In this document: positions 1-64,000 of the stretch, piece by piece
Layout of the letters: each line of letters opens with the position of its first letter
How positions within the stretch are numbered: the stretch's first letter is position 1
Position numbers and translations under genes: made by a program
Source of the DNA: Candidatus Poribacteria bacterium
GTDB lineage: Bacteria; Poribacteria; WGA-4E; WGA-3G
Direction: 5' to 3'
DNA: 64,000 bases
Assembly (NCBI GenBank): GCA_022823085.1
Contig: JAJDXV010000013.1
Location: 1 to 64,000, forward strand
Notes under the pieces: generated by a model
What the model saw: the letters and a program-made list of their open reading frames with translations, nothing else
What the model was told of the DNA's origin: nothing
The model's database searches: none

Positions 1-56
1 TAATACCAAATCTAATTGATGATTCCTCTTAAAAGTGCCATCATCTTTCAGTTATG

Positions 57-88
57 CCCGGTTCGGTTAGGAAACCGAACCTACCGGG
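57..88. repeat. Palindromic intergenic repeat
   Basis: The sequence GGTTCGGTT-AGGA-AACCGAACC is framed by CCC and TACCGGG, forming a 9-bp hairpin. A related but diverged palindrome (CGGTTGCAAACCGCACCTACCGGG) lies near 35.9 kb, so it looks like one member of a dispersed family. Confidence 0.6.
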
Positions 89-158
89 TCCGGGTGGACG
101 GTGTAGGGTTAATGCAATACAAACTTTTAGAAATGGTATAATACCACATTGCCCGATT

Positions 159-185
159 GTAGGGGTTGGGTACCCCAACCCCTAC
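159..185. repeat. Perfect palindrome GTAGGGGTTGGG/CCCAACCCCTAC
   Basis: A near-perfect 12-bp stem with a very short loop. It could end transcripts arriving from the left or be a REP-like unit. The rest of 1-303 holds no gene I can support; the two short plus-strand ORFs in the track translate low-complexity repeat sequence. Confidence 0.6.
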
Positions 186-303
186 GCGCAACCGCGCGTC
201 GAAATAATTATGGGCTTTACTATAAGCAAAATTTCATAGAGAGATTGGCAGTCGGAATTGGTATCAGATTGATACTTATGGAGCATCCACAGACAAAACC
301 GGT

Positions 304-2316
304 TCAATGCGGTGGTTTTGCTTTGTGCTTTGAAATACCGAGGGTGAGTGTCGGTAATACAGTCTCAGAAATGTCAACAGAATAATCAAAGATCGTCCAC
401 CCTGAAGCACCTAAGGTCCGGGATAGATAAATCTGCTCGGCTACGGCATCGGGTGTCAGTAGCGAATTGGAGGCAGTCGCGCCGATACCGGGATAAATGG
501 GTACATTCTTAGGCATGAGAGCGAGTTGGTTGGTAAGCAACTCCGTAAAATAGCCAGAGTCTTCAGTATAATTCATCGGACAGACAAAATCGAGGTAACC
601 AGATTTTGCCCATGCGACCCAATCCTGTCCGATACTCTTGATACATCCCGGATACCAGCCAAAGACAGCGGCAGAGATTTTGATTTCGGGATCAACTTCG
701 CGCGAACGTTTGTGAATTAGGCGCACCAACCGTGTGATTTGTTGGACGCGCCATTCGGTATACTGCTGACCATAAGTACCGGTTTTCGGTAAGACCTCGG
801 CGGGCCATTTGTTGATCGGTTTTCGTATCGTCCGTAGAAATCGCTTACGGCAGCCCTCACAGTAGCAGGCGTGGCTTCCCGGATAGCGGATATAATCGAG
901 ATGGATACCGTCTACATCGTAATTTGTCACGATCTCAAGGATACTATTCAATTCCAGAAGCACATTTTTCGGATGTGATGGGCAGAGCCAATTGAGTGCT
1001 TCTCCAGTTGCGGAGACTTGGGTCCGTCCTTCCTCGCGTATTTTTTCGACGAATTCTTTCGGCGCGCCTTCCAAATTCCATGTAATCTTCCAGACATGGA
1101 CCTGTAAACCGTGTGCGTGTGCTGCCTGAACGCATTGTGCAATCTGATCGCCGTATTGTGTAAAAGTTTTGCTCTGTGGCAAGATTTTACTCGGATAGTG
1201 TGCGACACCTGCCCACGCCATGTTTGGGAGAATTATATTCACACCGGCGGCTGCTAACTCTTTCGCGGCGCGGTTCCAATCTCCCGGATATGCGCCGAGT
1301 CCGGAGTGATTCCATACCGCGCGGCCTTCGGTTTCGACGCTGGTGTGCGATAGGAAATAGGCTTTGGAAAATTCGGCACGACTTGCGCGGGCTGTCGTTA
1401 TTGCCGCATTGTAATCCGCAGTATCATATTCGGTGCGCGCCTGTTTCATCAAACCTGCTCCGGCATTTAACACCTGATTCGCTTCGCGGACACCGCTTCT
1501 TTGGACAAATTGCGCTAACTCTGTAAAGTTTTTGGTGTGTCCAACGGTTGTCATCGTCGCTATTGCCTGTTTAGCAAACGTCTGGCGAAATTCTGGGACG
1601 AGATGTCCGAAAAGGGCAGCGAGCATCTGCGTTTTACGTTCGGTGTCGTCTGCGAGGAAAACGTGGCTAAAGAAGACTCCGGCATTTCCGAGAAAAAGTG
1701 CCGGCAATCCGGTCGATTCTCCGTTTTCACTATGCCAATACCCGATAATTTTTGTCTGTGGTGTCGTCGGTTCAGCCACCGTGATGTTCCACGAGTTTTG
1801 TCTGATAGACGCTGGCATATCGGAGATCCCTGGTGCATCCAACTGAACTGACGCAAACTGACCCGGTGCCTCCTGTTTTAGCCAATCCGTTTGACGCAAT
1901 CCGAGCAGCGATGCCACCGTATCCGGTAAATTATAAGCCACGAAAAGTTTACCGCCCGATACCACGAAATCCTTTAATAAACGCTCAGTTTGCGGTGCAA
2001 TCCGGGCATTCAAAGGGAACACAACCATACGGCGGGATTTGAGTTGTGCTTCAGAGAGCGCGTCTTCATCAAGTATGTCGGCAGTTAATCCGATACTGTT
2101 GAGCAGTCGGTTGAATCTTTTGCCCATTGACTGAGCGTATTGAATGTCGCCATCCGATACCCTTGATGCCGCCGTCGGCAAAACGATTACGATCTTTGCC
2201 CCCTGTTGTGCTTCGCCATATATGAACCCCCCGGTACACAAGAGGGTGGTGAAGATGAGAAGCACGATTGTGAGTCGGCGTGTTTGGTATCTGTTTGCAA
2301 GTCGGTTCAAAGACAT
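304..2316 (-). CDS. GHL10-type family 10 glycosyl hydrolase-like protein
   Basis: A 670-aa protein with an N-terminal membrane anchor or signal segment (about residues 14-34), a middle region resembling a ThuA/glutamine-amidotransferase-like fold, and a C-terminal barrel of the GHL10 (DUF187-like) family. The family signature DGIHLDYIRYP lies near residue 468, followed by a Cys pair (CYCEGC). Members are predicted to cleave polysaccharides in the periplasm or at the cell surface; the substrate is unknown. Its ATG overlaps the TAA of the upstream amidase gene by one base (TAATG), so the two are probably translated from one mRNA, suggesting a joint role in envelope glycan processing (inference). 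Confidence 0.85.
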   Translation of the reverse strand: MSLNRLANRYQTRRLTIVLLIFTTLLCTGGFIYGEAQQGAKIVIVLPTAASRVSDGDIQYAQSMGKRFNRLLNSIGLTADILDEDALSEAQLKSRRMVVFPLNARIAPQTERLLKDFVVSGGKLFVAYNLPDTVASLLGLRQTDWLKQEAPGQFASVQLDAPGISDMPASIRQNSWNITVAEPTTPQTKIIGYWHSENGESTGLPALFLGNAGVFFSHVFLADDTERKTQMLAALFGHLVPEFRQTFAKQAIATMTTVGHTKNFTELAQFVQRSGVREANQVLNAGAGLMKQARTEYDTADYNAAITTARASRAEFSKAYFLSHTSVETEGRAVWNHSGLGAYPGDWNRAAKELAAAGVNIILPNMAWAGVAHYPSKILPQSKTFTQYGDQIAQCVQAAHAHGLQVHVWKITWNLEGAPKEFVEKIREEGRTQVSATGEALNWLCPSHPKNVLLELNSILEIVTNYDVDGIHLDYIRYPGSHACYCEGCRKRFLRTIRKPINKWPAEVLPKTGTYGQQYTEWRVQQITRLVRLIHKRSREVDPEIKISAAVFGWYPGCIKSIGQDWVAWAKSGYLDFVCPMNYTEDSGYFTELLTNQLALMPKNVPIYPGIGATASNSLLTPDAVAEQIYLSRTLGASGWTIFDYSVDISETVLPTLTLGISKHKAKPPH

Positions 2317-3836
2317 TACCTGTTCCTTTTAGTGCTTGTAGCGGCAAGTTTTGGACTTCGCGCTGCAACAAACGGCGTTTTACCTGTTTTCCCCAAAAAC
2401 CTATCGACACCTTGCGCGATTGCAGTCGCAACTTTACGCTGATATGCTGAGGTCGCGAGTTTCTTCCCTTCTACCGGATTCGATACAAATCCGGTTTCAA
2501 TGAGGATCGCAGGTACCTTTGTCCCAATCAGGACGACAAAACGTGCGTGCTTAACACCGCGATCAACTGCACCGGTACTGTGTACCAGCGCCTGTTGTAC
2601 GTATCGTGCCAAGCGTTTGCTGTCCTCGCTTTTACTTTGCCGTATCAAGCCTTCCAATAGTGTATCGAGTTCTTGGATACTATAACCGGAGTCTATATTT
2701 TCGCGGGCAGCGACTTTTTCTGCGGCATCGTCTGTACTCGTAATGCCCAGATAATAGGTTTCGATCCCGTTGGCTCTTGTGCTTTCACTGCCGTTGGCAT
2801 GGATACTGAGAAAAAGGTCTGCTTTATGTTGTGTTGCGAATTCGGTGCGCTTTTTGAGTGGAATAAAGCGGTTGGTATCGCGCGTCATCAGGACGGTATA
2901 ACCTTTTGCAGTTAATATCTCGCGAAGTTTCTCCGAAATACTGAGGACAATCCCTTTCTCTTGTAGTCCGCTTGTCCCCAATGCACCAGGGTCTTTACCG
3001 CCGTGTCCCGGATCAATAACAATTGTTTTGGCTGTCAGTCCAAATTCGCGTGTCAGCGATTTAGGTGTTAAAGGTTTAGGTTTTGCAGTTGGTCCTACAA
3101 GTCTTGGCTGCTGCGGAGGTTGTGAGGGTTTTGGTTGTTGGACCTGTTTTGGCTGTTGCGGTTGTTGCCTTCGTTGTTCGGTCGGTTTCTGTACGATTTG
3201 TTGCTTTTGCGTTGTATTTTGTGGTGATGATACAACCGGTTTTCTTTCTGTTTTGAGTGCCTGTAACTCTATCAATGCAGCGGCACCGATTTCATGATTT
3301 CCTGAAGCGTTGATCAGATTTTCATAGACCGTCTCTGCCCGTTTGATGTCTCCTTGTCCGACATATAGACGTGCTAATTCGAGCTTAGCAAACGCAGACA
3401 TTTCGGAATCCGCGTAGCGGTTCTTCACAACTTGGTACTGGACGCTCGCCTGATAGCCGTCTCCGATATAGTCGTAGCAGCGCCCCAACCAATAGTACGC
3501 GAAGGGGACGTACTCAGAATTCGGATAAGTATAAATCAGTTTTTTGAATGCTTCAATCGCGCGATGCGATGCTTCACTGTTGCCTGACTTGATACTCCAC
3601 AGCCAACTTGAAGCGATTGCGTATTGTGCATCATCTGCTGATGCTCCCTTCGGATCGGCATCAATCACCCTTTGGAACTCTGAAATAAGGGCGCGCCATT
3701 CCGTAGCAGTCGCAGGTGTTGTGCCGGTTGCATACGCATGATGACGCAGTGAAGCCTCTTTATAACCTGACATGCTCATACACGCAGACACGACTGCTAA
3801 AGAAAGTATCAGCAGACAGGAATAGCACATTTTCAT
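2316..3836 (-). CDS. N-acetylmuramoyl-L-alanine amidase with TPR region
   Basis: A 506-aa predicted lipoprotein. A lipobox-like VSAC ends the signal peptide near residue 19. TPR-like helices fill about 40-200, a Gln/Pro-rich linker about 205-255, and an Amidase_3 domain about 268-485. Zn ligands and the catalytic Glu are visible in DPGHGGKDPGA, the Glu of LQEKGIVL, FLSIHANG and ILIETGFVSN. The family cuts the lactyl-alanine amide bond of peptidoglycan during cell separation or turnover. The TPR part is reminiscent of CpoB/YbgF-type division proteins and may position the enzyme (inference). It is the first gene of a two-gene unit with the GHL10 gene. Confidence 0.88.
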   Translation of the reverse strand: MKMCYSCLLILSLAVVSACMSMSGYKEASLRHHAYATGTTPATATEWRALISEFQRVIDADPKGASADDAQYAIASSWLWSIKSGNSEASHRAIEAFKKLIYTYPNSEYVPFAYYWLGRCYDYIGDGYQASVQYQVVKNRYADSEMSAFAKLELARLYVGQGDIKRAETVYENLINASGNHEIGAAALIELQALKTERKPVVSSPQNTTQKQQIVQKPTEQRRQQPQQPKQVQQPKPSQPPQQPRLVGPTAKPKPLTPKSLTREFGLTAKTIVIDPGHGGKDPGALGTSGLQEKGIVLSISEKLREILTAKGYTVLMTRDTNRFIPLKKRTEFATQHKADLFLSIHANGSESTRANGIETYYLGITSTDDAAEKVAARENIDSGYSIQELDTLLEGLIRQSKSEDSKRLARYVQQALVHSTGAVDRGVKHARFVVLIGTKVPAILIETGFVSNPVEGKKLATSAYQRKVATAIAQGVDRFLGKTGKTPFVAARSPKLAATSTKRNR

Positions 3837-3975
3837 AATTTTTACCTCTTACACGATGTGTTTTTTACAATTTGTTTTAGTTATTATAAAATAAAACGAG
3901 ATATCCCAATCTTTCGTTACTAAATTGCGAAATTGAGACAACGTTGGTTTCTATTTCGCGTACGACACTTCAATA

Positions 3976-4004
3976 TTGACCCGTATAGTGATTTGTGATA
4001 AACT
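3976..4004 (+). promoter_or_regulatory. Possible promoter for the PhyH gene
   Basis: TTGACC, a 17-bp spacer and TAAACT, about 40 bp before the ATG. The -10 box is weak, so this is tentative. Confidence 0.4.
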
Positions 4005-4045
4005 ACCAAACTATATTTGACCTTTAACAGGATGGAAGGCACACG

Positions 4046-4750
4046 ATGAAACTGACACCGCAAGAAGTCCAATTGTTTCGCCACAACGGCTTCATTAAAT
4101 TTCCGACGCAACTCTCCGCAGAACACGTTGAGGCACTGAAGGCATCAGCGTTAGCGGACATGTCGGGAGCCGTAGAACCCGTCGTGCGGCAAGATGACAG
4201 AATCGTCCGAATTTCTGCAGTATGGGAACGCGGCGGCATTTTCCGAGAAACGATTACTTGTGACGAAATTCTCAATCCTCTGGAATCGTTATTGGGAGCG
4301 GATATAGAATTTGTGCTAAATCGACATAATCATATCTATCTTCGAGATGCGGGTACGAGTCATTCTCTTGCGCTACACCGTGATGTCCGTCACTGGTCGC
4401 GGACCATCGCGACTGTCCTCGTCTATTTGGAGGACACTAACCTTGAGAATGGGTGCACACGGGTTGTGCCGGGTTCACACCATCTGCCTGCTTTCGCTGA
4501 TCTCAAAGGTGATGCAGTTCAAGAGATCGCTGCGAATCAAGCGATTCCGTTACCGATGCCAGCAGGCGGGTTGCTCGCGATTGATAGTATGATTATTCAT
4601 TCGGCTGGCATCAATTATACCGACGGTACACGGATGAGTATGACGCTCGGTTATCACAGTGCAGATGAGCTTACATGGGAAGACAACCCGAGGCGCGTAC
4701 TTGTCCGGGGGACACGACCGTACCGAGGCAACGACGAACCGCGAAAATAA
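4046..4750 (+). CDS. Phytanoyl-CoA dioxygenase (PhyH) family protein
   Basis: A 234-aa protein, about the usual length. It shows the Fe(II)/2-oxoglutarate oxygenase facial triad: HRD in LHRDVRHW and a distal His in SMIIHSAG, with GCTRVVPGSHH between them, the most recognisable PhyH block. Members hydroxylate small organic substrates with 2-oxoglutarate and O2; the substrate cannot be read from sequence. The start at 4046 follows a GGAAGG ribosome binding site. Transcribed divergently from the amidase gene. Confidence 0.88.
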   Translation: MKLTPQEVQLFRHNGFIKFPTQLSAEHVEALKASALADMSGAVEPVVRQDDRIVRISAVWERGGIFRETITCDEILNPLESLLGADIEFVLNRHNHIYLRDAGTSHSLALHRDVRHWSRTIATVLVYLEDTNLENGCTRVVPGSHHLPAFADLKGDAVQEIAANQAIPLPMPAGGLLAIDSMIIHSAGINYTDGTRMSMTLGYHSADELTWEDNPRRVLVRGTRPYRGNDEPRK

Positions 4751-4802
4751 TTTTTTGTTATCTTCTCATTTTACCCACTTTCAGAAAAAAAACAATTTTT
4801 TC

Positions 4803-4831
4803 TTGACAAACATCAAACTATGTGGTATACT
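4803..4831 (+). promoter_or_regulatory. Sigma70-type promoter for the tRNA pair
   Basis: Consensus TTGACA, a 17-bp spacer and TATACT. The predicted start is about 30 bp before tRNA-Val. Confidence 0.85.
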
Positions 4832-4870
4832 TAATAACGTCCTTGAGGTGAGATCACACTATAATCTCAT

Positions 4871-4947
4871 GGGCGGGTAGCTCAGGTGGCTAGAGCGACA
4901 GCCTTACAAGCTGTAGGTCACAGGTTCAAGTCCTGTCCCGCCTACCA
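4871..4947 (+). tRNA. tRNA-Val (anticodon TAC)
   Basis: A complete cloverleaf: acceptor GGGCGGG/CCCGCCT, anticodon stem ACAGC/GCTGT with loop CTTACAA, T arm ACAGG-TTCAAGT-CCTGT, discriminator A and an encoded CCA. It is co-transcribed with the tRNA-Asp 15 bp downstream. Confidence 0.95.
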
Positions 4948-4962
4948 GTTAGGAATTTTTAT

Positions 4963-5037
4963 GGGCTCGTGGCGCAGTTGGTTTAGCGCGCCTGCCTGTC
5001 ACGCAGGAGGTCGCGGGTTCAAGTCCCGTCGGGCCCG
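4963..5037 (+). tRNA. tRNA-Asp (anticodon GTC)
   Basis: A complete cloverleaf: acceptor GGGCTCG/CGGGCCC, anticodon stem CCTGC/GCAGG with loop CTGTCAC, and T loop TTCAAGT. Discriminator G. The 3' CCA is not encoded, unlike its tRNA-Val neighbour. Confidence 0.95.
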
Positions 5038-5057
5038 TTTTCATTACATCGAATTAG

Positions 5058-5091
5058 CCACAGATTGTGCTATACAATGCTGTGGTTTTTT
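5058..5091 (+). terminator. Rho-independent terminator after the tRNAs
   Basis: CCACAG-ATTGT/ACAAT-G-CTGTGG forms an 11-bp stem with one bulged G, followed directly by six T. It ends the tRNA transcript before serS. Confidence 0.85.
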
Positions 5092-5180
5092 CGTTACAGG
5101 AGAGTCTGCCGTAGATTGTCTCTCATAATGGTGATGAATAGTCTCGTATAAATCTAAAAAAACGGAGGATCGGAACCGCT

Positions 5181-6470
5181 GTGATTGATCTTAAATTTAT
5201 TCGCGAAAACACCGAAGATGTCCGCCAGATGTTAGCAGATCGGCATACTGAAGCGGATCTGGACAGGTTAGTAGCACTGGATACACGCTGGCGCGAGAAT
5301 CTAACACATACGCAATCCCTCAAAGCACACCAGAATCAGGTCTCGCAACAGATCGCAGAACGCAAAAAGGCGAAATTGGATGCGTCAGAGACCATAGCGG
5401 AGATGCGGGAACTCTCACAAAAAATCAAGGAACTCACCGCTGAAAACAACGATACAAAAGCCGAGATAGACGCTATTCTATTGACAATTCCGAACATGCC
5501 TGAGGTGAGTACGCCTGTTGGTACCAGCGAAGACGATAACATCGAAATCAAGACATGGGGTGAATTGCCGAGCTTTGATTTTCAACTGAAACCGCACTGG
5601 GAAATCGCGGAGCAGTTGGATATTGTCGATTTTCAACGCGGTGCGAAGGTCGCAGGTAGCAACTTTGTGCTTTTCAAAGGTTTAGGTGCGCGGCTGGAAC
5701 GCGCGCTGATTCAGTTCATGCTTGATTTGCATACGACGCAGCACGGTTATACCGAAGTCTCACCGCCGTTCCTCGCCAACCGTCCTACGATGACAGGGAC
5801 CGGACAACTCCCAAAATTTGAAGCGGATATGTACCGATGCGATAGGGACGAAGAGAACCCTGATAGCGATCTGTTTCTCATTCCGACGGCTGAGGTTCCC
5901 GTGACGAACCTTTTTGCGGGTGAAATCCTCTCTGCTGAAGATTTGCCTATCTACTACACCGCTTATACGCCGTGTTTCCGTCGCGAAGCGGGTGCTTACG
6001 GCAAGGACACACGTGGCTTACAGCGTATCCATCAATTCGACAAAGTGGAGATGGTGAAGTTTACGACACCTGAGACCTCTTACGCTGAACACGAATCGCT
6101 ACTGGCGAATGCTGAGAGCGTCCTACAAGCACTGGGTTTGCCTTACCGCGTCGTACAACATTGCACAGTGGAACTCGGTTTCTCCGCAGCGAAATGCTAC
6201 GATATTGAGGTCTGGGCACCTGCCCGACAGCGGTTTTTAGAAGTTTCTTCCTGTAGTAACTTCGAGGCGTTCCAGGCACGCCGTGCGAATATCCGTTATC
6301 GTCCGGAGGCGGGTGCGAAGCCGGAGTTCGTTCACACGCTTAATGCGTCCGGTACAGCGTTGCCGCGCGTCGTCATCGCACTCCTTGAGACGTATCAGAA
6401 CCCGGATGGCACAGTCCGCATACCCGCGGTGCTGCAACCCTATATGGGTGGTCTGACGCAGATTGGATGA
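5181..6470 (+). CDS. serS: Serine--tRNA ligase
   Basis: A 429-aa class II aminoacyl-tRNA synthetase that charges tRNA-Ser in the cytoplasm. The N-terminal long antiparallel coiled-coil arm (about 30-105) binds the tRNA. The catalytic core carries [23 protein letters not shown], motif 2 ([24 protein letters not shown]) and the motif 3 region [17 protein letters not shown]. It starts with GTG, supported by GGAGG 12 bp upstream. Length and motifs are standard. It follows the tRNA terminator and so probably has its own promoter. Confidence 0.97.
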
Positions 6471-6488
6471 TGATCAAAGATTCAAGCC

Positions 6489-6713
6489 ATGAAACTCAAC
6501 TACTATCCAGAAACTGACTCACTGTATATCAATTTGTCCGAGCAGCCCAGTGTAGAGAGCCAAGAAATCTCAGAGGGTATTTTTTTTGATTATGATGCTG
6601 AAGGTAAGCTTGTTGGTATTGACATTGATAATGCCAGCCACAAAGTTGAAATGGAGAAACTGATCCTTAGTAAACTCCCCGGCAGAGTTGAAATGGTGAG
6701 GGCAACGGATTAA
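6489..6713 (+). CDS. DUF2283 family small protein
   Basis: A 74-aa protein with the DUF2283 pattern: YYPETDSLYINLSE at the N terminus, then SEGIFFDYDAEGKLVGIDIDNAS. Family members are small beta-rich proteins of unknown function, sometimes next to DUF4258-type toxin-like genes, but no such partner is seen here. It starts 18 bp after serS, so it may be on the serS transcript. Confidence 0.85.
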   Translation: MKLNYYPETDSLYINLSEQPSVESQEISEGIFFDYDAEGKLVGIDIDNASHKVEMEKLILSKLPGRVEMVRATD

Positions 6714-6772
6714 AGATTCTATTTGTACTGACGAAATTTTTCACGGCGACTGTTATTAGGCATTGTTTGGAA

Positions 6773-7876
6773 TTAAGTGCTGGATTCTATGCGGGGTCTC
6801 AACACTTTCAGATCTTTGAGAAGGACATCCCTTTTTTTTGTGTCTTTTAAGTTGGTTTGTGGGGTCGTGTCCTCATTTGTTTTTACTATGAAACCGGCAT
6901 CCCGAATCATCTCCATTGTTCGCGATGCCGCTGAGCCTTCCGCATTCAGGTACCCCTCTATAAACATTGAATTTGCCGGATAGAGTGCCATGACTTCCAT
7001 GCTCCGTAGGTGGTGTTCCCTACCTGCTGCGACCCGTATCTCTGCGCGTGGGTTCAGAAACCGAAATAGACACAAGACGCGGAGGCAATAATCCGGGGTT
7101 AAATGCGTTGGCACACTCCGTTCTGCCGGCACAAACTCCGATAGCTGCGTGCCGGATATCGGCAGGAAAAAATTGACAGGCAGTGATGCAACCGCAAGTT
7201 GACGGAGTGCCTTGGCAACTTTAACTATGTCGTCTGTACTTTCACCCATCCCGACGATGACTCCTGAACAACAGGCGAGTCCAACGGTTTGTGCGGCTTG
7301 CAACGTCTCCATCCTGTCTTGATAGGTGTGCGTGCTACATATCTTCGGATAGTGGGTTTCGGAGGTATTCAGGTTATGGTTCAACCTATCCAGTCCGGCA
7401 GCCTTCAAGACTTTGGCGGATTCAAAATCAATCAACCCGGCTGAGAGACACACCTCAATCGGATAGTGTGCTTTTACAGTGTGGATGAGTTCAGCAAGGT
7501 GCGCAACCCGTTTGGGTGAGGGACCCCTTCCGCTCATGACGATGCAGTAGCGATACGCGCCAGATTCGTAAGCACGTTTCGCTTCCTCCAAAATTTCGGC
7601 ATCAGGTTTTAAGGGATATGCGTCAATATCTGTCGTTGCGGTACTTGCTTGCGCGCAATAGCCACAATCCTCCGGACAATAGCCGTTTTGTGCATTGTTG
7701 AGGATATGGAGTTGTACATCGTTCTGGAAGTAGGTTTTGCGAACCTGATATGCAGCGTCCAATAGCGGAAGTAATTCCACGTCCGACCCAGTGAGTATCT
7801 TTTCACAACAGGCATCGGAAAGCAATTTGTCTTGGAGGCTGGTGGTTGTTAATTGAGAATAAAATGTAGTTTTCAT
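6773..7876 (-). CDS. bioB: Biotin synthase
   Basis: A 367-aa radical SAM enzyme converting dethiobiotin to biotin. The [4Fe-4S] SAM cluster motif is CPEDCGYCAQ. Further family blocks are GRGPS, NLNTSETHYPKICSTHTYQDR, VGMGES and LPVNFFLPISGTQL, and the Arg-containing block RAEIRVAAGREHHLR contributes the second-cluster ligand. The C terminus has about 30 extra residues. No bioA/D/F is nearby. It lies just downstream of pyrK on the same strand. The leader just before ATG is very A-rich and has no strong Shine-Dalgarno. Confidence 0.95.
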   Translation of the reverse strand: MKTTFYSQLTTTSLQDKLLSDACCEKILTGSDVELLPLLDAAYQVRKTYFQNDVQLHILNNAQNGYCPEDCGYCAQASTATTDIDAYPLKPDAEILEEAKRAYESGAYRYCIVMSGRGPSPKRVAHLAELIHTVKAHYPIEVCLSAGLIDFESAKVLKAAGLDRLNHNLNTSETHYPKICSTHTYQDRMETLQAAQTVGLACCSGVIVGMGESTDDIVKVAKALRQLAVASLPVNFFLPISGTQLSEFVPAERSVPTHLTPDYCLRVLCLFRFLNPRAEIRVAAGREHHLRSMEVMALYPANSMFIEGYLNAEGSAASRTMEMIRDAGFIVKTNEDTTPQTNLKDTKKRDVLLKDLKVLRPRIESST

Positions 7877-7938
7877 TTTTTTATTTTTTTATTTTGTTAT
7901 AATTTGACACAAACGCGTCTATTTTTTTCAAGCCTCTC

Positions 7939-8754
7939 CTAAATGTCCCACACAATGTCAGTCGCATTAAAGACTGGACCCTCGGTGCAAACACGTTGGT
8001 ATTCTATAGTATCGGTGTCCGTACGGACAGGACAAACACATCCGAGACAGACCCCCATTGCACACCCCATCCGATTCTCCATAGCAATTTGCGTCGGCAC
8101 GCCATAGTTGGCTGCAATTTTTGCGACGACAGAAAGCATGCCGTGTGGACCACATGCATAAATTGTCGGACGATGCCAATTCATTTTCTCAAGCAGGTCT
8201 ATGAGAGTATCGGTAACATATCCGTGATGTCCGATGCTCCCATCATCTGTGGCTATGTGTACCGTGATACCGATTGCTTCTAAATCTGCCACACTTAAGA
8301 GCCGTTCTTGTCGTTGCGCGCCTACCAATCCAATCGTCTCAATACCGTTTTTACGTAATGCTGTAGCGAGTAGCATAAGTGAGGCGATACCGGCACCGCC
8401 ACCAACAAGGATAGCCGGTTCAGGATGTGTGATAAAATCGAACGTATTCCCCAGAGGTCCTAAAACGTGGAGTGGTTCACCTACGGGCATTTCTGACAAC
8501 CGTTTCGTTCCTTCACCAATGATCTGATAGAGCATTGTAATTTCGTGTCCATCTACCGTATAGATTGTAAACGGACGACGTAATAGCATACCCGTATCTT
8601 GCGAGACCATAACGTGAATGAACTGACCGGGGCGTGCGTGCTGAGCGATTTCGGCACACTCACAGCGCAATAGATAGTGGCCATCCGCCACTACCTCATT
8701 TGAACGGATAACGGTGCGGCGATCATAGATGTTCGATAAACGGTTATTTCGCAT
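7939..8754 (-). CDS. pyrK: Dihydroorotate dehydrogenase electron-transfer subunit (PyrK-like)
   Basis: An iron-sulfur flavoprotein of about 271 aa. It has an N-terminal FAD-binding beta barrel (RRPFTIY), an NAD-binding domain (VGGGAGIASLMLLA, YACGPHGML) and a C-terminal [2Fe-2S] Cys cluster (CAMGVCLGCVCPV ... RVCTEGPVF). In class 1B enzymes this subunit passes electrons from PyrD to NAD. pyrD is not in the window, so a related oxidoreductase partner is possible. The track's longer start at 8790 adds 12 unlikely residues; I prefer the ATG at 8754. Confidence 0.88.
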   Translation of the reverse strand: MRNNRLSNIYDRRTVIRSNEVVADGHYLLRCECAEIAQHARPGQFIHVMVSQDTGMLLRRPFTIYTVDGHEITMLYQIIGEGTKRLSEMPVGEPLHVLGPLGNTFDFITHPEPAILVGGGAGIASLMLLATALRKNGIETIGLVGAQRQERLLSVADLEAIGITVHIATDDGSIGHHGYVTDTLIDLLEKMNWHRPTIYACGPHGMLSVVAKIAANYGVPTQIAMENRMGCAMGVCLGCVCPVRTDTDTIEYQRVCTEGPVFNATDIVWDI

Positions 8755-8835
8755 AGCATGTATTTTAACACGAAAAATTGGATATAGCAAGATTATTCTA
8801 ATGTAAAGGTAGCGTATATCGAAAAGTGTCGCGAT

Positions 8836-8931
8836 TTACTGAAGCAATTCATAGCGGATTTCTGGTGAGGTTTCTAACATCGCCAGTATTGTGTTTAGGA
8901 AATTCTGTGGGAGAAATATTTTTCTATCTTT
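8836..8931 (-). other. Short coding-like remnant
   Basis: An open stretch of 31 codons between stops with no start codon reads KIFLPQNFLNTILAMLETSPEIRYELLQ, which has protein-like composition. It may be the 3' relic of a lost gene. The remaining 8755-9019 region shows nothing else I can support. Confidence 0.2.
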
Positions 8932-9019
8932 TTATCCACAGATGTCTCTATAATATAGGCAATTTATATAAGTTGATGTTATAATTCTCCATCATACAAT
9001 TCTGAAATCAAGAATTCAC

Positions 9020-9047
9020 TTGCAATTTTTGGGAATTATGCTATGAT
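9020..9047 (+). promoter_or_regulatory. Promoter that decides the start of the next gene
   Basis: TTGCAA, a 16-bp spacer and TATGAT. The -10 box overlaps the first ATG at 9043, so transcription should begin after it and translation at 9073. Confidence 0.6.
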
Positions 9048-9072
9048 TTTGCCCGAAGGAGAGAATTCGATA

Positions 9073-10017
9073 ATGAAAAATATATTAAGATTCCGCAGTG
9101 ATCGGTGTTTCAAAATTGTTCAATTTACTGATATTCATTGGCACAACGGGGAAGCACCGGATCAACAATCAGCGAAACTAATGACACAAATTGCAAAGGC
9201 TGAGTCCCCAGATTTAATTGTACTGACGGGTGATATTTTGTCGGGTGGTGGTTGTGAGGATGCTGCCGATTCCCTCCGACAGGTTATCGAGACTGTGGCG
9301 GCATGCGAGGTGCCGTGGGCAGCTGTTTTCGGCAACCACGATGACGAAGGCAATGCTGATCGGCACGAGTTGATGGCAGTTATGCAAGAGAACAGTTTTT
9401 CTTTGTTGCAACCGGGTCCCGAAGACGTACCGGGTGTCGGTAATTACACGCTACCCATCCAGAGCTCTGACGGGAATGCATCTGCAGCAATACTTTATTT
9501 TATCGACTCTGGTAGTTATGCACCGACCGACATCGGTGGTTATGACTGGATTAGACGCGAACAAATAGCATGGTACTTACAAGAATCTGCCAAGTTCACT
9601 GCTGAAGCCGGGCATCAATTACCTGCGCTTGCCTTTTTCCACATCCCGATTCCGGAGTATGACGAGGTTTGGGATTTTCATACCTGTTATGGTGTGAAAT
9701 ATGAGAATGTTTGCGCGCCTCAGATCAATACCGGTTTTTTCGCTGCGCTACATGAAGCTGGCGATGTCATGGGTACATTTGTGGGCCATGAACATATCAA
9801 CGATTTCTGGGGTGATTTACACGGTATCCGTCTCTGCTATGGTCGTGCAACCGGTTATAATACTTATGGGAGAGAAGGCTTTCCGCGCGGGGCACGCGTA
9901 ATTCAGTTACAGGAAGACGAGCGGCAATTTGAGACTTGGTTACACCTTGACGACGGCACCGTAGTCCACTCCCAACCAGAGCATACACCGCTGCAACGAA
10001 CTTTTACTGAGGATTAA
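9073..10017 (+). CDS. Calcineurin-like metallophosphoesterase
   Basis: A 314-aa protein with the metal-binding blocks of the calcineurin-like superfamily: FTDIHWHNG, LTGDILSGG, FGNHDDEGN, FFHIPIPEY and FVGHEHINDF. It resembles the purple acid phosphatase PAP29-like subgroup. It probably hydrolyses phosphoesters; substrate unknown. No signal peptide is evident, so it is probably cytoplasmic. The start at 9073 is supported by GAAGGAGAG 10 bp upstream and by the promoter overlapping the earlier ATG. Confidence 0.88.
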   Translation: MKNILRFRSDRCFKIVQFTDIHWHNGEAPDQQSAKLMTQIAKAESPDLIVLTGDILSGGGCEDAADSLRQVIETVAACEVPWAAVFGNHDDEGNADRHELMAVMQENSFSLLQPGPEDVPGVGNYTLPIQSSDGNASAAILYFIDSGSYAPTDIGGYDWIRREQIAWYLQESAKFTAEAGHQLPALAFFHIPIPEYDEVWDFHTCYGVKYENVCAPQINTGFFAALHEAGDVMGTFVGHEHINDFWGDLHGIRLCYGRATGYNTYGREGFPRGARVIQLQEDERQFETWLHLDDGTVVHSQPEHTPLQRTFTED

Positions 10018-10091
10018 TGATTAATCGATCATATTACAACCAATACTAAGATTGACGGTAGGTTTTATTTTATATTTTATAGGAGGGTATT

Positions 10092-10442
10092 GTGAGGGCA
10101 AATTCTCAAATCTCTGTTCGACATCAAGACGAAGGAAAGATCGCGATATTCGATATTACGGGTTATCTTACGGATGCTTCTGAACCTATATTGAGCGATG
10201 CTTATGCAGACGCGGAGGTTCAAGATGCAGAGAAAGTTCTACTTAACTTTGAACGCCGCAGTTTCATCACCAGTAGTGGTTTCGGTGAGATTATCAGATT
10301 GCTCTGGAAGATGCGCGAGAAAGGACAGGTTTTAAGGGTTGCGCATCCGTCCACCCAAGTCAGAAATATCTTCAACACGATCGGATTGACGCAGAGCATA
10401 GGGGTCTTTGAATCTGAAGAAGACGCACTCAGAGATTTCTAA
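10092..10442 (+). CDS. STAS-domain anti-sigma-factor antagonist-like protein
   Basis: A 116-aa single STAS domain of SpoIIAA/RsbV type. The loop FITSSGFGEIIRLL matches the conserved DSSGLG-type segment whose serine is phosphorylated by a partner kinase. It has a GTG start with a strong AGGAGGG site. Neither an anti-sigma kinase nor a phosphatase is nearby, so the partner is encoded elsewhere. It converges with the DUF6785 gene. Confidence 0.85.
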   Translation: MRANSQISVRHQDEGKIAIFDITGYLTDASEPILSDAYADAEVQDAEKVLLNFERRSFITSSGFGEIIRLLWKMREKGQVLRVAHPSTQVRNIFNTIGLTQSIGVFESEEDALRDF

Positions 10443-10471
10443 TTCGTTGTTGTGTTGTTCTGGAAGTTGCT

Positions 10472-12364
10472 TTATGGAAAAAGCGTGTACATGTTTTTGT
10501 TTAATATAACCCCGAGCAAACTCCAGAAGCTTCCAGCAAGGAATTGACCGAATACGAATCCCAAGAAAAGCGGCAATGCTTGACGGTAGGCGCGTACCCC
10601 ACCTCCTGTGAAAAGTAATTGCTTGAAGAGCCATCCCAAAAAGATTGAGAACCACATCCAACCGATTGCCCAACCGTTGCCGACAGCGTAGCCGACGGGA
10701 TAAAATGGCCACCACAAAAACTGGCGTTTCAAAAACGTCAGTACACCGGTGAATAGGAAACCGAACGCTATGTGTTGGACAGCCGGAAAATTCGGTGCCC
10801 GTGGCGAGATAATCCAACTTTGCAAGCGATTAAATTCACCGACACCCCACCGTGCAAACCGGTATTCATAATAGAGTGCGACGTGTCCGACAATCGAAAC
10901 GATTGTCCCGACGATTGATGCCACAATAAGTGCGACAACCAATCGATTCTCGTGAAAGCGGAAATGTCTACCAATTTTAAACGCTTCTAACTGATGCGGC
11001 ATCGGGTGGCAGCGGTAACCGTAGGCGAGCCATGAAAGGAGCGTTGTGTTGGTCAGGTTCTGTGCACCTAAGGGACGAGTTCCACCGAACAATAACATAA
11101 TCCGGTCGGGATGCATCCCGTGCAGTTCGTGTGTTGGGGGCCCAAGTTCGGCACGCATACGCGTCATCGCGATGCATAGTATCAAGTAGATGCTGAAATA
11201 ACCGAGTGCGACCCACGGCGAGAGCCCAGCGAAATACCAGAATATCAGCACAATCGCCATACTGACGATTAACCCGAAAACGGCGAGTCTGTATAAACCG
11301 TCTTTAGATTTAAACGAGAATACGTCGCGGAGTATCCCCCAAACGTGTTTCCGGCTTGTGATAAGTGCGAGAACACCGATACCGAGCCATGCACCACCCC
11401 GTTGTTCCGTCTGTAGACCGATGGCGGTTGTCCATCCGATTGCGCTAAAAAAGACGCGCTGTGCCCCCCAAAATAGATAGAAAAACCAAAACGATAACGA
11501 CAAGTCCAACGGCATGAGGTAGCCAAACCCTATTGCAAACGGATAGACATAGATCGGCAGCCGTCCGACTGCGTTCCACGGTCGATCAGAAAAGTAGAGT
11601 TGATATTTGATTTTGAGGGAAGGTATCACAGGGAAGAGGTAGTTCAAACCTGCCAGGATCTCTAACCCGAATGCGATGCCGAAACCGAGCCAGATGAGTT
11701 TATTCCGAAAAAGTGCGGAAGTATTGCCGAGCAGTTCAATAGGAAGCGTCGTTAAAGGGTAGCTCAATTTCTCGTGGTCGATCCATTGCCTTCTAATGAT
11801 AATATTGACACAAAGCATCATAAATAGGAGGACGATGACCAAGCCGCTCCAAGCCACGATGGGCCACAGCCACGCTTCCATGTATTGTTGCTGCCAAAAC
11901 GTATCGTCGCCCTCAAAGTATCCTTGTAGGATACCACGGTCAGTGATCGTCAGCCATGTCGGCATGAATCGAAAAAAGATATCCGCCCATTCATTTTCGG
12001 GTGTTGCAAACCACCCCGCATTGGCAATCATCGGTACTAATTGTCGAACGATGTCGTGTCCTGCGAGTGCGGTTGCCACGGATACCATGACATACGTCAT
12101 AGCGAGTTCGCGGGATGTCGGTGCGAAACCCTTAAAAGCCTTTTTCAGAAGTGGCGTGATGACCGCCAACAGGAAGAAAGTGAAAAGAACTGTTGGAAAG
12201 ATAGAGAAATCGGTGAGTTCCCAGACGACGCGGTTTTCTGCCGAGATAATCCAATAACAGGTGAGAATAATAAGGATTGAACCGAAGACCAACGTTCCGA
12301 AAAAAAAACGGGATGCTGAAGACTTCTGGCTGCTTTCAGTTATAGGTGACACTCTGTGCTGCAT
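10472..12364 (-). CDS. DUF6785/DUF6784 polytopic membrane protein
   Basis: A 630-aa protein with about a dozen hydrophobic helices. It matches my recollection of the paired DUF6785 (N-terminal) and DUF6784 (C-terminal) families common in Planctomycetes and Poribacteria. A loop segment ARMRAELGPPTHELHGMHPDRIML-like (here TRMRAELGPPTHELHG) is typical. The architecture recalls oligopeptide-transporter (OPT) permeases, so it may be a transporter, but the substrate is unknown. Its promoter lies so close to the ATG that a leaderless mRNA is predicted. Confidence 0.8.
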   Translation of the reverse strand: MQHRVSPITESSQKSSASRFFFGTLVFGSILIILTCYWIISAENRVVWELTDFSIFPTVLFTFFLLAVITPLLKKAFKGFAPTSRELAMTYVMVSVATALAGHDIVRQLVPMIANAGWFATPENEWADIFFRFMPTWLTITDRGILQGYFEGDDTFWQQQYMEAWLWPIVAWSGLVIVLLFMMLCVNIIIRRQWIDHEKLSYPLTTLPIELLGNTSALFRNKLIWLGFGIAFGLEILAGLNYLFPVIPSLKIKYQLYFSDRPWNAVGRLPIYVYPFAIGFGYLMPLDLSLSFWFFYLFWGAQRVFFSAIGWTTAIGLQTEQRGGAWLGIGVLALITSRKHVWGILRDVFSFKSKDGLYRLAVFGLIVSMAIVLIFWYFAGLSPWVALGYFSIYLILCIAMTRMRAELGPPTHELHGMHPDRIMLLFGGTRPLGAQNLTNTTLLSWLAYGYRCHPMPHQLEAFKIGRHFRFHENRLVVALIVASIVGTIVSIVGHVALYYEYRFARWGVGEFNRLQSWIISPRAPNFPAVQHIAFGFLFTGVLTFLKRQFLWWPFYPVGYAVGNGWAIGWMWFSIFLGWLFKQLLFTGGGVRAYRQALPLFLGFVFGQFLAGSFWSLLGVILNKNMYTLFP

Positions 12365-12371
12365 GTTTATA

Positions 12372-12401
12372 ATTATACCACACCTATTAACGTTGAGGCA
12401 A
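12372..12401 (-). promoter_or_regulatory. Promoter of the DUF6785 gene
   Basis: On the minus strand: TTGCCT, an 18-bp spacer and TATAAT. Only about 7 bp separate the -10 box from the ATG. Confidence 0.65.
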
Positions 12402-12432
12402 ATAATTTTCCGTTAAACCTGAGGCTTGGAAT

Positions 12433-12461
12433 TTGCCATTTCTGTGGGTTTGTGGTATAAT
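12433..12461 (+). promoter_or_regulatory. Promoter of the GT9-GT1 operon
   Basis: TTGCCA, a 17-bp spacer and TATAAT, about 35 bp before the first ATG. It is back to back with the DUF6785 promoter. Confidence 0.7.
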
Positions 12462-12496
12462 ACACGACACTTTAACTCCCTACATAAGGCATAACT

Positions 12497-13576
12497 ATGC
12501 TATCCGATGGTCAGACTTCCGCCGTGAAAGTTGCGGCTCGCGGACAAGACAATATGCTTCCTCACATCAATAAGATACTCGTGATTCGGGTTGATGGTAT
12601 TGGCGACTTGCTGAATTCAACGCCGGCAATCGCGCTGTTAAGGGGAAATTATCCATCGGCGGAGATAACAGTATTGGCGCGTCCGCTCAACGCACCAGTG
12701 TTAATCGGTAACCCCGACGTGGATCGGATCCTCATTTTTGATCGTAAGGATAAGCACCACGGTATTGCAGCACAACTCCGATTCTATCATGAATTGCGCC
12801 GTGAAGGGTTTCAGCTTGTCGTCGCTATGCAGACGGCAATGTGGTCACACCTTGTTGCGTTTCTCTCCGGCGCGCCGTATCGGTTAGGACGGTATCAGAA
12901 ACGTTTTAGATCCACCCTCACGCATGCATGGCGCGGTCAATACCGAAAAGGTGAAACCCATGAAGTTGACAGGAACTTGGAATTGGTGCGCCTGATTTGC
13001 CAAGGCGAAAGTAGACGGAAATTGGTATACCACATGTCGGCTGACGAGATCGCCACCGCTAAAGCGCAGCAGACATCATGGGGTATCGGTGACGATGCAT
13101 TTCTCATCGGTATCCATCCAGGCGGAAGTTCGTTTGATAAACGCTGGCCCGAAAAGCAGTACGCTGACCTCGCCGACAGATTAGCACAACAATACAATGC
13201 AACAATACTCCTCTTACGTGGCCCCGAAGAAGCAGAATTGGTGCAGAACATTCAAGAAGCGATGCAATCTCACGCTATCACTTACGCTCCAAAGACAATT
13301 CGTGAGTTGGGTGCGCTGTTATCTTGTTGTGATTTGGTGGTCTGTAATGACTCTGGTCCGATGCATCTCGCTGCGGCGTTGGATGTACCGATGGTGGCGA
13401 TTTTCGGTCCCACAGATCATGTGGCGTGGTATCCGCTGAGTGAAAACGCCTCTATCGTACGGCGAGATATGCCGTGTTGGCCGTGTAGTGCACATAAGTG
13501 TAAAATCGGATGGGAATGTACGAAAAAACTTCCTGTTGACCCCGTTTGGGATGCAACAACGGAGAAAGTGAAATGA
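12497..13576 (+). CDS. Glycosyltransferase family 9 (heptosyltransferase-like)
   Basis: A 359-aa GT-B enzyme. The N-terminal domain has ILVIRVDGIGDLLNSTPAI. The C-terminal nucleotide-sugar domain has IGIHPGGSSFDKRWPEKQ and VCNDSGPMHLAAALDVPMVAIFGPTD, the hallmark GT9 blocks of ADP-heptose:LPS heptosyltransferases. It probably adds a sugar to lipopolysaccharide core on the inner face of the cytoplasmic membrane. The first 22 residues precede the conserved strand, so an internal ATG at 12554 (MLPHINKIL) is possible. It is translationally coupled to the GT1 gene. Confidence 0.9.
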   Translation: MLSDGQTSAVKVAARGQDNMLPHINKILVIRVDGIGDLLNSTPAIALLRGNYPSAEITVLARPLNAPVLIGNPDVDRILIFDRKDKHHGIAAQLRFYHELRREGFQLVVAMQTAMWSHLVAFLSGAPYRLGRYQKRFRSTLTHAWRGQYRKGETHEVDRNLELVRLICQGESRRKLVYHMSADEIATAKAQQTSWGIGDDAFLIGIHPGGSSFDKRWPEKQYADLADRLAQQYNATILLLRGPEEAELVQNIQEAMQSHAITYAPKTIRELGALLSCCDLVVCNDSGPMHLAAALDVPMVAIFGPTDHVAWYPLSENASIVRRDMPCWPCSAHKCKIGWECTKKLPVDPVWDATTEKVK

Positions 13577-14805
13577 AAATTGTCGTCGTCTGCTGGGGAT
13601 CAACCGGAGATGTCTATCCCGTTTTAGCACTCTCAGAACGTTTACTGGAACGCGGACATCAGGTGCGTGTCTGTTCACCAACACTCTATAGAGATAAGAT
13701 TCTTGAGGTTGGCGCGGAATACTACGAGATAGGTGTCGCTTTTGATTTAGCGGAATTTCACGCGGCAATGGATGCTATTATTCCGAAGCGCGACCCGACA
13801 GCGATGCTACGACTCATCGTGGAAGAGGCGATTGTCCATCGGGGTGAGAAGTGGTATCAGGATTGTTTAACCGCTATGAAAGGGTTTGATATAGCGATCT
13901 GTCATTCAGTGGATATTCCCGGACAGGAAGCAGCGATTCGCAACGGTTTACCATGGCTTACCGTGACGTATTGTCCGGGTTTTATTAAATCTTTAGACTT
14001 CGCGCCCTATCCGTTCCCGAATTGGGGACGTATATTCAACGCTATCGTGTGGAAATTGGCGGAACTCCGTCTTGCCTCAAGTATAGATACACTCTTTAAC
14101 CAATTTATTGCGTCCATTGGCGGAGAGCCGAGGTCTTCCGTGGCGTTAGATGGCATGTATTCGCCACATCTAAACCTCATTGCCGCATCTCCAACGCTTT
14201 GTCCACCTGCTGATTTCCCACCGAATCACAAATTCACGGGTGTCTGGCATCTGGCATCACCTGCTTACGATCCACCGTCTGAACTTGTCGATTTCTTGGA
14301 GGCGGGCCCGCCACCGATTATCATCACGTTTGGGTCTATGGGAGGTTCCAATGGACGTGAGACGACGGAAATCCTGATTGAGGCTGTTAGAAAAACCGAA
14401 CGGCGTGCGATTATTCAAGCGGGTTGGGGACAACTCGGCACACCAGAGACATCATCGGACATCTACTGTGCAGAATATGTCCCACACCAGTGGCTGTTTC
14501 CACAAGGGTGCTGCATCGTGCATCACGGGGGTGCTGGAACGACTGCTTCGGCGTGTCGTGCGAAAATTCCATCTGTCGTCGTAGCGCATCACGCAGATCA
14601 ACCGTATTGGGGGAAACGTCTATCGGACTTAGGTGTTGCGCCACGACATCTACATCGTCGAAATCTTACCGCTGAACGTTTGGCAAACCGTATCCAAGAG
14701 GTTTTGCAAACTCCGGCGATGACTGCACGTGCTCAGGTTTTGGGAGCACAGATGGAAACAGAAGATGGTTTAACTGCAGCTGTTAACCTGATTGAATCTT
14801 TTTAA
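13573..14805 (+). CDS. Glycosyltransferase family 1 (sterol/macrolide glucosyltransferase-like)
   Basis: A 410-aa GT-B enzyme of the UGT/GT28-like group. The N-terminal block is CWGSTGDVYPVLALSERLLERGH. The C-terminal donor-binding region reads YVPHQWLFPQGCCIVHHGGAGTTASACRAKIPSVVVAHHADQPYWGKRL. Such enzymes glycosylate lipids or small molecules using UDP-sugars. The ATG at 13573 overlaps the upstream TGA (ATGA), indicating coupling; the track's earlier start inside the GT9 gene is not needed. Confidence 0.9.
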   Translation: MKIVVVCWGSTGDVYPVLALSERLLERGHQVRVCSPTLYRDKILEVGAEYYEIGVAFDLAEFHAAMDAIIPKRDPTAMLRLIVEEAIVHRGEKWYQDCLTAMKGFDIAICHSVDIPGQEAAIRNGLPWLTVTYCPGFIKSLDFAPYPFPNWGRIFNAIVWKLAELRLASSIDTLFNQFIASIGGEPRSSVALDGMYSPHLNLIAASPTLCPPADFPPNHKFTGVWHLASPAYDPPSELVDFLEAGPPPIIITFGSMGGSNGRETTEILIEAVRKTERRAIIQAGWGQLGTPETSSDIYCAEYVPHQWLFPQGCCIVHHGGAGTTASACRAKIPSVVVAHHADQPYWGKRLSDLGVAPRHLHRRNLTAERLANRIQEVLQTPAMTARAQVLGAQMETEDGLTAAVNLIESF

Positions 14806-14808
14806 CAT

Positions 14809-14982
14809 GGACAGGCATTGGGTGCTGGAGAGCGGCAATTTCTCCGAAACGGAACCGTTCGTGAGGCAAAAGCGGAATATGAGAAATCAAAAGAGATGCC
14901 CGCGCATTATGCCAAAGCTGAACTGGCAGAATAGGACGCAGTGGCTCGATATGAAAACGGAAAACCGACGAAATTGAGATAA
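14809..14982 (+). pseudogene. Degraded coding fragment with internal TAG
   Basis: In the same frame as the preceding gene, after its stop, the sequence reads GQALGAGERQFLRNGTVREAKAEYEK..., then TAG, then DAVARYENGKPTKLR and TAA. Composition is protein-like but there is a nonsense codon and no start. It is probably a relic; family not recognised. Confidence 0.3.
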
Positions 14983-14983
14983 T

Positions 14984-15104
14984 AGGACTTACGCATGCTG
15001 CTCTTTTGTAGCATAACCTGTTAGGTTGTGCCACGAGAACATCTATGTTTTTTTAGAGTTCTCCCTCTAACAGAGCGTCATATCGTCAAAATTACGTAAG
15101 TCCT
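14984..15104 (-). mobile_element. MITE copy 1 (inverted orientation)
   Basis: Terminal inverted repeats AGGACTTACGCA.../...TACGTAAGTCCT bound 121 bp with no coding capacity. Read on the minus strand it aligns end to end with copies at 54.0 and 59.7 kb. It carries the internal hairpin AACCT-AAC-AGGTT. With the gene remnant before it, it fills the gap 14806-15130. Confidence 0.8.
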
Positions 15105-15130
15105 GGAGAAAAAAAAAAGGAGATAGAAAA

Positions 15131-15637
15131 ATGCTAAACTTGTTTGACATTCCAATGTACGACAGAGAAGGCTTTATTGAAGTTTTAGAAAAACTTGAAG
15201 CAAAAACAACCGATGTTGCATGGGAGTTTTTGGAGCGTGAGATCCCCGGCGTTGCTGACGATGACGCGTTCGATGGGCTGTGCTGGCTTGAGATCGCCGA
15301 AGAAGCACTTGACTTAACCCTGAAAGAAATGATGGCTCTAACAATTTTTGACCCTATAGGTATCAGTAGCGACGCGATGCACATGCAGGGACGGGATCCG
15401 CTCAGTGACGTGCAGTATCTTCACAATCTTTATGAATGGTGGGAGGCATTACAAAAAGATCGTGAAACACTTGAAAACCTTTTTCAAAACAAAGCCGTTT
15501 CTGAAATACTTGAGGAAATACACACCGTTCTAAAAATCTATAGTATCCCTTTTGGTAGCATAGAGAGCGTTCACAGGTTCTGTGACAACGCAATGCGGGA
15601 AGCGATGGATGTGTGGTTAAAAGACGAGAAGCGTTAA
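15131..15637 (+). CDS. Hypothetical protein, acidic helical
   Basis: A 168-aa protein I do not recognise. It is acidic, mostly helical, lacks a signal peptide or membrane segment, and contains a Trp-rich patch (YEWWEALQKDRETLE). The start has a GGAGA site 8 bp upstream. It lies just after a MITE copy, which may supply or isolate its promoter. No conserved neighbour hints at function. Confidence 0.6.
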   Translation: MLNLFDIPMYDREGFIEVLEKLEAKTTDVAWEFLEREIPGVADDDAFDGLCWLEIAEEALDLTLKEMMALTIFDPIGISSDAMHMQGRDPLSDVQYLHNLYEWWEALQKDRETLENLFQNKAVSEILEEIHTVLKIYSIPFGSIESVHRFCDNAMREAMDVWLKDEKR

Positions 15638-15734
15638 ACCCTCTCCACTTCAAACTCACGTATATTTGGGCGTTGCGTCTAAATTTCCGATATTTATAGT
15701 GACATGAAAAAATAATAGGATATGTCTTGGAAAA

Positions 15735-15764
15735 CGGACGAGGAAACCTCGCCCCTACGAACCG
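15735..15764. repeat. Palindromic repeat with CGAGGAAACCTCG core
   Basis: The hairpin CGAGG-AAA-CCTCG is followed by CCCCTACGA and framed by CGG/CCG. A diverged relative (GCGAAGCGACCTCACCGCTACGA) lies near 59.6 kb. A MITE-end-like sequence, TTGCGTAAGTTCT, sits 50 bp downstream. Confidence 0.5.
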
Positions 15765-15853
15765 TCTTTTGTTAAATGAAAAGTGTCCATTTAATTGTCG
15801 GTTTCACTATACTCAATTTGCGTAAGTTCTGATTAAAAAACCTTTGATAAAAA

Positions 15854-16828
15854 ATGCTGAAGAAAATTCTCGTCTTTAGTTTCTCTTTTATTGGTGACGC
15901 AGTGCTATCCACTGCTGTTATCCAACCGCTGCGAAGACACTTCCCAAATGCACATATTACCTTCCTCGTCGGACCGAGAGCGTCCGATCTCCTCGCCACT
16001 GAACCCAACATTGATGCCGTTATTGTCTATGACAACCGCGGCGAACACGCTGGTTGGCGCGGACGTTTGCGGCTTGTAAAAGCGTTGCGGCGTGATAAAT
16101 TCGATCTTGTTGTGAATTTACGGGACAGTCTTACGGCGCGGTGTATCGGTGTAAAACATTGGGGTATGGTGCGCGGGGAGAGCAATCGGCACGCTGTGAC
16201 CCGCTATCTGGAGGTACTCCAAAAGCGCGGTGTGGATACAACAGGCGCAAATCCGCGTTTAGAGTTGACTGAAAATGAACAGACGGCTGCACAGCGTTTT
16301 CTTGCCGAAGCCGGCTGGACATCAGAACGGTTGTTAATCGGTATCCATCCGGGCGGGAATTGGGTATACAAGTTGTGGGACGCAGGGAACTATGCGCGTG
16401 CGGCGAACGCTTTGGTAGAGAAACGGAACGCAGCGATTTTGCTTTTCGCCGGTCCGAATGAACGAGAACTCCAAGCACAAGTTGCGAATATAATGAACGT
16501 TCCGCCGATTCTTGTTCAAACGGAAAATCTACGACATCTCGCGGCGTTAATCTCTACCTGCGACGTATATATTGGGAATGACACGGGACCGATGCATATT
16601 GCGTCAGCAGTGGATACACCGGTAATCGCGCTTTTCGGTTCAACGAACCATCTTCGGAGCGGTCCCTACGGTGAGCAACATACAGTCGTGCAGAGCGGAA
16701 TGAATCTGGGGTGTAACCCGTGCCATCCGGGTCGGCACCCGGGGGGATGCGGTGCGGAGAGTTGTGAAGTGATTGCGGGGATCACTGTGGAGCAGGTATT
16801 GGCAGCAGTAGAGCGTTATACCTCTTGA
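15854..16828 (+). CDS. Glycosyltransferase family 9 (WaaF/heptosyltransferase II-like)
   Basis: A 324-aa GT-B enzyme with ILVFSFSFIGDAVLSTAVI near the N terminus, then IGIHPGGNWVYKLWDAGNYA and IGNDTGPMHIASAVDTPVIALFGSTNHLRSGPYG. These are GT9 hallmarks; the C-terminal GCNPCHPG...GCGAESC Cys-containing block is also common in the group. It probably builds LPS core together with the GT9 gene 2.3 kb upstream. Its last codons overlap the end of the convergent DUF499 gene by 13 bp. Confidence 0.9.
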   Translation: MLKKILVFSFSFIGDAVLSTAVIQPLRRHFPNAHITFLVGPRASDLLATEPNIDAVIVYDNRGEHAGWRGRLRLVKALRRDKFDLVVNLRDSLTARCIGVKHWGMVRGESNRHAVTRYLEVLQKRGVDTTGANPRLELTENEQTAAQRFLAEAGWTSERLLIGIHPGGNWVYKLWDAGNYARAANALVEKRNAAILLFAGPNERELQAQVANIMNVPPILVQTENLRHLAALISTCDVYIGNDTGPMHIASAVDTPVIALFGSTNHLRSGPYGEQHTVVQSGMNLGCNPCHPGRHPGGCGAESCEVIAGITVEQVLAAVERYTS

Positions 16829-19632
16829 ATCTCAATTCCTAATGCTCGTAAATTTTCCTTAAGTTCCTCGTAAGCATTTTGTGAAATTTCACCATCAGAA
16901 GCTTTCAATTCAAATTGTATGTTCTGAAAATTAGACTGCAGTTGGCTGAGATATGGTGCTACATCGCTTACTTTCCCTTGAGGTAGTCTAAAACGGATGC
17001 CGATTGTTTTTTTTGAAACTCCATCATCGGCACTGCCATCTGGTGGATTCGGGTTCGGCGGATTAACAGTGTCACCATCTGGTGGATCCGGGTTCGGTGG
17101 ATCAACAATCAGGCCCGTACAAAGTTCTGTTTGGATAAGGACCTCACTATCACTCAACGTAATTGCTGGGGGTTCTTCCATGAAAGCCCGGGGAATGATT
17201 TTATCTCTGATTTTATCTCCAATTCCAAAAGTGCCTTGCCGAACACCTTCACGTATTGCTGCTTCCCACACATCGCGAAGTGGCCGAGGCTCGTTAGCAG
17301 ATTGCGGGTTGTATTGGAACGGCAGAGATGTTGAAATTGTCTCGTTTTCCTTCAAGTAGTTATGTAAGATTTCTTCTGATGTGATATTTTCTTGGACGAG
17401 ACTCGGTTGGATAATCACTTCAGCGTCAGCGAGAGTGACTTCCGGTAGTGCTGAGTTAAAAGCGCGTGGCACGAGCCTATCAGCTATTCTCTCACCGATT
17501 CCAAATATCTCGGTTTCAACACCTTTGCGAATACCTTCTATCCACGTCTGGCGTTGGACGCGTTTTTCGCCTGGGGTGCGGAGGCTCGTGTTGAGCAACT
17601 GGACGGTTGAGACGGTGTCATTATTTTGCAAATAAGCAATGGCGATGTTTCGGGGCCCGAGATTTGTGGCAATTACATTCTTTACACAGAGCAGGTCGTA
17701 GACCATTTCGTCAAATGGAGTTGTCATACCAACGACGGGAAGGCCGAGGTCTTCCTCAATAAATCCATCTTTTTGCGGAACGAGCACTACCCGATAATCC
17801 CGCCTTAACGCACTTTCTAAACTACTATTAGATTGCTTTAGTGCGTCATCTACCTCTCTTTTTTGGTTCCTTGATAAATTGAGGGAGGTGTCCTTTTTAA
17901 TCTCTTCGTAAGCGATGACTTTTCTCGTTTCTGCTTCGAGTTCAGTTGCTTTACCAGAGGCAGGGAGAATAAAAAAGAGGGTATTGCGATAGATACGTCG
18001 TGTCTCGCCTCGATTCTCTATAAGGTCTTGGCAGAATGCGTCATCGCGTCTATCTAAAACTATCAATTTCAGGGTTTCATCCTCGGGAACGGCCATACTA
18101 TCTTTGGGCAGGCAATGGATTTTGAGGCGTGCCTCACGACCCTGTTTGAAACTTTTGCTGAGTTGTGAGGCGACGCGTGCTTTGACGATTTCAGGGTCTA
18201 TGTTCTCCATTCGGGTTTGGACAATCCGGTTTAAGTTAGGCTGTGTGTCAAAGTAGGTTTTTCCGTTCTCGTTCCGGAGGAAAAAGAGATGTTCGGTGAG
18301 TCGGTTTTTTGCGGCATCAATGATAGCTGCAGGGTGTTCTAACACGGCGGCACTCCGTTTGATCTCCTCCAATGTTGCCCCGCGCTCCATGCCGCCTGTG
18401 AAAGAGTAAAGGAAGATAGCAGTTGCGGTGCGCGTGCCTAATGCCGAATGTTGATAGGTGCCTCCCAATATTATGTCAACAGCTTTAGTCCCGGCGGTGC
18501 GTCCCGTAATATCGTTGTTGATGATCCCGCGGTAGGGAGCATCAATGTGTTCTAAGAGTTCATCGCGTATATCATTGTCGGTGAGGTCAAAATCGGCGAG
18601 TGTGATGTAGGGGCGGTTTTTACCACTTGCCCGATGCACGACGCGTGAGAGAAACCTGAGAACACCGCGGGTTCGTTGGAAGTTCGGGAAACTACCCCAT
18701 CTTTTGTATAGGACATCGATGACTTCCGGCTGGAACGGGTAACTTTCCACGAATTGTTTGCGATATTCAGATTCTTGAATACCGGGTGGAAGGATATTCT
18801 CCTGTCTGGCGTATTTTGCGAATTCTTGGGTGCTCCGCTTGACTTCATTGGAATTGATCTCTGCGAAAAGCCGTTTCCGAATGATACTGGCGATTTCGGT
18901 GTCTTCAACGGGCGTGACCACGCGTTTCATGCGTGTGAGCAGCTCGGTGAAGAGAGGGAACTTCTCTGTGATAGGAGCAATTTCGCTTGCTTGTAGAGTC
19001 GCAACGAAAATGATACGCTTATTAGATGCGACTGCTTCTGTTAATGAAAGCATGAATGCTATGGTTTGTTCTGCTAATGTGCTTTGCTGTACAGATATTC
19101 CTGCGGCGCGTTCAAGGTAATTAAGCACCTCGTCCATTAAGATAAGGACCGGTTTTTGTGTGCGATTAAACATGTCGGTGAGACTATCACTACCGGGGGC
19201 GACTTGCGTTGTGAAATGCTGGAGGTTGCCTGTGAGCTGCCGTTCAATAGAAGCCCAGAAGGTGTCGCCATGTCCAGGATCCATCGCTGATCCGACCATC
19301 ACGACGGGGAGAGCGTTCCACTCTTTTGCTCTATGATAGAGTGCGATAAGGGTATGTGTTTTCCCACCGCCGAAGGGGGTCTGGAGTTGGATGATCGGAT
19401 CTTGGTTTCGCCGGTTGCGTCCTTTCAAACGACCTTCTACACCATTTAGCAGAGATGTCAATCCGTTTGTCTGGTGTGTCCTCTGAAAAAAACGCTGGGC
19501 GTTTCTGTACTCAAGGGGGCCCTCATTTTGAACGACTTGTCCAAGTCTCGCAGCATAAGTGTCTGCTGTAAAATTGCCTTTTAGTATATCGCTGTGCGGT
19601 TTCGCAATGGTTTCAAAAGCGGATAATCTCAT
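16816..19632 (-). CDS. DUF499 P-loop ATPase (putative defence cassette)
   Basis: A 938-aa protein. The N-terminal AAA-like ATPase has Walker A FGGGKTHTL and Walker B VLILMDEVLNYLE, matching DUF499. The C-terminal third carries two tandem copies of a module (W..IR.GV...FGIG.KI.D..IPRAF......TL.D.EVLIQ), then a Pro-Asn-Gly linker (PPNPDPPDG repeats) and a final domain of about 85 aa. DUF499 proteins occur in defence islands with adenine methyltransferases and helicases, loosely comparable to the BREX ATPase. Here it follows the DUF1156 methyltransferase by about 30 bp. Biochemical role unknown. Confidence 0.85.
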   Translation of the reverse strand: MRLSAFETIAKPHSDILKGNFTADTYAARLGQVVQNEGPLEYRNAQRFFQRTHQTNGLTSLLNGVEGRLKGRNRRNQDPIIQLQTPFGGGKTHTLIALYHRAKEWNALPVVMVGSAMDPGHGDTFWASIERQLTGNLQHFTTQVAPGSDSLTDMFNRTQKPVLILMDEVLNYLERAAGISVQQSTLAEQTIAFMLSLTEAVASNKRIIFVATLQASEIAPITEKFPLFTELLTRMKRVVTPVEDTEIASIIRKRLFAEINSNEVKRSTQEFAKYARQENILPPGIQESEYRKQFVESYPFQPEVIDVLYKRWGSFPNFQRTRGVLRFLSRVVHRASGKNRPYITLADFDLTDNDIRDELLEHIDAPYRGIINNDITGRTAGTKAVDIILGGTYQHSALGTRTATAIFLYSFTGGMERGATLEEIKRSAAVLEHPAAIIDAAKNRLTEHLFFLRNENGKTYFDTQPNLNRIVQTRMENIDPEIVKARVASQLSKSFKQGREARLKIHCLPKDSMAVPEDETLKLIVLDRRDDAFCQDLIENRGETRRIYRNTLFFILPASGKATELEAETRKVIAYEEIKKDTSLNLSRNQKREVDDALKQSNSSLESALRRDYRVVLVPQKDGFIEEDLGLPVVGMTTPFDEMVYDLLCVKNVIATNLGPRNIAIAYLQNNDTVSTVQLLNTSLRTPGEKRVQRQTWIEGIRKGVETEIFGIGERIADRLVPRAFNSALPEVTLADAEVIIQPSLVQENITSEEILHNYLKENETISTSLPFQYNPQSANEPRPLRDVWEAAIREGVRQGTFGIGDKIRDKIIPRAFMEEPPAITLSDSEVLIQTELCTGLIVDPPNPDPPDGDTVNPPNPNPPDGSADDGVSKKTIGIRFRLPQGKVSDVAPYLSQLQSNFQNIQFELKASDGEISQNAYEELKENLRALGIEIQEV

Positions 19633-19665
19633 GTGTATCCTTTTTCTAAAATATTAGCCTGACAA

Positions 19666-22363
19666 TCAGAAGAGTTTTCCTTCTTCGGGTTGTTCCAATA
19701 GGTTTTGTACTTCGCGTTGGATAGTGGTTCGGTCGGCGATCCAACCTTCCAGCCATTGGCGTTCTTGACTTTCCGTTGATAGTGTTTTGCTAATTTGCTG
19801 GGCGATGTTCCATATCAGTTCGTTTAGGCCGATACCGTTTTTCGAGAGTCGTTGAATCATTTCGGGTCGGTTTCCGGAACGCCATAGAAGTAGCACGTGG
19901 TGCAGAACGTCAATCAATTCTTCACGCTTAGAGAGGTCGGTCTGTTCTCGTTCTTGTGGTCCTAATACGCGCACATCTGTTTTCTTCTGCTGGATAAAAC
20001 TGCCTTCTCCCCATTCCTCTGTGAGTTCAATGCCGAGGGATATCGCGAGTTCCCGGGCATCGTTAAAGATTACCGATTTTTCCTCGTGTTCCCGTCGCCA
20101 ACGGAGGTAGAACCGTGTGAGTTTTGTCCCTGCTATCCCCGCTTGTTCTCCATTAAAGCGCTCTAATATTTCTCGGATGTCTGCTATCATCCTATCTGCA
20201 CGAATCTCGGTATCATCGTCGTCAATTACTTGTTTGTATTTGCCAAACACCTCAATTCCGATGCCAATGGCGGCAATGAATAGATCTGCTCCAGAGAATC
20301 CCCATTCCCATAAAGTAAAGAGTTTCTGTTCAAGGTACGTCTCTAATTCTGCTTTAACGTCGTGATAGAGTCCCAAGGGTTGTCGTTCTTGTTTGCGCGC
20401 GACCATATAGATGGAAGAAGCAAGAGCTGCAGAATCATAACTACGCCAGCGAACTTTTTGTTCTGTATCAATGGGCCATGCTGCCGTAATCACAAGATTT
20501 GAAGCCAACAGGGCATTCATGAGAGTCTCCCATCCCTCCGTGGATTTGTGGGCATAGACAATCACCGCAATACCGTTAGGTTTTAGTACACGATGCATCT
20601 CCTGAAACGCTTTCGCTAGTCCTTCTTCAAACATTTTTTTTCCGGTTTCCAACCCACCTTCAAGGTGACCATAAGCCACGATCTCTCCATCTTTCGGAGT
20701 CAAGGTTTCCTTAAAGAGTTCCGGGTGATGCTCACCGATACTTCTTTTAAGCCACACATAAAAGAAATCGGAAAGATAAGCGTACGCAGCGTTATCGTAG
20801 TAGGGTGGATCTGTCAGCACTGCATCAAATGTGTTATCAGGATAGGGCAGATTTTGCGCGGAAGCCTGTTCCACGGTAGCCGTTGAATTTTTATCCATTT
20901 GGGATAGGTGCAGTAGTGGTTTTAAAAGGGTGTTTAATCGGGTTTTCCCTATATGCAATAGGTTCGCTTCCCCGTAATCCCAAACCATTGGTAACGTTGC
21001 CATCCCAAAAAGTTTAACAACAGATTCGTTGGTATTGCCCCATAAACAGATGTTTGAACCTTTATCAGCAATACGATCCAACCAAAGGCCCAAGTAAGTT
21101 GAGACGGCTTTCGCATATTCGGTATCTAATCCTTGCGAAAGCATCCCCGAATGTGCCTCCCGAATCTTTTCTATTAGGGTGACAAATGTTAATTGCTGGC
21201 GTGCATTGAAAAGTTTACCATAGGTATTTAGGTTGTAATTGTGAATAGAAATTCCGCGTTCTGCTCCGGCACCTTTTATTTTAGGTGTTGGCTCATCTGG
21301 TACAGGGTCAAGTCCCCACTTGGTTCTGAGACGTTCTCGTTTTTCAGAGAGGCGTTCTTGTACCTTGTTGAAAATTTCCAGATCTTTATCCGTAGCGAGT
21401 CGGTACTGTTTGCCTTTCTGTTTTGAATGTTGTGTTACCACAGCCAACAACCTTTCGTCGGCTTCATCGTTTTGGAAGAGTTGTTTCGTCTGATTGGCAG
21501 TGATCGTGCTTTTACAAAGCGGACAAGTGGGGATGGCGCGGGTGATTGTGCCATTATTAGGATCGAAACCGTCCGGTATAGCATCATACCCTGTGCCAAC
21601 GATGCGAAAAATGATATGGCCATCGGCATCGCAAGAGACATTCCCATCGGTATTATAAGGACAAAGTGCTATTTTCTTCTCCTTCTTTTTCTTCTTAGCT
21701 TTTTTGTTCGCCAACCAAAATTGCTTTATCAGTGGAATGATAGCGTTGCAGTTGAGGTTTTGACAGGGGAGGGTACGTGCCCAGATATAGGCGTAGACTT
21801 CAGATTCGTCAGGTTCTATCGGATAGAAGGGGGATAATTCTTCTGTTAATTGTGCAAGGATTTTATGCCCCCAATTCTTGACATCGTTGTAGAGACGAGG
21901 TCCACATTTTTGTGGGTATTCTAAGGTACATTTCTGAATGAGGACGGCCAGGGGATTGAGGTCACAGGAATAGGTTTCGCAGCCGAGACGTTGTGCTTCT
22001 AACGGAATAGCACCACGTCCGCCGAAGGGGTCCAGCACTTTTGCTGGTTTGCCGCCATGTGATTTTAGGATGCGTTCTTTTGCTTCTCCAACCCAATAAG
22101 AGCCTGCTGAATTGACATTTTCCCATTTTGAGAGTTCAGCGATAAAATTTAGTTCATCAATAATGGTGATGTACTTATCATAAGTTGAGTGGGGGGGGGG
22201 GGGCAAGTGCCGTATATGTTGTCGCGCGAGAGGGGCCGAGCGGTCGGCTTGCCCAATAGATATGGAGGCCAGTGATTTGACGTTTGTATTTATCGCGGCG
22301 TCCCTGTTCGCTAACCTCCTCGACAGGGAAGGCAACTTCAATGATACGTTTGTTGTTATTCAT
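19666..22363 (-). CDS. DUF1156 Zn-ribbon adenine-specific DNA methyltransferase, frameshifted at poly-C
   Basis: About 900 aa if the frame were restored. The N terminus (NNNKRIIEVAFPVEEVSEQGRRDKY...HIYWASRPLGPSRAT) is classic DUF1156 but lies in a different frame from the rest. The frame breaks exactly in a run of 13 C, and 12 or 15 C would join both parts. The main part has SAM motif VLDPFGGRGAIPLEAQ, Zn-ribbon Cys pairs (CQNLNC, CPLC) and catalytic DPPYYDNAAYAYLSDFFYVW. It would methylate adenine N6. It has its own TTGACA/TATTAT promoter. As sequenced it is OFF, unless the count is an assembly error or the tract is bypassed by slippage. Confidence 0.85.
22191..22203. repeat. 13-nt homopolymer (G13 plus strand, C13 coding strand)
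   Basis: An uninterrupted mononucleotide tract inside the DUF1156 gene, about 55 codons from the start. It is the longest G/C homopolymer I see in the window. This is a typical phase-variation contingency locus, or a sequencing/assembly error point. Confidence 0.8.
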
Positions 22364-22395
22364 GCATTCATCCATTCATGTAAAAAATTGTAGAT

Positions 22396-22424
22396 ATAAT
22401 ACCAGACAACGACTTAATTGTCAA
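22396..22424 (-). promoter_or_regulatory. Strong promoter of the methyltransferase-DUF499 unit
   Basis: On the minus strand: TTGACA, a 17-bp spacer and TATTAT, with predicted start about 25 bp before ATG 22363. The leader has no clear Shine-Dalgarno and holds several overlapping ATG triplets (ATGAATGGATGAATGCATGAAT), so start choice is uncertain. Confidence 0.75.
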
Positions 22425-22465
22425 TTTTATTTTAATAACACGTTTCTAAAGGGGGTTTATCAGTA

Positions 22466-23362
22466 TTAAAGCGTCAAAAAACCAATAATTTTTTTAAACA
22501 AATTATAAAGGGAATTTCCAAAAGCCCCGGCCAATCCTCCTATGATTAGAGTTCCCAAAATGTATCTGTGTTTTCGTACAGTGTCTGTTAAACTTTTGTA
22601 CTCAACAATCGGGAAAATCCATCTGGCATAGTCAAACAGTATTTTGAACACGTTTAGCATCAAGAAAAATAAACAAACATAGGCCCCATTTTGGACAAAT
22701 ACAGAAAATCCTCCAAAGATACTGTTTATCAATCCTGATGACTTGTAGGCCATCCAAAATGCGAATGGGATCCCTACGAGAAGAAGAAGCAAATCATAAA
22801 CGCTATGTCTATGAAAAAACCTGCGACGGGTTCTTTTTTCTTTGATAAAATCTGTGACTTTACGATATACGCCGCTGACCCAATCAGAATTTAGACCGGT
22901 AACAAAAATGTTGCTTGCATTTGGCGTAGATATGGAGGGGGACAGTGATAGATTGAAAAGTTCGGGTTTGGTGAAATCCAACAGCAGTTCAAAGCGGTTC
23001 CTGGGGGACCAATTATGTGAGTTTTTTAAATCCAATTCGCTGTTGATGTAAAGTGTTTTAACCTTATCTGGAAAACGAGGGGAACTGAACACTGCTGGAA
23101 TTGTACCAGAGAGCACCTTATCATCTGTTCCACGCACGGTTACCTGTAATTCAAATCCTGACCTTAGGATTTCTCTATCTGTAAGAATTTGCTCCATAGG
23201 TCGATCGAGAGGTGTATAATTAGCTATTTCCTCTTCTGCCGCTGCGTGACTTGACTCTTGTAGTATTTCACAAAGTATTCTTAAATCGTCTTTAGAAAAG
23301 GCACAAGCAGTAATTTGCTGTGACAATTCTGTTGTCAATATCGCTCGGTTTTGTTGCCCCAT
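22466..23362 (-). CDS. Membrane protein of unknown family in the defence cassette
   Basis: A 298-aa protein I do not recognise. A soluble N-terminal part (about 1-180) is followed by four hydrophobic stretches: about 187-207 (YDLLLLLVGIPFAFWMA), 210-225, 226-245 (AYVCLFFLMLNVFKILF) and 272-290 (YILGTLIIGGLAGAFG). A basic segment KEKRTRRRFFHR precedes the first helix. AAGGAAT before the ATG is a good ribosome site. It lies between the 75-aa gene and the methyltransferase. A soluble sensor plus helical bundle resembles membrane-damaging effectors of abortive infection systems, but that is inference from architecture only. Confidence 0.65.
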   Translation of the reverse strand: MGQQNRAILTTELSQQITACAFSKDDLRILCEILQESSHAAAEEEIANYTPLDRPMEQILTDREILRSGFELQVTVRGTDDKVLSGTIPAVFSSPRFPDKVKTLYINSELDLKNSHNWSPRNRFELLLDFTKPELFNLSLSPSISTPNASNIFVTGLNSDWVSGVYRKVTDFIKEKRTRRRFFHRHSVYDLLLLLVGIPFAFWMAYKSSGLINSIFGGFSVFVQNGAYVCLFFLMLNVFKILFDYARWIFPIVEYKSLTDTVRKHRYILGTLIIGGLAGAFGNSLYNLFKKIIGFLTL

Positions 23363-23480
23363 TTCAATTCCTTACGCATCATCTTGGAGAGAGTTACCTA
23401 ACGTCGTACCATTGGTGATTTTCCCTTCATCCTTATAGTAGCTGTGGAAATTTGTCTATTGAAATCGATCACAAGGTGTT

Positions 23481-23708
23481 TTAGCGTTCATGGCTGACTT
23501 GATGAAAATCAAATTCGACAAGTCTAATGACCCCGGGTTCCTTGTCGTACACCACACCGATGGATGCAATCGCTTCTCCAGATCCTGAAGGGTTCTCAAA
23601 TTGGAGAATATCACGGATTTGTCCAGGATTCCCGTCTACGGTGATCCTATCGCCAACTTTCCAATCCTTCACACGTTGGAAGGGGATATAATTTACTGGG
23701 TTAGTCAT
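23481..23708 (-). CDS. Small hypothetical protein, 75 aa
   Basis: Not recognised. It reads like a small beta-barrel: DWKVGDRITVDGNPGQIRDILQFENPSGSGEAIASIGVVYDKEPGVIRLVEFD, a KOW/Tudor-like strand pattern often seen in nucleic-acid-associated proteins (weak inference). GAAAGGAAACC precedes the ATG. It has its own strong promoter just downstream of the helicase gene and is followed by the membrane protein gene. Confidence 0.6.
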   Translation of the reverse strand: MTNPVNYIPFQRVKDWKVGDRITVDGNPGQIRDILQFENPSGSGEAIASIGVVYDKEPGVIRLVEFDFHQVSHER

Positions 23709-23814
23709 TGTTTGGGTTTCCTTTCTTAGAATTGGATTTATCAGAGGTAATGCTTCCGTTTTTTTAGTTTCCGACAGAAAGTTAGTCTGTTACGCAGCCA
23801 ATTTACGTTAGGTT

Positions 23815-23843
23815 ATTATACCACGTTAAGTTTAAAGGGTCAA
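23815..23843 (-). promoter_or_regulatory. Promoter of the 75-aa and membrane protein genes
   Basis: On the minus strand: TTGACC, a 17-bp spacer and TATAAT in a GTGGTATAAT context. It lies in the 155-bp gap after the helicase stop. Confidence 0.75.
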
Positions 23844-23863
23844 ATCAATTTCTCAAAGAAGGA

Positions 23864-26800
23864 CTAAATGAGTTCTCCGCTTCCCGTTATCTCCGAAAGT
23901 GGAACTTGATACCTAACCTCTGTGACCTGCCGGACTGCACTTATCTGTTCGGCAGGATTCTGAATAATGTAGAGTTCCGGTTGCGTTGCAGCATTGAGAA
24001 CGACGTAAAGGAAATAATCATCTTTGAGTTGTTTTGCTCTGAACCATTCGTTGGAAGTGAGAACGATAGGCGCGCGGTCTGAGCGCGCTTTCACTTCAAT
24101 ACATCGGATTTTTCCATCTGGAGTTTTTGACCGTAAATCAAAACCGAGATTTTCTGCTGAGACATCCTCTACAGTGCAATTTTGTGCTTTTTCATAACAA
24201 GTAGCGCGCTCCATACCAATCTGTTCAATTTCCAATCGGTTGTGCATTGCAGGCTTCGTTTCTATACCATCAGTAGCGGGTCTAACGCGAATTGCACCGA
24301 CGAAAGTAGGCGGTTTTCTGGAGAGTGTTACCTCTTGCCGACAGGATTTTTCCAGTTTCTCTTTTTCTCCTTCGTAATGGTGTTTTTGTTGTTGTTTGTT
24401 CTGCGTGGCGCGTCTGACATCCTCACCGCTTTCGGATCGCGTCCCAAGCTCAAGCAATTCACCGTCCAATTTAAGGATAAGTTGCTCTAATGAAGCAATA
24501 CCATATCTTCTTTTGATAGCTACCTGCCTTTTCCGTTCTTCTGTGAGTTCTTGCTTATATTGATCCAAGTGGAAACGCAGTTCTGAACTAACTTTTGCTT
24601 CAAGTTCTTGTATCTGGATCGGTTCTGATGTAGGATCAACTTCCGATTCTTGGAAGTCCCAGATGAGTACTGGATTGATCCGTTCTACAGTCTCAGAATT
24701 TTTGGGAAGGTAAAAAGAAAATAATTGTTTTCCGGTAACTGTATCGGTTCCATCTCGAATTTCACCTTCATAGAATGCGATAACTCCATTGAATTTGGCA
24801 TCGGGGTCTTCAAAGCATGATCCAGCTTTAAGATCCTCGGTGTATTCTTGTTCTACGTACCGAAGGGTTGCTTCAAAAAGCGGATGTCCAAAAGAGATAA
24901 ACTCAATTGATGAATCTGTAGAAGCTTGCGCCTTATCAAACGTCACTTTTGCATATTTTTTTCCAACTACACTTGGATACATCTGTCGGAACTGTTCGTC
25001 TTGACTCATTCGTACTATTTGGGTTGGGATACGAGGAATGCTGAAAAATTCATCTCCGCGCTGACGAAGTTGGGCATTATGAATTTCTAAGGTTTTACGG
25101 AAGAATTCACGTGTGTATTCGGGAATGAGTCCGTGTTCACGTGCCTTTTGCTGGAGTTCATTCACTTGCGGCAAGTTAATGAAAGGTGAGACGAGTGTAT
25201 CTTGGTTAAAATCTGTAAAGAGGTCAAGCTGTTCTGGATCAAGAGAGGCTTCAATTTCGTCAAGGAGTTGGGCGTGGTCGCGGGTACTCGCAGCGGCTTC
25301 AAGCATGAGTTGCGCAAGATTTCTCTTGGGAAAAAGTTCTCCAATAACATCATAGACGCGATCTCTGCCGAGTGCATCTCGGATGGTATCAAGTTTTGCA
25401 AAGAGGCGGTTAAAAACAGCCCCTTCCCGGGTATCGGACGCTACAAGGTTGATAACATGAACCTCTTTTTTTTGTCCATAGCGATGAATTCGTCCCATCC
25501 GTTGCTCAAGACGGTTCGGATTCCACGGTAAGTCGTAGTTAATCATCAAGTGACAGAACTGGAGATTAATACCCTCGCCTGCAGCCTCCGTTGCGATGAG
25601 GATCTGCGTTTCCTCTTCAAATGTTTGTTGTGTTTTTACCCGCTTTTCGTGTGGCATTTTTCCATGGATGACAGATACAGAAAAACCCCACGCCTCTACC
25701 TTCTGGGCTAAGTAATCCAGCGTATCAAAGTACTCAGTGAAGATGAGAATCTTTTCATTTGGGTGTTGCCCGTTTAGTTCATCAAGTGCTTTTTTGAGTT
25801 GTTGTAGCTTAATTTCTTTTTCACTATCAATAATCTGTTGTGCGTTACGTTCAAGGTGTTTGAGCGTCTCGATTTCATCTTCTAATTCCTCCCTGTTTTC
25901 AGCAACGGAGAGGACTTCCCATTGCTGCTCCCGCTCCCAGCGTTCGGCTTCACTGAGATCTTCTATTTCGTCGCGCTGCTGCTCGGTTGGTGCTGTATCC
26001 ACTTGAAGTGTGACACTCTCAAGTAATTCTGTTAGACGTTTTTGTCGGCGTTGGAGTGAGATGCAGAGCGCGTGCGTACTGGAGGCAAGTCGTCTTTGCA
26101 AGATAACCAGGGCAAAAGCGATGTTGTTTCGCTTCTGTGAATCCTCAGAAAATCGGTTGTACTGCTCACGGATGTACTCGGAGAGCGCGTTATAGAGTTC
26201 CATTTCTCGTTCTGATTCTGCTCCGAGGCGGAATGGTTTCGTCTGAACGTGCCGTGGTAAGAAAAGTTTTCTTCCTTCAAAATCTTTTAGATCTTCCTTA
26301 ACCCGTCGAATAAAGAGAGGATTGTCCCGATTGTTGATAGATTCTCGAATTTGGGTTGCATCTGCGAAGAAGCCGGGTTCAAGAAGATCAAGGAAAAGTC
26401 GGAAGTTTTCAGGGTCTCCTCTATGTGGTGTCGCCGTGAGAAAGAGAAGATGTGTGGTGCTGTTTGATAAACATTCACCAAGTTCGTAACGCTTTGTTTT
26501 GTCAGTTTTGTCTCCGTACTGATAGGCAGCCATCTTATGTGCCTCATCAACAATAATCAGATCGAAATGGGTATTAGCGATTGTACCGCGAATTTCATCC
26601 TGTCGAGCAAAATCCATAGAGGTAATCAACTGTTGTTCGCGATTCCATACGTTTTCATGCGGATAGGCATTAACGAGGCCGCGTGTAACTTGCGTAAAGT
26701 TCTCCTCAAATTTCACCTTCATCTCTTGAGTCCACTGTGTGACCAGGTGTCCGGGAGAAACGATCAAGATACGTTTGACCTGATTTCGGAGTTTTAGCTC

Positions 26801-27220
26801 CTTCGCGATGAGCCCTGACATAATTGTTTTACCCGCGCCCGGATCATCAGCGATAAGGAAGCGAATACGCGGTTGCTTGATAACTTGCCATACCGCTTCA
26901 ATCTGGTGTGGCAGCGGATCAACTTTAGAGACACTAATAGCAAGGGTTGGATTGTAGAGCGCAGCATATCGATACCGTTTCGCCTCAAGCGCAAGGAAAG
27001 CACAGCGTGCCTTGCCAGTAAAATCTACTTGTGACTGCACAACCTGCAATTTGTTTGCTTCCGTTGCTGTGATTTCCTCGTTGATAGGTAGTTGTGAATT
27101 TGTTAGGGTACCGACGATATGAAAACTACCGTCAGGAAGTGGCTGGTAAGCAAAAATTTGGACAGGTTCGGACCATAGGGGGCCTTCAATTATTGTGCCA
27201 TAGGTGATATTAGAAGTCAT
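23864..27220 (-). CDS. SNF2-type helicase with C-terminal DUF3883 domain
   Basis: An 1118-aa superfamily 2 ATPase. Helicase motifs in order: LPHQIEAVWQ, ADDPGAGKTIM (Walker A), VDEAHKM (II), LFLTATPHRGD (III), IFTEYFDT (IV), ATEAAGEGINLQ (V) and QRMGRIHRYGQ (VI). A coiled coil is predicted around 880-980. A C-terminal DUF3883 nuclease-like domain follows (GFDLRSKTPDGKIRCIEVKARS, with D/E-x-K). Such proteins resemble DISARM DrmD-type and other defence helicases that act on foreign DNA. The ATG at 27220 overlaps the copA TGA (ATGA) and has GGAGAA upstream; the track's GTG at 27232 is less likely. Confidence 0.88.
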   Translation of the reverse strand: MTSNITYGTIIEGPLWSEPVQIFAYQPLPDGSFHIVGTLTNSQLPINEEITATEANKLQVVQSQVDFTGKARCAFLALEAKRYRYAALYNPTLAISVSKVDPLPHQIEAVWQVIKQPRIRFLIADDPGAGKTIMSGLIAKELKLRNQVKRILIVSPGHLVTQWTQEMKVKFEENFTQVTRGLVNAYPHENVWNREQQLITSMDFARQDEIRGTIANTHFDLIIVDEAHKMAAYQYGDKTDKTKRYELGECLSNSTTHLLFLTATPHRGDPENFRLFLDLLEPGFFADATQIRESINNRDNPLFIRRVKEDLKDFEGRKLFLPRHVQTKPFRLGAESEREMELYNALSEYIREQYNRFSEDSQKRNNIAFALVILQRRLASSTHALCISLQRRQKRLTELLESVTLQVDTAPTEQQRDEIEDLSEAERWEREQQWEVLSVAENREELEDEIETLKHLERNAQQIIDSEKEIKLQQLKKALDELNGQHPNEKILIFTEYFDTLDYLAQKVEAWGFSVSVIHGKMPHEKRVKTQQTFEEETQILIATEAAGEGINLQFCHLMINYDLPWNPNRLEQRMGRIHRYGQKKEVHVINLVASDTREGAVFNRLFAKLDTIRDALGRDRVYDVIGELFPKRNLAQLMLEAAASTRDHAQLLDEIEASLDPEQLDLFTDFNQDTLVSPFINLPQVNELQQKAREHGLIPEYTREFFRKTLEIHNAQLRQRGDEFFSIPRIPTQIVRMSQDEQFRQMYPSVVGKKYAKVTFDKAQASTDSSIEFISFGHPLFEATLRYVEQEYTEDLKAGSCFEDPDAKFNGVIAFYEGEIRDGTDTVTGKQLFSFYLPKNSETVERINPVLIWDFQESEVDPTSEPIQIQELEAKVSSELRFHLDQYKQELTEERKRQVAIKRRYGIASLEQLILKLDGELLELGTRSESGEDVRRATQNKQQQKHHYEGEKEKLEKSCRQEVTLSRKPPTFVGAIRVRPATDGIETKPAMHNRLEIEQIGMERATCYEKAQNCTVEDVSAENLGFDLRSKTPDGKIRCIEVKARSDRAPIVLTSNEWFRAKQLKDDYFLYVVLNAATQPELYIIQNPAEQISAVRQVTEVRYQVPLSEITGSGELI

Positions 27221-29442
27221 GATTTTCTCCACTGCAGCCGTAGACTATTTAGCACGACGGATACGCTGCTAAATGCCATTGCAAACGCTGCGAGCATGGG
27301 GTGTAGTTCCCGGAACATCATCGGTACGGATGGTAACGGATAAAGCACGCCTGCTGCAATAGGGATCAATAGCACATTGTAGAAGAATGCCCAGAAAAGG
27401 TTCTGTTTAATCGTACGCATCGTTGTTCGGCTGAGCCGAATTGCATCGGGGAGTCCACGCAAATCGCTGTGCATGAGGGTCACGTGTGCTGTCTCCCTTG
27501 CAATATCGGTGCCTGTGCCGAGCGAGATGCCGATGTCGGCTTGTGCCAATGCGGGGGTGTCGTTAATGCCGTCGCCTACCATCGCGACGAGTCCACTATT
27601 TTCCGCTTGTAACTTTTTAACGGCTGCCGCTTTATCTTCGGGTTTGAGTTCTGCCATGACATCGCTAATCTGCGCAGCCTTGGCGATCGCATCAGCCGTA
27701 ACGCGGTTATCCCCTGTCATCATTGTTACCGTACATCCAAGTTCGTAGAGTTCCGCGACCGCAGCTTGTGCTTCCGATTTCAACGTGTCGGCGACCGCCA
27801 GAAGTCCAACAACGTGCCCATCAACAGCGACCCATAAGACGGTTTTCGCCTCGGTCTGTAAACGTTCTGCTGCTTCTTCAAATCTCCTTGTCTGGATATT
27901 GTGTTGTTGCATTAAGGATAAATTGCCGATGATGACACTGCTTTCACCGACTTGTGCAGTGATACCGTGCCCAGTGACGGCTTCAAACTGATCCGGTGTA
28001 GCGATGTCCAATCCACGTTCCTTAGCGGCTTGAACAACTGCTTTTCCGATGGGATGCTCACTGCCACGCTCTGCAGCAGCAGATAGTTGTAGGAGTTCCG
28101 ATTCATCTTGATCCGTGAGAATATCGGTAAGTATGAGTTTTCCTTCTGTCAAGGTGCCTGTTTTATCGAGAACGATTGTGGTTAATCCGCCTGCGCGTTC
28201 GAGTGCTTCGCCGTTTCGGAAGAGGATGCCGCGCTGCGCACCGATACCGGTTCCCATCATGACAGCAGTCGGCGTGGCGAGTCCCAAGGCACAAGGACAA
28301 GCTGTAACAAGGATTGCAACGAGACGGAGCATTGCCGGTGTGAATCCTGCGCCAATGACGAACCACCACACGAGAAATGTCACAACGGCAATCGCGGTAA
28401 CGATAGGTACAAACACATTTGTGACTGCGTCGGCAGCGCGTTGGATAGGGGGTTTGCTCTGTTGTGTCGTGTATACCAATCGGACAAGTCGTGAAAGGGC
28501 TGTTTCGGCACCGACGTGCGTGGCTTCGATTGTGAGCATCCCACTCTGGTTCATCGTGGCCGCGGTCACAGGGTCGCTCGGTCCCTTATCCGCAGGTAGG
28601 CTTTCTCCGGTGAAGACGCTTTCGTCAATGGCACTTTTGCCGCTGCGGACTACGCCATCAACTGGAATGCTTTCGCCGGGACGAACTATTAGGACATCTC
28701 CTACACCGACCTGCTCAATGGGGATTTGTTGTTCTTCGCCGTTTTTTAGGCGACAGGCTGTTTTGGGGGCAAGTTGCGGGAGTTTCTTGAGGGCTGCGTT
28801 TATCTTACCTTTGGCGCGTGCTTCGAGAAGTTTTCCTAACTTAATCAACGTAACGATAACTGCGGCTGTCTCAAAATAGACGTGTGTGCCGAAGCGTTCT
28901 CCCGCGCCCGCGGTTAGGGCAATCGTTACGACGAGGCTATAGAGAAACGCGACCGATGAACCCATAGCGACGAGTACATCCATATTGGCGGATCGGTTGC
29001 GCAGTGCCTTAAAACCGCCGATGTAATAGTCCCATGCAACATACCCCTGCACTGGGAGTGCTAAGCCGAACATGAGCCAGTTAACCCAGTGTGCAGATGC
29101 CCACTCACCGATCAGGTTCATATCTCTACCCATGCTGATGAGGAAAAGTGGGAGCGTGAAGATGACCCCGACAGTGAATTGCAGCTTCTGTCGTCGGAAT
29201 TCTGCAGCGCGCGCTTCATCTTCTTCATCTTCATCGACAACATCAAAACCGAGGTCTCGAATTTTATCGACAATAGCAGCTTCAGTAAGGGTGGTTGTCT
29301 CGAAGGTAACCGCGGCATGTTCGGTGGCGAGGCTGACTTCTGCGGCAAGTATACCCTCCATCTTTTTAAGATGCCGCGTGATGGTGCTTGTACAGTTTTC
29401 GCAGTGCATGCCGGTGATGGGGAGGTTAATTTGGTGTTCCAT
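27217..29442 (-). CDS. copA: Copper-translocating P1B-type ATPase
   Basis: A 741-aa ATPase exporting Cu(I) across the inner membrane. A single N-terminal HMA domain has GMHCENCTSTITRH. Eight membrane helices carry the CPC ion-binding motif (ACPCALGLATPTAVM). Phosphorylation motif DKTGTLTEG, then GDNRVTADAIA, GDGINDTPALAQADIG and HP (SEHPIGKA) are all present. The real start is ATG 29442; the track's extension lies in upstream sequence. A 10-bp inverted repeat 50 bp upstream may terminate the preceding gene or bind a regulator. Its stop overlaps the helicase start, an odd pairing of metal export with a defence-type gene. Confidence 0.95.
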   Translation of the reverse strand: MEHQINLPITGMHCENCTSTITRHLKKMEGILAAEVSLATEHAAVTFETTTLTEAAIVDKIRDLGFDVVDEDEEDEARAAEFRRQKLQFTVGVIFTLPLFLISMGRDMNLIGEWASAHWVNWLMFGLALPVQGYVAWDYYIGGFKALRNRSANMDVLVAMGSSVAFLYSLVVTIALTAGAGERFGTHVYFETAAVIVTLIKLGKLLEARAKGKINAALKKLPQLAPKTACRLKNGEEQQIPIEQVGVGDVLIVRPGESIPVDGVVRSGKSAIDESVFTGESLPADKGPSDPVTAATMNQSGMLTIEATHVGAETALSRLVRLVYTTQQSKPPIQRAADAVTNVFVPIVTAIAVVTFLVWWFVIGAGFTPAMLRLVAILVTACPCALGLATPTAVMMGTGIGAQRGILFRNGEALERAGGLTTIVLDKTGTLTEGKLILTDILTDQDESELLQLSAAAERGSEHPIGKAVVQAAKERGLDIATPDQFEAVTGHGITAQVGESSVIIGNLSLMQQHNIQTRRFEEAAERLQTEAKTVLWVAVDGHVVGLLAVADTLKSEAQAAVAELYELGCTVTMMTGDNRVTADAIAKAAQISDVMAELKPEDKAAAVKKLQAENSGLVAMVGDGINDTPALAQADIGISLGTGTDIARETAHVTLMHSDLRGLPDAIRLSRTTMRTIKQNLFWAFFYNVLLIPIAAGVLYPLPSVPMMFRELHPMLAAFAMAFSSVSVVLNSLRLQWRKS

Positions 29443-29490
29443 TTTTTTTCTGCTCCACGCTGGGCACCGCTCCAAATGTAAAGCAAAGAC

Positions 29491-29516
29491 AAATTATGCC
29501 ATTTAAGGCATAATTT
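29491..29516. terminator. Perfect inverted repeat AAATTATGCC/GGCATAATTT
   Basis: A 10-bp perfect stem with a 6-nt loop between the Gfo/Idh stop and the copA start. The stem has U-rich ends, so it could be a bidirectional terminator. It could alternatively be an operator for a copper-responsive regulator; the position fits both. Confidence 0.5.
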
Positions 29517-29528
29517 CGTTGGATACCT

Positions 29529-29554
29529 GCCACAGACTAACAGTCTATGCTACA
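29529..29554. repeat. Solo copy of the MITE internal hairpin
   Basis: GCCACAGACTAACAGTCTATGCTACA matches the hairpin inside the 54-kb MITE copy but with AGACT/AGTCT in place of AGGCT/AGCCT, so pairing is kept. No terminal repeats flank it. Confidence 0.65.
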
Positions 29555-29565
29555 GGACCTCACTT

Positions 29566-30534
29566 TTATCCTAAGTGTACAGGTAGCCCTGTTTCCAGAG
29601 ATTCGTTGGCAGCGATGGACAAAATAGCGGTTTTCGCGGCATCGGCGTACGGGGATCGGATTGCACTGCCGTCTCCGGTGCGAACAGCCTCAATGAAAGT
29701 CCGATCCATATCAATTGTGCAATTGTTCTCCGGGTTCCACGTTGTTTTTTCATCGGCTGTAGAAAGCACAAGGGCACGACGGAGATGATACTCAAGCGAA
29801 CCGTCTTCACAGAAGATGTCTAACCCGGAACGGCGCATACCATTCGTTGTGAAGCATGCAGAGAACATGATACCAAAAACACCGCTCTCAAATTGTAAGG
29901 AGACCGCGGATGCTTCTTCAATATCGTAGTCGGTATCTGGAATAAGATCGTAGCGTGCGACGGCGTAGACGGTTTTGACTTCTCCGAAGAGGTATCTCGC
30001 CATATCAAATTCGTGTGTTGTCTGCTCCATGAGTTGTCCGCCGGATTTCGCTTTCTCGCGCCACCATCCACCCGGCATGCCGCCCATCCAGTAGCCCATG
30101 AAGAATCCGACACGTCGAGAAGCGAGGAGTTCCTGCGCTTTGTCGATAATATCGAGGTAGCGTTCCTGATACCCGGTGGCAGTAATGATGCCTTTGTCTT
30201 CAATCTCTGCTGCGATCTCTTTTGCGTCGTCAGCATCCATGTGTACCGGCTTTTCTACAAACATCGGCAGCCCAGCGTTGATAACAGCGCGTTCAGGTGC
30301 GCCGTGTGCGAAGGGTGGGATCGAGATATAGACAGCATCCAATTCTTCGCTTGCGAGCATCTGGTTGTAGTCTGCGTAAGCTTTGCCACCATATTGTGTA
30401 ACAGCGCGTTCTGCTTTTTCAACAACAATATCACAAAAGGCGACGAACTTTGCGCCGCCGATCTCAGTTAATTCGCGTAGATGGCGGTTCATGTTGCCAC
30501 CTGTACCGATAAAGCCTAATCTAACATCTGACAT
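29566..30534 (-). CDS. Gfo/Idh/MocA family NAD(P)-dependent oxidoreductase
   Basis: A 322-aa protein. The N-terminal Rossmann fold starts LGFIGTGGNMNRHLREL. The conserved catalytic-region block FVEKPVHMDADDAKE contains the EKP motif, followed by ATGYQERY and the C-terminal alpha/beta domain. The family oxidises or reduces sugars, inositols and related polyols; the substrate cannot be assigned. No sugar pathway genes are next to it. It ends before copA with an inverted repeat between them. Confidence 0.9.
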   Translation of the reverse strand: MSDVRLGFIGTGGNMNRHLRELTEIGGAKFVAFCDIVVEKAERAVTQYGGKAYADYNQMLASEELDAVYISIPPFAHGAPERAVINAGLPMFVEKPVHMDADDAKEIAAEIEDKGIITATGYQERYLDIIDKAQELLASRRVGFFMGYWMGGMPGGWWREKAKSGGQLMEQTTHEFDMARYLFGEVKTVYAVARYDLIPDTDYDIEEASAVSLQFESGVFGIMFSACFTTNGMRRSGLDIFCEDGSLEYHLRRALVLSTADEKTTWNPENNCTIDMDRTFIEAVRTGDGSAIRSPYADAAKTAILSIAANESLETGLPVHLG

Positions 30535-30548
30535 AATGTCCTCAAAGT

Positions 30549-30666
30549 TGTTATAGGTTATAAGTTAAGAGGTTTCCCTGTAACAATCTACTGCGTGTTG
30601 GAATATGCCAAACGGGATGAGATTGTTACCAAAATCCTCTTACCCGACCCCCAATAACGAATAACC
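30549..30666. repeat. Imperfect foldback repeat with AAGAGG...CCTCTT core
   Basis: The left arm GTTATAAGTTAAGAGG...GTAACAATCT is roughly the reverse complement of the right arm AGATTGTTAC...TCCTCTTAC...AATAACC. It fills the gap between the nuoN stop and the Gfo/Idh start. Related to the elements at 32.1, 40.1 and 52.4 kb. Confidence 0.55.
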
Positions 30667-30674
30667 AATCACTA

Positions 30675-32108
30675 TTAAAACACAGAATTCTGTGCGGGTG
30701 TGAGCATGAGCGATGGCAGAATTCCGATAAGTAGCACGCCAACCGCTGCGATAATCAATCCGACGACCAAAGTCGAAGCGTAGGGACTGAACTCCAACTC
30801 CTCTTCCGGTTCCCGCATATACATCGTTACAACGACACGTAGGTAGTAGAACGCTGAGATTGCGGTATTGACAGCACCGATGATAACAAGCCAGATATGT
30901 CCTGCCCCAATTGCAGCCTTGAAGATATAGAATTTTCCGACAAACCCCGCGGTCGGTGGAAAACCTGCAAGCGATAGGAGCATTACGGACATAAACATAG
31001 CGAGTAACGGTTTTCGGGTACCGAGTCCTGCATAATCTGAGATCATCAGGCTTTCGCCATCCTCCGTTTTTGCCAATATCACTACCCCGAATGCGCCGAT
31101 ATTCATCACACAATAGATCAGTAGGTATAGCATTGCACTGGAGATTCCGTCGTTATTTGCTGCTGCTAAACCTATAAGTACGTACCCTGCATGTGCGATA
31201 CTCGAATATGCGAGCATCCGTTTGATGTTCGTCTGCGCGATTGCGATAACATTCCCGACTGTCATTGTCAGCATTGCTAACAAGATGAGAACACCGCTCC
31301 ATTCGGTTTGGAGGTTGGGTAACGCTTCCATGAAAATTCTGAGGAACGCTGCGAAGCCAGCGGCCTTTGGACCTGCGGATATAAACGCTGCTATGGTTGT
31401 TGGTGCCCCTTCGTAGACATCTGGTGCCCACTGATGGAACGGAACAATCGCGACCTTAAATCCGAATCCGACGACCATCAGAAACATCCCTGCTAAGAGT
31501 AGTGGTGAGCTGCTTTCTGCTGTAATTTTTTCAGCGATTGCGGGGATACTCGTTGTTCCTGCCCCACCGTAGATCAGTGCAATTCCGTAAAGGAAGAATG
31601 CACTCGCGAATGCGCCGAGCAATAGGTATTTCATCCCGGCTTCGCTTGAAGCGGGGTTTTCTCTAAAGTAGCCAGCCAACACGTACAACGATAGCGACAT
31701 GAGTTCCAAACCGAGGAAGACGATAATCAACTCATTGCCTGCAGCCATCAACATCATGCCGAGTGTGGCAAGCAAAATCAGTAGATAGTAGGGTCCCTGC
31801 TTCCTATCCCCTCTGTCCAGATAACTCATCGAAATCAACACAACCAGAATTGTTGAGACGAGGAAGATCATGTTGAAGAAGAGAGAGAAATTATCTACCT
31901 TGAACATTTCGTTGAACTGGGTGCCGACGGTGCCTGCTTGGTGCATCTGGATAGAAACCCATAAAGCGATTGCGGCACCAACGATCGTCATCCATCCGAG
32001 GACCGTTTTTGAGATCGAATCAAAAAGGTCGAAGACGAGGACGATGAGCAACGTTAAAGCGATAACCAGTTCAGGCATCAGTAATTGCCAGTTAATCTCT
32101 ATTGGCAT
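30675..32108 (-). CDS. nuoN: NADH-quinone oxidoreductase subunit N
   Basis: A 477-aa antiporter-like membrane subunit of complex I, with about 14 helices, pumping protons (or Na+) during NADH:quinone oxidation. Conserved blocks include FLGLELMSLSLYVLAGY, KVAIVPFHQWAPDVYEGAPTTIAAFIS with the key Lys, and KRMLAYSSIAHAGYVLIGL. Last gene of the nuo operon, separated from nuoM by the NhaD-like gene. Confidence 0.95.
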   Translation of the reverse strand: MPIEINWQLLMPELVIALTLLIVLVFDLFDSISKTVLGWMTIVGAAIALWVSIQMHQAGTVGTQFNEMFKVDNFSLFFNMIFLVSTILVVLISMSYLDRGDRKQGPYYLLILLATLGMMLMAAGNELIIVFLGLELMSLSLYVLAGYFRENPASSEAGMKYLLLGAFASAFFLYGIALIYGGAGTTSIPAIAEKITAESSSPLLLAGMFLMVVGFGFKVAIVPFHQWAPDVYEGAPTTIAAFISAGPKAAGFAAFLRIFMEALPNLQTEWSGVLILLAMLTMTVGNVIAIAQTNIKRMLAYSSIAHAGYVLIGLAAANNDGISSAMLYLLIYCVMNIGAFGVVILAKTEDGESLMISDYAGLGTRKPLLAMFMSVMLLSLAGFPPTAGFVGKFYIFKAAIGAGHIWLVIIGAVNTAISAFYYLRVVVTMYMREPEEELEFSPYASTLVVGLIIAAVGVLLIGILPSLMLTPAQNSVF

Positions 32109-32129
32109 TTTTTAACTTCCTTTTTGAGT

Positions 32130-32223
32130 CAGTTACCAGTTAACAGTTAACAGTTACCAGAAAAGAGATATTGTGTTATCCGCACACCTCTTAACTGGGT
32201 ACTGGCCACTGGTTACTGGTAAC
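32130..32223. repeat. Foldback repeat of CAGTTAAC/ACTGGTTA units
   Basis: The left arm CAGTTACCAGTTAACAGTTAACAGTTACCAG and right arm ACTGGGTACTGGCCACTGGTTACTGGTAACT flank a core AAAAGAGATATTGTGTTATCCGCACACCTCTTA. It is nearly the same as the element at 52.4 kb. Confidence 0.75.
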
Positions 32224-32233
32224 TTCACCGCAA

Positions 32234-33736
32234 CTAACGGAGAAACACGAGTGTTACAACGACAAAGAGCGGGAATAAGATTGCTACTGACCAGAGCATA
32301 TACCCGAAAAAGCTTGGCATACGGATACCGCTTTGTTCCGCGATTGCTTTCACCATGAAATTCGGTGCGTTACCGATATAGGTATTTGCCCCCATGAAAA
32401 CTGCCCCGACAGAAATAGCAGTCAGCAATCTAACAAACTCTTGATGTGCCGGATCCGTTAATTGATTATATGGCACAGACAAAATTTCCGGCACGACGGC
32501 TTCGGTGAGATGCAATTTCCCAAGAGCGGTATTGAAGAATGTCAAATACGTTGGTGCATTGTCCAAGAAACTGGACAAGATACCAGTAATCCAGAAATAG
32601 TGAGGCGGTTGTTGCATAGCACCGATTAAACCAGCGAGTGCACCATTTTCTCCCGCCTTCAAAATTGCCAACGCGGGGATAATGGTCATAAATATCCCAG
32701 CGAAAACTTTTGCGACTTCTTCAATTGGCTCCCAAGAAAATTCGTTGGACTGACGTAATTCACCGCTAAATGGCGTATATTTGAGGGATAACAGCCCCAT
32801 AGCGACAATCATTAGTTCACGAACGATATTTTGCCAATATACATGAACACCGAGAATGTTAACTTCTCCCCACTTGAAAGTTCCACTCATTAAAACGGCA
32901 GCGATGATACCGAATAAGAAAACGAGGTTGAAAAGTCCCTCTACGCGAACGGGTTCATTGGTTCCGTCATCTGGTACGATGCCGCCTTCCCGTTTAAACA
33001 TCAGTGTGTCTATTACAAAGAACAAGACGATTAAAATAACGGAAATAAATAGCATGTGCGGAAATAGTGCCGCGGTTGTCCAGAAGAAGGGTACGCCGCG
33101 GAGGAAGCCGAGGAATAGTGGTGGGTCTCCTATTGGCGTTAAAGAACCGCCGATGTTACTTACGAGAAAGATGAAAAAGACAATTAGATGAACCTTATTT
33201 TTTCGGTACGCGTTTGCTCGGATTAAGGGACGGATGAGGAGCATTGATGCGCCTGTCGTCCCGACCCATGATGCAATCACAGTACCGATTAGTAGTAGGA
33301 ATGTATTGAGTATCGGTGTGCCACGCAACGTTCCTCGGACGAGGATTCCACCAGCGACTGTGAACAATCCCCACAAAAGAATGATGAAGGGGATATAGTC
33401 TAACAGGTAAATGTGCAGTATATCGTAAAAAGCCTCGCCTTGGAAAGCGATGAGGTACGGGACTGCGAAGATTAACGCCCATGCCAGCGACATCTTCCCA
33501 CCGTGGTGGACGAGAAAGTGTGAATCCAGCACGAGTGGGAAAATAGCAATGGATAAGAGAATACCGACAAACGGGATAATACTCCAAATGGGTAATTTCG
33601 CGCCATCTACACCGTGCCCGTGGTGTGCGTCTTCACCACCGTGTGCGTCATCTGCACCGAAGACTTCCAGCGAGACAGTTAGCGTAAATGCGAGAATTAG
33701 ACATAGAATAAGACAGGATGCGAATTTGAACTTCAC
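32234..33736 (-). CDS. NhaD-like sodium:proton antiporter within the nuo operon
   Basis: A 500-aa ion-transporter-superfamily membrane protein. A signal-like N terminus is followed by a His/Asp-rich stretch (DDAHGGEDAHHGHG) predicted outside the membrane, then about 12 helices. Diagnostic blocks: GTTGASMLLIRPLIRAN, VSNIGGSLTPIGDPPLFLGFLRGVPF, SSFLDNAPTYLTFFN and GANTYIGNAPNFMVKAIAEQ. NhaD exchanges external H+ for internal Na+. Placement between nuoM and nuoN, 1 bp or less from the nuoM stop, suggests co-expression with complex I and perhaps coupling of redox pumping to Na+ balance (inference). Confidence 0.88.
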   Translation of the reverse strand: MKFKFASCLILCLILAFTLTVSLEVFGADDAHGGEDAHHGHGVDGAKLPIWSIIPFVGILLSIAIFPLVLDSHFLVHHGGKMSLAWALIFAVPYLIAFQGEAFYDILHIYLLDYIPFIILLWGLFTVAGGILVRGTLRGTPILNTFLLLIGTVIASWVGTTGASMLLIRPLIRANAYRKNKVHLIVFFIFLVSNIGGSLTPIGDPPLFLGFLRGVPFFWTTAALFPHMLFISVILIVLFFVIDTLMFKREGGIVPDDGTNEPVRVEGLFNLVFLFGIIAAVLMSGTFKWGEVNILGVHVYWQNIVRELMIVAMGLLSLKYTPFSGELRQSNEFSWEPIEEVAKVFAGIFMTIIPALAILKAGENGALAGLIGAMQQPPHYFWITGILSSFLDNAPTYLTFFNTALGKLHLTEAVVPEILSVPYNQLTDPAHQEFVRLLTAISVGAVFMGANTYIGNAPNFMVKAIAEQSGIRMPSFFGYMLWSVAILFPLFVVVTLVFLR

Positions 33737-35296
33737 TTATTTCGTGTTTGCCTCCTTTTCACTCTGTTCATGCTCTGTTTTGCGTAATGCGAGTTTTGTG
33801 CCTGCTGGCACGCCCTTCTCCAGTTGTCCCATAGCAGGTGCGGCCTGGACTTTTGTCACGACGAGATCTACCGATTTCTCCATTTTGTTCAGGAAAGGTT
33901 TCGGATAAACACCGATCCAGACGATGAAAAGCAGCAGCGGCAGCATGACGACGATTTCACGTGCGTTAAGGTCTGGTAACCCCTCATTTGCCTTATCGAG
34001 TGTTCCGAACATTACGCGTTGGAACATCCATAACATGTAGACGGCTGCGAGGATTACACCGGCAGTTGCAAAGACGACGTAGATCTTGGAGAAAGCACCC
34101 TGAACGAAGCTGCCGAAGAGTATCATAAACTCACCGACGAACCCGTTTAGACCGGGTAGCCCGATTGATGAGAGTGTCACAATCATGAAGACCGTAGCGA
34201 AGATCGGCATGCGTTTTGACAAGCCGCCGAAATCGACGATCATCCTGCTATGCCTGCGTTCGTAGATCATCCCGACCAAGAGGAACAGTGCACCAGTGCT
34301 TAAACCGTGATTAATCATTTGTAACACACTTCCCTGAAGCCCCGCAGGGTTTTTTGAGAAGAGTCCCAATACCACAAAACCGAGGTGACTGACACTGGAG
34401 TACGCCACAAGTTTTTTCAGATCCGGTTGCACCATCGCGACCAATGCACCGTAGATGATACCGATGACGGCGAGTGGAACGATCAGCGGTGTAAATTTTT
34501 CGGCTGCGTCCGGAAAGAGTGGCAGACAGAATCGGATGATCCCATAAGTTCCCATTTTAAGGAGGACACCTGCAAGGATAACACTGCCGACAGTGGGTGC
34601 TTCAACGTGTGCATCCGGGAGCCATGTATGGAACGGGAAGAGTGGTACCTTAATAGCAAACGCCACGAAAAACGCAAGGAACAGTAGGTCAGAATGTTCA
34701 AATGGGCCGCTGAGTGTTGTGAGATCGAAACTGTTATCGTTTTGGAAGTATAGCACTAAAATGCCGACAAGCATCAGTGCACTGCCTGCCATTGTATAGA
34801 GGACGAACTTTACAGTGGCGTAAATCCGTCGTTCGCCGCCCCAAATACCGATAAGGAAATACATCGGTATGAGCATCGACTCCCAAAATACGAAAAAGAG
34901 GAACAGGTCTAAAGAGCAGAAGACCCCCAACATCCCAGTTTCAAGAGCGAGGAGCGACATCATAAAGCCGCTCAACCCTTTCTCGACCGAATTCCATGCG
35001 GCGAGGATACAGATCGGTGTTAAGAAAGTCGTCAGTAACACCAGCCACAATGAGATCCCGTCAATGCCGATATGGTAGCTTATGCCTAAGCCGGAAATCC
35101 ACTCTATCGGTGTCCCGCCGAGTTGAAATGTAGCAGTGTCGGCGTTAAACCCGGTGTAAAGTCCTAACGAGATAACAAAGGTGATCAACCCAATGGCGAG
35201 TGCGATGCCTTTGATGGCAGACGCGCCGAGTCCTCTGAGCAACGCAATCGCTATCACACCGAGCAGTGGTAAAAAAATGACTGTTGAAAGTAACAA
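33737..35296 (-). CDS. nuoM: NADH-quinone oxidoreductase subunit M
   Basis: A 519-aa antiporter-like complex I subunit with about 14 helices. Conserved: FWESMLIPMYFLIGIWGG with the key Glu, KVPLFPFHTWLPDAHVEAPT with the key Lys, and KKLVAYSSVSHLGFV. It starts with TTG, supported by AGGAGG 7 bp upstream. It ends against the NhaD-like gene. Confidence 0.95.
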   Translation of the reverse strand: MLLSTVIFLPLLGVIAIALLRGLGASAIKGIALAIGLITFVISLGLYTGFNADTATFQLGGTPIEWISGLGISYHIGIDGISLWLVLLTTFLTPICILAAWNSVEKGLSGFMMSLLALETGMLGVFCSLDLFLFFVFWESMLIPMYFLIGIWGGERRIYATVKFVLYTMAGSALMLVGILVLYFQNDNSFDLTTLSGPFEHSDLLFLAFFVAFAIKVPLFPFHTWLPDAHVEAPTVGSVILAGVLLKMGTYGIIRFCLPLFPDAAEKFTPLIVPLAVIGIIYGALVAMVQPDLKKLVAYSSVSHLGFVVLGLFSKNPAGLQGSVLQMINHGLSTGALFLLVGMIYERRHSRMIVDFGGLSKRMPIFATVFMIVTLSSIGLPGLNGFVGEFMILFGSFVQGAFSKIYVVFATAGVILAAVYMLWMFQRVMFGTLDKANEGLPDLNAREIVVMLPLLLFIVWIGVYPKPFLNKMEKSVDLVVTKVQAAPAMGQLEKGVPAGTKLALRKTEHEQSEKEANTK

Positions 35297-35374
35297 GGAA
35301 CCCTCCTTAGAATATTTTAACGCTCATCAATAGGTACGATTTACCGATCACGATTCTTCTCCCGAAGAAATAGA

Positions 35375-35806
35375 TTAAGGTCTGAAGAGTTTCTTCCAGA
35401 GCCATCTATTACCATCGAACCAAAAAAGTCTATGGTTTTCTCTTTCCTGAGACAGCCTGCGGCGGCGTTTTGAGAACTCATCTTGAGGTACCTTGCTCTG
35501 CCACTAAACTTTCATCTTACGATTGAATTTTGAAACTTCCTCAGATGACCGCTCACAGTTGTCGAGGATCCACGCGCCGAGTTTGACATCATGGTCAATC
35601 TGCACAGCGGCTTCCTGAAAATTTTCCGCTGAGATGCCGAGGAAGGCTAAAATCGCGGTATCTTGTTCGGAATCAGCCCCGTATTTATAGCTCCCGATAT
35701 CGCCAGTATGTGCAGCGCGTGCTTTATCTGTCATCCGTGCGACCCCGCAGATACCAGCAACTTCTTTGTTGAGTATATCTCTCGGTCGAAAAGTGTTCTG
35801 ATTCAT
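35375..35806 (-). CDS. DUF5069 protein interrupted by an in-frame TAG
   Basis: The track ORF gives 100 aa (RPRDILNKEVAGICGVARMTDKARA...GSYKYGADSEQDTAILAFLGI), a clear DUF5069 start. Directly after the TAG at 35504-35506 the same frame stays open for 42 more codons (WQSKVPQDEFSKRRRRLSQE...WFDGNRWLW) to TAA at 35375, and the sum of about 143 aa fits the family. It is either a nonsense mutation, a sequencing error or readthrough. DUF5069 function is unknown. It sits between nuoL and nuoM. Confidence 0.65.
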
Positions 35807-35887
35807 CTTCTTCCTCCATCTCGGATTGTCTAATTTTCTGAATCTTCTTTTTCAAATCCGGTGCCCCTTCCCAGTAACGGGTGGAGA

Positions 35888-35914
35888 CCCCGGTTGCAAA
35901 CCGCACCTACCGGG
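35888..35914. repeat. Palindromic repeat CGGTTGCAAACCG
   Basis: CCCGGTTGCAAACCGCACCTACCGGG, a hairpin related to the 57-88 element. It lies between nuoL and the DUF5069 gene; the surrounding 35807-35986 holds no gene. Confidence 0.5.
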
Positions 35915-35986
35915 CTTGAAGGTCCAAAATTGGACGGAAAAACTGAGAGCTAAATAGCCCTGCACGAGAATCTACTCCCCATCAAC

Positions 35987-37888
35987 TTAAGTGAAGAACA
36001 GATAATACGCAAGGAATATGACAATTCCGAGAACCATAGAGACGATGTATGCTTGGACGACTCCTGTTTGGAAACGTCGCAGGAGTCCGCCAATAAATCG
36101 GACAATAGCGGCGACACCGTTGACAATCCCGTCGATAATTCCGTTATCAACGAGTTTCCACAAGAGGAAGTGGGAACCGTTTTTTATCGGTTGCACGATC
36201 AGTGCGTTATATGCCTCATCAATATAGTACTTATTGGCAAGGAGTCTATGTATTGCACTGGTCGGTTCGTCAGACGGCGCGCGTTTGCTATAACGTGTCC
36301 ATGCGAACGCAATCCCTGCCAAACCTACGACCGATGAAATCACCATAAATAAGATCACATTACCGGATGCGTCGTGGTGTGCCTCTGGAAAGACAGATTT
36401 CGTGAAATGATGGAACCAACTGTCATGTCCACCCCAGCCTAATAACAGACCGATTAATGCAGAAGGAATCGCGAGGATTGCAAGCGGCACCCACATCACG
36501 GATGGCGATTCGTGCAGATGTGAGGCGACTTCGGGTTCCACGCGAGATTCCCCGTAAAACGTCACGAAGATGAGACGGAACATATAGAACGCTGTCAGGA
36601 ATGCTGTGATTAAGCCGATCACATAAATTAGGGGTGAACTTCCCCAAGCACTGTGTAAGATTTCGTCTTTGCTCCAGAAACCGCTCAGGAAAGGAAAACC
36701 GGCGATAGCGAGTGCACCGACTAAGAATGTCCAATGCGTTATCGGCATCTTCGATTTCAAACCGCCCATCTTCCGCATATCCAGTTCGTTTGCCATGGCG
36801 TGCATCACGCTGCCAGCAGTGAGGAACATCAATCCTTTAAAGAAGGCGTGTGTTACCAAGTGGAAGATACCAGATGCATAGGCACCGACACCGACACCGA
36901 CGAACATATAACCGAGTTGGCTTACAGTGGAATAGGCGAGAATACGCTTGATGTCGTTCTGTGTGAGTGCGATCGTTGCGGCGAAAAACGCCGTTAAGAC
37001 ACCGATCCATGCGACGATTTCACCGGTATGTGCGATGTTGTAAAGCACAGCGGAACGCGCGATCATATACACGCCTGCGGTTACCATTGTGGCAGCGTGA
37101 ATCAAAGCACTAACAGGTGTTGGACCTTCCATGGCATCGGGTAGCCAGACGTAGAGTGGAATCTGTGCGGATTTACCGATCGCGCCGACGAAAAGGAGTA
37201 ACGTTGCGATCACGAGCGTGCTGGCACCGAAAATCTTCTGAAAGTTATCGGCTTCGGCGGCATCAAATATAGCTGTGAAATCAAGGGTTCCGAACGCTGC
37301 AAATAGGGTGAACATTCCGAGCAGGAACCCGAAATCGCCGATACGATTTACAATAAACGCCTTTTTCCCAGCATCCGTCGCTGATTGTTTTTCATACCAG
37401 AACCCGATCAGTAAGTAAGAGCAGAGACCGACACCTTCCCATCCGACGAACATCATCAGATAGTTGTTGCCGAGAACGAGGATCAGCATGGCAAAAACAA
37501 ATAGGTTCAGGTAGGCGAAATAACGTGTATAGCCTTCATCGCCGTGCATGTAGCCGATCGAATAGACGTGGATGAGGAAACCGACACCCGTAATTACAAG
37601 TAGCATGACTGCTGTGAGTGCGTCCACATGAAATCCGATATTGAAGGCGAAGGAGTCGTCGCCGAAATCGCCTATAATCCAATCATAAAGTTTTGCTTCA
37701 AGTGGGGCGGCACCACCGTTCAACCTGAGAAAAACGATAATCGAACAGACGAAGGAGACGAGGACTGCAAACGCGCCTATCCCTCCGCTGAGTTTCTCGT
37801 TTCCTTTCAGCCATTTTCCGAATAATCCGTTAATCAGGAACCCAACGAGCGGTGCAGCTAACAGGACAATAATGAGTTCTTTTGACAT
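35987..37888 (-). CDS. nuoL: NADH-quinone oxidoreductase subunit L
   Basis: A 633-aa largest antiporter-like complex I subunit, with about 14 core helices plus a C-terminal lateral amphipathic helix and last anchor. Conserved: FVGWEGVGLCSYLLIGFWYE, KSAQIPLYVWLPDAMEGPTPVSALIHAATMVTAGVY, KRILAYSTVSQLGYMFVG and HAFFKGLMFLTAGSVMHAM. The start follows AAGGAAAATTAAAAC, the same leader type as nuoK and nuoH. Confidence 0.96.
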   Translation of the reverse strand: MSKELIIVLLAAPLVGFLINGLFGKWLKGNEKLSGGIGAFAVLVSFVCSIIVFLRLNGGAAPLEAKLYDWIIGDFGDDSFAFNIGFHVDALTAVMLLVITGVGFLIHVYSIGYMHGDEGYTRYFAYLNLFVFAMLILVLGNNYLMMFVGWEGVGLCSYLLIGFWYEKQSATDAGKKAFIVNRIGDFGFLLGMFTLFAAFGTLDFTAIFDAAEADNFQKIFGASTLVIATLLLFVGAIGKSAQIPLYVWLPDAMEGPTPVSALIHAATMVTAGVYMIARSAVLYNIAHTGEIVAWIGVLTAFFAATIALTQNDIKRILAYSTVSQLGYMFVGVGVGAYASGIFHLVTHAFFKGLMFLTAGSVMHAMANELDMRKMGGLKSKMPITHWTFLVGALAIAGFPFLSGFWSKDEILHSAWGSSPLIYVIGLITAFLTAFYMFRLIFVTFYGESRVEPEVASHLHESPSVMWVPLAILAIPSALIGLLLGWGGHDSWFHHFTKSVFPEAHHDASGNVILFMVISSVVGLAGIAFAWTRYSKRAPSDEPTSAIHRLLANKYYIDEAYNALIVQPIKNGSHFLLWKLVDNGIIDGIVNGVAAIVRFIGGLLRRFQTGVVQAYIVSMVLGIVIFLAYYLFFT

Positions 37889-38044
37889 GTTTTAATTTTC
37901 CTTGCGGTTAATCAAATAGGTTTTCACTTCAAGGAGCCATGCTTGAATCCGTTTTCCACTTCGTTTCAAACTACAGTTTTGTTTTTCGGTTAGTGAAGTA
38001 GATTTATCAGATCAGAGTCCTCTTTAACCGATAACCAACTTTGT

Positions 38045-38344
38045 TTAACCTTTCAACGAATTGATTTCATCCACGTTAATGGTTTGCCGATGTTTGAAGA
38101 CACTGACGATAATTGCAAGCCCGATCGCGACTTCAGCGGCGGCGACGGCCATTACGAAGAAAACGAACACCTGTCCGTTCGTTTCTCCGAGGTTACGACT
38201 GATTGCGACAAAGGCGAGGTTCGCGGCGTTCAACATCAGTTCAATACACATAAAAATGATAATGGCGTTCCGACGGACGAGAACACCGATAACACCGATT
38301 GTAAACAAGAGCGCACTCAGAACAAGATAGTATTCTAATGCCAT
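38045..38344 (-). CDS. nuoK: NADH-quinone oxidoreductase subunit K
   Basis: A 99-aa complex I membrane subunit with three helices. Conserved Glu residues lie in [16 protein letters not shown] and [13 protein letters not shown], essential for the proton path. Ribosome site AAGGAAAATTAAAAAT before the ATG. Usual order between nuoJ and nuoL. Confidence 0.96.
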
Positions 38345-38406
38345 ATTTTTAATTTTCCTTGCGGTTCGGTCAGGCGGTTTTGGAACTTTGACTTTACTGA
38401 CTGAAT

Positions 38407-38928
38407 TTAGTTTCCTTCTTGGTTTTCGCGTTTTACCAAGACGATAACGCCGATCAATGCTGCTAACAAAATGAGTGAGGTGACCTCAAAAGGTAGCAGG
38501 TATTCATTGAACAAGAGTTTGCCGATGTCATAGGTCGTTGTAGTTCCGGTAGCCGATTCTGCTGCAGCGACTGCGGTGTCGCTGGCGGAATTCACAGCAA
38601 TATAGATTCCTTCGATAGCGAGGAGGATGCCTAAGATGACAGCAAAACCTTTGAGTTTTGGTCCGATAGCCCCCTTCGCCGAAAGCGTTCCGAGGTTCAG
38701 AAGCATAATCACAAAAAGGAACAGGACCATAATCGCACCGGCGTAAACAATGACTTGGACAGCGGCGACGAAATGTGCGCCGAGCAGGACGAAAAGACCG
38801 GCTTGTGCGAAAAAGGTTATAACGAGCGAAAGCGCGCTATAAATCGGATGCCTGAATGAGATTACAGATATCGCGCCAATCAGTGAGACTGCACCAAAGA
38901 GAATAAATAGAATTTGTTCTGCGTTCAT
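38407..38928 (-). CDS. nuoJ: NADH-quinone oxidoreductase subunit J
   Basis: A 173-aa complex I membrane subunit with five helices. The conserved block is [23 protein letters not shown], including the pi-bulge helix. It follows nuoH by 11 bp, leaving no room for nuoI, which usually sits between them. Confidence 0.95.
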
Positions 38929-38939
38929 TAAGCACTCTC

Positions 38940-40124
38940 CTATTCTACTGCGTCAAGAGCCGTCGGTGCGAACTGACTGTCGCTCTCTTGTATCGCCGGT
39001 TTAGGTGTCGTCATCACAAGCAGCCCCGCCACGATAGACACAACAATAAATGCCGAAATCGCATTACCGATCCCCACCACCAGACGTGAATTTGTCGTTA
39101 TCCATAGAATTCCGGTTACGACGACTGAGGTCAATGCGACAGGTAAAAGGAATTTCCAACCGAAGTTCATCAATTGATCGTATCGGAAGCGCGGAAGCGT
39201 CCAACGGACCCAGATAAACCCGAACAGGAAGATCGCTGTCTTGACAAAGAAGATCCCGAACGAGATAAGTCCGCTCCATACGGGGCCGCCGACATTTTCC
39301 AAACCGAAGAAGTGCCAACCCCCTAAGAAGAGCGTCACGGTTACGGCAGAACCGACAATCATGTTCATATATTCCGCCATGAAGAACATAGCGAATTTCA
39401 TGCTACTGTATTCAGTGTGATACCCTGCGACGAGTTCCTGTTCGGCTTCAGCGAGATCAAATGGTAAGCGGTTCGTCTCTGCGAACATCGCTGTTGTAAA
39501 TGCCAGAAATGCGGGGAAATGAATTAAGAAGTTCCATTGCCACGGATATGAACCTTGTTCTATGGCGATTGTCCGAAGGCTGAGTGAACTCGTCAACATC
39601 AGGATACCGATGATTCCCAATCCGAGTGTCAGTTCATAACTGATCATCTGTGCGGATGAACGTAGACCACCCAAAAGTGAATACTTGTTATTCGATGCCC
39701 ATGCCCCCAGTACAACGCCGTACACACCGAGGGATGTTATCGCCAAGATATAGAGGATACCGATGTTGATGTCAGCGATCTGGAGCGGTATTTCATGTCC
39801 AAATAGTGTGATAGAACTTCCAAACGGCACGACTGCAACGACAATAAGTGCGGGGACCAACAGCATTGCGGGTGCGAGTACGTAAAGCGGTTTATCCACG
39901 TGGTCAGGGATAATATCCTCTTTAAACAAGAATTTAAGCCCATCTGCGACGGGTTGGAGCAATCCTTGCGGTCCTACGCGATTGGGGCCCAATCGATCCT
40001 GCATCCATCCGCTCACCCGGCGTTCCGCCCAAATCATTATCATCACGCCGATAAGCAAGAGATGTACAATGATAAGGATTTTGACGATTGAACTAAGGAC
40101 TAAAACGAGAGGGAAATTTTCCAT
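38940..40124 (-). CDS. nuoH: NADH-quinone oxidoreductase subunit H
   Basis: A 394-aa complex I subunit forming the quinone chamber with NuoB and NuoD. It has eight to nine helices. Conserved: WAERRVSGWMQDRLGPNRVGPQGLLQPVADGLKFLFKED, AETNRLPFDLAEAEQELVAGYHTEYS and RWTLPRFRYDQLM. The C-terminal tail (about 40 aa) is longer than usual. Separated from nuoG by a 265-bp foldback repeat region. Confidence 0.96.
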   Translation of the reverse strand: MENFPLVLVLSSIVKILIIVHLLLIGVMIMIWAERRVSGWMQDRLGPNRVGPQGLLQPVADGLKFLFKEDIIPDHVDKPLYVLAPAMLLVPALIVVAVVPFGSSITLFGHEIPLQIADINIGILYILAITSLGVYGVVLGAWASNNKYSLLGGLRSSAQMISYELTLGLGIIGILMLTSSLSLRTIAIEQGSYPWQWNFLIHFPAFLAFTTAMFAETNRLPFDLAEAEQELVAGYHTEYSSMKFAMFFMAEYMNMIVGSAVTVTLFLGGWHFFGLENVGGPVWSGLISFGIFFVKTAIFLFGFIWVRWTLPRFRYDQLMNFGWKFLLPVALTSVVVTGILWITTNSRLVVGIGNAISAFIVVSIVAGLLVMTTPKPAIQESDSQFAPTALDAVE

Positions 40125-40143
40125 ACTTTTAATTTTCCTTTTT

Positions 40144-40400
40144 CAAGTTATAAGTTATAAGTTATAAGTTATAAGTTATAAGTTATAAGTTAAGAGGTTT
40201 ATTGTTACGAAGTACTCTTAACTTACGACTTGTGCTAGATAATTTTGTTTTATAGCGTTTTGCTTATGCGCGAACGATATCTTTGAGTTTCATCAAGGAA
40301 CGTTCAAAACATCGGTTCACGGGGCACCGAGAAAACAACTAGCACAAGGCGTCTTAACTTATAACCTAAAGCGAAGTGTACTTATAACTGTTAACTGTCT
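40144..40400. repeat. Compound foldback with tandem AAGTTAT heptamers
   Basis: Six head-to-tail AAGTTAT units (40144-40190), then the AAGAGG...CTCTTAACTT core. CTTGTGCTAG near 40229 is repeated inverted as CTAGCACAAG near 40339, and the right end has CTTAACTTATAACC. The whole forms a nested hairpin in the nuoG-nuoH gap. Confidence 0.65.
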
Positions 40401-42052
40401 GCTAACTTAATTCCTGCATCTCCAATATTTTGATGTGTTGCGTCTACGTAACCTGTTACGTTTTCGGCAATAGCGATTGCGATTTCGCCAGCAAAGCGAT
40501 AGTTCATTTCACTGCCCAACTGCTTGGCAAGCTGCTGGGTAATTTCCCAATCGACGCGGGCTTCACCGGGTGGGTCAATCGTCTTGCGAATCCGTTGTAT
40601 CCAGCCAGTTGAATTGGTAATTGTTCCGTCTTTTTCAACGAAAGTTGTTCCGGGTAATACCACATCCGCGAGTTGCGTGACCTCTGATGGCAAAACGTCT
40701 TGCACGATGAGGAAGTCCACATTTTCTAATGCTGTTTTTTCAGTATCTTCGAGTGGTCGTTCTGGTCCGCCGTTAACGAGATAGACGATTTTCGCACCTG
40801 AGACCTTTTTCCAGAGTGTGTCGCCTTCTAAAACGGCGTTCCCGTTTGCAGAACCGAGTATCGTTCGTGCGCCTGCCGTGTTGGGATTCTTGTCTGCTTC
40901 GATTGTAAATTGTGGGAACTTGTGTTCTTCACCGAGCGGATGTCCGAAGAGTCCCAACTGTGTTGTCTGTAGTACGTCGTGTGCGAACTGCTGCAAAACG
41001 TAGTTGTCTTCATTTGTGGCTTGTGCAGAGCCGATAATAACGATGTCATCAGCTTCCGCTTCGGATAACTGTTCGGTAATTACGGATAGCGCGTCTGCCC
41101 AGTGTGTGGTGGTGAGTTCGTCATCAACGCGTTTCAGCGGGAGTTGGAGTCGATCCTCACTGTTCACATAGTGGTAACCGAGGCGGCCGTCGTCGCATAT
41201 CCAGTGTTGGTTGATGTCCTCGTGGAAGCGCGGTTTGATTCGGTATATGCCATCGGCTTTATATTCTACAGTGATATTGCAACCGACACTACATCCGGTG
41301 CAGACACTGTTTGCTTTTTCTAAGAACCACGGACGCGACTTGAACAAGAAATCCTTGCTAATGAGTGCGCCGACGGGACAAATATCGACGACATTCCCTG
41401 CAAGTTTGTTGTCCAGCAGTTGCAATGGCGTGCCTTCATGGCTTCTCGGAATATCGATTTCGTCGTGGGAGCCTCGATTAATTAAACCTAATTCACCGGT
41501 TCCAGATACCTCTTGTGCAAATCGGATACAGCGAGTGCAAACAACACATCTTGTGGAGTAGAGCAGGACATCCGGCCCGAGGTCTTTTTTCGGTGGCACA
41601 TTCTTGACTTCAAGGTAGCGGCTCTTATCATGTCCGTGTCGATAACTGTAGTCTTGCAAGTCGCATTCGCCTGCCTGATCGCAGACGGGACAATCGAGCG
41701 GATGATGCACGAGCAAAAATTCGAGGATATCTTCCCGCGCCTTTTTGACGCGTGGACTATCTGTTTGAACGATAGCATCATATTTGTCTTCTAACTTTCT
41801 TTCAGGTGGTGCGGAACGGACTGTCGTTGTACAGCCGGTTGCTAATTGCCGGGCTGGACCAATGGTCCCTGGCGGCGCACCTGGTATGGGCTCGTAAGGT
41901 TCAACGAGACACATCCTACAGTTTGCTGGACGACTCAACCCAGGGTGATAGCAGTAGTGAGGCACCTCAATGCCGTGCTGCCGTGCAGCTTCAACTATAT
42001 TCGTTCCGTCTTCAACCTCTATCTCAAGGTCATTCAGTTTAATGAGTGCCAT
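40391..42052 (-). CDS. nuoG: NADH-quinone oxidoreductase subunit G
   Basis: A 553-aa Fe-S subunit relaying electrons in the peripheral arm. N-terminal [2Fe-2S] Cys (HYCYHPGLSRPANCRMCLVE), then the His/Cys [4Fe-4S] motif HHPLDCPVCDQAGECDLQD, two clusters (CVVCTRCIRFAQE, DICPVGAL) and a CTGCSVGCNI cluster of the molybdopterin oxidoreductase-like domain. The C-terminal domain is short compared with NuoG of about 800-900 aa, but similar lengths occur. ATG 42052 starts the conserved domain; the track's TTG at 42079 is less likely. Confidence 0.93.
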   Translation of the reverse strand: MALIKLNDLEIEVEDGTNIVEAARQHGIEVPHYCYHPGLSRPANCRMCLVEPYEPIPGAPPGTIGPARQLATGCTTTVRSAPPERKLEDKYDAIVQTDSPRVKKAREDILEFLLVHHPLDCPVCDQAGECDLQDYSYRHGHDKSRYLEVKNVPPKKDLGPDVLLYSTRCVVCTRCIRFAQEVSGTGELGLINRGSHDEIDIPRSHEGTPLQLLDNKLAGNVVDICPVGALISKDFLFKSRPWFLEKANSVCTGCSVGCNITVEYKADGIYRIKPRFHEDINQHWICDDGRLGYHYVNSEDRLQLPLKRVDDELTTTHWADALSVITEQLSEAEADDIVIIGSAQATNEDNYVLQQFAHDVLQTTQLGLFGHPLGEEHKFPQFTIEADKNPNTAGARTILGSANGNAVLEGDTLWKKVSGAKIVYLVNGGPERPLEDTEKTALENVDFLIVQDVLPSEVTQLADVVLPGTTFVEKDGTITNSTGWIQRIRKTIDPPGEARVDWEITQQLAKQLGSEMNYRFAGEIAIAIAENVTGYVDATHQNIGDAGIKLADS

Positions 42053-42096
42053 ATAATTACTCCAATGTATTCCTACCAAGGAAATTATGCTTACGT

Positions 42097-42472
42097 CAAC
42101 TTAACAATTTTTCAAGGGACTCAATTTTCTCGCGCAACGCTTGAATCTCTATGGCTTGTCCTTTTATAGTATCGTCTTCTGTGTGCGGCTGCTCTGCTGA
42201 TACGCGATGAAAGCTAATGGGACACCTACAAAGGCTATAAGCGCGCCAATGAGTGTTATTATTAATGTTCCTTGGAAGTCTAATCTTTTGCTCTGCTCTG
42301 TCATACGCTTTTCTAAACGCACCTCAGTTTCGGTGATGCGCTTTTCTAAACGCACCTCGGCTTCGTTAACAATCTGCCGGATCTTCTCTAAGTCTTCAAC
42401 GCTCAGTTCGGCAGTTGTGACAGTGCTTAGGCATAAAAGTCCTGCAATGGTAAAAAACAAGGTTTTCATCAT
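42097..42472 (-). CDS. Small coiled-coil membrane protein with shifted C terminus
   Basis: The track ORF (102 aa, ending at 42164) has a signal-like N terminus, a coiled coil with duplicated EVRLEKRITET/EVRLEKRMTEQ and one helix (IITLIGALIAFVGVPLAFIAY). After the helix a second frame reads AEQPHTEDDTIKGQAIEIQALREKIESLEKLLS to a TGA near 42097, a good coiled-coil tail. A one-base indel in the CAGCAGAGCAGC stretch would join them. So it is either a recent frameshift or a sequencing error. Function unknown; it sits between nuoF and nuoG. Confidence 0.5.
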
Positions 42473-42509
42473 AGATGTTCCTTTCGGCCATCGCCAATTA
42501 TGCCCGCCA

Positions 42510-43985
42510 TCACTCCGATTCTAACTCTTTCGGAATAAACCGCTGTTGATACGCGTAATTTTCTTCTGGTGGTACTGTCGCCTCTGCAACAGGCAGCGTG
42601 ACGAGTTTACCTTCTCGGATAGCGGCTTCAAATTCAGGTCTGAACTTTCGCATATAACTCACAGCGGGCCAGGAAACTGCGATACCAAAGACGCAGATTG
42701 TATTCCATGTCATCGTATCCACATTTGCGATGTTGTTGGCGACACTCTCCAGCAAGTCAAGGTCTTCGTAGATTTCTTCTGTTTCACCGGTATCGCCCCA
42801 TCTACCACTTTCAGTGACACCGAATTTGGGGCGTGTGATGGTGTCTGGTCTGCCCCCTCCATCGGCAATGCGCTGAACAATATCTCGGACCCAAGGTGTA
42901 CCCCAGCGACACGGCGTGCACTGTCCGCACGATTCATGTGCGTAGAACTTCATGATATTCAGCAAGCAGTCAACAATATTCCGAGTCTCATTCATGACGA
43001 TAATGCCACCGGAACCGAGCATAGATTTAGCGAGTGTGAGTGAAGTAAAATCGAGTCGCGTGTCCAACTCATAATGCGTTAAAATCGGGGCGGAACTCCC
43101 GCCCGGAATGACAGCTTTCACTTCTTCGCCGCGCAGTCCGCCTGCGACCTCAATGAGTTCGGAGCATGTCAAGCCGAGTTCAAGCTCGTAAACACCTGGT
43201 TCGTTGACATCGCCGCTGATGCAATAGAGTTTCGTGCCTGTGTTCGGATCAGGTTTCGGCGGATCAAACCGTGTATCACCATACGTCGGTCCCATCTGGG
43301 TGTACCATTCAACGCCATTGCCAACGATGAAAGGCAGGTTACAGAGCGTTTCGACATTCTGGACGACAGTGGGTTTACTGAATACACCTTCAACAGCCGG
43401 GAACGGTGGTTTATTGCGAGGTTGTCCGCGCTTGCCTTCAAGCGATTCAATGAGTCCTGTCTCTTCACCACAGATATATGCGCCGGCTCCGGGGTGTGTA
43501 TAGATGTCAATATTAAGCCCAGTACCACAGACATCTTTTCCGAGGTAGCCTTTTTCGTAAGCCTCTTTGATAGCGGCATCTAACATCTTTTTTCCGAGCG
43601 TAAATTCACCACGGATGTAGACATAAGTCGTCTCAATGCCCATTGCGTAGCAACAGATGAGGATACCTTCAATCAATAGGTGTGGATTCTTTTCCAAGAC
43701 GTAGCGGTTACTGAACGTTCCTGGCTCACTTTCGTCAGCGTTGCAGCAGAGGTAGCACGGTTTTATATCTCTTGGCACGAAGCTCCATTTCAAACCGGTA
43801 GAAAATCCGGCACCGCCTCTGCCTTTCAACCCGGAATCCATCACCATTTTGGCGATGTCATCTGGTTGATATTCCGCGATAGCCTTTTCAAAACGTTTGT
43901 AGCCATCATATTGCCGAAAGACATCGAACGTGTTAATATCAGGCACATCCAGATGCTCATAGAGAATTCGTTTTTCTTCAACCAT
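42510..43985 (-). CDS. nuoF: NADH-quinone oxidoreductase subunit F
   Basis: A 491-aa NADH- and FMN-binding subunit of complex I. Conserved: GRGGAGFSTGLKWSF and CNADESEPGTFSNR (FMN/NADH site), HPGAGAYICGEETGLIESLEGKRGQPRNKPPFP, and the N3 cluster motif ESCGQCTPCRWGT. The C terminus is extended (about 60 aa) relative to minimal NuoF. Leader contains the 53-bp repeat. Confidence 0.96.
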   Translation of the reverse strand: MVEEKRILYEHLDVPDINTFDVFRQYDGYKRFEKAIAEYQPDDIAKMVMDSGLKGRGGAGFSTGLKWSFVPRDIKPCYLCCNADESEPGTFSNRYVLEKNPHLLIEGILICCYAMGIETTYVYIRGEFTLGKKMLDAAIKEAYEKGYLGKDVCGTGLNIDIYTHPGAGAYICGEETGLIESLEGKRGQPRNKPPFPAVEGVFSKPTVVQNVETLCNLPFIVGNGVEWYTQMGPTYGDTRFDPPKPDPNTGTKLYCISGDVNEPGVYELELGLTCSELIEVAGGLRGEEVKAVIPGGSSAPILTHYELDTRLDFTSLTLAKSMLGSGGIIVMNETRNIVDCLLNIMKFYAHESCGQCTPCRWGTPWVRDIVQRIADGGGRPDTITRPKFGVTESGRWGDTGETEEIYEDLDLLESVANNIANVDTMTWNTICVFGIAVSWPAVSYMRKFRPEFEAAIREGKLVTLPVAEATVPPEENYAYQQRFIPKELESE

Positions 43986-43992
43986 ATTTTTA

Positions 43993-44045
43993 ATTATTAA
44001 ATTTGGTCACCGTTCCACTTCGTTTCACGGTGGTTTCCGGTTAAG
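43993..44045. repeat. 53-bp repeat, copy A
   Basis: ATTATTAAATTTGGTCACCG..., with internal CACCGT/ACGGTG hairpin. About 47 of 53 bases match copy B at 53966-54018. Both copies lie directly before a start codon (nuoF here, trkA there). Confidence 0.75.
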
Positions 44046-44127
44046 TTCGACCACTGTTGTGGTATGAACGTTTTTTCTCTTCCAACTATGCTTTCGATAG
44101 GCTGTTCGACTTTCAGCACGTTAGGTT

Positions 44128-44652
44128 TTACCCTGTGAGCGTCTCTAAAATTTCATCAACTTTTTCAGGAGTTAAATTCTTATAGAGATCGTCATTGATC
44201 ATGATAACAGGGGCGACATCGCACGAGGCAAGGCATTCCACCTTCATGAGTGTGAATTTACCGTCCGCAGTTGTGCCTTTCGCGAGATTCGTTTCGGAGG
44301 CGATATCCGTGTCGAGTTTTGCTTTGAGATGCTCCAGTACCACTTTGCAATCCCGCAATGCACAAGGCAACGTATGGCACACCCGAATGACGTACTCGCC
44401 TACCGGTTCTTCAAAGAACATCGGATAGAACGTAACGACATCCTTGACCTTCATCACGGTGACATCAAGTTGCTCTGCGACATACTTCATGACAGCAGGT
44501 GTGATATAACCTGCCTGTCGTTGTGCGAGATGGAGCGTCGGTAGCATTGCTGCCTCTTTAATCGGATATCGCTCTATCAATTCGTCGAATTCACGTTGAT
44601 TTTCTTCGTTAAACGCGAAAGGCGTTTCGATTTGAATGAGTTCGTCTGACAT
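44128..44652 (-). CDS. nuoE: NADH-quinone oxidoreductase subunit E
   Basis: A 174-aa thioredoxin-like [2Fe-2S] subunit. Cluster ligands are in CHTLPCALRDC and ECLASCDVAPV. The N-terminal helical domain contains YPIKEAAMLPTLHLAQRQAGYIT. It pairs with NuoF in the NADH dehydrogenase module. The gap to nuoF carries the 53-bp repeat. Confidence 0.95.
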   Translation of the reverse strand: MSDELIQIETPFAFNEENQREFDELIERYPIKEAAMLPTLHLAQRQAGYITPAVMKYVAEQLDVTVMKVKDVVTFYPMFFEEPVGEYVIRVCHTLPCALRDCKVVLEHLKAKLDTDIASETNLAKGTTADGKFTLMKVECLASCDVAPVIMINDDLYKNLTPEKVDEILETLTG

Positions 44653-44684
44653 CTATGTTTTCCTTTTTTCGCCCAAGTGTTCCC

Positions 44685-45188
44685 TTAATTTATCTGCGCG
44701 TTTATCGATCCCAAAATTTCTTGGAGGAAATCGGCTTTCGATTTCGATCCTGTGAAATGTGCAACGACATTCCCGTCTTTGAGCACGGAATATTCAGGAA
44801 TGACTCCGGACTGCTTGTAGGCTAAGATGCGCTGAGAGTTTTGCCGAGCAGTATCCACATCTACTTTCACAACAGTAAAGACCTCTCGATTTTCTGCTGC
44901 AACTGCAGCGAGCGTTGGCTCCATGGCCCTACAGGCCCCTCACCAGGCTGCCCCAAATGCTATAACAACCGGTAATTCGGACTTCAACACCAGACTGTCA
45001 AATGTTGTATCGGTGACTTCAATAAACGGATTCCGGGCGAAGTCTGCCTGTTTTCTTCTTTCCAGCATGCGTGCTTCTCTTTTTTGTTGTGCTTCCTGCA
45101 GCGCGGTGCAAGCACTGAAAAAGAGACAACTCGCGACGATGGTGAAAATCAGGGCTGTTTTCATCCTATTGATGTTTATGTTTTGCAT
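44685..45188 (-). CDS. Thioredoxin-like lipoprotein with in-frame TGA (candidate selenoprotein)
   Basis: The track splits this into two ORFs (82 and 79 aa) that share one frame, separated only by TGA and five codons. Read through, it gives 167 aa: a signal with lipobox-like FSAC (near residue 25), a helical linker, then the thioredoxin fold VVIAFGAAW-[TGA]-GACRAMEPTLAAVA and SGVIPEYSVLKDG with the cis-Pro region. The TGA replaces the first Cys of the CxxC active site, as expected for selenocysteine. AGGGGAG before the ATG supports translation. Alternatives are a nonsense mutation or a sequencing error. Located between nuoE and the small genes. Confidence 0.7.
44896..44909 (-). promoter_or_regulatory. 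Possible bacterial SECIS-like hairpin
   Basis: GCUGC-AGUU-GCAGC starts 31 nt after the TGA, putting the loop at +36 with a G in its first two bases. This is near the limit of the distance usual for bacterial SECIS. It could be chance. Confidence 0.3.
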
Positions 45189-45242
45189 CGTAAACTCCCC
45201 TGTTAATTGGTGTTTTACTCAGTTAACCGAGGCATAGAACAT

Positions 45243-45473
45243 TTAGACTGCCGCTATAAATGCCTCATGTACCTTGTGAGGTAACTCAAGAAAAATGAAA
45301 TAAGATTCAGGATATAAGTAGTCCTCTTCGGATTCATCAACGACGCGGAGATAGCCTTCACGAATCGCTTCTTCATCAGGCAGAATTTGGTAGAATTTCC
45401 GCTTTTCTATGTCTTCACAACCATCGTTTTTGATACAAAGTGCAAATTGGATTTTTAATGGTTTCTTTTCCAT
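45243..45473 (-). CDS. Small hypothetical protein, 76 aa
   Basis: Contains YQILPDEEAIREGYLRVVDESEEDYLYPESYFIFLELP, a pattern I associate with short uncharacterised proteins of cyanobacteria and uncultured bacteria. Soluble, acidic. It lies 27 bp after the next small gene, and the two probably form a pair. Function unknown. Confidence 0.65.
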   Translation of the reverse strand: MEKKPLKIQFALCIKNDGCEDIEKRKFYQILPDEEAIREGYLRVVDESEEDYLYPESYFIFLELPHKVHEAFIAAV

Positions 45474-45480
45474 AGTTTTA

Positions 45481-45710
45481 GTCCAGAAATCGTTTGATTT
45501 TCATCTTTTTTTTCCAATTCCATGTGCTTCATACCAATGAATCTCTGCTCTCCGAGTGCTACCGTTAGTCAGGTGAATATAGGCAACACCTTTAAGTTTC
45601 CGCCATCTCCCCGAACCAAATTGTTTACGGAGCCTCTGAATCTCACGGATTCGCCCACCCACAGCAATCGTTTCAATATCTTCGATTGTGCCAATGATTT
45701 CAAAATGCAT
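45481..45710 (-). CDS. Small hypothetical protein with slippery A8 near its end
   Basis: The annotated 69 aa ends ...LHWYEAHGIGKKR-like (here IHWYEAHGIGKKR) at a TGA at 45501. It passes through GGAAAAAAAAGATG. A -1 shift in the A8 run would read GIGKKKMKIKRFLD to a TAA at about 45481. Families of this type usually end with a KIKRxLD-like tail as I recall (uncertain). So either real slippage, an indel or the shorter protein. Function unknown; the partner gene lies directly downstream. Confidence 0.5.
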
Positions 45711-45742
45711 TGGTTCCAGTAAGTTCTACTTACAAAGTAAAA

Positions 45743-46084
45743 TTAATAGTTCCCATAAAACTGAATGCGGTTGCCTTCTGGGTCGCGGATGTCGAAAATG
45801 GCACGTCCATCTTCATTTTCAAGTTTCCTTAACCGTTTCCCTTTCGATTTTATGTGTTGATGAACAGCACTCACGCTTTCAACTTGAAACATCAGTTTTT
45901 GTCGCCCTTCGTTGGGTTTGCTGGCACTGTGGAGACACAACGTGCAAGCCCCTGCTTTAAAACGGAAGAACCGGTTTTCTGGGAACGGTTGGTCTTCGTC
46001 TGGTACTAATCCGATGACATCCCGATAAAATGCAATGACAGTTTTCATGTCTTTGACGAAAAGCATAATACCTGTGAGTTCCAT
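45743..46084 (-). CDS. VOC (glyoxalase/bleomycin-resistance) family protein
   Basis: A 113-aa single-domain vicinal oxygen chelate protein: MELTGIMLFVKDMKTVIAFYRDVIGL at the N terminus and DIRDPEGNRIQFYGN at the C terminus. These fold as paired beta-alpha-beta-beta-beta units that bind a metal. Activity ranges from glyoxalase to drug binding and cannot be told. AGGAGAATTC precedes the ATG. An insertion between nuoD and nuoE. Confidence 0.85.
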   Translation of the reverse strand: MELTGIMLFVKDMKTVIAFYRDVIGLVPDEDQPFPENRFFRFKAGACTLCLHSASKPNEGRQKLMFQVESVSAVHQHIKSKGKRLRKLENEDGRAIFDIRDPEGNRIQFYGNY

Positions 46085-46120
46085 TGAATTCTCCTAAAAC
46101 AGATCATACTTCTGACAAAG

Positions 46121-47317
46121 TTACCGATCTAATTCTCCCGCGATGACGTTCAGGCTTCCCAAGACGGCGACGGTATCGGAGACCATTCCACCCTCTAACA
46201 TGTGTGGCAGGGCTTGGAAGTGAAAGAAGCTCGGTGGACGGATACGGATACGATAAGCGGTTCCGCTGCCGTCACTCACAATATAAAATCCGAGTTCCCC
46301 GTTTGGCGATTCGGTTGCGCAGTAGTGTTCACCTTTCGGCGGTTGTACACCGTGCCCATCCATAACAACCTTAAAGTGATGAATTAACCCCTCGATATGC
46401 CCATAAGCATCGGACTTGTTTGGCATTGTAATTTTGTTATCTTCGACGTTGACGGGTCCGTCAGGCATGTTGTCTAATACTTGGGTAATGATCCCACAAC
46501 TCTGAATCATCTCTTCCATGCGGACGAGGTAACGGTCATAGGCATCGCCGTTGCTTCCAACAGGCACCTCAAATGTCACTTCATCGTAGCTGGAATAGGG
46601 TTCCGCCTTTCGGATGTCGTGCGCTACACCAGTGGCACGGAGGCAGGGCCCCGTTAGTCCGTAGTTAATGGCATCGTCAGAAGAAATGGGGCCAACATTT
46701 TTTGTGCGATCCATCCATATTCGATTTCGTGTGAGAAGCGTATGCGTTTCCTTGAGTGCCTTCGGAAAGTCGCTGGTGAATTGCCGAACATCTTCTTCAC
46801 AACCGTCGTAGAGGTCTCGGAGGACACCACCGACGCGTGTGTAACTGGTTGTTAGCCGTGCGCCTGTCGTTTTTTCAAAGATACTATACAATTTCTCACG
46901 TTCTCGGAAGCTATAGAGAAATACCGAGAATGCCCCTAAGTCGAGTGCCGCTGTGCCTAACCATAACAGATGATCAGCGACGCGTGAGAGTTCCGCCATT
47001 AAAATACGGATGTATTGACACCGTTTCGGTACTTCAATATCGAGCAATTGTTCGACAGCAAGGACATACCCGAAATTATTTGACAGTGGTGAGAGATAGT
47101 TCATCCGGTCTGTAACGACAATATATTGGTTGTAATCCAAGTGTTCACCGAGTTTCTCGAACCCGGTATGCAGATAACCTGCGTGTGGTGTCGCCTTCAA
47201 AATGGATTCACCATCAAGTTCTAACACGATGCGAAGTGTACCGTGTGTCGCTGGATGTTGCGGACCGAAGTTGAGTACCATCTTCTCGCCTGTGGCGCGT
47301 TCCACCCCACCTTGCAT
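46121..47317 (-). CDS. nuoD: NADH-quinone oxidoreductase subunit D
   Basis: A 398-aa quinone-site subunit of complex I, related to [NiFe]-hydrogenase large subunits. Conserved: NFGPQHPATHGTLRIVLELDGE, HAGYLHTGFEKLGE, DRMNYLSPL and the C-terminal IRPPSFFHFQALPHMLEG...DTVAVLGSLNVIAGELDR. Ribosome site AAGGAG 8 bp before ATG. Separated from nuoC by 15 bp. Confidence 0.96.
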   Translation of the reverse strand: MQGGVERATGEKMVLNFGPQHPATHGTLRIVLELDGESILKATPHAGYLHTGFEKLGEHLDYNQYIVVTDRMNYLSPLSNNFGYVLAVEQLLDIEVPKRCQYIRILMAELSRVADHLLWLGTAALDLGAFSVFLYSFREREKLYSIFEKTTGARLTTSYTRVGGVLRDLYDGCEEDVRQFTSDFPKALKETHTLLTRNRIWMDRTKNVGPISSDDAINYGLTGPCLRATGVAHDIRKAEPYSSYDEVTFEVPVGSNGDAYDRYLVRMEEMIQSCGIITQVLDNMPDGPVNVEDNKITMPNKSDAYGHIEGLIHHFKVVMDGHGVQPPKGEHYCATESPNGELGFYIVSDGSGTAYRIRIRPPSFFHFQALPHMLEGGMVSDTVAVLGSLNVIAGELDR

Positions 47318-47332
47318 ATCATAACTCCTTTT

Positions 47333-47881
47333 TTATGCGTTCTGTTTGTCGAAATTAAAGCTTTCGCGTTCACCGCGTCCGCGGAGCGGATAATCCTTTT
47401 GAAGCGGATGTCCCTCAAAATCGTCAGGCATCAGGATCCGACGGAGGTCCGGGTGTCCTTCAAAGTTGATACCGAACATGTCATAAGTTTCGCGTTCCAA
47501 CCAGTTCGCGCCTTGCCACAATCCGGTAACAGAGGGGGTATTCAGGTCGTTTTCATGTACAGGCACTTTCACGCGAAGGCGGCACTGCCCCTGATAGGAA
47601 TAGAGCTGATAGACGACCATGAACCTTGCATAATCGAACTGCATCAATTCGGATTCCATCTGTGAATTATCGACCGCTGTAACATCAACAAGAAAGGTGT
47701 AGGCGAGTTCGGGGTCTGTTTTTAGATATTCCAAAACTGCGTAAGCCTGTTCTTTACGGATAACAACGACGACGGTGCCTCGCGTTTCGTCCTTTGATAG
47801 GAGTGCGTCGGCGTGATGTTCCTCTAATTTTTGAAGGACAAGAGGTTTCGGCTGTTCTTCAATTTCTTTCTCTTCGTTCAT
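47333..47881 (-). CDS. nuoC: NADH-quinone oxidoreductase subunit C
   Basis: A 182-aa peripheral-arm subunit. Conserved: LTPSVTGLWQGANWLERETYDMFGINFEGHPDLRRILMPDDFEGHPLQKDYPLRGRGER (here LNTPSVTGLW...). The track begins at a TTG; the adjacent ATG at 47881 is the likelier start. The upstream sequence is the edge of the IsrB element, and only a weak GAAGAA serves as ribosome site, so the insertion may have changed nuoC translation. Confidence 0.94.
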   Translation of the reverse strand: MNEEKEIEEQPKPLVLQKLEEHHADALLSKDETRGTVVVVIRKEQAYAVLEYLKTDPELAYTFLVDVTAVDNSQMESELMQFDYARFMVVYQLYSYQGQCRLRVKVPVHENDLNTPSVTGLWQGANWLERETYDMFGINFEGHPDLRRILMPDDFEGHPLQKDYPLRGRGERESFNFDKQNA

Positions 47882-47904
47882 CAAATTCTTCGGGATGGAA
47901 ACCT

Positions 47905-47918
47905 CGCCTTTTAAGGCG
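47905..47918. other. Right-end hairpin of the IsrB element
   Basis: CGCCTT-TT-AAGGCG, followed on the minus strand by GAGGTTTCCATCCCG. It resembles the subterminal hairpins that TnpA of IS200/IS605 elements recognises. The isrB stop codon lies in it. Confidence 0.55.
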
Positions 47919-48933
47919 CTGAGGAAATCCCGCTCCTATAGTTGAAGTTCAGGCGTGTTAGCACTTTAAAATCTTGTGTTTTCGCATTTTGACAGAGGCG
48001 TTTTCCCGCTAAAGAATACAGAGAAATACCTGTCTTGCCAAATCCACTAATACGCGTCAAGCCATGCTTAACATGTTTCACGAGAGTGTTCTTCACGAAT
48101 CCAGCGCAAGTCGTGCCACCGTAGCGAGGACGTTCCCCACCTTTCTGTGGGTTCTGTCTGTGGAGTTCACATCTCCGTATCGGTATCAGCGATATACAGA
48201 ATATATCTGTGTTATCTACGACACCCTCGCCGCCAACGACATGGTAAGCGAGACACCAAGAATCTACACAATGGGCATCAAACGTCTCTGATAACTTCTT
48301 TGACGACTTTTTCAGACCTAACCTCTCGCGTATCTCTTTGGTTTGCCATCCTTGTAACGTCAGCAACTGCCACTGCTTTCGGATTTCGGTATAGAACCAC
48401 TGTTTACCGACTTCAAGTGGACTAAAAGATTGATTCCATTTCTTGGCACGTTCTATAGTGCGTGCCTTAATATCCTCTACACAGACGTGCGTGACGGGAT
48501 ACAACTTCGAGAGCCACTGAAGTATCCGAAGTTTCCAATCCCACCTCGCACGTGTCCCTGCCGGTAACTTCGCTTTGCCGGCGTTACGATTCGTTCTGTT
48601 CTTGCGATTCGGACACTTTCGAGAGCGTCTGCTTCTCCGCAACTCACGACGTTTTTCAACTTTCTTACCGACTTTGCTGTGAGCGTCCGCCTGCACATTC
48701 AAGTAGGTATGCTTCTTTGACTTAACAGTAACGCCTTCTTTCTTACTACCGGGGTCTACACCAACAGCAATCTCTTGGAACTCGGTATCCGATGGATCAA
48801 CGTTTAATCGGACACAGAAGATGCCGTTGTCCCAAAACGGAGTTGCCTTGCCTGATTTTATCCAACGCCTTGCCCGTGAAGGCTTAGTAGGCATTAGAGG
48901 GTGTTGATTCTTATCTACGACGCCAACGAACAT
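47911..48933 (-). CDS. IsrB-type (HNH-less IscB-like) RNA-guided nuclease
   Basis: A 340-aa protein of the IscB group. N-terminal PLMP motif (residues 12-15), RuvC-I Asp60 (AVGVDPGSKKEGV), Arg-rich bridge helix (93-112, KRRELRRSRRSRK), RuvC-II Glu153 (VCVEDIKA) and RuvC-III Asp224 (DAHCVDSW). Only about 65 residues link RuvC-II to RuvC-III, so the HNH domain of IscB is absent, as in IsrB. The C-terminal block RRCELHRQNPQKGGERPRYGGT is family-typical. IsrB is known to nick DNA guided by an omega RNA. No TnpA transposase is adjacent. It lies between nuoB and nuoC. Confidence 0.9.
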   Translation of the reverse strand: MFVGVVDKNQHPLMPTKPSRARRWIKSGKATPFWDNGIFCVRLNVDPSDTEFQEIAVGVDPGSKKEGVTVKSKKHTYLNVQADAHSKVGKKVEKRRELRRSRRSRKCPNRKNRTNRNAGKAKLPAGTRARWDWKLRILQWLSKLYPVTHVCVEDIKARTIERAKKWNQSFSPLEVGKQWFYTEIRKQWQLLTLQGWQTKEIRERLGLKKSSKKLSETFDAHCVDSWCLAYHVVGGEGVVDNTDIFCISLIPIRRCELHRQNPQKGGERPRYGGTTCAGFVKNTLVKHVKHGLTRISGFGKTGISLYSLAGKRLCQNAKTQDFKVLTRLNFNYRSGISSAP

Positions 48934-48936
48934 GAC

Positions 48937-49140
48937 ATAAACCTCTTTCGAGTGTATATTTCCCCATCCAGATCACAGTATCTAAGGTGAATCAGACTTG
49001 GGGAGCATCCGAAACATTCTGCTGGTTGCCACACCAAGATACCGCGATATTTTACTGTAGTCAATGAGTTTCCCGCGTCCCATCTATAGCCTTGGCTGGC
49101 GTATGGGACACGCCTCGCCCTTTAGGGCGGGGTCACTGAC
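48937..49140 (-). ncRNA. Omega RNA (HEARO RNA) of the IsrB element
   Basis: About 204 nt just upstream of isrB. Read 5' to 3' it begins GTCAGTGACCCCGCCC-TAAA-GGGCG, then GGCGT/ACGCC whose loop GTCCCAT is exactly complementary to ATGGGAC downstream of the AGCC-AA-GGCT hairpin, forming a 7-bp pseudoknot. A CTC-GAAA-GAG tetraloop hairpin lies near the 3' end. These features match the HEARO/omega RNA class. Exact ends are not determined. Confidence 0.85.
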
Positions 49141-49156
49141 AGACTGCCTCTACTGT
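49141..49156 (-). other. Predicted guide segment of the omega RNA
   Basis: In IscB/IsrB systems the guide is the sequence directly 5' of the conserved RNA, from the flanking host DNA. Here that is ACAGTAGAGGCAGTCT, in the 3' flank of nuoB. Length is assumed. Confidence 0.5.
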
Positions 49157-49166
49157 TCCTATTCCT

Positions 49167-49694
49167 TTAAGTTTCAAGGAGATGTTCTACGCCTTTAGGC
49201 GAAGCACCGCTGGTAATTTTTTGCTGTACCTGTAGTACGGCATCAATGAGATCTTCAGGTCGCGGTGGACATCCGGGGATGTAGACATCAACGGGAATAA
49301 ATTGATCAACGCCTTGTATGAGCGTGTAGGTATCAAACACACCGCCGCAGGAAGCGCATGCGCCCATCGAAATGACCCACTTCGGGTCTGGCATCTGGTC
49401 ATAGATGCGTTTGAGAACAGGCATCATTTTGATAGAAATTCTACCCGAAACGATAAGGAGATCGGATTGGCGCGGCGAAAAACGGATCGCCTCAGAACCG
49501 AACCGAGAAAGGTCAAACTTGGAAGCCAAGGTTGCCATCATCTCAATTGCGCAGCAGGCGGTCCCGAATGGCATTGGCCAGAGTGAGTTCTTTCGTCCCC
49601 AGTTGATGACCTTATCAATAGTTGTCGTGATGATGTTTCCATCTGTTTGTTCTGCGCCTTGCGCGTTTTGGATATCAGTGTTCGTTAATCCCAT
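49167..49694 (-). CDS. nuoB: NADH-quinone oxidoreductase subunit B
   Basis: A 175-aa subunit carrying the last [4Fe-4S] cluster (N2) before quinone. Ligands in [18 protein letters not shown] and [13 protein letters not shown] 49694 (MGLTNTD) overlaps the end of nuoA by 10 bp; the longer track start lies inside nuoA. The gene is intact despite the IsrB element 27 bp downstream. Confidence 0.95.
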
Positions 49695-50053
49695 GTTAAG
49701 CCTCCTTTCTTCCAAGCATATATATAGCCGAGAAGCAGAATGCCGATAAATACCAGCATTTCAATTAAAATAAATAGACCGCTCGTTTCAGAGAAGTCCT
49801 TGAAGACCACAGCCCAGGGATAGAGGAAGACCACCTCAATGTCAAAGATGATAAAGAGCATCGCAATGAGATCGAATCGGATGGTGAAACGTTGCCTTGC
49901 ATCACCGACTGGGCGTACGCCGGATTCGTAAACGGAGAGTTTGACGCGATTGGGACGTTTGGGTCCAAGAATGTGGGTCAGGGCGAGGTTAGCCGCTGCA
50001 AAGAGCACTGCAAACCCCCCTAACAATAAGATCGGAAGATAATCTATTAACAT
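49685..50053 (-). CDS. nuoA: NADH-quinone oxidoreductase subunit A
   Basis: A 122-aa complex I subunit with three helices. Conserved: [40 protein letters not shown]. First gene of the operon; GTGAGGAC upstream of the ATG may serve as ribosome site. A TTGACA promoter lies 110 bp upstream. Confidence 0.95.
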
Positions 50054-50158
50054 TGTTTTTAATCTATTTTGTCCTCACACATTATTAATTGGCTTTCAAA
50101 CTTCGCCAAAGTGAAGGTTAATTGAGATTCGTAAACAGATTCTTCTAATATGCTTAAT

Positions 50159-50187
50159 AGTTTCTCATATTTTAAAAACATTGTCAA
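50159..50187 (-). promoter_or_regulatory. Promoter of the nuo operon
   Basis: On the minus strand: TTGACA, a 17-bp spacer and GAAACT, in the AT-rich gap between pdxH and nuoA. The -10 box is imperfect. It leaves an untranslated leader of about 100 nt. Confidence 0.55.
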
Positions 50188-50255
50188 GTTTTTTTCAAAA
50201 AAATATTGGATAGCATAAATTGACAATGGACGTTCCTGCCTAAAACACCTTAAAG

Positions 50256-50906
50256 TTATGGTGATAGACGCACTATTTTCCATTTTTTATCGGACTGTAG
50301 CGTATAACAGAGTCGATCGTGGAGGCGGCTGGGGCACCCTTGCCAGAATTCAAACAGGTTCGGCACGAGTCGGTAGCCGCCCCAATGCGGCGGACGCGGA
50401 ATGTCGTCGGATGCATAGGTCTGTTCTGCCTGTTGGAAATTTTCTGTGAGATGTTCTCTGCCTGAAATCACAAGACTTTGGCGTTCTGTCCAGACGGCGA
50501 GTTGACTTGCCACGGGGCGATTGGCGAAATATGCGTCGGATTCTTCCGCGCTCATTTTTTCGACAGTGCCGGTACTCCTCACCTGTCGATCAAGTTCACG
50601 CCAGTAGAACACCAGCGCAGCATGCGGATTTTCGGCTATCTCTTGCCCTTTTTGACTCTCATAATCGGTATAGAAACAGAACCCTTTTTCGTCAAAGCCT
50701 CTCAGGACGACCATTCGCGCGGAAGGCACGCCATTTTTCGTAGCGGTTGCCAATGTCATCGCGTCCGGTAAATCGAGTTTAGCATCAAGGGCATCCGCGA
50801 ACCACTGTTCAAATTGTGTAAACGGATCGGGTGCAGCGTTTTCTTGAAGGAGGTGTCCTTTATGTGCGCTGTATTCTCTGCGGAGTTTTTCGGTTTTCAT
50901 TGTCAT
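50256..50906 (-). CDS. pdxH: Pyridoxamine 5'-phosphate oxidase
   Basis: A 216-aa FMN enzyme oxidising PNP/PMP to pyridoxal phosphate, the cofactor of the nearby glycine decarboxylase. Conserved: ATKNGVPSARMVVLRGFDEKGFCFYTDYESQKGQEI, ALVFYWRELDRQVRSTGTVEKM and the C-terminal PPHWGGYRLVPNLFEFWQGCPSRLHDR. Length is usual. It starts 10 bp after trkH. Confidence 0.96.
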   Translation of the reverse strand: MTMKTEKLRREYSAHKGHLLQENAAPDPFTQFEQWFADALDAKLDLPDAMTLATATKNGVPSARMVVLRGFDEKGFCFYTDYESQKGQEIAENPHAALVFYWRELDRQVRSTGTVEKMSAEESDAYFANRPVASQLAVWTERQSLVISGREHLTENFQQAEQTYASDDIPRPPHWGGYRLVPNLFEFWQGCPSRLHDRLCYTLQSDKKWKIVRLSP

Positions 50907-50916
50907 AAGAAATTTT

Positions 50917-52422
50917 CTATCCTTTCCAGAAATTCGGTGAAAACAGGATAAGTACTGTGTAAAGTTCTAAGCGTCCGAGCAGCATACAGAAGGAGAGGAC
51001 AAATTTTCCTGTGGTGTGAATATGTGCGTAGTTGTCGGTTGGTCCTACGCTGCCGAGTCCGGGCCCGATGTTGCCCATTGTGGCGATTGTCGCGCCTGCG
51101 GCACTGACGAGGTCAAGCCCTAAGGTCGTCATGATGCAGGTTACGATAGCAAAGATTCCGATAAAAAAGAAGAAAAAACCGAGGATGTTTGTCATCACTT
51201 CACGAGGAACGACCTGATCATTAACGCGAATAGGGAGTACCGCGTGCGGAAAGATAAGTCGCTTAATTTCAGCGCCGCTCTGTTTGATAAGGAGGAGGAA
51301 CCGAACCTGTTTCATGCCGCCACCGGTGGACCCTGCACATCCGCCGTAGAACATAAGTGTCACTAAAATGAATTGTGAGAGTGCGGGCCACTGCTCGAAA
51401 TCAGCGGTCCCGTACCCTGTGGTTGTGATGATAGACAACACTTGAAAAGTTGCGTAACGTAGTGATGTCCACATTGAATCGTAAGGGATTTCGCCATTGA
51501 CGTGAAATCTGATGGTGTTCCACGAGATCAGGGTAATACCGACGGCGATAACAGTGCAATAGAACTTAAATTCTGTATCTTGAAAATAGGCTTTAACGTT
51601 GCCTCGGAGTGCGCGATAGTGGAGTGCGAAATTAGTGCCTGCGAGGAACATAAAGACGCAGATGACCATGTCGATGTAGACGCTATCGTAATGGGCGATA
51701 CTTGCGTTTTTTGTTGAGAATCCGCCGGTCGCCATAGTGCCGAAGGTGTGGCAGAGCGCGTCAAAGAGCGGCATTTTTCCTAACATTAGGAGGATAACTT
51801 CGAGAATAGAGAGCAGGACATAAACGCCCCAGAGCAATTTTGCGGTTTGTGCGATGCGTGGCGTGAGGCGATCGGTCTGCGGTCCGGGTGCTTCTGCTCG
51901 GAAGAGCTGCATACCACCGATCCCGAGCATCGGAAGGATCGCGACAGCGAGTACGACGATTCCCATTCCGCCGAGCCAGTGTGTGAAACTTCGCCAGAAG
52001 AGCATGACGTGTGAAAGGTGTTCAATCTCTGTGAGTACTGTGGCACCGGTTGTTGAAAAACCCGCCATGGATTCAAAGTAGCAGAAGGAAAATGCTGTCC
52101 ACGGTGAACGTCCGTCAATGTGAAATACGCCCGCCAACTGATATGGGAGTGCGCCGAAGAGTGCGACTGTCACCCATGCCAAAGCGACAACGGCAAAACC
52201 TTCACGGATACCGAGTTCCTCCTGTCGTTCTCGCAGACTGTAGCGAAGGATTAATCCGGTAATCAGTGTTATTGCTGCAGAGATAATGAACGCCACTAAA
52301 TCATTGTGTGCCTCTCCGATGCTCGTCCGATAATAGATGGCGACGCCCAACGGAAATAGCATTGTACCGGCAAGACAGATCAGCAAATTACCGAGGGTAT
52401 AAATGATTAGTTTAAGACTCAT
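50917..52422 (-). CDS. trkH: Trk-type potassium uptake protein TrkH
   Basis: A 501-aa K+ channel-like transporter with four repeats of helix-P loop-helix. Selectivity loops are visible at SMAGFSTTGATVL, MATGGFSTKN, TTTGYGTADF and TMGNIGPGLGSVG. It works with the TrkA NAD-binding regulator encoded just upstream, a foldback repeat lying between. Resides in the inner membrane. Confidence 0.95.
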   Translation of the reverse strand: MSLKLIIYTLGNLLICLAGTMLFPLGVAIYYRTSIGEAHNDLVAFIISAAITLITGLILRYSLRERQEELGIREGFAVVALAWVTVALFGALPYQLAGVFHIDGRSPWTAFSFCYFESMAGFSTTGATVLTEIEHLSHVMLFWRSFTHWLGGMGIVVLAVAILPMLGIGGMQLFRAEAPGPQTDRLTPRIAQTAKLLWGVYVLLSILEVILLMLGKMPLFDALCHTFGTMATGGFSTKNASIAHYDSVYIDMVICVFMFLAGTNFALHYRALRGNVKAYFQDTEFKFYCTVIAVGITLISWNTIRFHVNGEIPYDSMWTSLRYATFQVLSIITTTGYGTADFEQWPALSQFILVTLMFYGGCAGSTGGGMKQVRFLLLIKQSGAEIKRLIFPHAVLPIRVNDQVVPREVMTNILGFFFFFIGIFAIVTCIMTTLGLDLVSAAGATIATMGNIGPGLGSVGPTDNYAHIHTTGKFVLSFCMLLGRLELYTVLILFSPNFWKG

Positions 52423-52443
52423 ATTTTATAGTTGTTAGCGTAT

Positions 52444-52552
52444 CAGTTACCAGTAACCAGTTAACAGTTAACAGTTTCCAGAAAAGAGATGTTGTGTTAT
52501 CCGAACGCCTCTTAACTGACCACTGGTTACTGGCCACTGGTTACTGGTAATT
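52444..52552. repeat. Foldback repeat between trkA and trkH
   Basis: Same family as 32130-32223: arms CAGTTACCAGTAACCAGTTAACAGTTAAC... and ACTGACCACTGGTTACTGG..., around an AAAAGAGATGTTGTGTTATCCGAACGCCTCTTA core. Confidence 0.75.
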
Positions 52553-53957
52553 AGTTTCTCCGTTCTGCGAATAGGTCTTCGACAACTGGGATCGCTTCAG
52601 GCATACTAAAAACAATGACGCGATCAGCAGGTTGTATAACAGACTGTCCGTTGGGGATGATGAGTTTTTCACGCCGAAAAATCGCACAGATAAAAGCGTT
52701 TTTTGGGAATTTTGTTTTGAAGTGTGAGAGTTCCTTATGAACGATTTTTGCGTTGATGCCGGCGGCGATTTCAATAACTTCGGCATCTATACCGTGGAGC
52801 GAAGCGACAGAAATTATGTTTCCGTGCCTGATAAGTCGGAGGATGTTGCTGACGACAGTGAGATGTCGGCTGACTGCGCTATCGAGCCGTGGGATACGTG
52901 CTAACAACGGCAGATAGCTCGGCTGTTGTACGAGTGCGAGTACGCGTTGTGCGCCGTGTTCTTTTGCTGTCATACACGCCATAATATCGTCTTCATCATC
53001 ACCCGTAACGGAAACGAATCCGTTAGCATCAGTTATACCTGCTTCTTCGAGGAGTCTGAATTTGAGATAATTCCCGTGTAAGACGGTTGTTCGTCTGAGT
53101 CCTTGAGACGCGCTTTCAGCTTTGTTTTCGTCGGCTTCAATGAGTTTAACATTGGTATCCATTTTTTCCAGTGCGCGAGCGAGTTCAATACCGATCGGAC
53201 TCGCGCCGAAGATGATCACACTATCAAGTTGTTCATTGAACCTGATGCCGCTGATCCGTAGCAGCTGTTCAACGGCAATCGCGCTGCCGATAACAAAGAC
53301 ATCGTCGCCCTGTTGTAGAACGTCGTTCCCTCTTGGAATAATAATGTGCCTATCACCGTTGCTGGCGGATTTTCCGTTTTTAGAAGGTCCACGTCGGCTA
53401 ATCGCTGGAAACCGGGTATCGTTGAGCAGCCCGCTTGCGTCTAATTCGGAGAGCGATTTTCCGATTAATGGGTTTGATTGCTTGACGCGAAAGGAGACGA
53501 GTTGTATCTGACCGTCCTCAAATTCGACGATCTCGCGGGCTTCCGGAACTTGTAAAAGTCTGATGAATTCCTGAACACAGAGCCGTTCTGGGTTAATCAG
53601 CAGGTCGATACCAAAATCTTCGGCTGTCAAGCCGCTTTCTGTAGAGAAATAGTCAGGATTTGAGACACGTGCGATCTTTGTTTCAACGTTGTATTTATCC
53701 GCAATCTGGCAGGCGAGTATATTAATTTCATCGCTATTGGTAACGGCGATGAGGAGTCCGGCTTCTTCGATGCCAGCGGTTTTGAGGAGCCGCGGCGACG
53801 CGCCCGATCCGCGTAAAGTCTGCAAATCCAACTGTTCACTTACACGATTACACGCGGCTTCGGATTCGTCTATGAGTACAACATCGTTATGTTCAACTGT
53901 GAGGAGTTTAGCGGTATGAAACCCGACTTCTCCTGCCCCTATAATTATCGCTTTCAT
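52551..53957 (-). CDS. trkA: Trk system potassium uptake protein TrkA
   Basis: A 468-aa regulator with two RCK halves. Rossmann motifs are IIIGAGEVGFHTAKLL at the N terminus and VIIFGASPIGIELARAL near residue 245, each followed by a TrkA-C domain. It binds NAD(H)/ATP and gates TrkH at the membrane. First gene of the trkA-trkH-pdxH unit. Its leader carries the 53-bp repeat. Confidence 0.95.
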   Translation of the reverse strand: MKAIIIGAGEVGFHTAKLLTVEHNDVVLIDESEAACNRVSEQLDLQTLRGSGASPRLLKTAGIEEAGLLIAVTNSDEINILACQIADKYNVETKIARVSNPDYFSTESGLTAEDFGIDLLINPERLCVQEFIRLLQVPEAREIVEFEDGQIQLVSFRVKQSNPLIGKSLSELDASGLLNDTRFPAISRRGPSKNGKSASNGDRHIIIPRGNDVLQQGDDVFVIGSAIAVEQLLRISGIRFNEQLDSVIIFGASPIGIELARALEKMDTNVKLIEADENKAESASQGLRRTTVLHGNYLKFRLLEEAGITDANGFVSVTGDDEDDIMACMTAKEHGAQRVLALVQQPSYLPLLARIPRLDSAVSRHLTVVSNILRLIRHGNIISVASLHGIDAEVIEIAAGINAKIVHKELSHFKTKFPKNAFICAIFRREKLIIPNGQSVIQPADRVIVFSMPEAIPVVEDLFAERRN

Positions 53958-53965
53958 CTTTTTAA

Positions 53966-54018
53966 ATTATTAAATCTGGTCACCGTTCCACTACGTTCTA
54001 CGGTGGTTTTCGATTAAG
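53966..54018. repeat. 53-bp repeat, copy B
   Basis: ATTATTAAATCTGGTCACCG..., with CACCGT/ACGGTG hairpin. It ends one base before MITE copy 2, forming a composite intergenic block. Confidence 0.75.
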
Positions 54019-54019
54019 C

Positions 54020-54138
54020 AGGACTTACGCAATTTTAACTGCAGCCCGTTCTGTTAGATGAGATTTCTTGGAAAACACAGCGTTATAGTGCCACAGGCTA
54101 ACAGCCTATGCTACAAAAGAGCCGCATGCGTAAGTCCT
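54020..54138. mobile_element. MITE copy 2
   Basis: 119 bp with terminal inverted repeats AGGACTTACGCA/TGCGTAAGTCCT, no ORF, and internal hairpin AGGCT-AAC-AGCCT. It fills most of the gcvP-trkA gap. Confidence 0.85.
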
Positions 54139-54180
54139 ATTAAGTTAACCGAATTTGAGTGATGTAAATTTTGTTTTCCT

Positions 54181-57066
54181 TTAATATTCATCAAGCGGCG
54201 GACAGGCACACATCAGATTCCTGTCTCCATAGACTTCGTTAATACGCGCGACAGCGGGCCAAAACTTAGCGTCACGTACCCAGGGTTTCGGGAACGCTGC
54301 TTTTTCGCGCGGGTACGGGTGACGCCAATCGGACTGCGTAACCATTTCCACTGTATGTGGTGCATTTTTCAAGACATTATCTTCCTGATCGGCAGTGCCG
54401 TCCTCAATCTCGGTTATCTCCTCACGAATTGCGATGAGGGCATCACAGAACCGATCTAATTCTGCTTTCGACTCGCTTTCTGTCGGTTCAATCATCATTG
54501 TGCCGGGTACCGGCCAAGAGACCGTCGGTGCGTGGAACCCGTAATCCATCAACCGTTTTGCGACATCTGTAACGTCTATGTCGGCACTCTTTTTGAAGGC
54601 ACGCAAGTCAATAATACATTCGTGAGCGACTAACCCTTGTTTGCCGGTGTAAAGCACAGGGTAGTGAGGTGCAAGTTTTTTGGCAATATAGTTGGCGTTG
54701 AGGATCGCAACTTCTGTGGCGGACGTGAGTCCATCTGCTCCCATCATAGCGATATACACCCAAGAGATGGGGAGAATTCCGGGACTTCCCCACGGTGCTG
54801 CGGATACGGCACCGATACCGTCTTTACCACCGACGGGGATAACTGGGTGTGTCGGTAAGAAGTCTGTGAGATGTGCTTTGACCCCAATGGGTCCCATTCC
54901 TGGGCCGCCGCCGCCGTGAGGGATACAAAATGTTTTATGAAGATTGAGGTGGCAAACGTCCGCTCCGATATCCGCTGGTTGCGCGATACCGACAAGTGCG
55001 TTCAGGTTCGCACCGTCCATGTAGACCTGTCCACCGGCTTGATGGACAATATCGCAAATTTCGCGAATTTTTTCTTCAAAAACACCGTGTGTTGATGGAT
55101 ACGTAATCATCGCTGCAGCGAGCGTATCGCGGTGCGTGTCTGCTTTGGTTCGGAGATCGTCAAGATCAATATTTCCGTCTGAATCGCAGGCGACGACGAC
55201 GACCTTCATGCCTGCCATGACAGCACTTGCAGGATTTGTGCCGTGTGCAGATGTCGGAATCAGACAGACATCACGATGTGCCGCACCACGGCTCTGGTGG
55301 TATTTGCGAATGACTAACAATCCGGCGTATTCACCTTGTGAGCCGGCGTTTGGCTGCAATGAGATGCCACTGTAACCGGTTATCTCGGCTAACCATGTTT
55401 CGAGTTGTAGAAATAGATGGCGGTAGCCTTCTGCTTGTTCTTGTGGAACAAAGGGGTGGAGTTCACCAAACTCGCGCCATGTTACGGGTATCATCTCCGT
55501 CGTCGCATTGAGTTTCATGGTACAGGAGCCGAGCGGTATCATCGCGTTCACAAGGGAGAGGTCTTTGGTTTGGAGCCTGTGGATATAGCGGAGCATCTCG
55601 GTTTCAGAATGGTAACTATTGAAAACGGGATGCGTCAGATACGGGCTTTCACGTTGCAATTCTACAGGGATGATAGGAGCAGACTGGACAGGCGGATGAT
55701 TGGAAGTCTGCTTTGGGTGTCCGCTATTGTTTTCCGCGAAAATCTGCTGAATTTCTTCAACATCATCCGATGTTACTGTTTCATCCAGAGAGATACCGAT
55801 GTGCGTTGCATCAATTGCGCGTAGGTTTATCTGTTTAGCACGTGCAGCAGCGATTAATTTCTCAGTGTTTTCTTGTGAAGGGACAGTAATAGAAATCGTA
55901 TCAAAACAGGGAAGCTCTCCGGTGGTATAGCCGAGTGCTTCAAGCCCGGTTCGTAGTGTGCAGGTGTGTGCGTGTACACGTTCAGCGATTCGTTTGAGTC
56001 CGGTGGGTCCATGATAGACTGCGTACATCCCCGCCATAACAGCGAGGAGTACTTGTGCTGTGCAAATATTACTTGTCGCTTTTTCACGTCGTATGTGTTG
56101 CTCGCGGGTCTGGAGTGCCAATCGGATGGCGGTTTCACCGTTTACATCGTGGGAAACGCCAGCGATTCGTCCGGGGATATTCCGTTTAAGTTCTTCACGC
56201 GTTGAGAGGAATGCAGCATGGGGTCCGCCATAGCCGAGCGGAACACCGAACCGTTGCGAGTTTCCGATGACAATATCTGCGCCGAATTCGCCGGGCGGCT
56301 TTAATAGCGTGAGTGACAGTAGGTCCGTCGCCGTAACGAACAAACCACCAGCGGCATACACCTGTTCAGCGAATTGATGATAATCGTAGATAGCGCCATC
56401 GGTCGCTGGATATTGTACGATTGCGCCTAAGATGGGTGTGTCAAAATTGACATCCCGATGGTCCCCGATTTGTAATTTAATGCCGAGGGGTTCGGCACGT
56501 GTTTGTAAAACCGCGATTGTTTGGGGGTGGCATGTTTCTGAAACAAAAAAGTTGTGCCATTCCTTCTGGGTTGATTTTCCTAAACACATCGTCATCGCTT
56601 CGGCGGCAGCGGTAGCCTCATCAAGAAGCGATGCGTTTGCAATGGGGAGGCCGGTTAAATCTATAACCATTGTTTGGAAGTTTAGCAACGCTTCTAAGCG
56701 ACCTTGTGAAATTTCGGCTTGGTAGGGTGTGTATTGGGTGTACCAACCGGGATTCTCCAGAATGTTCCGTTGAATAACTGGTGGCACGAAGCAGTTGTGG
56801 TAGCCCATTCCGATAAGAGAACGGAAAACCTGATTTTGGGAGGCGATATTTTTGAGGACAGCAAGCACTTCCGATTCCGAAAGTCCGTTCATGTTTCCAT
56901 TTAGATTGAAGGTTGACGCTGAGCGAATATCGGCTGGTACAACGTCTTCAATGAAATCTTGCATTGAAGCATAACCGAGCGTTGTCAACATCCGTTGAAT
57001 ATCTTCAGAACGGGGACCGATGTGCCGATCTGCGAAGGTGGAAGTTTTGTTTTTTATATCAAGCAT
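54181..57066 (-). CDS. gcvP: Glycine dehydrogenase (decarboxylating), P-protein
   Basis: A 961-aa single-chain PLP enzyme that decarboxylates glycine and loads the aminomethyl group on GcvH lipoyl-lysine. N-terminal block [17 protein letters not shown], then [25 protein letters not shown]-Lys region [23 protein letters not shown]. Length is typical. ATG 57066 overlaps the gcvH end by 8 bp; the track's longer start runs through gcvH and is unlikely. Confidence 0.97.
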
Positions 57067-57445
57067 GCTCCGCCTCAATATGTGCTTGATAGCTATCGGC
57101 ATCGAGAAGTGCGTCAAGTTCGCTTGGATCTGTTATCCGAATCTTGAGAAACCATCCGTCATCGTAAGGAGATTCGTTAACCTGTTCGGGTGCGTCGAGT
57201 AACGATTCGTTGACCTCAATCACTTCGCCGCTGACGGGTGCATAAAGGTCAAACGCAGCTTTGACGGACTCTATTACACCGAATTCGGTTTTCTGTGTGA
57301 GTTCAGTGCCGACTTCTGGCAACTCAACGTAGACAATATCTTGAATTTCGGATTGGGCATAGTCGCTGATACCGATGGTGACGATATCGTCTTCTTGCTT
57401 TGCCCATTCATGGCTTTCCATGTATTTTAATTCTTGTGGAATCAT
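57059..57445 (-). CDS. gcvH: Glycine cleavage system H protein
   Basis: A 128-aa lipoyl carrier. The lipoylated Lys lies in [21 protein letters not shown], and the N-terminal block is [24 protein letters not shown]. It shuttles the aminomethyl group from GcvP to GcvT. Translationally coupled to gcvP. Confidence 0.97.
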
Positions 57446-57518
57446 TCTATTGCTTTCTCACTTATTTGTGTTTGCGTATTTCCCAAATAATGATATTTGG
57501 GAATAGATAAAAACCTAT

Positions 57519-59516
57519 CTACCGTTTGGTTTCTAATTCCTTTGCTTTTTCAAAGTCAATCTGCGCGGCTTCCGCTTGCCCAAGGTCCTGCTTTGAGTGT
57601 CCGCGAAGGTGGTAAGCAGTCGGATCGTCAGGTTTGAGTTCAATAGCGTGTGTAAAGTCTTCTATCGCACTCTCATGGTCACCAAAAGCTGCCTTTGCTA
57701 TACCGCGATTCTTGTAGAAATAGGCACTTTTAGGGTAGAGTTGAATAGCTTTATCGTAATCGGTCATTGCGCCTTCATGGTCGCCGAGTGCGGATTTCGC
57801 CATTCCGCGGTGATTATAAGCGACAGAATCATCAGGTTTAAGTTCAATAGCGTGCGTATAATCTTCCATCGCGCCGGTATAATCCCCCTGTTCTTGTTTC
57901 GCCCAGCCGCGATTATTATAGGCGTTACTATCCTCGGGACTGAGTTTGATAGCGTGCGTATAATCTTCTATCGCCCCCTTGTAGTCACCAAGTCTCATTT
58001 TCACCCCTGCCCGGTTTTTGTACGCATAGGCATCATCAGGTTTGAGTTCTATAGCACGCGTGAAATCCGCCATCGCGCCGGTGTGATCTCCGTGTTCTAT
58101 TTTTGCCCAACCGCGATTATTATATGCGTAATAGGCATAGGTATCGTTAGGTGTAATCGTAACTGTTGATAAACCGTGCTCGGTATACGTTTGATAGGTA
58201 AAGGAGCCGTCCTTAAGTTTTTTGATAGTTTGATTGTAATCTTCGATCGCACCACTATAGTCACCGAGTTTGCGTTTTATATCGGCGCGATCGTTATATG
58301 TAAACACATTCTTTGGGTTTAGCTTGATAGCCTTATTGTAGTCTTCTATTGCGCCCGCATCATCTCCAAGTTCAGCCTTTACTTTTCCGCGTTTCTTGTA
58401 GGCTTCGGCATCCTCAGGATTCAGCTGAATAGCTTGATTGTAGTCTTCGATCGCACCAGCATGGTCACCACTTTTGCGCTTCGCGTCCGCACTTGTCCTG
58501 TATGTGAATGCATCCTTCGGATTTAGCTTGAGAGCTTGATTATAGTCGTCCATCGCACTGGCATGATTACCCAATTTGCGTTTTGCCTCTGCCCGTTTCT
58601 TGTATGCGGATGCGTCATCAGGGTTTAATTTTATCGCTCGATTATAGTCTTCTATTGCTGCTTGATAATCTTCAAGTTTCACTTTCGATTTTGCCCTAAA
58701 TTTATAGATTTCAGCATCGTTAGGGGTTAGTTCAATCGCTTTATTGAAATTTTCGAGTGCCCCGTCAAAATCGTTGTCATAATATTTTTGCTTCCCTTGC
58801 TCGAAGTAGATATAGGCGCGGATATCGTTTCGCTTCTTCCATTGATCCAAAGATTCCGTTGAAGTGGCACCAGCAAGCAATGCCTTGATTGCGTTTACAG
58901 GACTATTACCAGGGTCATGGCCATAGTGGATTCCGATGATTTCTCCTTTACTGTTTAGCACTGGGCTGCCACTGTTTCCCGGGTACGCTTCAGCTGTTGT
59001 CTGAAACCGTTTATCATTTTCTCGTATTTTTTCAATAACGCCTTCGGTGATCGTATACCCTCTTTCTGGGAATCCGACGAGGAAAACAGGATCACCGATT
59101 TCGAGCATATCACTGTCGCCTAAAGGCAGCGGGACACCTTTACCTTTCACTTTTAGGATGGCGATGTCGTACGCAATATCAAACGCCACAACACCTTCTA
59201 CTAACCAGATTGTTTCTTTGTGACTTAGTTTTGCAGTCATAAGTCCGGATACACCTACGGCAACATGGAAATTTGTTGCAATTTTATCCGGTGCTATAAA
59301 GAATCCGGTGCCACCCCCTAATCCGAGATCAGATCCTCTGAAGGCAAACCCGACTAAGCGGACTGTGGACGCTTTTGCTTTATCAGATATTAAGTCAGTT
59401 TCCGTTAGCTGCTCGGCTTCTTGGGCAGTTTCCTGTGCGCAAACTGTGGTGTTAGAGAGTGAAAGAAATAACCCCAGAGCGAAGACAGATAACAAAAATC
59501 TTGTGTAATGCCTCAT
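57519..59516 (-). CDS. Secreted trypsin-like serine protease with TPR repeats
   Basis: A 665-aa protein. Signal peptide (about 1-27, ending CAQE), then an HtrA-like protease domain with His in ATNFHVAVG, Asp in AYDIAILKVKG and Ser in YPGNSGSPVLNSKGEIIG. From about residue 235 to the end about eleven TPR units follow (EDYNRAIKLNPDDA type). Probably periplasmic or surface, with TPRs recruiting partners. Substrate unknown. It lies between the Uma2 gene and gcvH, separated from Uma2 by a MITE. Confidence 0.88.
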   Translation of the reverse strand: MRHYTRFLLSVFALGLFLSLSNTTVCAQETAQEAEQLTETDLISDKAKASTVRLVGFAFRGSDLGLGGGTGFFIAPDKIATNFHVAVGVSGLMTAKLSHKETIWLVEGVVAFDIAYDIAILKVKGKGVPLPLGDSDMLEIGDPVFLVGFPERGYTITEGVIEKIRENDKRFQTTAEAYPGNSGSPVLNSKGEIIGIHYGHDPGNSPVNAIKALLAGATSTESLDQWKKRNDIRAYIYFEQGKQKYYDNDFDGALENFNKAIELTPNDAEIYKFRAKSKVKLEDYQAAIEDYNRAIKLNPDDASAYKKRAEAKRKLGNHASAMDDYNQALKLNPKDAFTYRTSADAKRKSGDHAGAIEDYNQAIQLNPEDAEAYKKRGKVKAELGDDAGAIEDYNKAIKLNPKNVFTYNDRADIKRKLGDYSGAIEDYNQTIKKLKDGSFTYQTYTEHGLSTVTITPNDTYAYYAYNNRGWAKIEHGDHTGAMADFTRAIELKPDDAYAYKNRAGVKMRLGDYKGAIEDYTHAIKLSPEDSNAYNNRGWAKQEQGDYTGAMEDYTHAIELKPDDSVAYNHRGMAKSALGDHEGAMTDYDKAIQLYPKSAYFYKNRGIAKAAFGDHESAIEDFTHAIELKPDDPTAYHLRGHSKQDLGQAEAAQIDFEKAKELETKR

Positions 59517-59617
59517 TTTATTTCTCCAACGGGTTCCGGCATACGGCGTGTGCCTACTATTTTTTCTGAACTATTGTTCCGTCCAATCTAAAATTACGGG
59601 TATGTAATTTGGTTATA

Positions 59618-59640
59618 GGCGAAGCGACCTCACCGCTACG
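59618..59640. repeat. Degenerate GGCGAAGCGACCTCACCGCTACG repeat
   Basis: A diverged form of the CGAGGAAACCTCGCCCCTACG element at 15.7 kb, followed in both places by an AAATG-AA-TGTCC stretch. Confidence 0.35.
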
Positions 59641-59663
59641 ATCAAATGATAAATGTCCCTAAC

Positions 59664-59782
59664 AGGATTTACGCAATTTTGGCTGTAGGCGGTTTTGTTA
59701 GATGAGATTTCTCGGAAAACATAGCATTTTGGTGGCACAAACTGGAAGTTTGTGGTACAAAAGAGCATCATGTGTAAATCCT
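59664..59782. mobile_element. MITE copy 3
   Basis: 119 bp with terminal repeats AGGATTTACGCA/TGTGTAAATCCT. The ends differ from copy 2 by the same base on each side, so they still pair. Internal hairpin AAACT-GGA-AGTTT. It lies between the protease and Uma2 genes. Confidence 0.8.
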
Positions 59783-59808
59783 ACGTAAAAATAAGGGCGG
59801 ACAGTCCA

Positions 59809-60624
59809 CTATTGACGTTGAAGGTTCGCAAGTTGTGTCCGGAGTTTTTCTAATTCTGCTTCAGCATTCTGTCGGCGTTGTGCTTCAGTTGCTGCGAGTT
59901 TTTCCGCATCTTGTCGGCGTTGCGCTTCTTCTTCTGCGCGTGCTTGTGCTGCTTCTCTTAGGTGATGTTCTTCAAGAGAAGTTGTAATCGGGGTGCCATC
60001 TGGGAGATACGGACGTAGCAGCCTAACGTGGGTGTGATGTTGTTCCTCCGAGCGAAAGTAGAGATTTAGTGCTTCACTGAACAGACCGCCTTCCGCGTCC
60101 GGTTCTATCTCAACAATACCACCTGACGGATCCTGCCGCCATCCGCGAAACTCCGCGGGTTTCTTCAGTTCCGGTTGATGTATAAAATACTCTTGGACAC
60201 CTATATCCTTTAGATAGAGACTAACTTTTTTCCCTCGATCTTGACGTGCTGTTACGTCAGAGAGAAACTCAAAGACAGCAACGGGTGCTGCGCCTTCTGC
60301 CCATGTATAGAAACTGCGCCGTAACGGATATTTAGCGACACCGAAGACGATGTAAATATCTGGAGCAACACATTTTGTGATGTCGCCTTCACTATAATAG
60401 ATAAAGCTGTCAACAGCGATGTGAACGAGTTCGTTGATTGCGAAGTATCGTTTGAATTGATCGGCGAGCGTGTTAATCTGTTCACCGTGAAAATTGGTTG
60501 CGGACATAGGTTCGTCATCTTCACACGGATAACCTTCAATATAAACAGTCGTTTTACCATTTGCTTTTGGAAAGACTGGCATATACTTTCTCTGCTTGAA
60601 TTCAAAGCTGTTTATGGTATCCAT
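59809..60624 (-). CDS. Uma2 family endonuclease-like protein with C-terminal coiled coil
   Basis: A 271-aa protein. A PD-(D/E)xK-like Uma2/DUF820 domain spans about 1-195: VAPDIYIVFGV, APVAVFEFLSDVTARQDRGKKVSLYLKDIGVQEYFI contains the active-site Asp, Glu and Lys pattern. The tail (about 215-271) is an Ala/Glu/Arg-rich coiled coil with repeated AQRRQ(D/N)AE. Uma2 paralogues are abundant in cyanobacteria and uncultured bacteria; their target is unknown. It splits the gcv genes. Confidence 0.88.
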   Translation of the reverse strand: MDTINSFEFKQRKYMPVFPKANGKTTVYIEGYPCEDDEPMSATNFHGEQINTLADQFKRYFAINELVHIAVDSFIYYSEGDITKCVAPDIYIVFGVAKYPLRRSFYTWAEGAAPVAVFEFLSDVTARQDRGKKVSLYLKDIGVQEYFIHQPELKKPAEFRGWRQDPSGGIVEIEPDAEGGLFSEALNLYFRSEEQHHTHVRLLRPYLPDGTPITTSLEEHHLREAAQARAEEEAQRRQDAEKLAATEAQRRQNAEAELEKLRTQLANLQRQ

Positions 60625-60649
60625 GGTTTTCTCCGTTTGATTGTTGATA

Positions 60650-61726
60650 TTAGATAAAAGGTACCGTTACAATTTTAGCTGGGTGCATCCTACTACGGAT
60701 TTCTACGTCAATTCTATTATTTTCGGATATTGTTTGTGATGTTACAATGGCGAAACCGATATTGCATTTCAGAGTTGGCGATGGCGCGCCACTTGTCACC
60801 TCGCCTATCTGTTCACCGTCTTGATAGACGGCATAACCTGTGCGTGCCACGGCACGGTCAAGCATCTGAAAACCTATCATCTGTTTGGTGATGCCCTTCT
60901 TTCTTTCTCTAAGGAGCGCGTTCTTGCCGATAAATTGACGGTTTTTGGATTTGACAAACTTGCCGAGCCCGACTTGATATGGGTTCGTGTCGTCGTTCAT
61001 ATCTACGCCGTAGAGGCGGAGTCCTGCTTCAAGACGCAGCGTATCGCGTGCGCCGAGTCCTACGGGTTGCCCTTCTGTTTCTATTACGGCAGGATAGAGT
61101 GCCTCCCATAAATTTTCTGCATTATTTGCATCGACGTATAATTCAAAACCGATTTCACCTGTATACCCTGTTCGTGAAATTACGGTACGGATACCTGCCA
61201 CCTCACCGACTACAAACCGGAAAAAGGAGATCTCAGAGACATCCAGTTCAGGAACGAAAGGATTGAGAATGTCTATCGCCTTTGGACCTTGTAGTGCGAT
61301 GAGAGCCGTGTCCTCGCTTACATCTTTTATTTTTGCATCTGTGTCGTTGTGGCTCCGAATCCATGCGAGATCTTTTTCAATGTTCGCAGCATTGACGACC
61401 AGCATATAGCGGTTATCTGTGTACCGGTAAATAAGGAGGTCGTCAATGATTCCGCCTGCTTCATTACAGAAGAGGGTATACAAGACGCGTCCATCTGTTA
61501 AACGCCCAACATCGTTGGTGCTAAGTTTTTGTACGAACGCGTTCGCGCCTGGTCCGCGAACCTCGAATTCACCCATGTGCGACAGGTCAAACAGACCGAC
61601 AGTTGCTCGAACAGCGAGATGCTCTTTAACAATACTGGTGTATTGGAGTGGCATCTCCCAGCCGCCGAATTCGGTGAATTTGGCGTTGCAGGTTTTATGT
61701 ACCTGATAAAGTGGTGTTCTTTTCAT
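60650..61726 (-). CDS. gcvT: Glycine cleavage system aminomethyltransferase (T protein)
   Basis: A 358-aa enzyme transferring methylene from lipoyl-bound aminomethyl to tetrahydrofolate and releasing ammonia. Conserved: FGGWEMPLQYTSIVKEHLAVRATVGLFDLSHMGE, FSRTGYTGEIGFELYV-like segment (ISRTGYTGEIGFEL) and LGARDTLRLEAGLRLYG with the catalytic Asp. It begins 6 bp after the amidohydrolase stop, so it has no private leader or riboswitch. Confidence 0.96.
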   Translation of the reverse strand: MKRTPLYQVHKTCNAKFTEFGGWEMPLQYTSIVKEHLAVRATVGLFDLSHMGEFEVRGPGANAFVQKLSTNDVGRLTDGRVLYTLFCNEAGGIIDDLLIYRYTDNRYMLVVNAANIEKDLAWIRSHNDTDAKIKDVSEDTALIALQGPKAIDILNPFVPELDVSEISFFRFVVGEVAGIRTVISRTGYTGEIGFELYVDANNAENLWEALYPAVIETEGQPVGLGARDTLRLEAGLRLYGVDMNDDTNPYQVGLGKFVKSKNRQFIGKNALLRERKKGITKQMIGFQMLDRAVARTGYAVYQDGEQIGEVTSGAPSPTLKCNIGFAIVTSQTISENNRIDVEIRSRMHPAKIVTVPFI

Positions 61727-61732
61727 TGTCCT

Positions 61733-62485
61733 TTAAAGCCCATAGATACGTGCGAGATTCTCGCCGAAAATCAGTGCTTCGGCATCATCGCCGAGTTCCA
61801 GGCGTTTAAGGGCATTAATAACCTGAATAGGACGGTATTCGGGTAAATTGGATCCGAAAACGATCTGTTCGGGCCCGAGTTCATCGACAGCCTTCTTTAC
61901 TTCAGTTGGAACGACCTTGTCAGGGTCTGTCCCCCAACGGCGATGGAACCGCAAAATCGTGGTGCCCAATGAAACATTCTTATTCGCTTTTGCGACGGAG
62001 ATTCCGGCATCTAAATCGTCTGGGAACCCCATGTGATCCATGATAACAGGTGTTTCTGGTACCCAACTTGCAACCGTGCCAATCCGATTCGGATGGCAAT
62101 TGTTAGGACCGGAGTGGATCGAGACGATGAGTCCATAATCGCGGGCGGCTTCAACGACGGGTTGCACGATGGGATCGTCTACATTGTAGTTGTGAACGGC
62201 AGGCATGAGTTTGATTCCGCGCATTCCCCAACTTTCAGCCGCCAATTTGACCTGCTCAACAGGTTCCGGTTCTGTCGGGTGTACCAGTGCGCAGCCGAGG
62301 GCGCGTGGATTGCCGCGAATCGCCTCAGCGAGTTCGCTGTTTTCAGGTAGTGGTTGGGTGTTCGGCATGATAACAGCGACATCCATATCGGCTTCGTCCT
62401 CTAACGCCAACAACGCCGCTAAATCGAGTTTGCCGTTTTCGTCACGAAATGAATCGTTAAGATAGGCTTCAAAATCGCCTCGCAT
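61733..62485 (-). CDS. Amidohydrolase_2 family metal-dependent hydrolase
   Basis: A 250-aa TIM-barrel protein of the amidohydrolase 2 family. It keeps GIKLMPAVHNYNVDDP, IVSIHSGPNN with a metal-binding His, PVIMDHMGFP and IVFGSNLP with the final acidic-site region (FGS-N in place of the usual FGSD). It lacks the N-terminal HxH strand usually needed for metal binding, so it is short for the family. It may be truncated or non-classical. In an operon with gcvT. Confidence 0.8.
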   Translation of the reverse strand: MRGDFEAYLNDSFRDENGKLDLAALLALEDEADMDVAVIMPNTQPLPENSELAEAIRGNPRALGCALVHPTEPEPVEQVKLAAESWGMRGIKLMPAVHNYNVDDPIVQPVVEAARDYGLIVSIHSGPNNCHPNRIGTVASWVPETPVIMDHMGFPDDLDAGISVAKANKNVSLGTTILRFHRRWGTDPDKVVPTEVKKAVDELGPEQIVFGSNLPEYRPIQVINALKRLELGDDAEALIFGENLARIYGL

Positions 62486-62505
62486 GAGAAAACTCCTCTA
62501 TTGTT

Positions 62506-63561
62506 CTATTCCGTAGCAATTTCATTGATAAGAATTGTGCCATCCATACTTTTTTCGATGTCAACGGATTCGCTCATTAGTGTATCTACACTGTTTCGGT
62601 AAGAGGCGTAGGTAGATTTTGCTGTGTCGGTGTCTGGCAAACGGATGATAAAAACGATCTGCGCGTCTGTCAAATCCTTTGCCTCCGGATTGTTTTGATA
62701 GTGTGCGGAGATACCGACTGCTGCATCGGTCAATTGGGGTACATGAGGCGGTAGTGTGCTGTAGATTTGCCTCAATGCCCAATTTGACCGAAATAGCTTG
62801 GTGCTTCCATATATCTTATTGTTGTTAGGTAGGTGCGTGAGCATTCTCGGTTCCGGTGGCGGGTCTTGAATTTCTGTTGCTACGGTTTTCGCGAGTTCGA
62901 TCATGCCTTCACGGATACCGGTAGCGAATTCATAGCCTTCGATCTGAATAAAATACTTCCCTTTTGCGAATCGGAGGTAGCCGCCTGAGAGCATCGCCTT
63001 AGCACCGACCCATTCAAATTTCATACGTGGATAGGTATAAAAACTGTAAATTCCGAAGGCGTTTTCCGGCGTTCCCATATCGAAGATTTCGAGTAAAATC
63101 AACGGTTTTGAACCGAATTGCGGGGCTTGGTATTCCACCTCTGCCTGTCGTTGAAAGCCGTAAGCGTAGTAAAGATCGGGCGAAGCAGCAGGCGAAACGG
63201 CTCTATCTCGGTAGAGTTTTTTTCCTTGATACGTTGAAGCAGCACGCGACTGTACCCAACCCAGTAATTCTGCGCCATCGGGTAAAAGATGCTCTGGTGC
63301 AACCGTCGTCTTTAAGGCATCTTCTGGCTCGGCTTGTGCTGAAGCGTCTTTTATGTTTTTGACGACTTCCAACATCAGCATTTCTGTCTTCTTCGCTGTG
63401 GGACCGTGCCAGACCCCGTAAATATATCTGCCTTCATGCTGAATCGCTGTCCAATCTCCTTGTTCGGTACCGCATGAAGTTAACATCAAGCTGAAGAGAC
63501 AACAGAGACTGAAGCAGCAGCGATGGAATTTCTCAAAAACATCTGTTGTTATGTATTTCAT
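62506..63561 (-). CDS. DUF6599 family lipoprotein
   Basis: A 351-aa protein. Signal peptide with lipobox LTSC (Cys near residue 30). The body matches my recollection of DUF6599: GKKLYRDRA...YYAYGFQRQAEVEY, EIFDMGTPENAFGIYSFYTYPR and GGYLRFAKGKYFIQIEGYE. Function unknown; probably anchored in the outer membrane or periplasm. It lies between the LptE-like and amidohydrolase genes. Confidence 0.75.
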   Translation of the reverse strand: MKYITTDVFEKFHRCCFSLCCLFSLMLTSCGTEQGDWTAIQHEGRYIYGVWHGPTAKKTEMLMLEVVKNIKDASAQAEPEDALKTTVAPEHLLPDGAELLGWVQSRAASTYQGKKLYRDRAVSPAASPDLYYAYGFQRQAEVEYQAPQFGSKPLILLEIFDMGTPENAFGIYSFYTYPRMKFEWVGAKAMLSGGYLRFAKGKYFIQIEGYEFATGIREGMIELAKTVATEIQDPPPEPRMLTHLPNNNKIYGSTKLFRSNWALRQIYSTLPPHVPQLTDAAVGISAHYQNNPEAKDLTDAQIVFIIRLPDTDTAKSTYASYRNSVDTLMSESVDIEKSMDGTILINEIATE

Positions 63562-63570
63562 AGTGTTCTT

Positions 63571-64000
63571 TTACCACTGTTCTGCAAGTTGGTTGTAAAG
63601 ATCGTCTATTAGTTCGTCTACAATGCGCCTCTCAGCTTCTTCACGGGTTTCCGGCGGTTCCGCTCGACCTGATACGATATAGTAATCATGAACTTGGAGA
63701 TGGTTGTCTGCTCGAGCGATCATGTTGTTCCGAACGCGGTCAAAGAATTCATATTCGATCTGTAGCGTCATACGTACCATTTCGACTTGTCCTTGGGGTC
63801 CGTAATCTTGTTCGCGTAGATCAAAATCTTGTATGCGTATTGTAAGTTCGGAATCGTTGCCGTCTCGCCATTTCCGATTGAAACGTTCCGTCATTTTTTC
63901 GTGAATGACTTCATCGTAAGGACGCTGTGAGGCGTTATCGTAAGAGAAATCGGCGTCCAAAATTTCAATAGGTGCGATACGGATCGTGCTGATATGCTCT
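63571..64000 (-). CDS. LptE-like LPS assembly lipoprotein (5' end outside window)
   Basis: The frame remains open to the window edge, so the track start (TTG 63960) is not the real one. Upstream codons read EHISTIRIAPIEILDADFSYDNASQRPYDEVIHEKMTERF, the pattern seen near the N terminus of LptE-family proteins (I.TI.I.PI.N....). The C terminus REEAERRIVDELIDDLYNQL matches the family's final helix. LptE plugs LptD in the outer membrane for LPS export, which would fit the heptosyltransferases in the window. Confidence 0.65.
   Translation of the reverse strand, partial: EHISTIRIAPIEILDADFSYDNASQRPYDEVIHEKMTERFNRKWRDGNDSELTIRIQDFDLREQDYGPQGQVEMVRMTLQIEYEFFDRVRNNMIARADNHLQVHDYYIVSGRAEPPETREEAERRIVDELIDDLYNQLAEQW

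Follow-up and report, generated by a model that had tools for sequence, protein, structure and literature searches.

The closest described systems are the GTAG-type REP elements that occur together with REP-associated transposases (RAYTs) (PMC2817692, PMC3733652, PMC3686654). With the repeat described here they share a GTAG foot, a short hairpin, hundreds of extragenic copies that are both solo and grouped, alternative complementary stem letters, G.T pairs, a RAYT gene flanked by the repeat, and genomes that have REPs but no RAYT. Alternative complementary letters, G.T pairs, and solo as well as grouped copies were already on record for GTAG REPs (PMC3733652), preserved REP pairing was earlier taken to indicate selection favoring complementary mutations (PMC2817692), and loss of the RAYT with the REPs left behind is known from other bacteria (PMC3686654). 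Because both complementary stem variation and RAYT loss have been described for REPs, we regard the poribacterial element as a new family of a known kind. It differs from the known GTAG REPs in its sequence, which we did not find described as a family, in its poribacterial hosts, and in the many copies that occupy a fixed place in a DDE-type MITE.

Two further systems are relevant. The poribacterial RAYT resembles TnpA-REP subclasses 2.4 and 2.7 (PMC6006769), as judged by motifs: it has NHVH, WQ, and a motif like the YI[LR][NQ]NP listed for 2.7, although its own version is Y[VI]LNNP. The MITE resembles IS-derived MITEs such as Nezha, Correia, and RUP (PMC3733652) in being short and non-coding, in having the terminal inverted repeats of a full IS, and in its target duplications; however, its parent is IS701-like, and a REP occupies a fixed position inside it. 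A limited literature search found no open-access paper on REPs in Poribacteria and none on a REP residing within a DDE MITE. This appears to be an undescribed REP/RAYT family in an uncultured phylum of sponge symbionts. In addition, since a family tree of the copies can be drawn independently from the MITE body, the nested arrangement offers a natural test between two ways of keeping the stem paired, recognition by the transposase and mutation bias.

The hairpin repeat and the MITE that carries it

The window, i.e., the whole stretch of 64,000 nucleotides that was analyzed, comes from a Candidatus Poribacteria genome of 5.2 Mb that is 92% complete. The hairpin under study belongs to a REP element, a very short hairpin repeat that occurs in hundreds of scattered copies in genomes of sponge-associated Poribacteria. 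The first-pass annotation had listed four copies with a 5-bp stem; all four are present in the window with the stem letters it gave, and the pairing is real, but the 5 bp are merely the core of an 8-bp stem. The element is about 24-27 nt long and consists of a GTAG foot followed by the 8-bp stem with a 3-nt loop. The informative strand, which starts with GTAG, is the complement of the one first annotated and reads GTAGCATA-nn-CT-GTT-AG-nn-TGTGC. The copies, their MITEs, and the genes adjoining the solo copy (the latter for context only) are the following:

14984..15104, plus strand: MITE copy 1, 121 bp, terminal inverted repeats AGGACTTACGCA
15007..15033, plus strand: REP within MITE copy 1, stem type AC/GT (AACCT/AGGTT on the other strand)
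27217..29475, minus strand: heavy-metal P-type ATPase gene (copA-like), adjoining the solo REP copy
29528..29554, minus strand: solo REP copy between the ATPase and Gfo/Idh genes, GTAG foot at 29553-29550, stem type GA/TC (AGACT/AGTCT)
29566..30534, minus strand: Gfo/Idh/MocA-type oxidoreductase gene, adjoining the solo REP copy
54020..54138, minus strand: MITE copy 2, 119 bp, target duplication TTAAG at 54014-54018 and 54140-54144
54089..54115, minus strand: REP within MITE copy 2, stem type GG/CC (AGGCT/AGCCT)
59664..59782, minus strand: MITE copy 3, 119 bp, degenerate ends
59733..59759, minus strand: REP within MITE copy 3, stem type AA/TT (AAACT/AGTTT), TTCC-type loop, GTAC foot

As had been noted, the copy near copA (29528-29554) stands alone, and the other three sit inside MITE copies of 119-121 bp. 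The comparison with REP elements was also apt: the foot tetranucleotide, the high copy number, the extragenic solo copies, and the tandem arrays all fit. Across the whole genome, we counted 149 + 129 = 278 matches at up to 3 mismatches (these are strand matches, so that near-perfect palindromes count twice), versus 2 + 1 = 3 for a reversed control pattern; therefore, the abundance of the element is not due to chance. In the contigs that were read directly (1.19 Mb, 23% of the genome), there are 77 distinct REP sites, about two-thirds of which lie at a fixed place in the ~119-bp MITE, 23 and 69 bp from its ends, and about one-third of which are solo. Although a simple ORF call places ~89% of this sequence within ORFs, 25 of the 27 solo copies are outside them, and some form same-strand tandem arrays upstream of genes, with a spacing of 33-41 bp. 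REPs are recognized by the four foot letters on the 5' side of the hairpin, GTAG or GTGG; GTAG is found here in 19 of 27 solo copies (GTAC in 7, GTCG in 1) and in 24 of 44 MITE-borne copies; the other 20 have GTAC and may, because of this foot, be poor RAYT substrates.

All named contigs that carry the element belong to Candidatus Poribacteria. It was detected in every one of the 36 genus genomes searched and in 9 of 14 order-mates, but in none of the 10 genomes searched from other orders of the class. The genus-mate G033 has 426 strand matches (sampled loci L329-L358); several copies there have longer flanks (AGAATCCGACAATAAATTTACAC...) in common, which suggests a larger composite repeat.

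The MITE ends (YAGGACTTACGCA) are those of an IS701-like DDE element. These ends, 12-13 bp in length, are also common to a 430-bp deletion derivative and to IS fragments at contig ends, and many complete MITE copies have target duplications of ~5 bp. The transposase fragment of the IS weakly matches NF049921 (52 bits versus a cut-off of 250), and no full-length copy is assembled. Because the parent is broken at contig ends, several near-identical full copies may have been collapsed in the assembly. Its pieces are the following:

G000 contigs C4, C111, C170, C180: ends of the IS701-like parent
G000 C86:7380-7809: further piece of the parent

Hairpins within the MITE were probably spread by the DDE transposase rather than by a RAYT.

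Other repeats were seen in the window as well. One intergenic pair (32130-32224 and 52451-52545) is 95 bp long with 86% identity; another (43987-44045 and 53960-54018), 59 bp long with 88% identity, directly adjoins MITE copy 2. In the protein encoded at 57519-59516, a trypsin-like domain precedes many TPR repeats, which account for the 102-bp DNA repeats in this region.

RAYT genes in relatives and in the window genome

A divergent Y1/HUH transposase with a core of ~225-250 aa, the cognate RAYT, was found in 17 of 35 genus-mates, and members of the same subgroup are present in two order-mates (identity of 64% and 42%). The subgroup has the conserved NHVH (HUH) and YVLNNPVK (Y) motifs of Y1 transposases, and its profile matches only one solved structure, the TnpA-REP in PDB 4ER8 (E 1.7e-6). 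The studied REP hairpin lies within 350 bp of the cognate gene in 21 of 22 loci versus 4 of 120 other Y1 loci (Fisher p = 4e-20), the sole exception being the most distant member, from G049. Inverted REPs flank the gene on both sides, with a minority of loci where a flank is missing or its orientation is ambiguous: among 19 loci, the nearest downstream REP is on the gene strand in 18, and the nearest upstream REP is on the opposite strand in 12 and of a GTAC type in the rest. The hairpin variant differs among RAYT clades, and genomes of the genus that have the RAYT also have more hairpins (median of 80 versus 52 strand matches, p = 0.009). Standard models leave this RAYT group below threshold: a member scores 64.9 bits with NCBIfam NF047646 (cut-off of 80), only 13 bits with the IS200 model, and is also under the Pfam cut-off. 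A structure prediction for the protein from L149, made with no alignment, had a pLDDT of 41 and was set aside.

In some cognate RAYT genes, the hairpin is in frame. At L409, L410, L414, L431, and other loci, the REP overlaps the 3' end of the gene, and its loop (CTGTTAG) provides the TAG stop codon. The genus also has several RAYT/REP pairs with other REP sequences; together with the order, it contains no fewer than five further RAYT types, every one paired with a REP of its own, e.g., GTAGGTGCGGTTTCCTAACCGCACC, GTAGGAGCGAGCTGTGCTCGC, GTAGGCGCGGCATCTTGCCGCGC, and GTAGGTCGAGATTCACATCTCGAC (L269-L286, L316-L328, L359-L374). One RAYT of G008 (L325) was considered as cognate, since two copies of the studied hairpin lie 143 and 372 bp downstream, but it was rejected: the REP directly beside it is a different one, GTGGGAGGGCTTTGTAAGCCC, and its sister in G023 is flanked in the same way and has no copy of the studied hairpin.

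The first-pass annotation had proposed looking for a RAYT in the genome. Such a gene, flanked by the same hairpins, exists in relatives, but no cognate RAYT was found in the 92% complete assembly of the window's own genome. The sole Y1 gene of this genome (C85:24797) is followed by tnpB, as part of an IS605 element, and has no studied hairpin nearby; it was rejected as a RAYT. For this reason, the REPs of the window genome look like orphans. The RAYT may have been lost from this genome, or its gene may lie in the missing 8%; an incomplete assembly would be an equally simple reason, because RAYT genes sit among repeats, where assemblies break. Similarly, no cognate RAYT was found in G033, the genus genome with the most hairpin copies, and the copies sampled there are mostly solo.

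In our judgment, it is very probable that the hairpin is a REP and the likely substrate of a divergent RAYT. Copy number, covariation, the better fold of the GTAG strand, the extragenic solo copies and arrays, the RAYT association, and the IS701-like MITE ends speak for this; the absence of a found RAYT from the window genome and from G033, the GTAC foot of many MITE-borne copies, the sub-threshold scores of the RAYT, and the persistence of pairing-broken copies speak against it. The GTAG foot and the imperfect single-strand hairpin would be what this Y1/HUH single-strand transposase, found in about half of the sampled genus-mates, cuts and mobilizes. Its past activity in the lineage would have seeded the intergenic solo copies and tandem arrays; one REP would have been captured in the 119-bp MITE with IS701-like DDE ends and then copied along, and the REPs of the window genome, as orphans, would have spread mainly by means of the MITE.

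Stem pairing across copies

The claim of compensatory changes, which was made from four copies, holds in a much larger sample. A scan that put no constraint on either side of the two variable pairs covered 311 sites; 306 of them have a Watson-Crick inner pair, and all four types occur at this one stem position (CG 102, AT 98, GC 70, TA 36). In contigs of the window genome, where 71 sites were unselected for pairing, the inner pair is Watson-Crick in 70, with G.T in the remaining one, and the outer pair in 68. Relatives' loci were fetched with patterns demanding R and Y at the outer pair; thus, only the inner pair is unbiased there. Among 82 distinct REP sequences, 95% of cells are paired across the 8-bp stem. 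Two-sided changes were counted in 89 cells, where shuffles give 26.7 +/- 3.7; the covariation score of 0.418 compares with 0.188 when shuffled and at most 0.118 with the partner slid. In the strand that starts with GTAG, one stem pair is usually T.G, for which the complement would have an A.C mismatch; of 179 distinct copies, 148 give a better fold on this strand than on the complementary one. We propose that the transposase reads structure and foot more than exact stem letters, which would let the letters vary while pairing is kept.

Competing readings and the upkeep of pairing

The prevalence of copies at a fixed MITE place in the window genome could mean that the hairpin is an integral part of the MITE, such as a transposase-binding or replication structure, and that solo copies are decayed MITEs. 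This is extremely improbable: at the threshold used, no trace of MITE ends is seen at the solo copies, which also form tandem arrays, the available ends of the IS701-like parent contain no REP, MITEs with the same ends but without the hairpin exist, and in genus-mates' loci 84 of 100 sampled copies are solo and copies flank RAYT genes. We also consider it very unlikely that the hairpin acts primarily in RNA, as a transcript-stabilizing, attenuating, or terminator structure whose pairing is kept by RNA selection. On the one hand, it is the GTAG strand that has the G.U wobble, and both genes adjoining 29528-29554 are coded on that strand; certain solo arrays are also situated immediately upstream of genes. 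On the other hand, the hairpin has no Rfam match in the window, where only two tRNAs matched, no T-run follows it at 29528-29554, solo copies point either way with respect to genes, and the RAYT association explains the distribution. A secondary RNA role is possible.

How the pairing is kept is a separate matter. On the MITE-body tree, which is poorly resolved, the inner pair changed at least 14 times, with fewer changes forced by well-supported branches. Where MITE bodies are nearly identical, the newest differences affect one side (chimeras of short and GGAGACC-type arms, or insertions); the older MITE-borne hairpin lineages are symmetric. This pattern fits loss or repair of unpaired forms and is compatible with selection as well as with templated correction or exchange. 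Accordingly, the earlier statement that the structure is "selected or maintained" stands as far as pairing being kept is concerned, while what keeps it may be selection, hairpin-templated correction, or recombination. Paired changes would be unselected if correction at replication rewrote one arm from the other or if recombination between copies swapped hairpins. The breakpoints of the recent one-sided chimeras at the loop, the recurrence of the same hairpin types on different MITE bodies, and the symmetric stem lengthening in GGAGACC types all speak for such processes; alone, they leave the conserved foot, the fixed T.G pair, and the RAYT link unexplained. We view unselected pairing as unlikely, though with an appreciable chance, and as compatible with the RAYT-substrate reading, since it concerns solely how pairing is kept. 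A more speculative proposal, which we rate as rather doubtful, links the REP/RAYT system to the DDE MITE: the MITE would spread live RAYT substrates, RAYT- or hairpin-mediated exchange would rewrite the REP at its fixed site, and the RAYT would form a separate poribacterial subgroup that current annotation models overlook.

Pairing-broken copies persist, of which five are chimeric and six insert-bearing. The chimeric hairpins, with a short arm and a GGAGACC-type long arm (G000 C60:43662, C166:28829, C83:27679, and C85:15678; L223:3263), were apparently formed by exchange at the loop. The inserts, in the REP 5' arm of six MITE copies, are a second repeat of 32 bp (GATGCACTTCGCATCTGGGCGAGTACGCCGCAA):

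G000 C86:17395, C157:14999, C106:30921, C181:8946, C157:35275, and L170:2173: MITE copies with the 32-bp insert

Two MITE copies with the same stem insert have identical right-hand bodies; thus, broken hairpins appear to be no bar to MITE transposition. Sequence related to the 32-bp repeat also follows a solo REP at C166:28500.
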